Assembly: GCA_032433595.1 (NCBI GenBank)
Contig: JASWJB010000113.1
Span: forward strand, 1 to 64,000
Length of the DNA: 64,000 nt
Source: Conoideocrella luteorostrata
Taxonomy: Eukaryota; Ascomycota; Sordariomycetes; Hypocreales; Clavicipitaceae
Reading direction: 5' to 3'
Shown here one piece after another: positions 1 through 64,000 of the stretch (positions are counted from its first letter, which is position 1; every line of letters starts with the position of its first letter). The position numbers and the translations under genes were made by a program. The notes beneath the pieces were generated by a model. It worked only from the letters and a program-made list of their open reading frames with translations, was not told the DNA's origin and ran no database searches.

Positions 1-752
1 TTTTTTTTGATTTTTTTTTTTTTTTTGGGAGAAGGGGCTATTTGGATTTGTTGAGAATTGGTTGATTTGCGCTCAGCTCCAAGATGGGCGTGTTAGTTAA
101 CTAGTTAGTTCAGGTTGGCGCCCCCATGGGGAGTTTGCGATGCCCGTGTAAGGGGGGCGGTGGGGGGGTTTCATCCGAGGCAAGTGAACCGAGCTGAACA
201 GAACAGAACACGGCCATAGTTAACTACGGAGCACTTAGTTACCACAACGTCTTAAATGGAAAAGATAGCGATCCGACAAAATGAAAGGATTGCGAGCGGG
301 TTTCATACATACCATGCACGGCGGCTTAATGAAAACCAAAAAGAGGATGGGAATCTATGTGATCCGCGATTAGATTGCACAAAAGAGATGACGAGTATCA
401 AGTATATGAAGGTCAAGACGTGGCCCCGACCCCACAGACCGGCCCTGAAGATGCATATCGTGAGATTGGAGCAAAATCAGCCTATATAGTAACAATGGGC
501 GTTCCCTCTTTTTCTTATGTTGAGAAAAAGAAAAGAAGAAAAGAAGAAGAAGAAGAGAAAAGAGGACATGTGTAGGTGGTTTGGTGCCCGCCAAGTCCAA
601 AACCTGTAGTCGAGTCGAGTCGAGTCGAATCGATATTGCCAGACAGACAAGACAAACAGACAAGACAAAGACAGGCTGGCCCTGAGCAAAAGTACCAGCA
701 AATGTGATATGCTGGCGGCAATGGTCTTGATACAAAAAGAGAAAAACCGGAT
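1..752. other. Upstream intergenic region of the lipase gene
   Basis: No gene is supported here. The segment starts with a poly-T run (1-26). It has a G-rich patch near 155-170, a purine-rich A/G tract at about 523-565, and a short tandem repeat of GAGTC units at about 610-632 followed by AGACA-type repeats to about 672. A TACGGAG half-copy of the dispersed TACGGAGTA motif lies near 225. The open frames in this stretch are low-complexity. It probably holds the promoter and leader of the lipase gene at 753. Confidence 0.5.
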
Positions 753-2096
753 ATGTATCTACACGCCATTCTCGCTCTTCTCTTCGCTGCGGCAACAATC
801 ACCACATCCCTCCCTCTTGGGTCTCCGATTCCTCCTCTCGAGGATCCCTTCTACTCCATCCCGTCCGCAGAGATAGACCACCTCCCCCCCGGGGCCATCA
901 TCCGGTCACGAAAACCGCCCTTCCCCATCGCAGCATTTCGCTCCATCCCCATCACCCTCCAATCCACCCACCAGCTTCTCTACAAGACGACAGACTCGCA
1001 CCACCGCTCCATCGCCAGCGTCGTTACCGTCCTCGTCCCTCGCAACGCCAACTTTTCAAGGGTCCTGTCCTACCTAGTCGCAGAGGACTCCTCCTATGGC
1101 AACTGCGCGCCGTCCTACGCCCTCCAACTCGCATCAGCTACGTTCGGCCGTCTCGGCACACTGCTCACCCAGGCAGAGCTTCTGCTCATGGTGGCCGCCC
1201 TCGAGCAAGGCTTCGTCGTCATAGCCCCCGACCATGAAGGTCCCCAGGGAGCCTTCCTGGCAAACATCCTAGCCGGCCATGTCATCCTCGACGGCATACG
1301 CGCTGCCGTGTCCTCCTCTAACGTCACCGGGATTCATCGCGACGCTCGAGTCGCCCTATGGGGCTACTCCGGCGGAAGCGTAGCAGCCTCCTTCGCCGCT
1401 GAGCTGCACCCTTCCTACGCACCAGAGCTGAATATCGTGGGCGCCGCGCTCGGCGGAACTATACCATTTCTCTCCAGCGGTCTGGCTAGTCTCAATGCCG
1501 GCATTTCGGCAGGTCTCGTCGCCGCTGGTGTTCTCGGCCTAGGCTATGAATACCCTGAGATCAGGGCCCTCATAGACAAGCACCTCCTTCCGGAGAATCG
1601 AGAGAAATTCGTGAAAGCGGAGAAGCAGTGCTTCTTCTCAAACGTACAGACGTACCCTTATATGAACATTAGCAACATGGTCGACGATCCCAACATTTTT
1701 GACATTGAGCCTGCATCCTCTATTCTCAAGCAGAATTCTCTGGGCAGCTACACACCCACGACGCCACTGTACATATACAAACCGATTTCCGATAATACCA
1801 CTCCAATCAAGGATACCGATGATATTGTGAAGGAGTACTGCTCAAAGGGTGCATCGGTCCATTACGAGAGGGATTTAGTTTCATTCCACTTAAGTCTAGC
1901 CGTGACAGGAGCGCCTAAGGCATTGGCCTGGTTGAGAGATAGGTTGACAGGGAAGGAGATCCAGACTGGCTGTGTGACCAGGAGCACATTGTCCACGCTA
2001 CTAGACTCCAGTACGATAGATATTGTGCCTGGTTATCTTTTAGACTTGCTGTTGGATTTGCTAAAGATGCCAGTTGGACCTGGGTTCTTTGGTTAG
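753..2096 (+). CDS. Secreted lipase (LIP / secretory lipase family)
   Basis: An uninterrupted 447-residue frame. The N-terminus is a clear signal peptide: Met, a hydrophobic Leu/Ala run, then a small-residue cleavage zone about 20 residues in. The protein has the fungal secretory lipase layout (PF03583, the Candida LIP family). The nucleophile elbow WGYSGGS lies near residue 203. A later segment with Asp residues (KDTDD) and a His in VSFHLSLAVTGAPKALAWL could supply the acid and base of the triad. Family length is typically 400-470 residues, so it looks complete. The expected role is extracellular hydrolysis of triglycerides or other esters during saprotrophic or host-associated growth. It shares no promoter with RPN7, which is transcribed toward it. 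Exact substrate is unknown; a feruloyl-esterase-like role is less likely. Confidence 0.87.
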   Translation: MYLHAILALLFAAATITTSLPLGSPIPPLEDPFYSIPSAEIDHLPPGAIIRSRKPPFPIAAFRSIPITLQSTHQLLYKTTDSHHRSIASVVTVLVPRNANFSRVLSYLVAEDSSYGNCAPSYALQLASATFGRLGTLLTQAELLLMVAALEQGFVVIAPDHEGPQGAFLANILAGHVILDGIRAAVSSSNVTGIHRDARVALWGYSGGSVAASFAAELHPSYAPELNIVGAALGGTIPFLSSGLASLNAGISAGLVAAGVLGLGYEYPEIRALIDKHLLPENREKFVKAEKQCFFSNVQTYPYMNISNMVDDPNIFDIEPASSILKQNSLGSYTPTTPLYIYKPISDNTTPIKDTDDIVKEYCSKGASVHYERDLVSFHLSLAVTGAPKALAWLRDRLTGKEIQTGCVTRSTLSTLLDSSTIDIVPGYLLDLLLDLLKMPVGPGFFG

Positions 2097-2445
2097 TGAG
2101 AATGGGTATTTGTGCAAGTTGAGGGAGTATAGGGAGGGAACCACTTACCAATTAACTTCTACTAAAATATAGTCACGCTTGAACATAGCTATTATCGTAT
2201 CGTTTCTTTCCTCAGCGTATCCACAGATATAACTCCAAAAGACGCAGAAAATGCAGGATTTGTTTTTATATTCATATTCATACATCACCTGGTGACACAT
2301 GCTCGTTCCTGCTCTACCCACCGAAAAGCAACGTCAACCAGACCCAGAAACTCCATTCTATATGGGCTGTACTTGCGGGACAATAAACTCACGTTTGCCC
2401 CCCCCGCCGGCATTCCATGTCCGACCCAGTATCATCACCTCGTTT
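2097..2445. other. Convergent 3' spacer between lipase and RPN7
   Basis: About 350 bases between two converging genes, presumably both 3' UTRs. An AT-rich patch at 2255-2285 could belong to 3'-end formation. No gene is seen. Confidence 0.5.
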
Positions 2446-4054
2446 CTAAGCCCTCTCGCTGCCCCTCAATCTCACAGCCTGACCGTACTTTTGCAGCTTT
2501 GTAATCAGTTGATCCCCTTGGCGAACCACATCCTGGTACTGCTTGTTCTTGTCGTCTGGACGGTTAGTTTCGATCACGCCTTTACCGGTGACGCGGTCAA
2601 TGGTGCAAGGAATACGGCCCGCAGCGATGAACCGGGCCAGGTCACTACCATAGATGTCAGCTTGTTCTCGGTCACTACATCATGTCCTTTCAGGAGAGGG
2701 TATGCTCACCGATCAAGGAAGTCAACAGTCACGCCAAAATCGTTTGCCATGCTCTCCAGTCCGACGACTCGGTAGCTCTGAAGCAGCTGCTGGTACGCGC
2801 GTAATCGCATCTCACGAATGAACCAATTTTTGTGCTCGTGCAGGTATCGATCCTGGTTGAGAAATTGCTCCTCAACAGAAGCAAGGGATTGAAAAAAGGT
2901 CTTGTAGTTGCCATTGTACAAGCTGCTGACCAACAAAGCTAGAGGGCTGAAGTCGACAGCCATTTCAGCTTCAGGCTGCTCGGTACTTGTTCCCAAAGTG
3001 GTCAGGTTGACGGCAGTCGCCGTGGCAGCTAACGGGGCCTTATCGCCGACAGTATCATCAGCGCCGGGGCCAGCGCTCAGAGCACCGCTGAGGGCCAACA
3101 ACTTGTCCTCGCCATCTCCCATAATAGCCTTGATTTCCGGGGCATCAACAACCTTTGACTTGAAGTCAACGCGCTTCAAGGACACTGAGCCAGCCAGCAC
3201 CGAGTAGACGACGAGGTTCGAGTACGTGCAGAGTTCGTAGCTGGTAAATGTAGAAAGGGAGTCGAGAAGAAGTGGTGCAGCGAGGTTGTAGGATCGAACT
3301 GTAAGGAGATGAAGTCCTTCGTAGGCCTTGAGGCGGTTTCGGCGGTCCCAATCTCCGCCAGACTCGACGAGAGTCTTGGCTCGCTCGACGTGCTTCTTAA
3401 CCAGCGCCTTGTCTCCGAAGAACAGACCCGTACGTATTATGGCAAGCACTAAGTCGATCTTGGTACCTAAGATGCCCGTCTTCTCAAAAACATCCTCGAA
3501 CGCGGCGATTGCTTTGTCCTGTTTATTTGCTGTCAGCACCCCGCCTGTTCCTCAAACGCCCAAGTAAAATAGATTGCCGCCAGATAAAGGCATACCTTGT
3601 CACCAACACGGGCCCAGAAGTCCGCTCTCTTGCCCTTGGCGGCTATGACCTCTGTGTCGCCAGCCTGCTCAACTGCCTCATCTTCCTCCTTCTGGAACTC
3701 GGCCCATTCCTTGTCGTTGTCTTCCTTCAATTTCGCATATAATGCCTCGTCCCAAGGCAGGGTTACATTCATTGTTGAGGGTTTCGTGGCTACCATGCCT
3801 ACCAAACTGGACTTCCGGCTCAGCGGCTTTCCGGGCCCTGAAGAACCACCCTCGCCCACAGCATTCAGAATGCCATCAATGGGGTGTGCCAGATATCGGT
3901 AGAAAGGGGCCATCTTGTCCTCGGCGATGGCATCTTGCAGTGCCTTGACGGCCGCTTGCTGGGTGGTTTCGGGGGCATACGCGTTTGTGAGGGTGAAGAC
4001 ATGCTGCGATAGCGGCAGCAATGGCCACTTTGCATGTTGAGGATCCGATCCCAT
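2446..4054 (-). CDS. RPN7: 26S proteasome regulatory subunit RPN7 (PCI domain)
   Basis: Three exons, complement(3596-4054, 2710-3518, 2446-2644), give 488 residues. Introns begin GTATGC and GTGAGC and end CAG and TAG, and all phases agree. The N-terminal part matches the Rpn7 helical repeat region (AHPIDG near the start, then GDKDKAIAAFEDVFEKTG across the first junction). The middle holds the PCI-domain lead-in RLKAYEGLHLL and FTSYELCTYSNLVVYSV. The C-terminus carries the winged-helix tail (DLARFIAAGRIPCTIDRVTG). Rpn7 is a lid subunit of the 19S particle and is needed for lid assembly. An Ala/Thr-rich, low-complexity loop of about 50 residues interrupts the PCI region (nucleotides about 2985-3110). 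Yeast Rpn7 is 429 residues, so the extra length is mostly this loop and the N-terminus. Confidence 0.93.
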
Positions 4055-5450
4055 AGCGACAGCAAGCAGAGTCTTCCGGTAATAGATCGACAGGAAGATT
4101 GGACAGGGTCTTGAATTGCACGGTTATGGTGGAGCGCCAAAGACCGTGTCGAGGGATTGCAGAAAACGCTCCGGATTGACGGATGGCGAAAGCTAGAAGG
4201 AGCTTGCAATTGAAGTTTGACCGGCAAAGGACGGACAAGCCGAGCGAGCGAGCAAGAGCAGGCTGGAGCTGAGTGGGCCTAGCTTTGCTGTCGTCTGCCG
4301 CAAGGCTTCAGCGGGACACGCATCGCTCCTCCCTAGTGAGAGTCCAACAACATACCCTGTAGTAACCAGGGAATTCAATAACCCTTCCACTGAACAGAGG
4401 AGCTTTGGAATATCCATTGATGCATTGCACTACTGTCATGATATGTACATTTGACCGCTATGTCGGTAATTATGTTTGTGTTCAGTGCACCGTGACCAGA
4501 AAGTCCTATTTCAAACTTGAGAGATTTGTGATATTAAAACACCAAAACAAGTGCTCGCTTTGTTACTAGAGTTTGGGGCCTCGCTCTCTAATTAACAACG
4601 ACCCGCGAGGATTCTCTTCTTCTTTCTTTTTTGCCGCCTCAACACCTCAAAATTTAAAGATTGAGCACTTGCCCTGTAAATTTCGTGCGCTGCCGTCGCT
4701 ATCCTCGCACTCTAATGTCCGGTGAGATGAGTGGTGGATGTGGAAGAGGCGGCTGATGCCTCTGTCCAAAAAAGAATGAGGTATAACTGCCCACATACAA
4801 ATTTTGCGCTATAATAGTGGCAATACATTCCGACTCGACCACGTAAGTATTTTTTTGGCTGCGCTCGCTGTGTAACAATACCTCAAAATTATTAGGATGT
4901 ACCAATAACGTTTAAGTCAAATTTGGTTATACCCATAGCTTCAGAATACTAAGGCAGGCGACTCGCTACTATTTTGCATATTTATAGCTATGCCCATTCC
5001 TATTATGATGATTGGGCTTAAATTCTGCCCATTGTATCTTGTTGGGTTTGGGCCGGCTTTAAGGTCATGCGCTTGACTCTGGAGAATGGGAGCGGGCTGC
5101 GGTATGGCGGAAGTGGCTACTTCAGCCGATTCATTCACCATGTCCCCCCATAACTCCCACCAACAAGAAAAAAACGGTGCGATCTCAGAAGAGGATGATA
5201 AAATTGAGGTGGGGAGGTTGCCTAATGTGCTCTATTGCCTCAAGATGCTCATCTACAATCCGGTGTTCTGCCGGAGAACAGTGCGTTGTGGCGCGCTCCA
5301 GTACTGTTGTTACCCCACAGCCAGACAGCCTGCACCTATAGTACTAGTACGCAACGGGCCGACCATCACCAAGTCCAACGCCCACACCCTCCTCGCTAAC
5401 CCCAACCAAGTACATCAAGACCCACGCTCGCGCTTAAGCACTGTCTCGAC
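4055..5450. other. Divergent intergenic region, RPN7 to kinase-like gene
   Basis: About 1.4 kb between divergent genes, expected to contain both promoters. CT-rich tracts at about 4609-4635 are typical of fungal core promoters. The small frames here have no recognisable domain. No RNA gene was recognised. Confidence 0.45.
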
Positions 5451-6562
5451 ATGACTGAATACGAAGTCGACGACGAAATTGCGGCCTTTTTTGCCAAGAC
5501 GACCGCAACGAGAGAAGAATGCGAGGCAAAATGTCGAGAGCTAACACAAAGCCGCAGGCTTGCTCCCGTGCCTGTCCAAGGCGTGTGCAGCTACACCGTG
5601 TACGGCGGCGATAACCTGGAATACGTTATCCAGTGCCGTCTGAAGTCGCTGGCTCTCAAAACAGAAATGTCGGATCTGGCCACCAAAGTCCACGGCTCGT
5701 TGGTACCGACAGTATCATTTCATGGCGCATTAGGCACTGAGCAGGACCGGCGTGAGCCTCTGCTGGTGTACCTAATGACGCGCATGTCAGGCATCACACA
5801 GTTAGACTTTATGCTCGCTCGCAACATACCTCAAACTGCGCAGGAATTCTATCCATTGCGTCAAAATTTCTTCTCAAGCGTTGCAAGGTAAGTAGCCATG
5901 AGTCTTGTTATGCCCAGATACTGATATCGCCCAGTTTCTTTGCACAATCATGGCTAGCTCCGCAGAAAGTTTGTGCAAAATATCGTGACGAGCTAGAAAA
6001 GAGCCACAGGCGAGACTTGAACCTGCTTTTGGATGGCCTTCCAGAGAGATTTCGACCTCACATCCAGACTTGCCTGGCTTCACTCAACGACATAATGGCG
6101 TTGCCCATGGTTCTCCTCCACAAGGATTTTGGTGCTTGCAACCTGCTCGTGGACCCCCAATCCTGCTGCTTGAAAGGTGTAATCGACTGGGCTGAGGCTG
6201 TCATCAGCCCTTTTGGCCTGAATTTGCACTCTCTCCAGGCATTTGCAGGATCAATGCACCTCCGCAATGGCTGGTCTAGGTTCCCTGACTACGGCGCTTT
6301 GGAACATACGTTTTGGTCGTCCTTCAGCAGAGAAGTTGGTGGTATATCGCCTGAAACATTGGTGACTATCAAAAGAGCTCGAATGCTCGGCCATTTTCTG
6401 TCACATGGCTTCACAAGCCGCCTTGCTAACGAGGCTGAGCCTGTGCCGCTGAAGGACGATGACCATGGTCAATACCACATGATGTATCTCGATGGATACT
6501 GGATCAATCCAACTACGAAGGTCGATGACCTAGATATGAAATCAATTTCAACTCGTCACTGA
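5451..6562 (+). CDS. Aminoglycoside phosphotransferase (APH)-like kinase
   Basis: Two exons, 5451-5887 and 5935-6562, joined over a 47-base GTAAGT...CAG intron, give 354 residues. The second exon shows the APH/choline-kinase catalytic loop HKDFGACNLLVD near residue 240: Brenner-type Asp with the downstream Asn. It is followed by GVIDWAEA, which carries the metal-binding Asp of the DFG-equivalent. The N-terminal lobe is weaker; LLVYLMTRMSG matches the hinge segment. Proteins of this kind (PF01636) are abundant in filamentous ascomycetes and are rarely drug-resistance enzymes; the natural substrate is unknown. The start codon has no in-frame competitor nearby. No biosynthetic genes flank it. 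Confidence 0.85.
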
Positions 6563-8035
6563 TGCGGCTCAAGCCTCGTTAACATTGGATCAGCTCCTGC
6601 GCCGAATGGGCGTTGCACAAACTCCACTTCACAATCGCCGAAGAGTCCGCATGAAGTCAGCATGCAGAAAGGCGGGTATGTGCAAGACTGAGCGCGCATT
6701 CGCCAAGAAGGTAATGGCGGTTGCAGCCTACTCCGGGCGCCTAAATGCCGAAGAAGGGCGGTCATGGTGATCGGGCGTGTTGGGTTTACCTCGATCTGCC
6801 GAGTGCACCCTATGTCGAACTCCTCCACGGGATCCAAAAATCCTTAAGCTTTGTGCAGTAGCGAACCTGCAGGGCACACTGTTTTCGCACTCTCGACCAG
6901 CGAGCTGAAAGGGTATGCCCAGACAGCAAGTAACCTTGCACCGCCTGCGCGGTATTGTTAACAGTGCCAGACCCAGGCTCTACTTGTACAGTAGCGAGTT
7001 CTGGCCACCAAAGGCCAACCCTCCACTTGCGCGGCATTGCCAACAGTACCAAAGCCCTGATCGTTGCTTCTGTTGGGGCAACATTGTGGACGTTGGACTT
7101 GTAGTTAGCCCGTATCAGGTCATTGGTCTGATGGGATCCCTGCGTTGCCACGCCTGCATGTTATTTGTTTGGCTCATGCATTCGCGAATGCTGACCCCAA
7201 GCTAGTCACGGTTCGCATAATTTGCAACTCAGCCTGGTTTTCGGCGACATGGCCCCTCTTCGCGGCGTTGCAAAGGCGTTCCACTCAGTCTACATACCAG
7301 TACCTTGCGCCTTCACTCAATATCATCATTAATACCGCCCAAAATGTAAATACAAACATAGCCAATAGTGGCATCTGTGACTTCATCAACCTGGCAGAGC
7401 CTGGGCCAACGCTACCCTTGTGTGGTGCCGCCAACAATACCAAAACCGCGGACTATATGAAGTAGACATTCGCCAGGCGCAGTCTAGCACTAGAGGCGTC
7501 CAACGCATATTTGCACTGCTTCAATCCAGTTCCCCGTTTTAACACAATCACGGATCCTGATTTGCCACTGGAGCCAGACATAGAGTACTGTTCCGTTAAT
7601 CCCAGTCCTGATCTCGCTCTCCTTTTAACCTTCATAGTCTCTTCAGTATCATCACCACAATAGCATCAAGCATGTGCCTGACTCCGAATCTGACTCGGAT
7701 TAGAGATTGTGCTTGCTCTTTCTTCTAATGACGGTCCGACAACATTGATTGGCCATGACCTCATGTCGTGTAAGCGCCAGGCTTATTTCTCGCTCCACGC
7801 ACAGTGAAACCACACCCGCTGGCTTTCCATCTCCAGACGCATTTACCTGATAAATCAATGAGCTCACAGTTCATTTTCTTCTCATCTTTCCTTGTACCAC
7901 ATCAGAAACTTCACCTAGTGGCCTCTGGCGGTATTCAACTCTTCTACTTCTTGAAAGGCACCATTACGTCGATAATCCATGACTTTTTGAAAGTATGAGT
8001 TCCCAAAAAGTCGGTCAATTGCATTCCAGCTCGCC
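6563..8035. other. Gene-poor segment with degenerate repeats
   Basis: About 1.5 kb without a convincing gene. It contains three diverged copies of a 45-base unit (listed separately) and scattered short frames. A minus-strand frame at 7453-7635 ends with a run (RLRLANVYFI) faintly like the pre-integrase region of Copia-type elements, but this is too short to call. The truncated HET gene lies immediately beyond. The best reading is decayed accessory or mobile DNA. Confidence 0.35.
6929..7452. repeat. Three degenerate copies of a ~45-bp unit
   Basis: Copies lie at about 6929-6975, 7013-7060 and 7405-7452. The core reads GCGCGGTATTGTTAACAGT, GCGCGGCATTGCCAACAGT and a more diverged GTGTGGTGCCGCCAACAAT, each flanked by related CCAAAG/CCAGAC sequence. 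Many differences are C/T or G/A changes. On the minus strand the units would encode similar Gly-rich stretches (GFGTVGNAAQ and GSGTVNNTAQ), so they may be relics of a repeat-containing protein or element. Confidence 0.4.
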
Positions 8036-8668
8036 TCAATCATTAAATTTGAATATGATATCGTCACTTAATTCGGGGTTTCGTTTGATTGCCTGAGAGA
8101 TAATGGAGTCCCTATCGTGTGAGAAGAGGTACACATCTCCTAGGCCATGGAGAATGGAACCATGTTTAGGACGCACTTCAATGTTTCCGGCCAAGAGGTC
8201 CTTTACATCCTCTGTATCTGGTTTTCCTGTGGGATGCCGTTCCACTCCAAGCAAAGCGAGATATGGAAAAATGTCAAAGGCTTCTTTGACTCCGCGAAAA
8301 CTAGGGCCAAGCCAAACATGGACCAATTTTGCCGAAGTGTAGATCTCACCCATCAAAGGTATATGTTTCGATTTTTCTTCTCCATCATCTTGATTTATGC
8401 AGATTGCATCAACCCAAAGTACCTTGGAGCTTTCGGGAGCCCGAAATGCATGAAGCGCATCTGCCAGATTGCGCGTGATATTGCGGGTGGTTTTGGCACA
8501 AGTAATGTCAGTAGACCCATGGCTCTCCTTCCATTCGTAAGACAGAGCCTCAAATCTGAGAGACTCATTAAGCGTGACAATCTTAAGATGACAAGTCAAC
8601 GGATCAGAAGCTACCCCGGGGGCCAGAATCATGAGCCTAATCTCTCGTTCGCCAAGCTTGCTGTACAT
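8036..8668 (-). pseudogene. Truncated heterokaryon-incompatibility (HET) domain gene
   Basis: A 210-residue frame carries the first part of a HET domain (PF06985). Visible motifs are the LRFEALSYEWKES block, ITRNLADALHAFR, LWVDAICINQDD and IYTSAKLVHVWLGPS, in the correct order. The frame stops at FKFND soon after the HET core. Typical HET proteins run 500-900 residues with a long variable C-terminus, and none is visible in any frame down to 7450. It is therefore either a remnant or a very short HET-only protein. Such genes control allorecognition and cell death between incompatible hyphae. It is divergently oriented to the damaged F-box gene. A short functional protein cannot be excluded. Confidence 0.75.
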
Positions 8669-9506
8669 GGTGTTTGTTTGTGAATACGTCTCGCGGTAAC
8701 AAAGCTGTTAGGGAAGAAGAGAAACGGTGCAAGTCACAATATTAGCAACAAAATTGTGTGTAAGAAGTAAGCTACATTTTGTGGCTCTGATACTTTTAGA
8801 TAGTGTGCCCCCTCAAAGATCCTCTGAGATCACCTCTGCCACATCGATATGGGCGATAAAGGCTGCAGGCAACAGCCCTGTTTTCGACTGTGATTCATGC
8901 TGGGCGAGAATACTTTGCATCTGCTTGAAATCTGTCGTGTAGATTCGGCGGCAGGAGAATCTGCATCATTGCGGCGAGCAGAGTCAAAGAGGGTGGGGTG
9001 GCATGTGGGGGACAGTTTAACTGAGCCATGTCGTCCACATTGTCCAATTGACCCTTTCAATTGGAACGGCCACCACAGATGCAATTAAAGCTTGTTATTA
9101 ATAAAATCTATTACCTAAATAGCTATCTAAGCTATATAGTAATTTTTTTTATCTTGTTTTTGGTCGCTAAGGCATTAATCTCTTGCGGAGTTAATGCTAC
9201 GTCGATGGCTCAGTTAAACTGTCCCGGTGGGTACAAGGTTGAAGTGTTGCTGGCTGAGCTGATCCACAGTCAGGGCACTTACCGATACTAGTATTTGAGC
9301 TGACGCTAATAAAGCCCCCTACTAGTCGACCCAGGGCCAACTAGGGCACATTCCACTAAACATAAATACTAACTACTAGTATCCAGTCCCCACGCCTGTC
9401 CCTTTCCCTTGCTCAACACGCTGCACCTTCCGCCTGGCTTTAATTTACAAAAGGCTTACCAGTCGCTCCACCTGCGCTACTCTAGGCTCGAGGCGAAATT
9501 GTTGCC
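8669..9506. other. Divergent spacer with an AT-rich tract
   Basis: About 840 bases between the HET remnant and the F-box gene. The tract at about 9085-9165 is strongly AT-rich and TA-dinucleotide-rich, including a T-run at 9143-9150. This resembles repeat-induced point mutation of an old repeat. No gene is seen. Confidence 0.45.
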
Positions 9507-10890
9507 ATGCCACTAGATCTACAAAGCTGCCCGGTCGAGGTCGTTGAACACATCGTTGAGCTGTTAGACCTGGCTGACATTCGCAATCTACGACTCAGCT
9601 GCGCAACTCTGGCTGCGAAGGCCTCAACAGGCCGTTTCAGCAAATTTTTTGAATCTTTATATGTGGATCTCACAGCTGATTCTCTGCTCTCTTTCGCAAA
9701 AGTAACGCAGACGGACAGTCCTTTATGTAAAGTCCACACATTGCATCTCACTGGAATTATTCGTGAGCCTGAAGATAACACTATTTCCTCGTGGGAAAGA
9801 AAATTCAACTGCAGTGCTCAAACCGAACACGAAGTTCAACTACTAAGTCAAGCATTTGATGGACTCGCGAAGTACAGCAGAGACGGCATTCTGCCATCAT
9901 TTTCACTGCGAATTGCAGTTTTAAAGAGAAATAACACAAGGGACTGGCCGCGTAGTACAGGCCGAGGTTATCCACTAAAGAGCTTATGGCAATGTACTGT
10001 CAACAGCTTCAATACGGCCATTCGGGCATTAACTGCAAGCAAACTACGGGTCAGGCAAATGAATCTTTTCAATGAGCGAGATATGCAGAATTGCAGCTTG
10101 TCTTGCGATCAATTAAATATGTTCCTGGGCAGATGCTAGCCTCGTTGATTCATTGACAGCGGTTACGACACTGTCAATAAGTCTCACGGATAGAATATTT
10201 GTGTTCGACGAAGATGAAGAGATAGACGAAGAATCTAGCGATTGTGGTTCAGAAGACGAAGAAGCCAACCGACAACCAACGCAGAGGGACACAGAGATCA
10301 TGACAGAATCTCGCAAAGAGAGCAATTTCAGCGGTCTGGCGAACTTAATTGCTGCCTGTCCCAGTCTTGATGACTTTGAGCTGCATTACTTATCGATCAT
10401 GTGGCCAAAGAGGCGCCTATTTGATAACTTCCCACGTCAAGACATACTTCGGCATTTGGCTGGGCTCGATAATCCGCCTCTCTTGGAGCGATGCAGAATA
10501 CGGGGAGCCACCGTAAAATGTATGGACTTGCTTAATTTTATTCACCGGTCGAGGGTCGCGGAGGCATCCATTGAGGTAATAAGGCTAGAAAAAGGGACTA
10601 TTCGACCCATCATCGACTACTGCATCAGTGAGTCGGCGAGTGTTGCCAAGCTCCATATTGACACCATGTTTGAGAAGAGCGAGGAAGGGTATCTTGGATT
10701 GGTTCATTTTCTCGACGAGGGAAAGTCTAGAAAATATGGGGGCAAGTTCGAGGTCGGGACTGAAATCTTGAACCGTGAAGGCGACAATAGGACAAAGCCG
10801 GTCACCTACTATGTCCGCCGCCCTGTCGCAGAAGGAAACCCGACTATATACGAATGGAATACACTTCGGAGAGAAGAGTATGGATATTGA
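9507..10890 (+). pseudogene. F-box protein gene with an apparent +1 frameshift
   Basis: Frame one (9507-10139) begins with an F-box: LPLDLQSCPVEVVEHIVELL-type start, LADIRNLRLSCATLAAKA, residues about 3-40. It ends abruptly at MFLGRC-stop. The protein appears to resume in the next frame from about 10132 (DASLVDSLTAVTTLSISLTDR) and runs to 10890. Together they would make about 460 residues, normal for a fungal F-box protein that recruits substrates to SCF ubiquitin ligase. No GT...AG pair of usable size explains the shift, so one extra base around 10131-10137 is likely: a genuine lesion or a sequencing error. The second frame is acidic near its start (DEDEEIDEES). After the TGA at 10888 the same frame stays open for 59 more codons, so a second, nonsense lesion is possible. 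Closest relatives are not identifiable here. Confidence 0.65.
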
Positions 10891-13626
10891 TATGTCATTT
10901 TGGGACAAACATGTATCAGCAGATTCAGAAGGCAATGCTACAGAGTCAATCCACCCATGGAATGTAGATATCCTTTCGGTTCGCAGGAAGCGTTCCTCCA
11001 GCACTGTCAGTTACTCGAGCACAACTTGCAACAAGATGGATCTAGACAACGAAATTTTGGTGACTCATAACTTTTTCTTTTCTTTTTTGGAGACGACCAT
11101 GCCTACTTTCGAGCGTTTACCCGCCTCCCCCCCGATTTGGTAAGCCTCAACACCAAAGCCGCGAGCTACTCAAAACCGCAAGCAAGTCTAGTCCACATTT
11201 TAGCCCAAAAGACTGCCCGTATTGCTCGATCTCTCATAGATAGACGCCAATTAGGTTTACCTTTCCCGTCACTCTCCTTGTCGTACTCAAATAGCGCGGT
11301 GCCACGCCAAGGCTTAACCTGGCGGTCCTCAAGACGCCAATCGTAGTTGTACGAGCTACAGTATGCTTTTATAATGGTTTACTTGTATACGACCGCCGCC
11401 CTTTGACTTGAAACAGGAACCTTCGTCCACAAATCCATATGAGTTCAAAACCTACAAGAACCAACCTCTGTCCCCAAGCGGTATGCAAAGATCCGTAACA
11501 TACCTTCCGGCGGCCTTACAATTTCGGCCCCGGGAAACTTCCGAGGCTCGGATCACGCAGTAAGTGCAATTCATGCGAGCCGTCCGCTGATCTTTGCCGT
11601 AGTTGAGGAAGGGAGCGCACGAAGCTGGCCAAGCCAAAGTGCCGAAGTGGACAAATCTCCCACATAGTTACGACATCGTAGCGTTGTCCGCAGTCGTACA
11701 TTCTCATCTATGGTGCTGATGAAGCGCTGGGCTCAAATTACGCAATTGAATACAGCTTGCGCTATGCAAGGCGAAGTTTTGATTGGGGGTAAGAGAAGCC
11801 GATCTTCGTGAAACCTGGGCCTAATGTCCAGAAACCATAAAGCCGCATGAAAGCTGGACTGCAAGGTTGCGCATCAGACCAATCCGACGATAAAGCATCG
11901 TCTTATGGTCAGAGACATGGCTTCATGCTTGGTTTCAGCTCAGTGGGATATCGTATGATTCGGAGATGACGCGTAAGCCCGTCAGGATGCGAGAGGCATC
12001 CCAGCCCGCCCAGACTTTGCAGGTTATATCGGCGAAGTCAAATTTGTGTGAAGCATTAGCAGGCGTGTCCGCATAGTTTCTGTTGCTTCACCGGGTTGGT
12101 CATCTCAAAGATGGTAGCGTATAGACCGTCATGATCAGTTCAATTGTCCATTTCGACTCTCGAAGGGCAAAATTCGGCGGCGAAATGGTAGATTTGGCGG
12201 GCGTGCTCGAGCCGGGCGGCAGGTGGTTGGTACGTGCGCGGAAAAGGGGGTCAAGATCTCCGTTAGTACGCCTTTGTTGGCCAAGCGGTATAATGGGGAG
12301 TTCGAGGCGAGGAGAATGCAAATAGCTGGGAGGGAGGGTGTGAAAATTGGAAAGAAAGAGTTGAGTTGAGGAGGATGAGGAGAGGCGGGCGATGGAGGGG
12401 TCTTTATAGGCGTGGTCAAAAGCGGCGCGGCGAACAGTGGAGCCTAGCGGGTGCCGCCGAACCCGGCGGGGAAGGCCGTGACACTGAGATAATAACTATA
12501 TTAGAGAGTAATAATAAGCTTCTAATAACTTACTTTAACCGTAATTAGTAGCTTACGCTAATAACAAGTAAATAAGAGGCTTAAATTACTATAGGAATTG
12601 GGCTAAATTCAGAAAATACAGGCAGGTAAATAAGTAGCAGGCATACAATAGCCCTATCGCATTACCTACCCTGGTTTTAAGCATAGGTAAAATACATAAT
12701 ATATTAGAACAGGCTTGAGTAGTGGCCAGGGCAAGGAATCAATAAGTTATTAAGCTAGCTGCCTCACAGACATCTTGAGCATCAACCGCATTAACAGTAT
12801 CTGCAGCATTAAGCCGTGTGTTACATATTGAGATGGCCATAGCTAGCACAGGTCACTTGGGCCACTCGCGTGACAGACTCGACACATAAAAGGTCAAGTC
12901 CAGCCTGTCAGTAGATGAACTCAACAACTATCATACAATTACTTTACATCTAACTTGTGTTTCACTTTGCGTTACTTACGTGCATCTTACGTCTCACGAC
13001 CCTTACCATAATACCTATTATCGACAATCCGCGTGCCCGCGTCTAGCATCCCACTAGACGCATCCAGCACGTAACACCGTGGAGGAATTCGAGGCCACGG
13101 CCGGGGCAGGCAGCGTAACATTCTTGCTAATATCGTGAATTGAGTTAATTTCCCTTTTTGAAGCAATTGTAAGCTCTTCATAAGCTGCTATAAATCCTTT
13201 TCTAGCATCACAATCACAAGTGACGGGACCTCTATTGCAGCAGTTAATTGAAGGAAGTCCTACTGCTGCTAGACCTAATTTTACACCTACGCCGAGTTAG
13301 TCACTCTCCAGCGAGGTTTTTAATGACCCTCTTACTTAAATTAAATTTATCCCGTACAATCCGCCGGCAAGGCAGCGTCTATAGCTCTAGAATTACAAAA
13401 TACTACGCATTATACACACTATTACTCGCGGTGGAGGATAAGCCACACTGAACTTTGTATAGTGGAGCCGTCGCTCTGCTTTTGGACTAACGCGCGATGC
13501 GCATTTAGTGGTCCTTAGCCTAAGCCCAAAAGTCACATTCATTTCTCAACATCCACTCACCCTGGATCACAATCGACACAACGACTCCAGAACACCTCTT
13601 CCTCAATCTAGAAGAAACAGCTCACA
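10891..13626. other. Accessory, gene-poor region with AT-rich decayed tracts
   Basis: About 2.7 kb without a supported gene. The tract 12485-12720 is AT-rich and TA-rich (ctaataacttactttaacc style), as is 13310-13430; both look like RIP-mutated repeats. Between them is normal-composition DNA. A minus-strand open stretch at about 12135-12419 and another at about 13085-13260 could be coding relics but match no family I recognise. The last 120 bases before 13627 are the CT/CA-rich leader of ABD1. Confidence 0.4.
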
Positions 13627-15090
13627 ATGGCAGATAACCACGCCGATGACCGAGGCAGAATACCCAATCGAGACTCAAACCCCCCAAAAAGCAATAAGCG
13701 GCGCGCCCAAGATGATCCGCAAGATGACCTCCCGCAACCTTACAACGCGAATTCCCTCCAACCTGCCAAACGACGCAATGTCTCGCCCTCTGAGCAACCC
13801 CGTAAGCAAAAGCGCCCAGGGGCACGAGCCCGTATCTCCGAATCCGAAAGGGAGGCCATTCGTCAGCGCCAACTAGACCGCGAGCGAGAGCAAGCCGCGC
13901 AGCAAGCCGCCACAGCTGAGCACAACCGCATGCGCGGCGTGCACGATGTAGTCCGCCAACACTACAATAATGTCCCCGAACGGGGCCGCCAATGGAGAAC
14001 GACAGACAGCAAGATCAAAGGCCTCCGCGTATTTAATAATTGGATCAAGAGCTGCATCATCCAGCGGTACTCTCCTGATGAAGACCATGAACCTGGGTCC
14101 CGTGAGCAGGGGCGCTCAAGCGGTAAAGAACTTCTTGTTCTGGACGTTGGGTGCGGAAAAGGCGGCGACTTGAATAAATGGCAACAAGCACCCCAACCGA
14201 TCCAGCTCTACGTAGGTCTTGACCCGGCTGAAGTAAGCATAGACCAGGCAAAAGACAGATATCGAATCTTGACTTCGCGAGGTGGACGGGGCGGACGGGG
14301 TGGCGGCGGGGGTTCCAACAGCAGACGGCCCCCCCCGAGACTATTCGATGCACGGTTCCATGTCAAGGACTGTTACGGTGAAAGCATAGAGGACATTGAA
14401 ATTATTCGCCAAGTCGGATTTGATCCTTCGCCCATGAACCACCGCGGCTTCGATGTTGTCACGATGATGTTCTCCATGCATTACGCCTTTGAATCCGAAA
14501 AGAACGCACGAACAATGCTGCGCAATGTGGCAGGTGCTCTCAAAAAGGGCGGCCGCTTCATCGGCTGCATCCCCAATTCGGATGTGCTCAGTGAAAAGGT
14601 CTGTCGATTCAACGAGAAAGCAGCTGCCAAAAGGGCCGAGAAGGAACAGAAGGAGAAAGACGGCGCTGCTGCACCACCAGAAGCGGAGCCGGAAGATGGG
14701 GAGCTTGAAGAAGGCGAGGAGGAGCCAACAGCTGAATGGGGGAATTCCATCTACCGTGTTCGGTTTCCGGGCAAGACACCCGAAGATGGTGTGTTTCGGC
14801 CAGCATTTGGCTGGAAGTACAATTTTTTTCTGGATGAGGCTGTGGAGGAGGTCCCCGAGTATGTTGTCCCGTGGGAAGCCTTTCGTGCATTGGCAGATGA
14901 TTTCAATCTGGAATTACAGTTTCATCGGACTTTCAATGAGATCTGGGAGGCCGAGAAGGATGACCCTGAGCTTGGGCCGCTGAGTGAACGCATGGGTGTT
15001 CGGGAGAGGGGAGGAGGGCCATTGCTGGTGTCGGATGAGGAGATGGAAGCTGCTAGTTTCTATATTGGCTTTTGCTTCTACAAGGTGTAA
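13627..15090 (+). CDS. ABD1: mRNA cap guanine-N7 methyltransferase
   Basis: A single exon of 487 residues. The basic, Ser/Pro/Arg-rich N-terminus (about 1-110) is followed by the methyltransferase fold. SAM-binding motif I is LDVGCGKGGDLNKW near residue 171. The adenine/acceptor-loop segment FHVKDCYGES, FDVVTMMFSMHYAFES (motif with the cap-binding His-Tyr) and GGRFIGCIPNSDVL follow in the canonical Abd1/RNMT order. The C-terminal beta-hairpin YNFFLDEAVEEVPEYVVP and the ending FYIGFCFYKV are also family-typical. It methylates the guanosine cap of nascent RNA polymerase II transcripts in the nucleus. Two unusual insertions are visible: an RGG/Gly-rich stretch (about 219-232) inside the fold, and an acidic Glu/Pro-rich loop (about 344-372). 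Yeast Abd1 is 436 residues. Confidence 0.95.
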   Translation: MADNHADDRGRIPNRDSNPPKSNKRRAQDDPQDDLPQPYNANSLQPAKRRNVSPSEQPRKQKRPGARARISESEREAIRQRQLDREREQAAQQAATAEHNRMRGVHDVVRQHYNNVPERGRQWRTTDSKIKGLRVFNNWIKSCIIQRYSPDEDHEPGSREQGRSSGKELLVLDVGCGKGGDLNKWQQAPQPIQLYVGLDPAEVSIDQAKDRYRILTSRGGRGGRGGGGGSNSRRPPPRLFDARFHVKDCYGESIEDIEIIRQVGFDPSPMNHRGFDVVTMMFSMHYAFESEKNARTMLRNVAGALKKGGRFIGCIPNSDVLSEKVCRFNEKAAAKRAEKEQKEKDGAAAPPEAEPEDGELEEGEEEPTAEWGNSIYRVRFPGKTPEDGVFRPAFGWKYNFFLDEAVEEVPEYVVPWEAFRALADDFNLELQFHRTFNEIWEAEKDDPELGPLSERMGVRERGGGPLLVSDEEMEAASFYIGFCFYKV

Positions 15091-15595
15091 TTTTAGTGTT
15101 CTTTAACCTTGAGCGGACTTCATGAATTTTTTTTTTTAAAAAAAATAAAAAAAAATTGGTGCACCACATGATTGACTATTGATGGCTAAACAGGGCGACA
15201 ATGAACAAAGTGCTACCCAAAATACTAGTTATTTTATTACCGTCATCATCATTGACGTACTTGTGTGTACCCTTCTCTGTAAACAGCGACGTGGGAGTAG
15301 GGGGTATCATATTGCGACTTGTCCCAATTCTACTAATTTGTGACAACTCCTGGTCATGCAAAGAAACTCCCCAACGTCTCCTCTAATTTAATCCCGGCGC
15401 CGTTGAAAAATAGAATTAAGATGGAAAAAATTTCGATACAAGAGTACGACTGCGCTCCTAACAAAACACCGGGTATTTGTAAATGAGTGGTGTGTCGCCT
15501 ACGATAAAACCTTTTAATTAGGCAAATCGAAACTGCTTCGAGTGAAAATAGAAGTGGAGTGAAGATTTAGAGCGTTTGTTGAGAAGACGGCGACT
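15091..15595. other. Convergent spacer between ABD1 and GEM1
   Basis: About 500 bases holding two 3' UTRs. The run at about 15127-15158 is T-rich then A-rich and could form a hairpin or serve 3'-end formation of both genes. No gene is seen. Confidence 0.45.
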
Positions 15596-17569
15596 TCATG
15601 CTGCATTGGTCGACCGCCGCCAAATCACGACGGCGGCAACCGCTGCGCAGGCCGTTGCACCGAGAGCCATATACAAGCTGGTACGATCTGGGGCCTCCTC
15701 TTCCGTCTTGGGGAAGCCCATATTTGGGCTGGTAGCAGCCTCGGCAAGTGTGACAAAAAGCTCGGCGATACTATTCCATGTCACGCTCACATGAAGTGGC
15801 GTGTTCATGTTGAGCGACGACGTGTATTGATCAGGCTGTAGCTCGCTCCGTTGTGTCGTCTTGTCCTTATCGGCCTTAAGCGCGGTGTATACTGACGGCA
15901 AGTCATCGAGCTGTGGATACTTGGTTCGCATGTCAACGATATGAGTGAAGGAATCAGGATCGGATGAGTCATATGAGTAACAGATCAAGTCGCAAGCGTC
16001 AAGCTTGGACTGATTTTCCAGAATGGCAGGCTCAAGCTCACCAAGCTCTTCGAAAATCAAATAGACCTGTTTACCGCCAGGGAGCTCTACACTGTTGACC
16101 GCACGACGGGGTTTGATGGTTGGGTGATAGAGCCCTTCAAATGGTCTGTTCAAGAACGCATCAAGAAGAGACGATTTACCCGCTCCGGGAGCACCGACCA
16201 AGTAACACAGAACCACATTCCTTTCAACTCTGCCAGGTCGTCTCCTTCGCTTACGCGACTTAGTGACCTTGAGAGCCGCGGTAATGTCATCCCTGACGTT
16301 GGGTGACTCAAACCCAAGATACGCAAGATACTCGATGGTTGTTTTTGGTTCTAAAAATGTCGTCATGCTCCATTGCGCCAGCCAGCCTTGCAAGGTGATG
16401 TGGCCCCCTTCATTTCGAACCGTAGAAGAAGGAAAAGACGAGTCGGCCCAAGAAGCAGGCAGACCAGGAGTGGGCGAGAGGAGAGCCTCGAGTTCTTGAT
16501 CGTTTAAGCCACCGTCATTGTCCTTATCGAAAAGTAGAAACAAGTCGACGAAAAACCTGTAGCCGATGGGACTTAATTCTGCAGAGCAGTATTCTGCAAC
16601 CTCGAATTTGGGGTGTAAGAACTTGTCTTCGAGGCTCAGGCTGTCAGTGTAGTGGTACTTGCGAAGAATAATCCAGATGGTTTCGTGTCGGCCCTTTTCG
16701 GCATATATTTTGTTCAGTTGGAGAAAACCTGCTTGGTCGATTCCCTTTTCCATGCTCGCTTCCGGCATCGTCTTGGATATGGACAACTTTATGTTGTCAA
16801 GATCATCGCTGGTTAGGGGTTTATCAAAACAGCGAGCTTGGAACTCTCTCATTTCATCATCGTTAAGATAGCCGTCCTGGTCTCTGTCACAGAGGAAGAA
16901 TACTCTTTTCAGAGCAGCCACGCAAGCGGGTTTGAGACGGCCTTCCTTGTAGTCGAAGAGTGGAGCGATGGGATGGGTGACGGCTTTTTGACAAAGAAAA
17001 AAGACCTCGTTGACATTCTTATGTTCGCGAGCACTTGAGCGAATACACGAATCAATCTCTCGGAATTCGGCCATGACTGGCAACATCTCCTCTTCGACTA
17101 TCTGAGGAGTGTTGCCTTGGCCGGCGAGGTCAGATTTGTTGGCACACAGGACGACAGGAACGTTGACACCGAGAGAACGAAAGTAGGGCATCCAGAACAG
17201 AGCGACTCTCTCGTAACTGTAGTGATCGGCGTAGACGAGGAGAATGACGTTACATTTTCGGATCTCTTTTCGCAGAGTCGTTCTGTCTTGCGGGCGGGCG
17301 GAGGTATCGACGATGGTTGTGGTGACATTCTCCGGAGTCCCGATGCTTGGTGGAATGGTGATTTGCGGCAGGACAGGCTGGATCTTATTGCTAGTGAACT
17401 GGTCCTTGACAAGAGACGCTATGAGGCTAGACTTTCCAGTGCTCTCGTCACCGCATACACAAATACGAACTGAGAAATATCAGCATTAGCAGATGGGGAG
17501 ATGACTGTCTTGACCGGTGGACCGTAGCAAGAGACTTTGCCCATGTCAGTTCATACCTGCTGCAGCCAT
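15596..17569 (-). CDS. GEM1: Mitochondrial Rho GTPase (Miro)
   Basis: Two exons, complement(17557-17569, 15596-17469), give 628 residues; the first exon encodes only four residues plus one base (MAAA|V) before an intron starting GTATGA. The N-terminal GTPase has the P-loop GDESTGKSS (about 10-18) and CANKSDL as G4. Two EF-hands follow, with loops [12 protein letters not shown] and [13 protein letters not shown] second GTPase begins with [14 protein letters not shown]. The C-terminus is a tail anchor ([16 protein letters not shown], then RR). This is the complete Miro/Gem1 architecture and normal length. Gem1 sits in the outer mitochondrial membrane, regulates mitochondrial morphology and inheritance and is associated with the ERMES tether. 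It is convergent with ABD1. Confidence 0.95.
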
Positions 17570-19093
17570 GGCTGGGAGCTGTCGCAGCTTTAGTAACGCC
17601 TCGGTTGCGACGGATTTATGGCAAGGCCATGTCCTCGACGGGCGGTGTAGATTTGATTAGGCTTGGTGCTGTGAATGTTTGGTGAACAGGGCGCGGATGG
17701 GTTGTCGGAGCTGTAGGGCAAGAAGCTGAGGATAAGGATGCTTGTCGCGTTATTGCGGACGGAGCTGGGGTAGTGCCGAATGCTTGGGAGAGAGGCTGTT
17801 CGCCTTTAAATTGCACGCAGCCAAACTACGGAGGAGCTATGGAGTACTCCGTATACGCACAGCTGCAGTCCAGTCCACCTCCCCATCCACGCTCCCCGAA
17901 TGAGCGCCCCACACCGATCATGGCGGTGGACTGCTGGGACACCCCCCTCACGGGTCCGTCTACAATACGTCCATCGTATAACTAACACTCTGCACAGTAC
18001 GGAGTACTGCACTAATAGTTACCAATTGAGGACGTTCAAGTCCATCAGACTAGTAATCTATAGTACCGGAGTGAGTGCCTATCCCTAACAAAGACTTTGT
18101 CCTTCATTGAAGGCGTTGAATTGCTCCGTACGAATGTAATCTACGAGGCCCAACCAAGCAAACGGCCAGCAACAAGTGAAGAACAAAAGAGTCGATGCTT
18201 CAAATTCTGGGTATTCAAACATCCTATTACCCATATGCCAGAACAAGCATCCGCCTGCTCGCCAGACCAGCAGCGTCGTCAAATCCACGTCGAGTTCTCA
18301 CATGTGTGTGTGCGTGCGTGCGTGCGACCGACCAAACCAGGCCGACTACCCACCCACCTTGCTTCACTGCTGTAACTTGATTGATCGCTTGACTTGGGAA
18401 ATCGGGTCTACGTTGATGGAACAGTCGGACAGTCCCGAGCTATGCATCCATTTATATCTCTAAAAGGGAACGATACTCTTTCCCATCTTTCCTCAAGCAT
18501 TGGCTGCTTGATGATAATGGCCTTCCGTGATGCCTGCCTGTCTGCAGTTGAGGTTTCCGGTTGGTTCTAGCCAACAAGCCACATCAAGCCCACGAACCAC
18601 TCTTTCATGGCTACGGCCCCCAAGTCGCAACAACGGCCAGGTCTCACTGCGATATCCTATCCTATCAATTGATGCCATGGGTTCCAACAGAACATGCACC
18701 CCACACTACACCACCGAACACAAGCGACCCCAGGTCAGCTCCGGCTAAAGGATGCCATTGCCAACAGACACCCTCTGTCTGTCACCACCTCCTCACCGGA
18801 TTGCTGCAACTTGCCCACGCTCAATCAAACTCCCACCTCTCGTCGTGACATGCATTGGCCCAGTTCTCGTCCGCCCATGTATGCACATTGAAGCGATTCA
18901 ACGACCCAGCGATCCCCCCATTGGTGGGCGGCGGTTCAAGTCGGCCAAGCTCCCCCACTAATCCTGACGCCTTGCTGTCACAGCATCTCCTCCGACTGCG
19001 ACAAGGTGATAGCTGCCTTTCACGTTGATGAATTACTGCATGCGACCGCCGATTTGATCGAAATTAGCGGCTCATCGAGAAAAAACTGTTACG
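17570..19093. other. Divergent intergenic region, GEM1 to creC
   Basis: About 1.5 kb between divergent genes. It holds two exact copies of the dispersed TACTCCGTA motif (17845-17853 and 17998-18006) and several half-copies. CT/CA-rich leader sequence occupies the creC-proximal half. A GTGTGTGCGTGCGTGCG run lies at about 18304-18326. No gene or RNA is recognised. Confidence 0.45.
17825..18006. repeat. TACTCCGTA motif cluster
   Basis: Exact copies at 17845-17853 and 17998-18006, plus half-copies near 17826 and 18122. The first lies in GGAGTACTCCGTATAC, where two half-sites face each other. Confidence 0.6.
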
Positions 19094-21430
19094 ATGTTGT
19101 ATGTATCCATGGATGATTGGGAACTCTCTCGTGCTGCTTGCACTACCTTGGACTCGAGCTGCCTGGCTAATCATCGCAGCGTTTTACCGCCTCCGCCCCG
19201 ATACCCCATCGGTGGTCCATACGGGGCATCTGGTATCACGGGTATTGTGCCGATGATCGAGACCAATAATACTATATCAAATCCTACCGGCCCGGAATGG
19301 CAGTTTCTTGTGGGAGAAGGTCAGTGGGCAAACGCTGATGCCGCGATGTCGTCATACCCAACGTGCTGGTACTGACGGACAGCTATACAGGAACATATGT
19401 TTTAAAGGAAGATCTACACCTTGCCACGCCTCCGCCACACCCATCCGAGGCGCCTGTCGTGAATCCAAATCCGCTGACTACCACTCCGCAACCTGCATCA
19501 GTCGGCACCAGGATGACGCTCGTTCGTATTCAATCCCGACCACCGCCGTTCTCATACAGAGGCCCTGCAACTACGACATTGTCGCTGGGTGGTACCAAGT
19601 CCAGCTTGGATCAGTCTGCCGATGGCAGATACTCTACCGAAGGCGGTATGGGCAGCGAGGACGGACGAGCCACGTCTATCAGCGATGCCCCAAATTCGAT
19701 CACACCGAGTTCTACCCCAGCATTCGGAGTAGGAAACTCGCTACTGGCGCCATCGCACACCAAGGACGTGAACAAGCGAAAGAAGCCGAAGAACAATGTC
19801 ACAAAGAGCAATTCCTCTTTCATCTCCCGAGTCATTGTCAACGAGAGTTTGTCAAGGAGAATGACAGACAGACCTGGCGATGGTATCTTTGCTTTCGCAA
19901 ATATTAATCGTGCTTTCCAGTGGCTGGACTTGTCGTCACCGAACAAGGTATGTAATATTATCAGCGGCTTGGAAGCGGATTGATTGAGGTCTAATCATGA
20001 GCAACAGCAAGACTATTTCACGAAAATCTTGTTTACCAAGGCACATTGCCTGTGCCATGACGTTAATATGATGACCAAAGGAGCATCTCATATTGACGTG
20101 ATTATGGGCTTCTCAACTGGCGAAATCATCTGGTGGGAACCAATCTCGCAGAGGTATACTCGCATGAACAAGAATGTAGGTGGCTGATATGCTCGTAGAT
20201 CCTTATATGTTCTAACTTTCACTTAGGGTGTCATTAACAGCACCCCTGTCTCCCATATAAGATGGATTCCAGGCTCAGAAAATTTATTTTTGGCAGCGCA
20301 TATGGACGGATCCCTCGTGGTCTATGATAAAGAAAAGGATGACGCACAGTTCGCTCCTGAAGAGGAGGAACTCAGCGTCAATGGTAGCGAACATGGCGAT
20401 GGCCAGAATGCATTTAAACCCGGCACCAAGATGCACATAAACAAGTCTGTGCATTCGCAAAACCAAAAGACGAATCCAGTGGCAGCTTGGAAGACCTCAA
20501 ACCAGCGCATCAACGATTTTGCTTTCTCGCCAGATAATCGCCATCTGGCTGTGGTTTCTGAGGACGGAACGCTGAGACTGATAGATTACCTGAAGGAGGA
20601 GTAAGTTTAATCGTTCGGGTAGCATAACGTCGCGATGTTTGTGCTAATGACCCGATAGACTTCTAGACCTATTCTTCTCCTACTATGGAGGACTGACTTG
20701 CGTGTGCTGGACGCCTGATGGTAAGTATGTTTTGACCGGTGGGCAAGACGACTTGATCTCCATTTGGTCCGCGGCAGATTCTGCGTTGGTAGCAAGATGC
20801 CAGGGACACCAGTCCTGGGTATCTTCTCTAGCCTTTGACATGTGGAGATGTGATGAGCGCACGTACCGGTTTGGAAGCGTTGGCGAGGATGGCCGCCTGT
20901 GTCTTTGGGATTTCAGTGTCGGCATGCTTCATCGACCGAAGGTAAGAGTGGACTGGCAACACACACTAAAACTCGAAATCGTAGAAATTGAACTTTGAAA
21001 CTGATGTTGGGAGTAGAACTCGGCGAGACAACGTGGCTCCATGTCCGGTCCTTCAGGCGTGTCTCCGCGGAGCGAGGCAGCCAGTCCTCTCGGCACTCGA
21101 ATGAGGTCGAACTCTGGGCTTGATTGGGTGGAGGACGGGGATGGAATTTCTCATCCGGTTGAACCAAGATCTAGAATTCCCATCTTGCCCCCCGTGCTGG
21201 TGAGCTAAGCCGCGTATTGCCATCTGAAGCCACAAACACTAACCTCGCGGTTTAGACAACCGTCATTGATACTCACCCAGCGTGTTGGCTGGACTTCACA
21301 GAAGAAGCCATCATCACAAGCTGCAAGGATGGTAAGTTCATACGTCTATGGCATGGAGCCCTCCGCACGTATCTAAAGGATTAATCTAGGACACGTGAGG
21401 ACCTGGATTAGACCTGGCATATCTGTATGA
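19094..21430 (+). CDS. creC: WD-repeat catabolite repression protein CreC
   Basis: Nine exons: 19094-19098, 19180-19319, 19391-19947, 20008-20175, 20227-20600, 20659-20941, 21017-21199, 21256-21331, 21390-21430; 608 residues, all phases consistent. The five-base first exon splices to give [11 protein letters not shown], which matches the start of Aspergillus CreC as I recall it, whereas reading through gives an unconserved N-terminus. Characteristic segments include [18 protein letters not shown] and [15 protein letters not shown]40 units include [41 protein letters not shown] and [15 protein letters not shown], ending [13 protein letters not shown]. CreC forms a complex with the deubiquitinase CreB that counters CreD/HulA-directed ubiquitination in glucose repression. 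A creD-like gene follows on the same strand. Confidence 0.93.
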
Positions 21431-24400
21431 TCGAAGCCGCCGCGGTGCGAATGACGAGGACAAGGCTACAGGTGTTTCGGATATTGTACAAAAATCAGGT
21501 GGAGGCGACTACAACGAAGCTCATGTGTATGATGACAGGTGATCATTACGTCTTGCGCGTTTTTTGTTCATTCGCTGATGCTAAATGAGGCGCCGGTATT
21601 GATAATATCTCGAATAAGACCCCTCGGCCAGCGACGATATTCTTATGGTACCTATAGTGAGAGGAAAAGCATTCGTCCGTAAATATGCCGCATCATATAT
21701 AGCTTAGTAGACTAAGATATATCATTGCATTCTTGAATATGACTAGCGACATACTATCATCAGATATAATAACAATACGATGTTATTGTGGCAGTAAGGG
21801 GCTGCCAAGAAAGGCATCTGGGAGGAATCGAGACAGGCTTGACGTGGCTGAGCTGTGCAAGGATGCGCCAAGCCCCCAAAGAAGTTGACATGTTGGGTTG
21901 GGACCGCAACGATAGAATTTGGACAATTGGTGGCTCTGTTTCCGATATTCGACAACTTGAAGCATCGCCGGGGAGCCCAGATGCGTCGTAATACATGTCG
22001 CGGCGGACATTTCGGCATCACCTTGTCAAGCACAGCAACCACTTCCCTCGCAGGATGATTCGCCTCTACACATGGTACAAAACCTCAGTTTCATGTCCCC
22101 TCGCCTAGCCAAAACAGCCGTTCCAGCAGCCTGAAAATACAACAGACAAAATAAACCCGAATCAACCCGACCCATCTCCCTCCCGAACATCTCAGCCCAC
22201 TGCACCAGCACGGTGGGCCAAGAAGCCCCAGTGCAGTCCTACTTCAGATCAGATGTCCGAGCTGTCGATGACAGCGGCGAAGGCGCCGCAGACCCACGGG
22301 GCGGCCTTGTTGTCAGATAATAAGTGACTAAGCCGGGGGAAGAAGAAAATATGTGAGCATGGTCGGGGCGGGAAAAATGCCGTAACCTCCGTGTAAATTT
22401 CTTCTTCACATGCTCGTGGGAAGACATGAGTCGTTGACGAAGCAGTCCTCACAACAACTCTGCGACGGGGGAAACCAGTATGGGTCTCATCCCCTTGATG
22501 AATTTTGGGCTATTCTAATAACTAGCGATAAGCAATTTGAGAAAATTTTCTTGCAAGTTACGGTGCAACTGCTCCGGCGAGCAGGGAGGCAAGGAGGAGA
22601 AAAAAAAGCGCCTATCTACAAGCCTGGAATGGGGAATAATAAGGCGGTAAGATATTACACTGAGATGCAAATTGGTGAACTAATAACGAGTCGTTTGCAG
22701 ATAGACAGGGATGGGGCGGGCTTGGCCCCGTCAGAATGAGATCCGCAGGTGCTCAGTAGTTACTAGTACCTAGGCACCTTGGTACGTACGCAGGTGGCCA
22801 AGTGGCGAAGAAGGCTCAGCCCTTCTAGAATTTTTCTTCTTCTTGACTCACACTAGCTCATTGCACGGCGTATCATACGGGAATACTCCGTACTCGGGCC
22901 CAAATACCGAGGAGTGATCGGTTTCATATTAATCAACGCGGCAATGGTGTGTTCGAACGATAGGAGTTCGGGGATCAGCTGTTTTTTTTTTTCCCTTTTT
23001 TCTTTTCTTTGGATTCTTCAACGTTTATTTAGCTCCCGCATCATCAGGGTTACAGAACCTGGCATTCATCCATCCACCTCCATGTAACTTGTTCTTTGTA
23101 GCCTGCTTCCAGCACCCAATTAGCCGTGAAATTATCCACGATAGGACGTGTGGATATTGTTCTTATCATGAACCATTATAGTAAGCTCGGTGATCTGTTT
23201 TTTTCCTTCCCTGTCAGACATGGGCGAGATGATAGCTAACTGTGCCGTACTCCGTAACTACTACATGGAAAAAGGCGCTTGGCGCGGATCGTATCGCCAC
23301 CCCTGTCTATCAACCTAGCTCGTCGGCATGAGCGCCGCCTGGTGGGCCCGGGAGGCGATGATAATCGAATGGTCGGTTGCATGATGATTTTCGATGACGC
23401 GCTCGGGACGCTGTTTCGGGGAGACGCAGCAGGTCTGGTATTCCTGTTGGCCTTGATGTTGTTGAATTGCTGGATGCATGCCACTTTATGGAGAGTAGTA
23501 TGCGGGATTGGGATTGGCGGAGCAGTGCGTCCGTGGGCTGCAGCGTGGCACGATGTTCAGATGTTGCGCTTCAGCTGTAGCTGCTGCTGATGTACTGTTG
23601 TGTTGCTGCTGTGTTACCATTGTGCTGCGGCTGTGCTGCTGTTGTGCAGCCAGACGCGGAGCGGGTGCATAACTGGCAGCTAAGCATAAGAGCCTCCAGT
23701 TAATGGCGGGCGCCTGCAGCCTATCCAGGTACGACTGCAACGTAGTTTCAGACCCTGAAATGTCTCGCACCTTGTTTTGCATGCCGGCTTGCCACCATCT
23801 TGTTAGACTGTTAGCCTACTAGCCTGTTGACTTCACGCGCCTGACAAATTAATCGAGATGTCGGGGCCAACCTTCGAAGTCTTGATTAATTTGCCTGCCA
23901 GCATGCTCGACGGTTCGCAATCTTGTCCAGTCGGCGGCTCTGGTGCTAGCTACGGAGTGCAATTAAGGTACTCCGAACCCAACTGTCAACGTGAACCTAT
24001 GAACCGCTCGCGTGCACCTGGCAGCTACTCCAAAAAAGTACTCCACTGCATACATACACTGATATACCCTCAGCACCTAGGTACTTTATACACGTCTGAA
24101 CCCTGTGCTGACTTGTCCTCTTCTGGAAGAAGGGACATGCAAGGCGCATCTGTCTGCTGCTCCTCCTGCCAGACGGACGGGCAGCACGTCTGCGGATCGG
24201 GACGAACGGTTTGCTCCAAGTGGGCGACGGATCATCATCTGCTGACGAACAGCAATCTGGACAATGCGAAGCCAGGCACGTGTGGACTGAAAGTACGACG
24301 TGCGACACGACTCATAAGTCGATGAAGACGGCAGAGGGGTAGGTCTCTTCGTACGTTCTGCAAGCTGTCATGTTAACACTGAGCGAGCATGTTGACGACA

Positions 24401-26737
24401 CGGCCATACGTAATCCGCAGACGCAATCGCCAAAACCCGATCAGTCACCACGATGGACCTCGGGCTCGGGTTGACCTATTGGCCATACAAGCAAGTAATG
24501 AAACGTAGCGATTATGTAACCTAGGACACGTCTGCAAAGACGCTTACGCTTCTTCCTCGCCGTCTTCTTCTTTTAAGGCTGATTGTTCCGTCGGAGACCG
24601 GGCGGACAAAACGGGATTGAGGCTTAGAGACTATAAGCCGTTGCTGCGAGATCACGATATCGTGCCGAAATACCAAAAAAATTGCCGGGGAGCAATTTTA
24701 ATGCATATCTATTTCTGTCAAACAAACTGAAGAGCAGTAGCCAGAGGACTGCGTCACGCTGCTCCATGACAGTACAAAGTCCGAGGTTGAGTGAGTCTCT
24801 CTGTCCCAGCGGTTGCGACGCTGAATCACAAGTTCCGTTCACCAGCCCCCCCTCCTCGAAACGACAGCACCAAGCTTGAGTTGCTGTGTAGGATTGACCG
24901 AACATGCTTGTAATTTTTGCGGCAGATGTCCATGTCTGTTTGTATTACTCCGTAGTTTGTCTGAGCTCTGGCCGTCTCAGCACGACCAGCGCAGCGCGGC
25001 GCATCACCCGTCGGCCGTCGGAGGCTGTCAATTTCACCGGGCGCTGAGTCTCGTGGCCACAATTGGTTTGCACATGTCTTGCACATGGAGGCTTAATTAG
25101 TCCATGGTCCTTTGTTTAGATAAATTTAATGAAACCAAAGTCCTTGATTTATTGTTCCAAGTCTTGCCCTGCTGAATGTCTTCTCATCTTTGTTCTACCA
25201 GATTGGCATCGTTGTTATAGCAATAAAAGGCGGAAGCTGTCAGCAAAAACGAGTTTGCTGCATCGCTCCTGCTTCACTTACACCACCAGCGCAGGCATCA
25301 TCGCGTGCCGCTGCAAAAGCCAGACGTCATTTCGCATTTTACAACCACGTATCAATCAGCTGCGGAACAACAAGCCACAACATGCGACAGGCTGTGGGCT
25401 GCACGTTACAGTCATAGCCGGGAACAAAGTCTCTTCGTCGTCACTGGCAGAGACAGCCTCACAAAGGTTACTCGGAGCGGTGGATCTGTACAATACGTGT
25501 AACACACGACGAAAATCCCAGAACGACAAAACAGCCGTCCAAGGTAGTTGCCGGTTCGGGATCCAGACAGCAGGGACGAGACGATTGCCGCACAGCAATA
25601 GGAAGCGAGAGACATTATCACGCAAAAGCCACCCCTGCCTGCTGCCAGGTCTCGCACGACTCCGTGCACTGGCGCGCGGTGCTTCAACGCGGACTTTTCC
25701 CAGCGCTGACTCCTAGCATCGGTATCTACCCGGCCAAAAAAAGAAGCTGGTCCTCATCGGACGCTTATCGCACTGGCTGGCTGGCCAACACACCAACAAA
25801 CCACAGACGCACTAGGACGACCATTTGGCTAGGGCTAGGTATCGCCTTGTGTCATAAATACCTGGCAAACGAACAAGGACTTGGCCAAGCTGGGCTATAG
25901 CGGTGGGTCCGCTACTATCGGCCACCGTTTCCACAGTACGGCCTCAAGGGACTGTCTTGCACGGAGAACGGAGTACGGAGTACATGGACGAAACCGCTCA
26001 ACCGTCCAACCGCTGAGCTCGACCTAGCCTGACAAACAAGACCCAGCAAGTGGAGGGTCCCGTCGAGTCAAAAAAAGTAAGGCGAAAAGGAACGCACTTG
26101 AGCGCATCCAGCAGGGTTTGTGAGTCGAACGCTCATCGGCCCGCAGAGCCCAAACTGCAGGGAGCAAAGAGGGACCGCAAAGACCCAACGCAAATCGAGA
26201 CGGAGGGTGGTAGCAGCAGCAGTAGGGTCAACTTAAACGGGAGGGACGAAACAAGAGAGCGAGAAAGAACGGGACAATAACAGGAGCAAGGAAAAAGCAG
26301 GAAAAAAAGAAATTGTGTTACGTGCGTTTGGCTCAGAGACATCAGCTCTGGACTTTACGACGCGAGAGTGGCGGATTTAGCCCAGAGTCGTATTGGAGAC
26401 GAATGATACTTGCAGAACGACAGCCGACGAAGGTTGGCATGTGGTTTGGGTTCAAAACGTCAAGTCAACTTCCTGAAGTAATTAATACTACCACAACCGG
26501 CTCCACCGAATCTACCCTCCGGCCTGGCTGTCTTAACTCTCTCTCCTCTCTCTCTTTCTTCTCCTCTCCGTTGCAACTCGATTTCATTTTCTTTGCGAAT
26601 TTCGAATTTCCCCCTCCAATTTGATCTGCTGCGCTCTTCCTCCGATATTCTTTGTGCACTACAAAGCTCATTGTGTGCGACTTGTGCTGGTCATCCGTTG
26701 TCGCCGTCGCCCACCAAGCCAAATTGGCAGCCAGACT
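21431..26737. other. Long intergenic region between creC and creD
   Basis: About 5.3 kb with no supported gene. Frames such as 23858-24325 and 25129-25716 lack recognisable domains and convincing composition. Four exact TACTCCGTA copies occur (22884, 23248, 24946, 25974). A CTG/TGTTG-rich low-complexity stretch lies at about 23570-23650. The last 300 bases are rich in CT runs (26530-26575) and look like the creD promoter and leader. An unannotated long non-coding RNA is possible but nothing shows it. Confidence 0.45.
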
Positions 26738-28831
26738 ATGCCGTCGTTTAAGCCGTTCTCATCGGTGACGGGTCGCAACAGTTACAGCCTGTTTGATATT
26801 CGGTAAGTTTCCCATCTGATGTCAAGTGGGAGTGGAAGTCGCACGTCGTCACTGTCATGTACTGGCCGCCGTTGCTAACCCACCCCACTATCCTACTTAT
26901 TATCCGATACTGCATTAGCATTGGTGGAAAGCTGCAGATTTTGCTAACCCGGCATATGCTTTGCAGGCTAGACCAAGACTTCATTGTCTTCCGAGGAAAT
27001 GATCATGAATCTTCAGGTCAGCTCCTCAAGGGGGTCGTAGTTCTCTGCCTCTCGGCCCCCCTGCGCATCGAGGACATTCACTTGCGTCTCGTGGGCACCT
27101 TGCGCTTATCGTATGCTTCTTTCTTGGTGTTATCAAAAATACTACATGTCTTGCCACAATTCAAAGGTCTAACATTACATTCGCTGAGCAGATGGACTGA
27201 TCATAGATCGAGCGCTCCAGGCGTATCGGGACAGAAGGTCGACAAAGCCACCACTATTCTCGACCACCGTTGGCAACCGTTCGTTGGCGGCCCTCACGGC
27301 AAGAGCATGACCCTCCCGGCCGGCAACTACGAATACCCATTCGAGTTCATGCTACCGGGAGATACGGCCGAGAGCGTGGAGGGCATCCCGGAAGCCTCAA
27401 TCACCTATCGGTTAAAGGCTACTGTTGGCCGCGGCAAGCTTGCCTACGACTTACACGCGTATAAGCATCTGCGAATCATTCGCACGCTGGAACCTGGCGC
27501 CTTGGAATTTTTGCATGCCATGAGCGTGGAGAATATCTGGCCTAACAAAGTTGACTATTCCATTATCATACCACAAAAGGCTGTTGTTTTTGGTGGCACC
27601 ATCAACATGGAGATGCGATTTACTCCACTCTTGAAGGGACTGGAGCTCGGAGATATTACAGCTAAAATGATTGAGATTCGTGACTGTTGGATTCAAGGCG
27701 CGACGGGCCTCAGCATGCGGGAATACCGTACCGAGCGTGAAGTTGCTACCTGGCGCTTCGAGGTGAACCGAGAGGAGCACTGGCAGGACATGATTGAGGA
27801 CACTGGCCAGGAGGGTTGGGCATTGACCAAACCACTGCCCCTTCCTAAGCGCCTTCGCCAGTGCATTCAGGATTTGAATCACCATGGTATCAAGGTTCGG
27901 CACAAGATCAAGCTGACGGTGGCTTTGAAAAACCCCGACGGCCACATCTCCGAGGTATGCTCCGTCTGCCGCAAGAGGAAAGAAGAACGGTTCATATGTT
28001 CAACTACGACTGACATTAGTAATGCTGACACTGTTACGAATATAGCTCCGTGCCACCCTTCCAGTATCGATCTTCATCTCGCCAAACATCCCCTTCGACG
28101 AACAAGGCAATCTGGTGAACCAGTCCCAAGGCAACGCTGCTCCCACCAACGAGAGTGCAGCCATTGCACCACCGGGCTACGGCGAGCATGTTTTGGATCA
28201 ATTATACGAAGACGTGGATGTCTCTGGGTTCCAAACTCCAGCTATCCAGTCTGGTGTGAGCAGTCCCTTCTACGCACAGTCTAGGAGTGGTTCAGCCGAA
28301 AATTTGGCATCGCTTGGCCACGCAGCTCCGATAGCGCCGGCAGCCTTGTCTTCTCGACTGGCTGATGTGTCACTTGATCCCTCGCATCGAAATCGGTCAT
28401 ACACGTCGATGCATTCACACCCACCTTCTGGTAGGGTGTCGCCGACATCGGGCCATCATGGCTCCGCACCACGATCCGAACCGCCTTCGACAAGCTTGAC
28501 GAGAAGCAACAGCGAAGAAGATAACTCTGCTAGGAATTCGACGGAGCATGTTGACCTTGATCCCTCCGAATTCGCGGAGCTGAACCGTGTGCCTAGCTAT
28601 GCCACGGCAGTCCGTACGCCGGTGCCGTCTCGGGCTCAGCCCGCTGCCGGGTTGGTACCGGATTATTTCACCGCTCTGCACGCGCCTCGCACTCCTCCGG
28701 CGACGGATATAAATATCGAACCACTTGCTCCCATATCAGAAGATGGTTTTGGTGAGCATCGTAGCAACGTAACCAGTGCACCACCAAACGTTGCCCTGGC
28801 GGCGGCGGCGGCGAACTCGCAGAGCACTTAG
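26738..28831 (+). CDS. creD: Arrestin-like ubiquitin-ligase adaptor, CreD family
   Basis: Four exons, 26738-26802, 26967-27110, 27192-27954 and 28046-28831, give 585 residues with consistent phases. The N-terminal arrestin lobe contains PLRIEDIHLRLVGTLRL and YEYPFEFMLPGDTAESVEG; the C lobe begins around VDYSIIIPQKAVVFGGTI. The tail is Ser/Pro-rich and disordered and has a PPxY motif (APPGYGEH, about residue 365) and a second PxY-type site (RVPSYATAV, about 505). These are docking sites for the WW domains of a Nedd4/Rsp5-class (HulA) HECT ligase. Length and layout match Aspergillus CreD and yeast Rod1/Rog3. Such adaptors direct ubiquitination of nutrient transporters and act opposite CreB-CreC in carbon catabolite repression. 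Confidence 0.88.
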
Positions 28832-30677
28832 ACGACAGATCGTCAGTACAAGAGAATGCTCACTGCGTGAGGAGACAGTCGGTGTTCTCATTTATCCTGG
28901 TCTTTAAGGCTCTCACTCGGACAGTGAGTAGTTCTATATACTCCGTACATGTATATAAATATTTCATTAGCGGCATTGGGGCGACTGCACGGCGTTGGAG
29001 GAAACATATATGGGGTTGTCTTTGGTATATCTCTTGGTATTCGCGTCTATACCTTTTTCTTTTGGCGTTACTTTTGGTCTTTCTGGTATATTTTAGTTAT
29101 GGGTTTAATATGCCCAAAGGAAAAGAGCAGGTACGGCAATGGCACCATTACGGTAATAAAGTATTTGGCCAACTTGATTTTGAGCCTCGAATTTGATCTA
29201 TTGGAGAGCTTTTCCTTCTTTTCTTCTTCTTTCGTTTCAGAGTGAAGAGGTACAGCCTTATAGATATCCGACCCGATTCAGTCGGGAGCATTCAATGTCA
29301 TGCACGCATACCGTAAACAGCACGGCTCTTTATGCCAAGCATATAACCAAGCATTTGTCTCCGTTGATCTGGTGGGCTTTGGTGGGGCGCTACCTCATGG
29401 CCAAAATCAAATATGAATGAAGCGTCTGTGATCACTTTGCCCACTTGTGCCACGATGCAGTCGTGCATCAAGTTCTTTGCAAATCGGTTGCTCGGCTCGA
29501 TAGATTGCGGGCATACCGTCTTGTGCATATGTGCTCCGTACTACGGAGTACTCCGCACATGTCTAACCATTTTGCGCTACGCAACGGGCAAATGGGGGGT
29601 CTAGAGGTCAAATTGGGATACCACCAAACGCGCGAAGTTAAATGCTGGACCCCTGGGATGTTATAAGTTGGCACCAACGTGCACAGCCACGATCGGTAGT
29701 TGTCGCTCCGGGTAGAACTACTAACTAAGGGACCGCTGGTTGATAACGGTCCTATTACGGAGTTAGTTATACCATGACTATTGTGAAAAAGCCAAAGACA
29801 TGTATCAGCTGCTAAATGACCGAGGGCGGGGCTGCAAGCTTGGAAATTAGGGTCTGCCATTGACGTCACTATGCGCTATCCCCTAAAGTTGCATTGAGCT
29901 CATCACGGGGATCTTCGCCGTCGATGGATTGGGTGGCAGTTCTTGAGACGGGAGATGTTTAAATACGCATGGGGGGACCCTGAAGTATTGAATCACCCAT
30001 CACGCAAACATAGAAAAGCTTGACAATACCTCTTTTCACTTTGTTTTTTCCCAGCCGCCTTTCCGATACTAACTTACAACAAAAGATACTTTAATCGTGA
30101 GTTCATGCCCACTGCGCTGCTGCTTTCTACCCCTCCTCGTTCTTGGTGCATGGCATGATCTCTTCTGTCCGTCGCCTCGCTTAATGTTGTTCCTCAGGCC
30201 AAATCTGTCCGCCGGATGGATGGCGGTACAATCAAGGCATCATTATAAGCCCAACTTTTTTTTTTTTTAAACAATATTTTGAGCCAGGCTCACGTTGACA
30301 ACTACCCCTTCCTATGTTGGCGGGGAAGGAGAGGATGACCCTTTGGATTTGACAGTTAGCACCCCATCATGAAGGACTACGTATATCATATTTGGCGGCG
30401 TTTTCTTCTTCTCTTCTTCTTGCCAAGACCAAGTTCCAACTGCATTTGCCCCCTTCATGCACGGCATTAATACCACTACACGCACCATCTGCCGCGACGC
30501 AACCTTGCGCTTCACCGCTAACCCTTGTCCGCTTCTGGACCTCTGAAAAGCAGGTAATAATTTACTCCACCTTGCGAGCTGATAGCTCCTCACCGTATAC
30601 TCTGTACACGGCTCTAAACTCAATCCCACCACCTTCGCCGCTCTCGAACCACGCTGCAATAGTCCCGTTGCGTCACA
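28832..30677. other. Intergenic region upstream of SLM1
   Basis: About 1.8 kb. The first half is AT-rich 3'-flank of creD. Dispersed-motif copies lie at 28939-28947 and in an inverted cluster at 29531-29558. From about 30010 the sequence is CT-rich with TACTAAC followed by AAAG near 30065-30085 and a GTGAGT near 30097, which suggests at least one intron in the SLM1 5' leader. No coding gene is seen. Confidence 0.45.
29531..29558. repeat. Inverted TACTCCGTA cluster
   Basis: Contains CTCCGTACTACGGAG, a perfect inverted repeat with a one-base centre, followed by a third half-copy ACTCCGCAC. One exact motif copy is 29542-29550. Confidence 0.65.
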
Positions 30678-32342
30678 ATGGCCTCTCCCATCTCGCCGGC
30701 TTCCACAAATCTGCCTTCACGAGCGGCTACGGGCCTGAGCTCGCATGCTGGCGATGCTGTCCCCGACTTCGACCCTAACACCGTAAGTGTTCCATCGCCA
30801 ACACATACCAATACAAATAATTGGATAAATGTGGTAGGAAGTTGAGCTGACCTGTTCTACTTAAGACTGCTGGATTACTCGCTGAGCGTTTGCAAGCGTG
30901 GAAACATGCTTGTGGGTACCTGGAGGAGTATGTCACTGCCGTAGAGAAGATTCACGGTCGTCACGCCAAGGAGTATGAGAAGGCCTTGAAGGTACGATAC
31001 ACTACGTCCCCTGCAATTTAGCATGATCACTTGAGCGCGATGGACTGACTTTCTGTGGCAGACCATCTCCAATCCCCTTCGCGAGGGCCATCACTTTGAC
31101 CAGAGCCTCGGTGGTGTCGCCGGATTCTTTGAGAATATGCGCTCCAACACCCAGGCCCAAATCAACACCAACATCGAAACCGAAAAGAGTCTCAAGGGCT
31201 CCGTCCTACCAATCCTCGAGCGTCTGCACAAGGAGATCAAGCACAAGGCCAAGGAGCTGCAGAGCGGCGCTCAGAGCGGCGCTAAGGAAGTTGAGAAGTT
31301 GCGTAACATTACCCAGAAACAAATCGAACTTCTCGGACAACAGACCGCCTCATACGACTCTGCTGGTGGTAAGCTTAACGCAGGCGATGACCCTTATGTC
31401 GTCCACAGAGGCGTCATGCACCGTCTGAGCAACCAGGTTCTCTCAGAGAACAATCATCACAACGATCTCATTGCTGTTCAGAATAACTTCCAGACTTTTG
31501 AGGCCCACGTCATTGAGGTTTTCCAGCAGGCTGTGGAGGCTTTCGTCCAGCTTGCGGGCGGACAGGGCGAGAAGACTCGTGCTCTGTATCAGGACATGCT
31601 CGGAACGATCCAGTGTGTTCCGCAGAACTTTGAATGGCAGAATTTCACCCAGCGTAGCTCCGATCGATTGGCCAACCCCCATGATCCGCCTCGTTCTATC
31701 GACTCGATCCAGTTCCCTAATATGGACCACGCTGCTACCAAGCCCCTGATTGAAGGATCCCTGGAGCGCAAGTCACGGAACAAACTGTCATGGGGCTATT
31801 CTGCCGGATACTATGTTGTGACTCCCTCCAAGTGGCTCCACGAGTTCAAGGACTCGGACGATATTCGCCAGAACCCAAAACCGGAACTGTCCCTCTATCT
31901 CCCTGATGCCGTCATTGGTGCCCCTAACGGTGACAAGTTCAATGTCAAAGGCAAGGACAAGAGTGGCACCATGAGTTCCAAGCTCACCGGTAGCACGGAG
32001 CTCGCCTTCAAGGCGCACACTGCTGCTGATGCCCAAAAATGGTTCCAAGTCATTCAGCATGTGTGCGGCGCCACAGGTCCCGCCGAGCCAAACTCACCGG
32101 TTTCTGGTTCTCCTGTTGGCGCCTCACCCGTCACTTCCCCTGCGGTGGCCAACGCGGCTGAGAAGAGTGACAACCTCGACATCAACCCCCCCACGCCCTC
32201 ACCGGCGGAGAAGACCACCACACCAGCTGTTGCTGCGGCCACACCTGCGGCAGGAAATCACAAAGCCCAAGAGGCTGGCGTGACTGGCGGTGAAGCCGTA
32301 ATGGCACCTGTGACGGATGTGAAGAAACCCGCGGCGGTATAA
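30678..32342 (+). CDS. SLM1: TORC2 effector / eisosome protein SLM1 (BAR and PH domains)
   Basis: Three exons, 30678-30782, 30866-30991 and 31062-32342, give 503 residues. The BAR-like coiled region (about 36-270) begins with TAGLLAERLQAWKHACGYLEEYV and includes ENMRSNTQAQINTNIETEKS. The PH domain (about 305-410) runs from EGSLERKSRNKLSWGYSAGYYVV to AQKWFQVIQHV. The tail is Pro/Thr/Ala-rich. Yeast Slm1/Slm2 bind PI(4,5)P2 at eisosomes, and under membrane stress recruit and activate TORC2 toward Ypk1; they also influence actin and sphingolipid control. Only one such gene is present here, as expected for filamentous fungi. Confidence 0.92.
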
Positions 32343-34090
32343 TGAGGCGGAAGTGGTCTGGAGCGCAAGACAATTCACGATGGGGGCCGCAACACCGTGA
32401 TGAGGGGTATCAAAGGAAGAGGGGCGGGCCGCGAAATATGGCCAAGGGCAGTGCTGATCCTCGTGGTGTCGACTTGTTGTCAAATACCTTGCCGGCTGAC
32501 ACTGAGGACTGCGAAGATGGGAAGAGCGAGCGCACGAATGACGAAAATCATACCATGGCTTTTATCTTTCACGTCGTTACACTTGATTGGTCGTCGTTTT
32601 TGACTTTGTAGTGTTTTTTCGATTGATGCCGCCAATTAATTTACTTACTCCTGCAGCGATCAGGGCGGCGTAACTTGCTTGTATCTTTATGTTTCTCAGC
32701 AACTGTGACATCTCGCTCTATCCGAAGCCGCACAATCGTTCTCAAACATTATGCTGCATTGGGCTCATCGCCAAGCTTATTAGGCTGCGTGACATTTGTT
32801 TTATTATCTTTGTAATTCCGCTGCCGCTTCCAATTGGACAAGTACTGGCCAGCCTCGTTCGCGATTGATAGCACCCAACTCTCGAAGGCTGCATGACCAG
32901 ACCGATGGAGCAGAGCTGCAGTAGGAAAGGCACGAAACCGTGCCAACAGCCAACCAACAACCAACAACGTGCTGCCACGCTGCCCGTCGCATGTGTGTGC
33001 GACTCCAAGGTGCACGTCACTGCCACCATTGAGGGCGCCAGAAGGAAGCCACAACTAGGCAGCTTAGGATCCCATCGTTGCGGCCTTGACGAAGCGTCAG
33101 GTATAAGCATGGCGATGCTCTTTTAAATTCCCACTTTGTGCCATTTTCCAAATGCACTTTGTTACCACTAATCCTTGATCCTATGCTGCAATACGTGCCA
33201 AAAGAGGCGCTTTGCTGTCAATTCACTTCACCGATATTTCTCTTTCGGCTGTTTTTTAATCTTTCGAGTCCTCGTTCGTCTCGGTGGCACGAGGCTGTGC
33301 AGACAACCATGGGACACTTCCTCAGCCTTTCCTTTCCTTCCATACTGCCCCTCCCCCACACCACTCACACATGACGTACATGATGGTATGCTCAGCCGTG
33401 CTGTTGGTGTATTCAATCTAGCGGTGTCTATTTCTCTTATGCATCTGATGTCAAAACAACGGACCGGACTCGATTGGATTGGCCGAGGATGGTCGAGTCA
33501 TCAGCGGCCCGACCCTTTTCTTTCGCCTTGTCTTGTCTTGTCTTGCCCTGCCCTATTCTACGAAGAACGGGAGACTTGGATGGAGGTGTGGGGTGGGCTT
33601 GATGTTGTGGTGATGATGGTGATGGTGAAACGGAAAGTGAGATAACTATCGATCCGGTCGAGGCTTTGCAAAGTGTCAGAATAGGCAGAAAGGCATGGCG
33701 AAGGAGGAGGGATGTGCCCGGAAGATTTGGGTGGGTTGAGTTGGGTATGATGAAGGGGGTTTGGCAAGGCCATTGTTATTTTTCTTTTAAAAACAAATAT
33801 TATATAAACCGAGCGAGAAGGCTGTTGGGAATCTCAAAATATGGTGTTTGAGTAAGGATAGACATCTGAACAACAGGAGCTCCCTTCTCTAGACTACAGA
33901 TTACCAGCAGATTACCAGCAGATTACTAGCATCTTTACTATCACAGAATATTTATTTGTCAACGCAAGATTCACCCTCCCATTACTACTTTTTAGTTTTG
34001 TTTGATACCATTGATACCACATTACCTATCTACCCATTTTCCTACCTCCCTACCTATAGTTTATTTTGGTCCTGCTTTGAAGTCGCTACA
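32343..34090. other. Intergenic region between SLM1 and the Clr5 gene
   Basis: About 1.7 kb: the SLM1 3' flank, then mixed-composition DNA with small unconvincing frames. A TGTCT-type run lies at about 33529-33545. A triplicated AGATTACCAGC unit lies at about 33895-33930, probably in the leader of the next gene. The last 150 bases are CT/TA-rich promoter-like sequence. Confidence 0.45.
33895..33930 (+). repeat. Short tandem repeat, three AGATTACCAGC units
   Basis: Three head-to-tail 13-base units, the last with TACTAGC in place of TACCAGC, about 160 bases upstream of the Clr5-domain start codon. Confidence 0.6.
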
Positions 34091-34899
34091 ATGCATGACT
34101 TTGAACCCTACAAGGAGATCATCATTAACTTATACATCACTCAGCATCGTACCCTTGAAGAAGTCATGAAGATGGTGGCGCGTGAATATAATTTCAAGGC
34201 TAGGTAAGTTTATCTCACACCAGTCCCATAAACGCCTATAAGCCCAAGCCTTTTCGTTTTGCTCTTTTTTGTTCCTTTGTTCCTTTGTTTTTTCTTTTTC
34301 TTTTTCTTCTTGTTTTTGCGTATGGAGGTGTTCCCCTGAGCCTGTCTTATCTGTCTATCTGTCTGGCTCGTGATAAGTAGAGCTGACCAGCCCCTCCCTC
34401 TCTTCGTCTTTCTTCTAGTGAGCGCTCGTATAAGAGACACCTCCAGAAATGGGGCGTCTGGAAGCAACCCAACAAATATAATAATAATAGTGGTGACGCT
34501 GGGGCCGCGGGCTCCCACCACCCTCAAGGTGGGAATGGCGCCGTCGCATCAAGCTCCACGGGGTTTCAGCATGTGCAGCAAGCCCACTACGAGATTTATG
34601 CCCGTTCCGAATCATCTGGCTCCGGATCCGGGTCCGAATTTGATCATCTTGAGCCTGTAGGTTTCCCTGTAGGTTTCCCTGGAGGGTTTCCAGGAGGTTG
34701 CCTTGGAAGCGTTAACATAGGCCGTATGTTGACATTGCCATACCAGGAACAGCGGTACGATACGGCTGGAACCTTCTTTGGATCGTCCCAGCACTATACC
34801 ACCAATACCTCTTCCGCAGCCGACCTGGCCGCTCAGGTTGACCTCCGCCCACCACTGAAAGTTCGCAGGTTCCAGTCTTGGTTGGGCCCAGGCTTCTAA
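34091..34899 (+). CDS. Clr5-domain protein
   Basis: Two exons, 34091-34203 and 34419-34899, joined over a 215-base intron, give 197 residues. The first 55 residues form a Clr5 domain (PF14420): FEPYKEIIINLYITQHRTLEEVMKMV, then SERSYKRHLQKWG completed across the intron. The rest is low-complexity: Asn/Gly/Ser-rich, then a GFPxGFPGGFPGG stretch, with no recognised domain. Clr5 domains are named from fission yeast Clr5, linked to silencing, and are common at the N-terminus of fungal proteins of unknown function, often with ankyrin or TPR repeats that are absent here. The intron is longer than its neighbours and very T-rich. The C-terminus could continue through an unrecognised intron. Confidence 0.78.
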
Positions 34900-35329
34900 G
34901 AATGTGAGGAGCCGCTTTCGCCAGGCTCGCAGCTCTGGTTCAGGCACTTCGAGACGATCAGCCCCCTAGATTGTCTGACAACACTCGATGTGATACAACA
35001 GTAGGAGGGGAAGCTTAGTTCATTCTCGATGCTGCTACACACTCGCGTGCTGAGTTGTTAGTGTCACGATACAGGCGCCACTTACTTGGAGGATAGGAAG
35101 GCAACGGCACTGGAGGCGGAAAACATCTGAGCACACGAAGGGAAGAAACCACACTCTTTTGGCTCATCGCTGCTTTAAAACTGTTGCTTGTTTCATTCTA
35201 TGTACCAATCTAGCTAGCCATTGGTCATAGTGACCAACATTCGCTTAGACTATATTCCGACTGTCGCTACCACTTGCCGTCTTGTGTAACGTAGAGTCCA
35301 ATGTGCTTGTTTGAGTCAGTCTGTTTCAC
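34900..35329. other. Spacer between the Clr5 gene and the snoRNA host
   Basis: About 430 bases: the 3' flank of the Clr5 gene and of the converging host transcript. A further snoRNA (snR72 would be expected in yeast order) was sought here and not found. Confidence 0.4.
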
Positions 35330-35383
35330 AATTAGTACAGGTCTATATCAAGGTTTTGCACCAGAACAAGTGAACAAAGTGAA

Positions 35384-35470
35384 AGTGTCAGGAAAGGTGC
35401 CTTGTCACAGGCGTTGTCATCAATGCATATGGCTAAGTTGACCGTCGTGATATGTATAACATCATGTGAA
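35384..35470 (-). ncRNA. snR73: Box C/D snoRNA, snR73 homologue (25S C2959)
   Basis: C box ATGATGT at 35459-35465 (last base off consensus), C' box TTGATGA at 35417-35423, D box CTGA at 35388-35391. The guide TCACGACGGTC (35440-35450) is perfectly complementary over 11 bases to 25S GACCGUCGUGA. With CTTA at 35434-35437 as D' box, the fifth upstream base pairs with the C counted as C2959, the snR73 target. It begins 42 bases after a GTAAGC donor. Confidence 0.8.
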
Positions 35471-35597
35471 GAAAGTGATGAAGAATTGAGGGCAAGAGGC
35501 AGCTTACATCTATAGTTGTGCTTCACAAATGTGAACGTCTTTTTCAAAGTTAGCGATATGTTGTGAGCTGAAGTTCGCATAAAATAATGAAATCCAA

Positions 35598-35685
35598 TAG
35601 CAGTCAGAAAAAAATGCGGATGATTTGTCGTCGTAGCCGAGGCTCAGACATATGCTTGTCATTTCATTCGCGTTCATCAGGCTAG
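35598..35685 (-). ncRNA. snR74: Box C/D snoRNA, snR74/U27 homologue (18S A28)
   Basis: The clearest member. C box CTGATGA at 35674-35680, D box CTGA at 35604-35607, and a TAGC/GCTA terminal stem (35681-35684 with 35598-35601). The guide GACAAGCATATG (35649-35660) is perfectly complementary over 12 bases to the 5' end of 18S rRNA (CAUAUGCUUGUC). One base later a perfect CTGA D' box lies at 35644-35647. The fifth base upstream of D' pairs with 18S A28, the known target of yeast snR74 and of human U27 at the equivalent position. A TACGACGA stretch resembles a C' box. Confidence 0.9.
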
Positions 35686-36170
35686 GGCACATCCGGCAGT
35701 CTGCGTTGGAGGGACTAACCAGTAAGATATCCCTTTTTTGATAGTGTGGGTTTTCGTCACAGCCGACTTACACGAAGCCACACCGCCCAAATCCATTACT
35801 GTAAATACGGAACCGTTGATCAACGTTCTCTGAAAGGGTATAACTGGCTCCTAAATAATAATTTGTTTTAATTCATTACTCATAGACTTATTTCTCTGTG
35901 TAAAAAAAAAAAACCAGAATTAGCTGGCATCTAATTTTGTTTTTTTATTTTACACGATCAGTCTATGTGAAACTCAGAAGCCAGCCATGCCTTGCCGAGA
36001 ACATCGACCGACAGTTCAATTTTCACAGTAATGGATTCAACTGATGAGACACCGCGAGTCAGGCCGTGTAGTCAACAAAGTTCAATTCAGGCCGCAGACC
36101 GTTGAGATAACTACTAATTATTAGTACAGAACGTCCACGAGTGTTTCGTATCATAATGGGATGTAAATGC

Positions 36171-36257
36171 GTGATCAGGAAAGCATGAATGGTATAAAAG
36201 ATTAGGTGTCTGCATCGAAAACTCGGATAAGACTCGTCATCTGTATCATCAGGAAGG
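36171..36257 (-). ncRNA. snR75: Box C/D snoRNA, snR75 homologue (25S G2288)
   Basis: C box CTGATGA at 36246-36252 and D box CTGA at 36175-36178. The guide AGATGACGAG (36233-36242) is complementary to 25S CUCGUCAUCU. Taking CTTA (36228-36231) as a degenerate D' box, the fifth upstream base is the C opposite the G counted as G2288, the snR75 target. A CGATG C'-like element follows. It starts 48 bases after a GTAAGC donor. Confidence 0.78.
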
Positions 36258-36423
36258 CGGGCGGAGGATATCATGTGGCGTTGACAACGGAGAGGCTTAC
36301 CAAAATCGGGGTGAAAAGAGACACTGCATATTCAACAAAACGCAATCTCTCAAGACACTATCGCAAACATAAGTCAGCACATCCACCGTCATGTATCGAG
36401 CAAACAAGACGTATTGAAGTTGC

Positions 36424-36520
36424 CGAATCAGTGGGCGAGGTTTTCTAGGCCTGCCGCAAAGTGGCTTTTCGTGCTCATGCAATTTTATTTTCGGAGCCCA
36501 GTGCCGCTTCATCATAAAAG
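36424..36520 (-). ncRNA. snR76: Box C/D snoRNA, snR76 homologue (25S C2197)
   Basis: A consensus C box ATGATGA at 36509-36515, and CTGA at 36428-36431 as D box. The guide GCACTGGGC (36496-36504) is complementary to 25S GCCCAGUGC. With CCGA at 36491-36494 as a one-mismatch D' box, the fifth upstream base pairs with the C counted as C2197, the snR76 target. The terminal stem is not obvious. It lies 40 bases after a GTATGC donor. Confidence 0.78.
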
Positions 36521-36629
36521 GTTGGTGCAGGACGGAGTACAATGATAGTGCATACCTTGTCTAATGCTCTTTATGAAAGTTAGCAACAGTGTCTTCCACT
36601 TTAACAGCCAACATGAAACAGAACATGTG

Positions 36630-36722
36630 GAACAATCAGAAATAGCCATTTAATATCGTCAGAGAAAAATCTCAGCCGGTAATTTCCAGCGTATATTGAT
36701 ACGAAAATGATCATCAGGAACC
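36630..36722 (-). ncRNA. snR77: Box C/D snoRNA, snR77 homologue (18S U578)
   Basis: C box CTGATGA at 36711-36717 and D box CTGA at 36636-36639. The internal guide GGAAATTACCGG (36676-36687) precedes a perfect CTGA at 36672-36675. It pairs with the 18S segment CGGUAAUU around the 530 loop, with the fifth base opposite the U counted as U578. The duplex is only about 8 bases before one extra A interrupts it. A TGACGAT C'-like box follows at about 36655-36661. A second possible antisense run (AATATACG before CTGG) matches 18S CGUAUAUU. Confidence 0.72.
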
Positions 36723-36904
36723 AGGAAAGGAAAGTACATGATGCATCACATACCACAACTTGCGTGTACCCGCGCAGCAATATTGTACATCTGAAATCAA
36801 GATCGTCCACTTGGAGACCATGGAGCCTAGAGAATTGATTGTTAGCACAGGATCTTCTCTGGCCAATTATGTGCAATGCTTGATTCCCAAGAGTCTTGAG
36901 ACAG

Positions 36905-36995
36905 CTTCTTTCAGACTGACGTGTAAAAAAAAACAGAGTTTTCATTCCAAAGAGGTCAAAGACTCTAGTTTGCGGTTTATGGTGTCATCAGGAAG
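36905..36995 (-). ncRNA. snR78: Box C/D snoRNA, snR78 homologue (25S U2421)
   Basis: C box CTGATGA at 36985-36991. The guide at 36961-36972 (CAAACTAGAGTC) is complementary over 12 bases to 25S rRNA GACTCTAGTTTG. A D'-like TTGA follows at 36956-36959; the fifth base upstream of it pairs with the U that I count as yeast U2421, the snR78 target. A CTGA D box lies at 36911-36914, and flanking CTTC and GAAG (36992-36995, 36905-36908) could close a stem. A T-run before ACACGTCAG makes the intron end, and therefore the D box choice, uncertain. Confidence 0.8.
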
Positions 36996-37316
36996 TAAAG
37001 ACGGGAGGAATGCAAGCTCAGTTGCACAGAAAACTTACCATTGGCTCGAGATGCAAGTGTGTGAAGAGACAAGAGAAAGAATGAAAAGAAAAAAAGCTGC
37101 GCGAACAAAAGTGTCTTCGGTGTGGAGAAGGCGGTGGGGATGGTAGGTTTGTGTCACGTAAGCAGGTCACGGGGTTTCGTGTTAAGAGCGTGTCCTCGAC
37201 GGAGTAACCCGTGCCTAGAATGGTGCACGCACGCCGCGACGAATCAAGTTCATCATTCAACCGTTTCCATTGTTGCTGTAGAAGTAGTGACAGCATTGTC
37301 TCTTACATAATTCACG

Positions 37317-38666
37317 ATGCCTGAAATAGCAGAAGGTACAAACCAAATTCCTTAAAAATTGTTATGACAAGTTGACTGATTTTCTCTTCTAGTTGCCCGT
37401 ATCGTTCACTTCATTCGCCTCTACTTGGTTGGCAAGACGATAGCAAGCGCATCCGCCATCGACGACAGCAATGTCTTTGGAAAAGTGGGAACCACCGGAG
37501 AAGCTGTCGAGGCCGCTTTGAGAGGGAAAAAGGTAGGAGTGATTAGTAAATTAGAAAGGCAATTCGGTGCGGCCAGACTAACGGCTCTCCAGGTAGTATC
37601 AGCGGGCAGCCAGGGGAAATATTTCTGGTAAGATACCCGTAAATATCAGAGATCGATCCCTGAAAGTACTCATTATGGCTATATAGGATAACGCTAGATA
37701 AACCACCCCACTTGGTTATGCATTTTGGAATGACAGGTACGTCGAAAAACTCTTCAGCAAAACCACTCACCACAAGTACTAATTGCAACAGGATGGGTCC
37801 ACATTAAGGGCGAAAAGACAGCATACACAAACTACTACAAGAAAATGAAAGATAGCGAGCTGAGCCAATGGCCCCCAAAGTTCTGGAAGTTTCAACTCAC
37901 AACAGAAGGTAAACCTGCCGTGGAAGTCGCCTTCACCGATGCCAGACGCTTCGGCCGAGTCCGTCTTGTTGATTGTCCCGGTGACGACATCCGCAACCAC
38001 TCCCCACTTAAGGAAAACGGGCCAGATCCGGTCATTGATATAGACAGATTCACGGAGGCTTACCTGCGCGGCAAGATGAATTCTCGTCACGTTCCGGTGA
38101 AGGCCCTCCTCCTAGACCAAGTTATGATCAGCGGGATCGGGAATTGGGTTGCCGACGAGACGCTATACCAGGCTAAAATGCACCCTGAACAGTACAGTGA
38201 TAGCTTCAGTGATGAAGAGATAAAGACGCTCTACGAGTCCATCAGATATGTTTGCCAAACAGCGGTAGACAAGCTAGGAGACTCGGATGAATTTCCTGGG
38301 CATTGGTTGTTCAACCACCGCTGGGGCAAAGGCGATAAAGGAGCCGCCGGTAAACTTCCTAACGGGGAGAAGTTGGCGTTCATTACCGTCGGTGGTCGGA
38401 CGAGCTGCTACGCCCCGGGGATTCAAAAGAAGACAGGGCAAGTTGTGCCTGGGGCGAAGGCGGAGCCCATCAAGGCGGAGGACATGGGGGGGAAGGCACC
38501 AGTTAAGAAGTCACGGAAACAGAAGGCCGAATCGAACGCAAGAGATGATGAGGCACTGCCGAGAAAAAAGAATCGTACCAGCAAAGCAAAGAAGGAGGAG
38601 GACGAGGCCGGGCCAGAGGTGGGATTGTCTTCTAATCGGAGGCGATCGACCCGCCTTGTGAAGTGA
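37317..38666 (+). CDS. Formamidopyrimidine-DNA glycosylase family (Fpg/Nei) protein
   Basis: Five exons, 37317-37335, 37393-37532, 37593-37627, 37687-37736 and 37792-38666, give 372 residues with consistent phases. The start MPEIAEVARIVHFI exposes the catalytic Pro2 and Glu3 after Met removal. Further family blocks are GSQGKYFW, PPHLVMHFGMTGWV with the conserved His, ARRFGRVRLVDC and the helix-two-turn-helix VMISGIGNWVADETLYQAKMHP with its conserved Asn. It removes oxidised bases and nicks at the lesion in base-excision repair. The C-terminal zinc finger of bacterial Fpg is not visible; as in plant and fungal relatives it is replaced by a Lys/Arg-rich tail that may bind DNA or direct nuclear import. 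It is divergent from the snoRNA host transcript. Confidence 0.92.
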
Positions 38667-39284
38667 ATAATAGATACTTCGTGACATCCATACACGTTGT
38701 AAGGGTGAACAAGATAACTTGAATATGGATGCGATGGTGTAGGGTGTTGAAATAGGCTGGCGACATCTAGAATGTGAATTCGCGAGTCACATACTGGCAG
38801 CATCGCCATTTGACTTGGATTTACCGCGCAGCATTTGGCCACAACAGAAATTGAAACTATATTCGCCGCAGATAACAAATTGTGCGTCGCTGATACAAGC
38901 GGTCTATAGCTTTATTTTTGCCTCCAATATCGTGTACCAAACTCCAAGCTATGATGAAATCAAAAAAAAAAAAAAAAAAAGCTAATATTCCCAAGGTGAA
39001 GCCAATTTTTCACGTAATCTGACCAGAATGCCAGGAAGGTGGTAATACGTAAAGCATGAAAATGGCAGAGAGCTTCTGTTTCTTCGTTTATGGTGGCCAT
39101 AAGTACAAGACGAAAAATAAAATAAAAATATAAACGTGTAAAGTGAATAAATGTGATCATTGCTGGGTATAGGATAACACCTCTTCGGCACATAAATCAG
39201 GTGCAGTATTGTGATATTGTGTGGCATTATTGAAAGGGTAGGGATGCCGATTTTGTGTAACGTATAGCGGGGTTGTTGAAGAGT
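38667..39284. other. Convergent spacer, glycosylase to LOV gene
   Basis: About 620 bases of two converging 3' flanks, AT-rich with an A-run at 38961-38980. No gene is seen. Confidence 0.45.
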
Positions 39285-40040
39285 TTACACAACTTCAACA
39301 GCAAAGCCGACCGCATATTGATAACCAGAGTCGTCCATCTCCAGAGGTATAATACTGATTAAATTATTGAAGCGCTCTCCATTTTTCCGATAGTTGACAA
39401 CCTTCAGTTGAACCTCTTTCCGGTCACGGATAGCACGTCGCATTCGTGCGGATGTCGTCTTTCTATGGGCTTTGGTTTCTGACCTCGGCTTCACACTTGA
39501 GCAGGAATATTGGGTCTGGAGGAACCGACAATTTCGACCCAACACTTCTGCTTTTGAGTAGCCGGTGAGTTCACAAAATGCGTCTGTCACGTAAACAATA
39601 GGCTCATCCGCGACTTCCAGATCGCATAAGACGAGCGCAACAGAACAATCAACGGGACCTAGCTCGATCTGCGGGTTTGATCGACTCATAAGTCGTACCT
39701 GATACTTTGTCAGTGACAACACTTTTGCAAGAATGGCCAGCATGACCTTACCAAAATGGCCATTAGGTCATAGCCACTGGCCGAGTACAGCCCAGGGAAG
39801 AAGACAGGATCCGGCATTTCTCGCCATCCGCTCCTAGGAATACTAGTCGGCTTGGTGTCAACAGCAGCCAGAGAGTTGTCAGGATATTGGTGCTGTTGAA
39901 GAGATCTGAAGTTAGCATTGTATTACGACAGCCGATGAACCGGACCAACAGATGACCTGTTCTAAAGAGGGCCAAGGGATTCGTACATTCAAAGCTTTCA
40001 GTTCCCAAGGGTTGACGGCGACTTGGACGTTTGACCCCAT
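39285..40040 (-). CDS. vvd: Vivid/ENVOY-type LOV blue-light photoreceptor
   Basis: Three exons, complement(39987-40040, 39752-39892, 39285-39698), give 202 residues. Exon one starts MGSNVQVAVNPWELKALN, with the NPWE segment of the Vivid N-cap, and exon two gives PVFFPGLYSASGYDLMAIL. The LOV domain follows, with NPQIELGPVD, PIVYVTDAFCELTGYS and the flavin-binding GRNCRFLQ; its Cys (about residue 122) would form the light-induced adduct. KNGERFNN and the QYAVGFAVEV end are also typical. Neurospora VVD is 186 residues, so the size fits. Vivid-class proteins dimerise in light and damp white-collar signalling, giving photoadaptation and clock gating. A short Ser/Lys-rich loop follows the Cys motif where relatives have FLQSPDG-type sequence. 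Confidence 0.9.
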
Positions 40041-41978
40041 CGTTACCGTTTTATGCGAGGACCAACGCCAGAGTAGAAAGGAAAATATTAATCAGGATGT
40101 AGTAGCGACGATGGGATGTAAGTGACGACGATGGGTTGCTTATGCTAACTGAGGATCCAAGATTGATATGCGACCGCAGATATACACTCAGTGGAAAAAG
40201 CTGCCCGAATGGCCATTGGCAGACTTGTATAGATTTTGCAGTAGTGAGTAACGAGACATAGCGCTGGTGCACTCCTCCCACAGTCTGCCTGGACCATGGC
40301 CGAACGGCCTTCGGAGCAGGCATGGGCTTCCATCCGTAATGCAAGTACCGTCGTCATTACAGCCCAAAACCAGGCTGGTAAAAGTGTGGAACAGGCTCGT
40401 CTGTCCTGCGGCTCACTCATGAACCGACCACTTCGTACTCCGTAATCCGTACAAGTCATCTGGGCAGAGTGTGATGGTGGACATGCGGTTTGAGATCGCC
40501 AGCGTCTACGGACGGCTCTGGCGATCGGGAAATGGAGAGCCGCTCTGATTTGTTAGGGAACGTGCTGCAGGGACCAGCTTTGTGCGACTTTGAGTCGTTA
40601 AATTGCAGCGAGACCCATAAAAATGGCGGAGCCACCTGGCTACTCTGTAGAAAGTTAGTCATCCTAACTGATTGGGCCGTAAGCTTGACGATGGATTGGC
40701 TAACAGATTCGCAAGGTGGATCCCTCACATGGAGACAGCCGGATTGGACCGATGGCGCCTCACCTCATCGTGGGTGGGCGATCGATCGCAGGTAGGAGCA
40801 GTTCCCGCCAGCATCTTGGAGGGGAGGCATCACCAGCGATGAACAACAAGACTGGTCCATCTGCAATCGGCCGGGCGTCGTACCATTTTCCTCTGCAGAA
40901 GACCATCCGGAGCATTCTATCCGAAACGCTAGTCAATGGCCCCGTGATTTGCGGCCATTGCAGACCTAATGTTTTTCAGTCGTGAACACTGTCTTGGCTT
41001 TGAATTGCCCAGCATCCCCGCCAGCCAGCCTAGTTGGGTCATGGTGAGCATTGGCGATTCCGCAGGACCGTCCGTTGTTGGCCGTGATAACATATGCATA
41101 TTATAGACACTACGCCGCCGCTACAACAGCAATCGACTCGGCCTAGACTCGTACGTCATGCTGCAAGCTGCATGATATATCGTCATTGTTGCCAGATGTT
41201 TTGTTCTGTCGCGGCAGGTATGGTGGAACGGAGGATTTATGCATGACTCGAATCACCAACATGCAAGGTATTGCATTGCTAGCGGTGATGATATAGGCGC
41301 CAGCCATGCCGATGTCTTTAGCGGCAAGCGACATCTTTTTGTCTGAAGCTGAACCAACTGAAGTGGCGCAGGAGATTGGGCTGGTTGGTTAGATGTGATT
41401 GCGGGCATGTCCTGGATCTTTTCGCTCGTGGAGTCTTGGGAGTACGCAAGGTGTCGACAAATTAATGGGAGACATCCAGGTCAGAGGCAGAGTGCGTCGC
41501 GAGGACCTCAATGTCTCGATTAATCTGCCAGGCGCGGGGTACGGTACTCCGTACAAATGTGGTTGCCATTGAATGATGCAACACTCTCGTCACCAACTTC
41601 ATAACGAACTAATGCAACACTGAAAGAGCGGTACTCCGCAGAGAGAAGAACCACCAAGGCCACTTTAAAACAAAAGCCAAAACGACCTTATTAGGTAACG
41701 GCACCACGTGCTAGCAGTTATGCCTGTTCCTATCTTGCAACACACCACCCCACCTACTTCGTACTATATACTCCGTACTCCGTACTATATTTGTGCATGG
41801 CACACTATTGTGGGCCACAGGATTTCGCGTCTAATCGCGTCTCTCCGACATCAATCAATCCATCCATCGCTCTGATCGCACCCACCAAGCCAAACGTACG
41901 TGAGAAAGGCAGCCATTCATTCGAGGTCTCGGGGCGCTCAAACAGCATCAACGAACTACCCTACCCATCCTACCCATC
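40041..41978. other. Divergent intergenic region, LOV gene to NSE2
   Basis: About 1.9 kb. It contains TACTCCGTA copies at 40436-40444, 41545-41553 and an overlapping pair at 41769-41784. The final 150 bases are CA/CT-rich leader of NSE2. No light-response element could be assigned with confidence, and no gene is seen. Confidence 0.45.
41769..41784. repeat. Two overlapping TACTCCGTA copies
   Basis: The sequence reads TACTCCGTACTCCGTA: two motif copies sharing TA, about 195 bases upstream of the NSE2 start codon. Confidence 0.7.
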
Positions 41979-43329
41979 ATGCCCCGCCGCCTCGTCAACC
42001 GTAACCACGCCGCAAGCGAAGACACCTCCTCACCCGCAACTGAACTCCCAATCTACCAACACCCCTCGTGTCCCCTCAACGACGCTGCTCGCCGAGCCCT
42101 AGGCGAAGTGTCCAGCAATCGCGGCACTCTATCATACGAGACACAGCTAAAGGACTCAGTGCGGCACCTTGGCCTCAGCGTCGGCGACCTCCACGAACGA
42201 CTTCTCGTCCAGCAGGACCGGCTACGAGTCCTCAGCGAAAGACGGGCCACTAAAGGAACAGACAAGACGGCCGAGGAAGAACGCCTTGAAGCACACCTGA
42301 ACGAGCTGGAAAAGAACGTGGATGAACTGACGTACGAGTCGGAACAGTCGTTGCGGGATGTCCTGGACCATCGAGCCGAACTGCAAGACGAGGTCGTCAT
42401 CTTGGGCGACCTGTACACCAACGCTGTCACCGCGGGAGCGGCAAGCGCCGCTCATGCGAGAGAGTCTCAAAGACGCACCAGGGTTCACCAGCCACAAGGT
42501 CCAACACATCGAGGGGAGCAGCCTCCTCGTGCAGCAGATGAGGAAGAGGAAGAGGAAGAGGAAGAGGAAGAAGAACAACACATTAAGGAAGAGCCTGTTC
42601 ACAGCACTCGAGATATGTACCTGTACGCGAGAGCAAAGAAACAAGCCGCGTATGAAGAGCTCAGCCATTATCAACGATACGCACTGAACAACGACTACGC
42701 AGGCTTTAAGAAGATATGGCACGACGCAGCGGCTGGCGAAGGCGGACCTCCCTTGCCAGACGCGCAACGATGGTTCCGGTCAGACGGCCGTCCTGCAATG
42801 TCGCGACCAGGCATCCAAACCCGCGCAAGCACGGCCAGTCGCTTTGACGACGATGACGACGACGACGATGACGACGAAGACATAGCTGTCGCCAGGGAGG
42901 TTCTCAGTCTCAACTGCCCCTTGACATTGCGACAGATGGAAGAGCCATTCAGCAACGTCAAGTGCAAGCATACGTTTGAGAAGTCAGCTCTATTGGAATA
43001 CCTGCCGGCCAGGGGATCGGTGCAGTGCCCACAATCAGGATGTGATCAGGTAATGCGGCGTTTGTCCATCAGTATACAATTTGATTAAATCCAAACTAAC
43101 TCTTCGATTGCAGACTTTCTCCAGGCATCGCTTCAAACAGGACTTCTATCTTGACGACATGATAGTTCGGCGTATTCAGCGCACGAAGCAGCTTCAGCAT
43201 ACCATTGATCACGTAGATGATGATGATGAGGACGATGATGATAGTGAGGGTAATGCTGGCGACGAATCGGTCTTGCTGGGCGACGAGAGGCGTGCTCCTG
43301 GTAGGGCCATGAAGCGTGAAAGGTTATAA
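41979..43329 (+). CDS. NSE2: E3 SUMO-protein ligase NSE2/MMS21 (SP-RING)
   Basis: Two exons, 41979-43049 and 43114-43329, give 428 residues. A coiled-coil region (about 85-165, for example RLEAHLNELEKNVDELTYESEQSL) would contact SMC5. An acidic Glu run (about 188-200) and an Asp run (about 289-298) follow. The SP-RING (about 312-355) reads NCPLTLRQMEEPFSNVKCKHTFEKS, then CPQSGCDQ, with the Cys/His pattern of zf-Nse (PF11789). The second exon gives FKQDFYLDDMIVRRIQR, the usual C-terminal helix, then an acidic tail. Nse2 is the SUMO ligase of the Smc5/6 complex, acting in recombination repair and rDNA stability. Yeast Mms21 is 267 residues; the extra length is mostly low complexity. Confidence 0.9.
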
Positions 43330-43734
43330 CAGCACCGGCAGTGATGAGTCGCAGCAGCAGCAGCAGCAGCATGAATTTATGAAACGATACCTAATCGCGG
43401 AGTCAACGTAAGATGCATTTCTTGCCACGTGTCTCGCTATCACGCATATGTATGTCATTAAAATTCATCAGGACGGACCCTGTATAAGTCATGATGGACA
43501 AATCTCCATACTCTACACCAATGCATGGAGTCTAGCATGTCTAGATACATCTCCCCCTTCCCCCTTGCTCTGACATTTCTATCAAAACCAGAACCTGGGC
43601 CGTAATTATACTTCAATCGCCGTAATAATCCAAAAGACTTTTCTCTTGTCCTCGGAAAACATGAATATCGCTCATTAGACGAAAACAAAAACCAAGCTAT
43701 GCCAAGACAGTACCGTGCCATGCAGTTCCTTGTT
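43330..43734. other. Convergent spacer, NSE2 to carboxypeptidase
   Basis: About 400 bases of 3' flanks. A GCA trinucleotide run lies at 43352-43371. No gene is seen. Confidence 0.45.
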
Positions 43735-45861
43735 TTACAAAATATAGCGCAAAATTTGTACACCGAGCTGGCCGATAATCAGCATCCAACTGATTCTCCT
43801 GGGGCTCAAAACAGCCACACCGCTGTCCGGCGTTTTAGTTGCCGTAAATACTCCGGTTAGGGTCGCTGATGTAGATGTAGTTTTCCCGCTCGTCGACGAT
43901 GGAGGCTGCGTCGTAGCAAGCGGCCAATCTGCCGACTTGCTATACAAGACGCCGTTGACTATCGCACCCTGCCCAGATCCAAAGAGGGCTTGGGCATCAT
44001 AGTCGCACGTACTGGAGAACGCATGAATATAGCATGTCGCGGCGGGCATCGACGGTAATTTGTCAGAACGCGACGCTTCGGACGAGCCTGTCGTATTGTA
44101 AGATGACAGATCGATGGCCCCGCCGGTAGATAGCGAGGTGCCCATCATGATGCGAGCAAACACTTGAAATGCAGTTTCGGGTTGGTACCATGGTACGGCG
44201 TGACCGGCCTGGAAGATTCGACTAAAGGATAAATTGCCGTACTGGCGGACCTGACCGCCTATGTATGAGTCGTTGACGATGATAGGTGCGTATCCGGCGA
44301 CAGAAAATTTGGCGGCGTAGTCAGGATTTGTTTGGTTAGCAATGCCGAGAGATACTGCCTCCCCCCCATACCAGTTGCAGATGTAGTCTCTGTCGCCATA
44401 GATGAGTCCAATGCGAACGCCTCGGTTCAGAAGGGTTGCTAATCGTTTGATGTTTCCACCTCGGGATTGATCGCCCGTGTCCTGGAACGCTTTAAATACC
44501 GCGCTGCTGGACATGGTGTAGTTGACCGGGGAGCCGATAGCTTTGAGGATATGACCTTGGTTGAGGTACGAGAGAAAGGTCATGGCCGGGTTAGGATCAT
44601 GGTACTGTGCGGCAAGATCGTACACACTGCGGCCGCTGTTGTAATAAGGTTCTTGGAGGATGGCACAAGCGCTGTTAGCCGCGGCGCACAATGAATTCAC
44701 GTCAGAGTTATTTCCTTGTCCGGCAGGATCCTGAGCTAGCACTGCGGCCATACATTGTTGAACCCTTGCCTTACAGCCACCAGGAGAGCTGAATTTGTCT
44801 AGGTAGTACTTGGCCTCCTCGTCAGCCAAGGCCTTGTATTTGTAGGTGTTGTTGTTGGCGAATATGGGATAGTAGGGGACCTGGGTCTCCTGATCAACAC
44901 AGCCATTTACAATACCAAGCGAGTTAAGCCGGACGTCCACGGTTGAGTTCGCCTTCAGCTCTCCGGTCACTCGTTTTTGATTTTGCTGCTCCCACTTCTC
45001 GGCGAAAATTGGGCCATATGTTCCGCCGTAGCTTTCTGCGAACAGGTTGACGGCCACCGAAGTATTGGAAGCATTTTGATACTGGGGAAATGTAGTGACA
45101 AAGCCCTGTATCAGATGCCACACGGCAAGCGCTGCCGTATCTGTCGTGTTGGCCGTGGTGCTCTTGTTCATGGTGCTGAATGTACCATTCAAATAGGCCC
45201 AAGGCGGTAAAGAGCCAGTTGCCTGCGCCGGTGGTTGACGTACATTGCCGTTACTAAGGGTAACGGTTCCATTCGTAGGCCTGTCATACGAAAATCCCAC
45301 TTGATTTGGCTGTCAATGGTGTTAAAGCAGTTAGCACAGGGGCAGACTTGGATCGCCGCGTACAGAGCGGATGTCGATGAAACAGACCTGATCTATAAAA
45401 AGCATATTTGAAGCTCGATCCCAACCCCATTCCCGCGCTGCAGTGTCATACTTGTTGAGACCCTTCTCAATGACCTCGCAAGGACCGTTACCGGCAAAAA
45501 ATCCATACATGGAACTTGAGCCAGGCCCACCGTTGAGCCAGACGGTCAGGCCATCAGTTCGTTGGCGGGCTTCCACAAACCAAAAGAACAGATTAGTCGG
45601 ATAATCGCCGGGGATATGCACCCATCCTGTATATTGCTTCTGTTGGCTGAAAGCAGTTTTACATACGCCCTGAGGTTCCTTGTATGAAATGGTGATGTTG
45701 CCGTCGGCTGGTGAAGACACCAGCGTCAAGTTCAGCGAGCTGAGATTGGAGACGGGGAATTGAGCCAGGCATTGTGAGCCAAGAACCGCCAGCAAGGCGG
45801 CAAGCCGCACAAGCATCGCGAGAAGAGTTGGCGAGAGAGCCCGGCGTTTGAGCGGAATCAA
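43735..45861 (-). CDS. Secreted serine carboxypeptidase (S10 family)
   Basis: Two exons, complement(45388-45861, 43735-45309), give 682 residues. The intron joins MLFIDQ to PNQVGFSYD, a hallmark S10 segment, and begins GTCTGT, a less usual donor. An N-terminal signal peptide (about 1-33) is followed by the oxyanion motif WLNGGPGSSS, the nucleophile FAESYGGTYGP (about residue 250), the Asp in YGDRDYICNWYGG and the His in AGHAVPWYQPE. Many N-glycosylation sites are present. After a Ser/Thr-rich linker the protein ends in a hydrophobic stretch (WMLIIGQLGVQIL), compatible with a GPI signal or membrane anchor. It would trim C-terminal residues from peptides at the cell surface or outside. Vacuolar CPY-like location is less likely. 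Confidence 0.92.
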
Positions 45862-47947
45862 ATCATGTCATGTATGGTTGCTGCGGGTATCGTCCAAAGC
45901 GACACGCGGCCCCAAAATCTCAGCGGAAAAAGAAGTCCAAAGAAAAAAAAGAAAGAGCGAGGCCAAACGACCGCAGTGCAATCCAACGGCCTACGCAACC
46001 ATGAGGAGACTATTGGTGGCGAGCGACGGGCGTAATTAGTAAATATGTTGTTGTGATTGTGCTGAAAGGATGACAGAAGCCGCGCGACGGAATTAAGGCA
46101 TAGAGAAAGGAGCTGTCAGCCCTGAAAACGAGATTGGAGGACGTGCCATGCTTTCCATACGCCGTGGAGGATCCTCGTGTTTGCAGGAAGGCGCAGGCTG
46201 GGATTCGGCTGTAGCCAGCCGCAGCCAGTGAGAACCAGTAAGAGTCGGGGTTAGTTGGGACTTGTGGTCCATTTTTTAGTGATTTTTAGTGGATTTTAGT
46301 GCTATTGTGCTCCGTAGGAACTATAACGACTACTAGATGGGCTTGGCAGCGTCGCATTACCGCTGCGGGGGAGGGAGAGTCTCCAGTGTTTCGATTGTTC
46401 TCAACTTGCACATGTCAACAGGTTCGTCCATGGGCTGCATTTCGCTGACTGCTTTGCGCGGGGTCTACCATGCAAAGTTTGACTGCGTATTTAAACTGTG
46501 CGAGTTCTACGGAACAGAGCACGGAGCAGGTCAAGTCCATATAGCTGTCCAGCCAGGAAAAGCCCTGGGGGGGTGTTCGGAGAATTTTACCGTCACTGAA
46601 GGCTGACATATGCTCACAGCACCACCTAGTTACGGGCTCGCCTAAACGGCTCGCTTACTAGTTATACATGATGATCTACGGAGTACAGAGCTTTGCAAAA
46701 TGGTCCCCCGGTTTCAAAATGGACTGGGCGTACGGAGTACTGCATGCCATTTTTACTCTTCTCCACGCGTGAGTGTTGCGTAGCAGGCACAACGGCTGCA
46801 CCAGCACACCAGATTGCAGCCGTTCGCACGCCCTGTCAGCAAGGAACCGAGACACGGGAAGGTCTGCACAATACGCACCATGTAATTCCGTAACGAAGGA
46901 GCACGGGAGCAACCAACTCACGCAGTGGTTATTTTGGGCCGGATGGTGTCTCGGCGCAGTAACAGCACAACACCGCACACTAACTACGGCGCGCACTACG
47001 GAGCACACTACGGAGCACTCCGCAGAGCATGGTGTCTGTGGGCCAAGCTCAGCATCGCAGGCGCCCAGAAGCGATGCAACGCCGGTTGTGAATAATGCGA
47101 CCTTGCAAAAGCTTAGCCTAGGATCGCTCTTGTACATAATTCCTTTCACGGGGGGGAGGGAGTTGGTAGACCTGTTCAAGTTTGCTACTGGCAGCGGTTA
47201 GTCCGCACATCATTTTATCGTATCAAGTACAAAATACGGGCATATGCGGCTGATTCCCTACGCTTCCAAAAATTTTTGCGCGTTGTACATTGATTGGCTA
47301 GCAGAGTTTGGCAGAGACTCTTTTTTGCAGGATATCCCCATTGCATCGCAACGAACCTTTGTAGATGCAACCCAACCCCACGAATATGTATAATACACAC
47401 GGCACGCGCTTGGCTCTTTCCGAGGCTGTCATACATTAAGCAACCTGCGGCCGGGAGATACCTATCCTGCCGGTTCATCATCATTTGCTACCAAGTTCAT
47501 CCCTATTCGATTGGAGTTGGACTGTTACGCGCATGCCGCGACTATCATCAGATGAGAACTCTAATACATATGCTCATGACAACTCCACGGGTGATCGAGA
47601 CCGAAAGGCTACTTGTCGCGTCATTACCGGTTATGTGCTTCTGTCGCAAACGGGGCCAACGACGCCAGGCATCTATGCGCCCCGATGTCGGCATCATGGC
47701 CGCCGCCTCTTCACGGCATCTCAGCTTGATAGCCATTGGATCCTTGGAGACTTCTCAGGCTGATCCCCCAATTCCCCAGTTGTCATGCTGTTGTATGATA
47801 CACTAGTTATAGGATGTGACAATACAGGGCTCAACTTTCAACGTCGGGCTAAGTATGACTCAAAATGTCCGCAATTGGGTCGGGTATATCGTTCACCTCG
47901 TCATCTCTCCATCCCACATACATTTCAATATCTCCGTCCTATCCAAG
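45862..47947. other. Intergenic region between carboxypeptidase and COQ3
   Basis: About 2.1 kb, unassigned. Exact dispersed-motif copies lie at 46677-46685 and 46731-46739, and a dense cluster of half-copies at 46994-47028. Frames such as 46773-47201 are composed partly of these repeats and are not convincing genes. Confidence 0.45.
46994..47028. repeat. Cluster of three TACGGAG half-copies
   Basis: Reads as CTACGGAGCAC twice, then ACTCCGC in inverted orientation, so two direct and one inverted half-site occur in about 35 bases. Confidence 0.55.
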
Positions 47948-48853
47948 TTATTCGCTCCTTCTCACAGCAAAAAAGTAATTGCCGACTTTCTCCCCTCCGC
48001 GGACCTCCCTCCAGCCCAAGCCGGGAATATACATGACTCCCATGACTCTGGGACTGTCCCAGCCCTTGTCCAGGAAGAAGCGTCGTAGCTCATCCTCGTT
48101 GATGTATTTGTTCCAGTCGTGAGTCCCCGGCGGGACTATCCGCAGAAGGTCCTCCGCCACCAGATTAGTCGTAAACCAGCTCATCCATGTCCTCGCAATC
48201 GTGCTCATGACCAACCAGCCACCGGGCTTGACAAACGGCCGAACCCGCTGCAGGAACGGCGCCGGCTCGTCTATGTGCTCAATGACTTCGAATAGACTGA
48301 CAACATCGTAGCGGTCCTTGTCGTCCTTGGGCACCTCAAGCTCTTCAATGGAGCTTTGCTTGTAGAAGAGCCTGCCTCGCAGAGAGGGGTCCTTTTTGGC
48401 GTGCGCCCTTGCGACGGCTAAGACGGAGGGAGTCGGGTCAATGGCGGTGACGTGTTTTGTCGTGGGCAGTCGTGCAGCGCTTTCGGCAAAGATGCCCCCT
48501 CCGCAGCCGATATCGAGGTAGCTGAGTGAAGAGTCTTGCAACCTAGCGGCCGCTGTCTCGGGTTGGGACTGAAGGCACCCCCTGATGAAGTCTTGTCGGA
48601 CGGGGTTCATCAGATGTAGAAGTCGGGAAGAGCCGTGAGGATCCCACCATTCGGAGGCAAGTGCATTGAAGTGCGAAACCTCTTGGGGATTGACGGACGA
48701 GAAGGTCGAGTGCCAATGTTGGGTTGCGGCTGCGGCTGGGTACGCATTTATCGAGTCTATCCGCGTGCGTCCGTTGCGTTGTGCGGGTATGGTCCAGGCG
48801 GATGCAGTAGATCGACCGACGACGCGGCTTACTGTCCTCAATGGCGATGTCAT
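47948..48853 (-). CDS. COQ3: Ubiquinone biosynthesis O-methyltransferase, mitochondrial
   Basis: A single exon; from the chosen start it gives 301 residues. Conserved COQ3/UbiG blocks are VSHFNALASEWWDPHGSSRLLHLMNPVR, the SAM motif YLDIGCGGGIFAE, VTAIDPTPSVLAVA, YDVVSLFEVIEHIDEPAPFL and GGWLVMSTIARTWMSWFT. The start at 48853 is preferred: it has A at -3 (CTACCATGA) and is followed at once by a basic, Ser-rich mitochondrial presequence (MTSPLRTVSRVVGRS). An upstream in-frame ATG at 48955 would add 34 unremarkable residues in a poor context. The enzyme does both O-methylations of coenzyme Q synthesis on the matrix side of the inner membrane. Confidence 0.92.
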   Translation of the reverse strand: MTSPLRTVSRVVGRSTASAWTIPAQRNGRTRIDSINAYPAAAATQHWHSTFSSVNPQEVSHFNALASEWWDPHGSSRLLHLMNPVRQDFIRGCLQSQPETAAARLQDSSLSYLDIGCGGGIFAESAARLPTTKHVTAIDPTPSVLAVARAHAKKDPSLRGRLFYKQSSIEELEVPKDDKDRYDVVSLFEVIEHIDEPAPFLQRVRPFVKPGGWLVMSTIARTWMSWFTTNLVAEDLLRIVPPGTHDWNKYINEDELRRFFLDKGWDSPRVMGVMYIPGLGWREVRGGEKVGNYFFAVRRSE

Positions 48854-48955
48854 GGTAGCCGTGCTGGCGATGTCGACAGGCGCTGCCGGGCAGAAACTGC
48901 TGTCGGATAGAACAGCATTGAGACTTGCTTTTTGCTGTGATGCTAACAGAGGCAT

Positions 48956-50434
48956 CCACTAACAAATGTCAGTTGAGGGACCCACCCGGTGTCCAAGTCA
49001 TGCCTCGACTGTGCTATCTATGTATCAGAGTCGATTCTCGTCCCCTAACCCACGTTCGTATGCCCACCAAGCAGATATTTCATCATTCATGGTCATAAAC
49101 CTGGGCTTTGAGCCCGGCCTTGACTTACCCAGCAGACGTTGGCCTCATCTCCCGTTCGGGTATGTAACTAACCAACTACTCCGTACGGGCTGCATTCGCA
49201 GACTTCTCGGTTCTAAACTACCTCATGATCACGTTTGATGTACGTGCTAGCTAGCCCCGTTCATCAACCAAAGTTGAGCAGCCTCCTGGGTATTTCGCAA
49301 ACAGTTTAACCAGGGACGCTATTCATATTCACAATGGTTGCGGGACACGGAGTAGTACGAAGGACTCCGCACAATTGAGGGAAACAGAAGTACCCGGAAT
49401 GTCTGTCGGTGGAGCCGGCCGCCGGTCCGGCTGGGAGCCCATTCCAGAAGCGTGAGCCGCGGCTTGTTCGGCGGGCGGGCACACCGAGGAGAGAAGCCAG
49501 AGCGGGGGGCTCGGCGTAGTTACAGTAACTGGCAGTGAATGTACGGGGCTTGATGGGGAAGCAGCGGTGGACAAAATATGCAGTGCGTGTGCCTAACTAG
49601 TTATTTTGCTGCTAAAAGTGGGCGGCACGGCGAGAGATTCGATGAGGACTGCCTTCCCGCGCGCGGGTGTTGGATTGCTTTTGTAAGCATCATGTCAGCG
49701 TGTCTACAGCACAGTTACTCCGTCCGTACTCCGTACATGGGAAAAAAATCCAGGCTCATATACTCCGTATGTGCAATTGGTACATTTACAGCCGGAGCCG
49801 GAGCGCGCCCGCGTCGAATGACTCGGCCCATCAGCTGACAGCATTACATACAGGCAAGTAAGTGTTGCAGCGGCAAGTATCAAGGAAGGTTTTGGGATAC
49901 ACACGTGTCAAAGAGGACTAGACGGCGGCACCACCACCCCCGGTCTCAGCGCCAGGCCGAATTCCACGGGGTTTAAGTTAATGTCTGGTACTTCAGCACT
50001 TTGCCGCAGACCGCCGGTCCCGGTCAACGGTGTAATGTGTCATTGGACCTAGTTGTCCATCGGGAACCGAGTTGGCCCGCATCGTCAAATGTCTAAATAC
50101 TTGAAGTTGTCTCGTCCCCAGAAACCTCACCTCACCTCGCCTCGCCTCACTTCAAACCTCATCTTTGCTTGAATCCCACGAGTCCCGATATCCACGGCGC
50201 ATCTTGAGTAATATTCGCTGCCCCCTCCTCAATTGACCAAGGCGCAAAAAAAAAAAAAGGTCGATCCACTTGCACAAGCACAGGGTCCATTCCCCCACAA
50301 ACTGCCGTCAGAACCGCCGCTCGTGGTTTAAATCCTCGCGATACCTCGTCACGAGCCGGCTCACTCTCGCCCGCTTTCGACCTGAGAAGAGCGTCTATTA
50401 GATAATTCTACCAGATATACACATTACGCACAAA
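48956..50434. other. Divergent intergenic region, COQ3 to RIB3
   Basis: About 1.5 kb with TACTCCGTA copies at 49177, 49727 and 49761. A CACCTCACCTCGCCTCGCCT-type repeat lies near 50126-50150, and an A-run at 50247-50258. The last 200 bases are CT/CA-rich and look like the RIB3 promoter and leader. No gene is seen. Confidence 0.45.
49720..49769. repeat. Paired TACTCCGTA motifs
   Basis: Exact copies at 49727-49735 and 49761-49769 in the same orientation, with a further CTCCGTCC half-copy just before the first. Confidence 0.65.
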
Positions 50435-51221
50435 ATGCCTGCTCCCACGATACCCGCCAGCCAATTCGATTCCATTCCCGACACAATCGAGGCCTTCCGT
50501 AAGTACACACTGACTGACCTTCCTCAACCCCTCCAAACCCGCCCGAGTACAGTCCACTTCCGATGCTAACAACTCCCCCTCGCCTAAAGGCCGAGGTGAA
50601 TTCATCTTGGTCCTGGACGACCCGGGCCGCGAGAATGAAGCCGACTTGATCATTGCCGCCGAAGACGTCACCACCGAGCAAATGGCTTGGATGGTGCGCT
50701 ACTCATCCGGTCTCATCTGCGCCCCCATCATGCCCTCCCGCGCCGACGCTCTCGAGCTGCCCGTCATGGTCTCTGCCAGCCAGGACTCCCGCGGCACCGC
50801 CTACACCATCTCAGTTGATGCCGCTGACGAGTCTGTCAGCACTGGCATCAGTGCGCACGACCGAGCCCTCTGCTGCCGTTTCCTCGCCAACCCAAAATCC
50901 ACCGCTACCAGCTTCATTCGCCCTGGTCACATCTTGCCTCTGCGCGCCGCCCCCGGCGGTGTCCGCCAGCGTGTTGGCCATACCGAGGCCGCCGTTGAGT
51001 TCTGTCGCCTGGCTGGCAAGAGCCCAGCCGCTGCCATTGCCGAACTCGTCGAAGATGGCGAGCCCACGCCAGGACAGGCCACTATCACCCGTGCCGGTAT
51101 GATGAGAGGCGAAGAGAACATTGCCTTTGCTAGAAAGTGGGGTCTGAAGGTTTGCACCATCGCCGACCTGGTACAGCATGTTGAGAAAACTGAAGGCAAG
51201 CTCAATTTGAATGGAGCCTGA
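50435..51221 (+). CDS. RIB3: 3,4-dihydroxy-2-butanone-4-phosphate synthase
   Basis: Two exons, 50435-50498 and 50590-51221, give 231 residues. The junction restores FRRGEFILVLDD. The active-site loop DDPGRENEADLIIAAE, the SAHDRA block, IRPGHILPLRA with its catalytic His and GHTEAAVEFCRLAG are all present, in RibB/Rib3 order. The enzyme converts ribulose 5-phosphate to formate and the four-carbon unit of riboflavin, using magnesium. Yeast Rib3 is 208 residues. It is a single-domain protein, not the bacterial RibBA fusion. It is convergent with the ataxin-10 gene. Confidence 0.95.
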
Positions 51222-51858
51222 AACGAAAGATGTTGGGTTACACTATACATCATGATGAAGAAATTGGTGGAGCGTGGGAAAGCCTGATGAAAAAGGAATT
51301 CAAGCAAAAATGAAAGTTATTTTCAATCAACCAAATATTCGACATTAGAGACTAGAAGGTAGGAAGGAGAGCAAATATCCGAGGCATGCGACGACATAGG
51401 TTTGTCGAGAGGAGGTGGCTCGGGGAGGGGGGAGGGTGTTATGCTCTGTCATCCGTATCTAGTACTCGCCTTACTTGTCCCTTTCTATTACGCCATGGAA
51501 CAATGTGTTTGCAGGATACGGATGATGTTTTTTTGAGATTACGGATTAGGTTTTGTCAGTGGCGTCGGCTCAACTCTTTGTATATATACAAATTGAATTT
51601 CGCATCCCCTCCATTTGGGCATACAATCCTCATGCTCTGCCTAATATGACGATATGTTGTTCAATTATATGTGGCTTACATGCAGCTCGAGTATGTATAC
51701 CAAACACCACCATTACGTCGATCCGTGTACACGTGTACACGCCATGCGTTTTCGTAACATAGCGCAATATACCAAAGTAAACCATTTCCAAATCTGTCTC
51801 GTCGTGAAATGAGAGTTCAAACACTCCTCCTTCACACACTGCACCTATTATTTACAAA
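51222..51858. other. Convergent spacer, RIB3 to ataxin-10 gene
   Basis: About 640 bases of 3' flanks, AT-rich toward the middle. No gene is seen. Confidence 0.45.
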
Positions 51859-53506
51859 CTAAGCCATGAAATCGTCTTCCAAACTCTTCCCCGTCGCAGG
51901 CCCCTCTCCTAACCTCATATCTGCCGCCCTTGTCAAAAAGTCCGCATCCTCAATCTCCTCCGCCACTCTCCCTAGGGGTACAGCGGTACTCGATCTCACC
52001 TTCACCCTAATATCTCCGTCAATTCCATCAACCCTCAGCGTGGACATTGCTGAACCTCCAGGAGGAGGCTTCAGCCCTGGCTGCGGCGTCATACTAACCA
52101 GCTCCTTGAAGAAGCTATTCGCTGCTTCGCAGCCATCCAGCAGCCACTTCAAGCAAATCGTTACTCGTTCCTTCGCATATGGATTATGGTCATCGTAGGC
52201 ACAGCTGTTGAGCAGTGGGACTATGCCGTTGTGTTTGACCATTTGGGCTTGCACGAGGGGGTTGCCAGGGCTGCCTTGCCCAGAGGTGGGTTGCAGCAGC
52301 GTGGCGAGGATGGTAAAAATCTGACCTTTGATGCCTGACCACGGAAACTTGTAGGCAGACTCTAGTATTGGAGTTGGAGGCGACGGAGATGAAGAGGATG
52401 GGTCTGTGGCATAGGGACGTTCGACCATAGGATTAATATTTGCGTCAATGTCGGCAATGCATTCATGGCTGCCTGGAGTTGGCTCGGGTTTTGGTGAGCG
52501 CTTGGGTAGTTCGACGAGAGGTTTCTTGGCAACGCCTGCTTCGACACCGCCTAGCAAGGTGATGAGGTCATAAACAGCTTCCCATTTAATCAATTCCGCA
52601 CGATTGTCTGCCATCTCGGCTACTGTGGTGAGGAAATTCAGATACTGGGCGAGACCATCCTTAGCACGTTCCATGTCCCAGCAGTCAGCTGGGAATTCTG
52701 CCGAATCGCACTTCTTTTCACGGACCTGGGCCTGCATGTGCATTAACGCGGTGCATTCAGGCACGAGGCGGGTGCGGAAGAAGCTGAAGAAGAAGTGGAC
52801 GAGTTTGGTGTCTCTGAATTGATCTCGCTCTTGGGGACTGGCAGTGTTGTTGTTATTGTTGTTGTTGTTGGTGGTGGTGGTGGTGGCGGCGCTAGGGTTA
52901 GTATTATTGTCGTTGCTAGTGTTCGGTGCAGCGTTAGAGGTAGCGTTAGAGGTGTCGGTATTGTTGTTGCTACTGTTGCTGGCATTATTCTTGGTAAGTC
53001 TCGCGCGGAACATATGGCCAACTAGTCGGAGCAAGACTGTTTGAGCTGGAGACATGATATCTTTGGGGATGCGAAGAGAGTTCCAGGCGTAAGGGATTAG
53101 GGCGCTATGATGAAGTGCCTCCACGATCTGGGTCGTGACTTGAAAAATAAGCGACTGCTCATCCTTTTCCCACACGGCAATAAAGACAAGAAGTTCTCTC
53201 AGCAGAGTCTTTCCACAATCCATAGCCAAGAACATCCTGCACCTTGTCTTTTGCAAATTTTCTCCGGCGCGTGTGAGACCAGACCCAGCATTGTCCAAAA
53301 TGCACGACTTGACTATCATGTGCAGGGCTTCGATCTGTTTGGGGTCGAGGATGTTGGGTACTTCGGTGAGAAGACCGGTTAAGGGACCCTCGCCATAGGA
53401 CTCATCATCGTCGTCTCCGTCAATGATGTCATCTACATAATCGTGGCCATAGTCATGGATATGATGATGGTGATGATGATGCTCGCATTCGACATCATGG
53501 TCATGA

Positions 53507-53553
<47 letters not shown>

Positions 53554-55118
53554 TTCATGATGATGGTTGTGCTCATGGCCGTGATGATGGTCATGGTCGT
53601 GTCCATGGTGATGTTCATGATGGTGCTCGCATCCGTGGTCATGATCATGATCATGTTCATGCTCGTGATGGTGCTCTTCATCTTCCTCGTCATCATGATG
53701 GCGATGACACTCGAAGCATTCAGGACAATGGTGACAATGGTCGTGATCTGATAGTTCACCGTCGGCGACCTCAGGCGACGGTGAGTGGTCGCCATGATAA
53801 GAATGACTGTATCGATGGATCAAGTTTGTCTTGCAGTGTTCCGCTCGAGATTGTGCGAATTCCACCGACGCCATGCTGACAGTGAACTCCTCATAGTTGG
53901 GGTCACGGGCACGCAGCCACCACGTATCGAGCTCTCTGGACACCCGACCATATGCCTTGTCTTGCTCAAATTGGTCGGTTAAATCAGGTTTCCACACCGG
54001 GCTAATCTTCTCGGTAGTGTTCTCTACATCTCCGGGCATGTCGGTAGAACCCTCGGGCAACCAATTCCAAGCAAGGGGCCGTATCTTTTCAATCTCACCG
54101 GGTGGCTTGTGGGAGTGGTTCTGCGCGTAGTCTTTCAGTAACTTCCGTGCTGTATCGCACAGCTTTGAATTACGGTCAAGCCAGTGTTCGATTTGCCGCC
54201 TGGCTACGTCTGCCCTGAAACCAGATCCATCTCCATGCCCGTCGAACGAATCCACACCATCTTCAAAGAGCACCTCATACCAGAAGGACATTTTGTTGCG
54301 ATCATGCTTTGCCGTCCAGTTGTGTGCCTGTTGTAATGCAGTGACGAGCAGCTTTTTGTCTGATTGTCTAGCGTTAGTGCCATTGGAAACGGAGATTCTA
54401 ATAGGTAATTGGAGACAGTTTCGACTCACATAACTCATTGATATCCGCCAACTTCAGCCTCTGTGTCTCATCCAAAACCGTCCCATCATACCCCTTACTA
54501 GTAACATTCGAACAAAGGATAATGGTCTGATAGACCATCTGATCAAAAGACACTGCCGCACATATATCTTGAGGTACCTCCGGCTCCGCATTGACAAGTA
54601 GATTTCTTGCAATGTGCATCAACTTGATCAAGATCCCGAGGTCCTCCTTGAGAGAAGCGTGATTCATGACTATGAATATCGTACTCTCTTGGGGGCTAAC
54701 GCCCTTTTCAGGATCATGTAAGCTTGATAGAGGCCCTACCGATCTGGTGGTGAGGCTCGGAATAGCAGCAGTAAATATCTTGGTGAGCCATACCCAAATA
54801 GCCACATTGCGGGACAATGCCTCTCTTGAAAATGTAGCCTCAAGTCAGCTTGCTGGTCTGAAACATAATTGGGAGAGGAATTCGGTCGGATGGCATGTGT
54901 ACTCACCGAGATGCTCTCAAGGTGTGCGTCTTCTCCAGTGTTTTTGTAACCATAGAGCTCACTCGAGCAGCTGTGAGAGGACCCATAGGGGGAGCTCGGT
55001 CGAAATGACCCTGGAGACAGATGAGGGCTGCGGAGAAGCATCGCTCCTCAATGGACTCGGTGTGATGGTCATCTCCATTGCCGGCAGTTGGTGGCATGTA
55101 ATCTGAAAGCTGTGTCAT
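51859..55118 (-). CDS. CTR86: Ataxin-10 / CTR86 homologue with His-rich insertion
   Basis: Three exons, complement(54907-55118, 54430-54824, 51859-54359), give about 1035 residues; the joins restore LRASREALSRNVAIWVW and INELYKKLLVTALQQ. The N-terminal third is armadillo-like (for example ESTIFIVMNHASLKEDLGIL). The C-terminus holds the Ataxin-10 signature (PF09759): MVKHNGIVPLLNSCAYDDHNPYAKERVTICLKWLLDGC. Between them, residues about 400-515 form a striking His/Asp/Glu-rich segment, preceded by a Cys/His cluster (CHHCPECFECHRHH), and about 659-716 is Asn/Ser/Thr-rich. Yeast Ctr86 (563 residues) is essential and named for a copper-related context, but its biochemical role is unclear; ataxin-10 in animals is a scaffold. 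The His-rich part suggests metal binding (inference). The upstream start could also be seven codons later (MPPTAG). Confidence 0.85.
53440..53680 (-). repeat. Coding microsatellite for His-Asp/His-Glu repeats
   Basis: Inside the ataxin-10 gene, GTCGTG units (plus strand) repeat without interruption at about 53507-53552, flanked by GATGATG and CATGATG variants. On the coding strand these are alternating CAC/CAT and GAC/GAA codons giving His-Asp and His-Glu pairs. The mixture of codons outside the pure tract argues for selection on the protein, while the pure tract suggests recent replication slippage. Confidence 0.75.
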
Positions 55119-55801
55119 TGCTGCTTTGTGACGCTATCTGACTTGCTATGCTCGCAGCAGCGACAAAGGAGCAAACAAATAACGGGGGACGATGACCTGG
55201 CTAGATCATAGCCGGGAGGTTGAAGGTCGGTGAGGCCGGTGCTCGAAATTTTGGTGGGCCAGACATGGCGAACGGCGAGAAAAAAAAAACCTCGCAGTCT
55301 CTGTGGCGGGTGGTGGCTTGTCAGTTTCATGGTTGGTAAGCAGCATTCAAGGATGAAGATATGGCGGTTAACGATACAGTGCAAAAACAATCAAGACTTT
55401 TCTATTCTGTATTTAAAGGAACAGCAGATATAGCTCGTCCGGCCACAAAACCGTAGCCACCCAGAAACATTGCGCTGCTTGATTCATTATCATACTTTGT
55501 ATTCGTACTCCGTAGTTACACACTGGTCTACTTCTCTATCGCACATCAGCCAGCCTATCAACAGCACATGTGCGCCAAAATAACCAGTGAAATCCTCCCC
55601 TCAACGGTATAGTGGGTTGGCGGGGTAGTCCCACCATATCACATCATCGCAGCCACCAGCTTTTAAAGAAACCACGATGACGACGTCCTCGTTTTGCTTA
55701 ATGCAGCCTTCTTAAAAGCTCTACAACTCCCAATTGCGAACTCCGCTCAGTTCTCAACTCCAGCCCAGCCGCAAATCTGCCCCTACCGCCAAACCATTGC
55801 A
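55119..55801. other. Divergent spacer, ataxin-10 gene to MTA phosphorylase
   Basis: About 680 bases between divergent genes; a TACTCCGTA copy lies at 55506-55514. CA/CT-rich leader sequence precedes 55802. No gene is seen. Confidence 0.45.
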
Positions 55802-56874
55802 ATGTCCAACCTCCCCACCACATTCGATAGTACGTGCCGTCAATCAACTCCGGCAGATTCATTCCAGTTCCTTCATCCTGGCTTACATACTCTTCCTTAG
55901 AGCCTGTCCACATCGCCGTTATAGGCGGTACCGGGCTCGCACAACTTGAAGGCTACGAGCCCATCGCTGAACTAAATCCCATCACACCCTGGGGCCCTCC
56001 CGCCTCACCCATCCGCATCCTCTCCCACAACGGCGCCAACATTGCGTTTCTCGCCCGACACGGTCTCTACCACCAGTATGCGCCGCACGAAGTTCCTAAC
56101 CGAGCCAATATTGCTGCTCTTCGCCACATTGGAGTACGATGCGTCATCGCCTTTTCCGCAGTAGGCTCGTTGCAGGAGGAGATTAAGCCCATGGATTTCG
56201 TCGTTCCCGACCAGGTAATCGATCGTACCAAGGGTATTCGCCCGTTTACTTTCTTTGAGGGCGGCGTCGTGGGTCATGTTGGATTTGCTGATCCTTTTGA
56301 TGCGGGATTGGCGGCTGTCGTGAAGCGTTGCGCACAGAGTATGGAAGGAGATGGAGTGGTTTTGCATGATAAGGGGACTGTTGTTGTCATGGGTAAGCTT
56401 TCCCTTGCTGAGCCGCTGGGCTTCCACAGTCTAAGTTTGTTCTATGCTCACAAAATTTGCATCACGATAGAGGGGCCGCAATTCTCTACCCGTGCCGAAT
56501 CTCACATGTATCGATCCTGGGGTGGTTCCGTCATCAACATGTCAACTCTCCCCGAAGCGAAGCTCGCCCGTGAGGCTGAACTGTCCTATCAAGTCATCGC
56601 CATGGCCACCGACTACGACTGCTGGCATTCGTTTGAAGACGTCAACGTTGAATTGGTATTGAAATACATGAAAGCAAATGTCAACAACGCCAAGCGTCTG
56701 GTCGGCTCTGTTCTCGACCAGCTCAGTCAGCGTGAGCACAGCGACTTGATAACGGCCAAGCACTGGGAGGGCTATGCTCAAGGCGGCCTGAAATTCATGA
56801 CTAAGCCTGAGGGTAGAGATCATGAGGCTATGAAGAAGATAGAATACCTGTTCCCCGGAGTTTGGCAGTCATAG
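55802..56874 (+). CDS. MEU1: S-methyl-5'-thioadenosine phosphorylase
   Basis: Three exons, 55802-55829, 55901-56392 and 56471-56874, give 307 residues. The first join gives FDKPVHIAVIGGTGLAQLEGY, the phosphate-binding start of the family; the second restores VVVMEGPQFSTRAESHMYR. HGLYHQYAPHEVPNRANIAAL, SAVGSLQEEIKPMDFVVPDQ and MSTLPEAKLAREAELSYQVIAMATDYDCW are MTAP-specific blocks, including the Asp-rich purine-binding loop. It cleaves methylthioadenosine, a polyamine-synthesis by-product, to adenine and methylthioribose 1-phosphate in the methionine salvage pathway. Purine nucleoside phosphorylase is excluded by these blocks. Confidence 0.95.
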
Positions 56875-59800
56875 AACCTCAAAAGGTTTTCAATAGCGGG
56901 AAGAGTCGGCGCTCCAAAAGTTGTGAGCGTCAGAATCGTGACTGTGCTACTATTCAGCCCGGATGTTATGCAATGATGGAAGCGAATGGCTTGACTCGGT
57001 TTACAAGAGGCTACTTACTGTACAAGCTTTCTCATTCTGTCGTTCCGGCATCATCGATCTTCAACAGATAGAAAATATAGTCTCAGCAAGGGCCACTATC
57101 AGTAGTGACTAAATTGTCCCGACTCTTGATCCAAACCAAGTCGCCGCGATACAGCTCTCTTTGCATAAGCTAACCTAACACTCTTTCAAGATTACGCACT
57201 CGCACCAATCAACTCGTTGGGATTTGGGAGCCCGGGATTGCTCTTTTTCGGAGCCAGGCAGGTAAAACTTGGCAGCACACCACAAATGCTGGACTACACC
57301 AAAGAACCCCTCACTACCGACATCATGCATCATGGCGTATTCCATTTTGCTGACACCACCGCATCTCGTCTGGGGCCTGCACAGCACGAACACCAAAAGC
57401 AGCCCGGATCTTATAGTTTGCTGTAGGTAAGCATCGTATCCTTGGAACGCCCCGTTCCCGTTCACCTCTCTCTAGCGGCTAAGGCACATGTGCTCGACCG
57501 ATACGTGTTCCGCCTACACCCATTTTCTCCTGCATCCTAGCAATCGCCTTTCTCAGTAGTTCCGACATGAAGAACAACTACCGTCATTATCACCTTTAAT
57601 GTGGTGTGATGGGGCGTTTCGTTCGGCTTGATCAGGCTACTTATGTTTCCCCCCCCCCCTCTCCTTCACAACAATGCAACCCAGATTATGTGAAATTACC
57701 TCGTACCGAAGACATCGTCTTCCAGCAAAACGGCTATTCCAACCGATCAAATTCCCGACTGGCTGGCTCACATGCAAGCTTGATCTCGAAGACATTTTCG
57801 GGGAGGGGGGAAGGGATGGTGAGGGAAAAACACCCCCGGAAAAAAAGTAAAAACCATGTGCAAAATCGCATCCCCTTTCCCCTTCCCTCCTATGATAAGC
57901 CTACAACACTTGCGTCAAACATGAGAGCATCTCCGAGGATGAGGATGACGCATAGGGGCGCAACTCTCTCGCGCGCTGCGCAATGAGCAATTACATCTTA
58001 TGAGGATCTTTTGCCCTTGCCTGTTGTTACGTGATTTACACTCCCCATCGCCACCTGCCTACCAACCAACCGCTCTGCTTGTCAGAAAATAGAGCCGTCA
58101 GCTTTCGACACTCCAGCACTCCATCACGGACGCGCATTCCTTAAAATTTCCAGCAGTAATACTCTGCTGTACTCCATAGTGGAGTTGTTACCACGGAAAG
58201 CGAGAGTAGCGTACCAAAATAACTAGTTATACGGAGCATCTGCCTCCGGGTGAGCTGTCAAAGGCCCCGTCTTTTAATCCGAAGTCTCCCCGCGAAAGGA
58301 TGAGACCGTCATTCCTCCAAGTTGACAAAATGAGCAATAGTAACTAGTTAGCTATACTACTCCCTGGAGAAGTACGCGGATGCTGGTCGAGAACTTTGTG
58401 GCGTCAATTGCTGCGCCATGCACGGAGGCATGTTCGAGAGTCATGACAGCACGACATTGCACTCGACAGACTCGTGCAATATTGTATCACATTCTGCAGG
58501 GCATGGTTATAGCTCGTCTGGCAAAGCCACTTGGGAGGAATTTGTCGTTACTGCGATACACACCCTCCTCCATACCGAAAGAGCCCTGGCTGATGAATCA
58601 CTAATACCCATTGCCATTGCCGGTGCTGTAGCCGTGTCCCACGCTCCACTCGACTGGCTGAGCGAGCGTTAGTTGGTTCGTGATACACAAAACAGGAAGA
58701 GATAATAAGATACAACGACTTGGCAATAGCCGACCCTCCCCTCCAAAAACCCTTTTCTGGCATGACTTGTCACTTTTTTGCTCAACACATCCCTGGCATG
58801 GCTGCGGGCGCATGACCCACTCGCTGACGATGCATGCACACACATGAAGGGATGGCAATCACGCACGTCAATTCGCCGACCTTGTTCCTAAAGTCTGTAT
58901 GGAGTACGGAGTACCACTGCATACTTTCAGGCATTTGTTGTTGAGATGCTCCGTACAGACACTTGGCATCATGCCGTAATGAATTGTGTGACGGCGGAAA
59001 CAGACACCAAGAAAGACCTTGTTGTGTTGACCTGTCAACAACTGCTGTTATGGTAATCCGAGCCAGGTACCTCCAAGAAAAGTTTCTCCCTATCCATGTT
59101 TTGACCTGCGCGTGCATATTGCATGACCAGAATAAACTGCCCTGCCCAGTACGCTGCAGTCAAGTACGAACCAAAAAGGCTTTGTACGGAGTTCCCCATG
59201 TATTAATTAGCAGCGAGTGTTGGGTGGCGACGGGCGAGGATGGGATACCGGATCCCCTAGTGTCGTTGCACGGAGCTAAACAAATGTGCTCTTGCATATG
59301 TTCGCGATCCTGTAAGTTGCCGATTGCCAGAAGTGATTCGGTATGGTGCACAGTAGGTATCCCCGAGCGGGACCACTGCATGGCAAGTGCGATGATGGCG
59401 TGCACACAATCACGGTAAAATACAATATTGTACTTGCGGCATCAAGCGTGTTGGCAGGATGCGGTTTGTCAAGGTCAAGACGTATCTACAAACTACCATG
59501 ATGGATGTTGTTTTACCGAAGAACTCTGTACCGTATTGCATACCGTTATTGAGTGCATTTTTAGAAAGGTTGTCAGATTGGCTGCAACAAATCCGCGTAG
59601 CTCCAGCATCCAGCAGTCCTTTATCACCCAAAACTGTATTTTTGGCTGCGCCATCTTCGGTGAGCTGCAGGCTGCCAAGTTCGGAGCCATTAATTGGTCT
59701 TTCAAGATGCATACATGCTCCACACAGAGTATACACAATATGTACGGAGTACAATACAATACTGATGCAATGCCTAGCTACAGAATATTCCCCGCAGCCA

Positions 59801-60589
59801 TGCAATACAACAGCATCCGATAGCCCCGGTGCATTGACGGAACGCCCATCGAAAAAAACGAAACAGTTTCCCTGTCAGCTGATCCCTGCCGACCGGCCGG
59901 CAAGGACAAGGGCAACGGGCAACACTGGCAGCGCCACTTAACTCGCGCCATGCCCCAATTATCCATCAGGAATTATCAGGGGTATTAACGTGAGAGGCGA
60001 AGGAAAGTTGAGATCTGACATGCTCAACGTGGATGTTCAGAGCGGAGGAGGGCAGATATGGCGATGAGTCCTAGTAATACTAGCCAGTAACGGCAGACTT
60101 GCACGAGATTGAGTTGGTGGCTTGAGTACTAAAGCAGCTATGGATCATCAGTCTTGCTGCGTGCCCCCGCTAGCTTGAACCTCAATAACTGACATGCAGC
60201 ACGGAGTAGGGGATCCGGAGTATGTACATACTATGTAGTTTTTGGCGAATTCTCTCCATAGGGAGTGTTGCCGCCAACTGCGTCCGTGATGATAGCTTGC
60301 CGTCATGAAGCTGCGTCCAAGCAACTACTCCGCACATTTTGTTTCATTGTCGTCCTTCGGGAGCACCCGAGGCAAGGCGGGGCGGCACCGGGATATCTGT
60401 GGGCCATTGTTCATATTTGTTCGCTTGCATTGGGGCCGGAACCTTTATGCTTGGGAGTTTGTGACGATGGTAGCATCAAAGCGGCGGCACAGGAAAGGCT
60501 CCATGCATGTCCTAAATCATAACCCCAAACAGTTGATGCCGCGTCTGGCTCTGTGTCAATTGCAAGATCTGTACACGGTATTCCCCCTA

Positions 60590-60616
60590 CATGTGCATGT
60601 GCATGTGCATGTGCAT
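60590..60616 (+). repeat. ATGTGC microsatellite
   Basis: About four and a half uninterrupted ATGTGC units in otherwise unannotated DNA. Confidence 0.7.
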
Positions 60617-62730
60617 TGTAGAGTGTGGTGTAACGCAATGGCGGCTATTCCATATTCATGCAACACTCATGGAGTTGCCTGTCGTGGTCCCCGATGCGTA
60701 GAATCGTCTTGGAATGTCTTCACAGCTCAGCAAAACCGGTATGCAATGCGCTGGCTGTTGAGCCATACTGTATTCCGTGACTGCGAAGACATTTGATGTC
60801 AAGCCGAGCCAAGCACGTTGGAATGCTTCACAATCGGCATCTACTATTTTGACCGCATTGACCAGATTGGCGGTCAGGTAGCAAAATGAGCATGCAGCGG
60901 CCAGCAGTCAACGACTAGTGATCCAAAAATATTTTGGCAGGGATGGGATAGTCGTTGCTACATCCGTAATATGGTACTTTTCCAATCCAGATGCGCCAAT
61001 GACAGCAGAACAAAAGTAAAAAAAAAATTAAAAAATTAAAAATTGGAGCGTATTCCTGAAAAGAGCCAAAAGGCAGGATATTGACAGACATTGTTATGGC
61101 TTGGCAAGCCGCTGCAATAGCTTGACATATTTTCAGTCGAATTAGCACAGTAATTGGTCTCCACGGGAGTTACGACGTAGTGCATAACATACTGTACGTA
61201 CTGGAATGTCGTGATGTGACGCCATGTTGAGAGTTAACATGCTCGCTCACACCTTGTGCTATTGTTGACGGTGCCGTCGATAGTCAAACTCCACACTTGC
61301 CCAAGTATCCACCGTGAGAAACCCGTCAATGTGGAATGTATCGCACGGAGTACGGACTAATAGGCGGCATATACACTCCATTTGACGTGATGAAAGAAAT
61401 GAGATATCAGGGTGCCAGAGCTACTGAAGAAATTGATGCCAAGCTAGACGAGAAGTAAAACGCAGAAGTGGTCAATCAGCAGCCGTAGTATGACGCAAGT
61501 GCCTAGGTAGTTTTCTTGAGAAAACTTCTGGAAGGAACAACCCAGCCATCTCAACGTGATCAGCAAAAGGGAGGGCAAAATCATTCCACATACCCTCACT
61601 GCCTCAGTACCTCTCTTTCACTGAGGTGCCGAGCACGACGTGCTTAAATCTTCTCTGTATTCTGAACTGCTCTTCCATAACGTGCAATGCACGAGCAAGC
61701 TATTGCTGAGAAACAGAGCAGTTTGCAGCTATCAAGGAAAGGCATCTATCCACTACACCGCACTTTTGTCATGCGCGCAGCAGTCCAAAACATTCAACAC
61801 CCTCGGTGGCGTACATACTAGTCGCCACCCAAGCTGAGAGAACTACCCTTGATTGTTATATTCTGGCAGTAGGCTGCGCAACAGATACTCATGCTAGGTA
61901 CGCCACCAAAACGGGCTCTTGCTGGGGAACCTACCTAGACAAGACGGCTACAGAAACAGCACTGGCAGCTGAACCACGATGTGATGATTCGCCGACACCG
62001 GTGCACTGTGCATGAATCGTCACAAACTTGCGTCTATCTTGCCTCATAAGGGCTTTGTTGCGGCTTACGGAGAATGTCTTACGGATTTCTCAGCCCAGGG
62101 TACTCGGACACTGCCTCCCCAGCCATCCTAGTCCTATCTTGATTCGCCGTTCAACGACTGCGACAGGAATATTGTCCAATATACCCAATCAGGACTGCTC
62201 CGTACATAGTCCTTCTTCTTCTTCTTCTCCTTCTTGTTTTCTTTTTGGTTGGGGGATGGTACGCTTCATAAGCCTCCTGTCCGAATTCGCTCTGGTCATG
62301 ACGCGTCGGGCTGGCTCAAACTGCTCTGCAGCTCGCAACCTAATATCGTGGAGATTCGATGCCGGGGTCTTAAATTACTTCTGCAACAGACCACCAATCA
62401 CCCCACAGAACACAATGCAACTGAACGACAAGGAGCGGCCCGGCCACCGTTCTGGCAGCTTCGGACAAGGGTCGACCCCCTCCTCCATGCTTCAGAACTT
62501 ATTGTACTCCGTATGAGTAGTTCAATTATGCCATACGTCCCTTCAGTGCAGTGGTCTAGTGAAGCAGTCGCGAAGCAAAAATACAGCTGCACGGCTTATT
62601 ACTGGGAAGAACTGCGATGTGCGGACCCGATTAGCCACGTAGCTCAACTCTCACCTGAAATGTAAGCCCACCCCAGGTACGTTTGTTTGAATCTACATTT
62701 GAATCTGCATCTGCCTCTTGGCAGCCGTTC

Positions 62731-62768
62731 ATTACATGTACATGTAATCGTTACTCCTTACATGTAAG
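62731..62768. repeat. Adjacent perfect palindromes sharing TTACATGTAA
   Basis: 62731-62748 is an 18-base perfect palindrome, ATTACATGTACATGTAAT. Nine bases on, 62757-62768 is a 12-base perfect palindrome, CTTACATGTAAG. Both carry TTACATG and CATGTAA arms, so the pair could be a dimeric-protein site or a cruciform-prone element. Confidence 0.65.
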
Positions 62769-64000
62769 TGCTACTGACGCTCCTCTCCACAACTCTACAC
62801 TCTCTGCCCTTAGCCCCTTTCTCCTCCCTCCCCGCCACACTCCTCAGTCTTGATCTCAACCTCTGACCATCAGCCTCTTGGGTAGCGAGTTTTGGCAGAT
62901 AGCCTCCCCCCGTCGAGTGTGTCATCGCCTTGCTAAGATAGGTCCAGCAGAAGTTGCCTCGCTGTGGGGCTCTCAAGTGCCTTGACCAGGGTGGAGATGA
63001 CTCGACATCACGCCTGCAAGTCCATTGTCGTACAGAAGACACCCTGTGCGATACACGATACGCGATACATCATGCGTGCCCTCCACCGCGCCGACGACGA
63101 GCCGTGATAAGAAGCCATAGGGATGTAACTGGATCGGACGACGATGATCATTTGCAGTACTCAGACTGCGCCGAGGAAGCCAACAGCACAACGGGGCGAA
63201 GATGAGCACCACTAGCTCTTTCACAGCACAAAACTGTCTAGGGATAATTACATGGAGCGAGCTGACATTGCCCAACGGCTCAGGTCCCGCTGCATCCGTT
63301 CTTCACCCCATGGCAGCAGCCTAGTCCTAAAAAGACAAGTTCGCCTCGCGAGGAATTGAGGCAAATGTATCGAAGATCGAGGCCTTCTATTTCCACAGCG
63401 TCACTCAGCATGTGTACTGTATACTAGCACAATCCCGACTGAATGTACGTCGACTGGACCGTACACGCCATCCACTACAACCCGCACCATTTTATACTAG
63501 TGGACCATTCAGACGGGTTTCTCATCCTCGCTTTGAGCCACCATCGTGATCGTCATGGTGTCTTGTCACTGTCACATACAGCTTAGGCCTGCCTGGGATG
63601 CGGTGGACAATTTATGTGACCCATTGAAGCCGTAATGGCTCACGTAAATTTGTCCTTCCCTTGCCTGTATATGGATTACTCATAGTCATGCACATGCTTC
63701 CCTCTCTAATACGACCCGTATGTACTCCGTAATGGTATGGGAATGCTCATACCTGTGGGACCTCAGCAACGGTTCGGCATGATGCCGTAGGCGCTGTTAA
63801 TATTGCTTTTTATTTGCCGGGCCGAGCTTGACATCATACAATTCGAGTGAGCGAGTGTTCATCGCTCGTCGAAGAAGGCAGTATGATAACTTGCTAGTAT
63901 GAGTTTTTGCTGCTTCGCCCACACGACTCTCGGGGCGGGCCTCGTCTAGGCTTTTCACCGTGAAGTGGCGTCCTGAACCACAATGATACAGGTCCACCCG

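Follow-up and report, generated by a model that had tools for sequence, protein, structure and literature searches.

The snoRNA gene clusters of filamentous fungi have been described in several studies. In Neurospora the cluster genes are intronic, with five conserved clusters in UHG-like hosts that hold short ORFs (PMC2780460, 2009). Cluster I is alternatively spliced there according to RT-PCR, its CD5 RNA is a snR78/72 double guide, and its snR77 homologue has U5 A62 as a second target (PMC2780460). A later survey reports cluster I as intronic in the Euascomycetes examined (two Gibberella species included), in Basidiomycota and in a zygomycete, whereas S. cerevisiae and its close relatives produce it from an unspliced primary transcript (PMC3596301, 2013). 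Over three clusters, 323 of 460 snoRNAs were predicted to be intronic and 83 introns were verified; the snR78/72 fusion occurs in all Euascomycetes examined, and juxtaposed 'complex introns' are found in Euascomycete clusters after exon loss (PMC3596301). Expression data are available for other filamentous species. RNA-seq of Exophiala revealed a spliced transcript hosting snR72, snR74, snR75, snR76, snR77 and Afu300, with the last two named side by side (PMC5075926). In Trichophyton rubrum the small RNAs TRnc_4260-4264 follow the order snR77-76-75-74-73 within 1.1 kb, 1.8 kb after a U52-like RNA, and were placed as four intergenic and one 5'UTR rather than as intronic (PMC3890542). In Fusarium graminearum, finally, debranching matters for five putative intronic snoRNAs that were examined (PMC9606315).

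For filamentous ascomycetes a cluster I located in the introns of a non-coding, UHG-like host has already been published, and the locus described here is a further member; the surprise that the first-pass annotation implied in its intronic arrangement is not supported (PMC2780460, PMC3596301). The window, that is the whole stretch of DNA analyzed, covers positions 1-64000 of a contig of 118,761 bases from Conoideocrella luteorostrata, which has a genome of 46.4 Mb. By taxonomy the species belongs to the Clavicipitaceae within the Hypocreales, the same order as Fusarium graminearum. No snoRNA paper on it is among the literature matches listed. It is known as a pathogen of scale insects (PMC12352038).

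Judged by its sequence, the minus strand of 37038-35321, which covers the whole cluster including the predicted introns and reads leftward, is the C. luteorostrata copy of filamentous-fungal snoRNA gene cluster I with six box C/D snoRNAs (Table 1). Both Rfam matches and a guide scan place them in the order snR78-77-76-75-74-73, all on one strand, so that the homology to yeast snR78-snR73 and the shared order proposed in the first-pass annotation are upheld. The closest counterpart is the Euascomycete cluster I (CD5, CD24, CD12, CD7, CD21 and CD31 in Neurospora crassa), which has the same snoRNAs, the intronic location, a host without long ORF and the snR78/72 double guide. The order as defined in the survey is also shared (PMC3596301). 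Differences are in detail only: the exon and intron sizes, two possible micro-exons and degenerate D' boxes. The SNR78-SNR72 polycistron of S. cerevisiae shares homologous snoRNAs, order and rRNA targets, but it has no introns and a separate snR72, whereas in C. luteorostrata the guide for A876 lies within the snR78 homologue.

Table 1. Box C/D snoRNAs, candidate guides and predicted introns of the C. luteorostrata cluster (positions in the window).
Feature	Position	Strand	Details
snR78/72-type box C/D snoRNA	36911..36991	minus	C box 36991, D' TTGA, D box 36914
snR77 homologue (Rfam Afu_300)	36636..36717	minus	C box 36717, D' box 36675, D box 36639
snR76 homologue (Rfam Afu_513)	36428..36515	minus	C box 36515, D box 36431
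snR75 homologue	36175..36252	minus	C box 36252, D box 36178
snR74/U27 homologue	35604..35680	minus	C box 35680, D box 35607
snR73/U35 homologue	35388..35465	minus	C box 35465, D box 35391
Guide for 25S U2421	36972-36961	minus	snR78/72, before D'
Guide for 25S A876	36926-36916	minus	snR78/72, before D box
Guide for 18S U578	36689-36677	minus	snR77 homologue, before D' 36675, one extra A
Guide for 25S C2197	36506-36496	minus	snR76 homologue
Guide for 25S G2288	36243-36233	minus	snR75 homologue
Guide for 18S A28	35659-35649	minus	snR74 homologue, 0 mismatches (scan)
Guide for 25S C2959	35450-35440	minus	snR73 homologue
Predicted intron 1	36827..37038	minus	GTAAGT ... CTAAC ... TAG; holds snR78/72
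Predicted intron 2	36561..36753	minus	GTATGT ... CTAAC ... TAG; holds snR77
Predicted intron 3	36358..36555	minus	GTATGC ... CTGAC ... TAG; holds snR76
Predicted intron 4	36114..36300	minus	GTAAGC ... CTAAT ... TAG (alternative end 36111); holds snR75
Predicted intron 5	35510..35771	minus	GTAAGT 35771 or GTTAGT 35719 ... CTAAC ... TAG; holds snR74
Predicted intron 6	35321..35507	minus	GTAAGC ... CTAAT ... CAG; holds snR73

All Rfam families were compared with the whole window at curated cut-offs, and a permissive threshold was applied to 34600-37800 (10 matches listed). Exactly three matches in the window exceed the cut-offs, and each of them is a minus-strand match within the cluster interval: Afu_300 (36721-36634, 80.9 bits, E 7.7e-14), Afu_513 (36519-36426, 80.3 bits, E 7e-15) and snR75 (36254-36173, 74.3 bits, E 3e-13). 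The snR75 match is the sole one reported for its family in the genome, where the best candidates only were scored. The covariance search suggested in the first-pass annotation is thereby borne out in full for three snoRNAs; the other three are found in the right places, but below their gathering scores. These are snR78 at the first snoRNA (24.7 bits, gathering score 48), SNORD27, the U27/snR74 family, at the place of snR74 (27.2 bits against 52) and snR73 at its own place (30.5 bits against 37). Weak matches also coincide with stronger assignments: snR76 (35.4 bits, gathering score 55) overlaps Afu_513, SNORD38 overlaps snR78, and snoZ7/snoR77 (24.8 bits) lies on top of Afu_300. Because of the latter overlap and the U578 guide, Afu_300 is taken as the snR77 homologue. 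A weak match to CDKN2B-AS_2, on the plus strand and away from the snoRNAs, was regarded as chance.

The six snoRNAs measure 77-88 nt from the C box (its start may be counted one base differently) to the end of the D box, which reads CTGA in every case. The C box contains TGATGA in five of them (four CTGATGA, one ATGATGA) and is ATGATGT in snR73. Four of the six have a degenerate D' box (TTGA, CCGA, CTTA and CTTA). By eye, terminal stems of 4 bp are present in snR78/72 and snR74, with none obvious in the other four.

At the level of motifs, a donor, a CTRAY branch point and an acceptor flank each of the six snoRNAs. The distances from donor to C box for introns 1 to 6 are 47, 36, 41, 48, 91 (39 with the alternative GTTAGT donor) and 43 nt, in agreement with the 36-91 bases initially reported for the six minus-strand C boxes. 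When the nearest YAG acceptors are used, exon 3 (36560-36556) measures 5 nt and exon 6, before donor 35507, only 2 nt; AAG acceptors further upstream, read by eye, would lengthen both. The initial claim of one snoRNA per intron therefore agrees with the splice motifs around all six, but the 2-nt exon left by the nearest YAG (35510) makes it uncertain at the junction of snR74 and snR73.

Between the introns of snR75 and snR74 (36113-35772) lie 342-394 nt, which is unusually long for an exon of this locus and well above the length of the other predicted internal exons. Rfam gave no match in this stretch at the permissive threshold, and no convincing C/D pair was seen by eye. It does hold an acceptor-like T run followed by ACACAG, ending near 35895.

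The introns of snR74 and snR73 might be removed together or stepwise, in which case the rule of one snoRNA per intron fails at this point. The 2-nt exon speaks for this reading, and the juxtaposed complex introns of Euascomycete clusters provide a precedent (PMC3596301). The upstream AAG acceptor, however, would result in an ordinary small exon. We consider joint removal a serious possibility with the odds somewhat against it; it is a variant that can coexist with the best explanation given below.

The host RNA itself is apparently non-coding, as far as its ORFs can tell. None of the six ORFs of at least 80 aa that touch the snoRNA stretch contains a Pfam domain (E 0.001), in line with the initial description of the stretch as empty by protein criteria. 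The longest of these ORFs, counted unspliced, are 128 aa (plus) and 114 aa (minus). As to the surroundings, a Slm1-like protein is coded at 31137-32342 of the window and shows 100% identity, along the full query, to a protein named for C. luteorostrata. On the plus strand a formamidopyrimidine-DNA glycosylase-like gene is oriented divergently from the host; its ORF from 37845 encodes an H2TH domain, and the gene start, read by eye, is near 37320. The host transcript and the glycosylase-like gene apparently have a short bidirectional promoter region in common, at about 37040-37320.

In S. cerevisiae the release of the cluster includes an RNase III step. The C. luteorostrata cluster could likewise be an unspliced polycistron cut by an RNase III-type enzyme, with the splice-like motifs as leftovers. 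For the homologous cluster of S. cerevisiae and close relatives the primary transcripts are indeed unspliced (PMC3596301), as the first-pass annotation had rightly stated for yeast. The predicted exons of 2-5 nt with nearest YAG acceptors also fit, since they make ordinary exon-by-exon splicing awkward. Even so, the donor, branch-point and acceptor motifs are kept at similar distances around all six snoRNAs, the cluster is spliced in Neurospora (PMC2780460) and Exophiala (PMC5075926), and the surveyed Euascomycetes have it in introns (PMC3596301). An unspliced precursor is thus very improbable here.

For the analysis of targets, both strands were scanned for a C-box-like motif, a D-like box and an 11-base guide (at most 2 departures). 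A working version of yeast rRNA with 1627 positions served as reference, together with an assumed list of known sites. The scan yields 82 matches over both strands, against a mean of 82.4 in 10 first-order Markov simulations. For known sites, of which 30 are covered, there are 6 matches in the whole window against a simulated mean of 1.6. All six (U2421, A876, C2197, G2288, A28 and C2959) are on the minus strand at 36971-35439 and in yeast order, with none elsewhere in the window; three further matches in the cluster fall on positions other than known sites. Chance antisense matches combined with chance C/D motifs, which a loose scan that gives no more matches than simulations might suggest, are refuted by the three Rfam E-values (7e-15 to 3e-13) and by six known-site matches in yeast order within one 1.5 kb, so that the initial judgement that chance is very unlikely stands.

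The base five positions upstream of D' lies opposite U2421, C2197, G2288, A28 and C2959 in the scan, which accounts for five of the six D' guides; the first-pass annotation had claimed this relation for six sites, and the sixth, U578, is obtained by direct alignment with an extra A in the guide. The yeast 25S numbering was checked with the sarcin-ricin A at 3027, and in it the bases targeted from D' are 2197, 2288, 2421 and 2959; the positions 876 and 578 are assumed. When the six snoRNAs are compared with foreign rDNA without these filters, many equally long duplexes appear at other places.

The guide for U578 differs in that its site is covered by the scan, which at this place registered nothing but a match to another position in 25S; the guide was missed because of the extra A. 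Direct alignment gives 8 bp with the base at -5 opposite U578, then the extra A, ten bases upstream of D', and 5 more bp if this A is bulged, making 13 bp in total. The extra A is present in the Afu_300 consensus and absent from that of snoZ7. To judge from these consensus sequences, it is apparently inherited within the filamentous-fungal family and does not look like damage.

Further complementarities were noted in the same RNAs. Just upstream of the U578 guide, 36697-36691 of the snR77 homologue is the complement of an 18S segment located further 3' than the target, and most of this stretch is also in the Afu_300 consensus. The snR77 homologue also has a conserved stretch resembling a second guide ahead of its D box, with no target found: this stretch shares with the genome's U5 gene no exact complement of at least 7 bases that would indicate a U5 A62 guide. 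In the snR75 homologue, ten bases at 36192-36183, which do not adjoin the D box, form the complement of 25S sequence immediately 3' of G2288, and this additional pairing possibly aids methylation of G2288.

The guide for A876 is located at the D box of the first snoRNA, which is therefore a snR78/72 fusion, and the targets number seven rather than six. Its duplex has 8 contiguous bp and is found in two foreign 25S records (L010 and L007) as well as in the yeast piece of the reference. This guide was absent from the first-pass annotation, as were the extra A in the U578 guide and the 5- and 2-nt exons with nearest YAG acceptors.

The guides were tested against this working version of yeast rRNA because an intact rRNA gene of the species itself was not found in the assembly: an 18S piece and an exact 18S pattern gave nothing, and the 5.8S family and a 25S piece gave only diverged fragments on one contig (C129). 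In BLAST the yeast reference is 79-100% identical over the aligned parts to two foreign eukaryotic rDNA records (L007; L008/L010) and to the own fragments. The exact 12-base complement of the U2421 guide is missing from L007, and the exact 11-base complement of the A28 guide is missing from L010, where A28 pairs with one G-U. The two foreign records are bacterial MAGs that carry eukaryotic rDNA contigs, that is, contamination.

On the own-genome side the test is limited to a diverged 25S-like fragment of 215 bases (C129, 36014-36228; 91% identical to yeast), which covers two of the seven sites. It holds exact complements of both guides concerned, U2421 and G2288, so that the match to the species' own rRNA on which the initial interpretation depended is found where it can be assessed. 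The surrounding DNA has the same GC content as the fragment. It differs at 20 positions from the yeast 25S reference, a stand-in for the own rRNA, and 15 of these differences are T>C or A>G, opposite to the direction of RIP. About 59 kb further along the contig (L005, 8042-8534, minus strand) a match to 5.8S rRNA and an 18S-like one overlap each other, and the rDNA there is therefore jumbled.

One regularity goes beyond the published accounts searched. Counted from the D box end, the branch-point A is 68, 55, 53, 53, 53 and 55 nt away in introns 1 to 6. CTGA occurs 493 times in the window and is followed by a CTRAY motif at 51-55 nt in 15 cases, which gives P of about 1.5e-7 for five of six, with a range that was chosen after looking; for a range of 48-54 nt the count is 13 of 493. 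In cluster II of the same genome, with snR55 (below gathering score) and snR61 as members by Rfam, the two snoRNAs have distances of 53 and 66 nt. For a third C-box-like element in cluster II the nearest CTGA is 152 nt downstream; it therefore has no trustworthy D box and contributes no spacing value. Searches with RF00213, RF01197 and RF00093 gave no match in the genome, and the control search was likewise empty. A second snR61-like C/D RNA at a sub-threshold 38.8 bits (L014, 1586-1499) has good C/D boxes and a guide unlike that of snR61.

The literature examined on such snoRNAs gives splice-site distances, and branch-point distances were not found in it. In mammals the preferred location of snoRNAs is some 50 nt before the branch point. 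Mammalian hosts of the UHG/GAS5 type resemble the present one in this preference, in having one C/D snoRNA per intron and in lacking long ORFs; they differ in snoRNA content, and shared host ancestry is not claimed. A fixed ruler might couple C/D snoRNP assembly to splicing in filamentous fungi, with a host that is almost pure intron (exons of 2-5 nt) and kept only to space each snoRNA from its branch point. We put this forward as a speculation that is more probably wrong than right.

Summarizing, the best explanation is that cluster I of C. luteorostrata is a spliced non-coding Pol II host with one C/D snoRNA per intron and seven rRNA methylation targets. We give a probability of about 0.96 to this reading, which derives transcription, splicing, release and methylation from the observed homology, order, C/D boxes, guide complementarity and layout of splice signals. 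Weighing against it are the four degenerate D' boxes, the three Rfam scores below threshold, the U2421 and A28 complements missing from one foreign record each, the equally long duplexes elsewhere, the intergenic or 5'UTR placement in Trichophyton (PMC3890542) and the long stretch between the snR75 and snR74 introns. An RNA polymerase II transcript, apparently non-coding, would run leftward through 37038-35321 and be spliced. By analogy to yeast and Fusarium, splicing and debranching would free each intron, and exonucleases would trim it to the C/D core protected by the snoRNP. Base-paired to rRNA, the snoRNAs would then guide 2'-O-methylation of the nucleotides equivalent to yeast 25S U2421, A876, C2197, G2288 and C2959 and to 18S U578 and A28. 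The methylation enzyme of C/D snoRNPs is Nop1/fibrillarin.

The locus offers a clean example of a fungal snoRNA cluster with deep conservation, here in an insect pathogen whose genome was sequenced recently, and it illustrates that reading of the raw sequence can recover non-coding genes that are skipped by protein-based annotation. The near-constant distance between D box and branch point provides a rule, both simple and testable, by which intronic snoRNAs of filamentous fungi can be searched for. The same spacing also lets one ask whether snoRNA assembly is tied to splicing.
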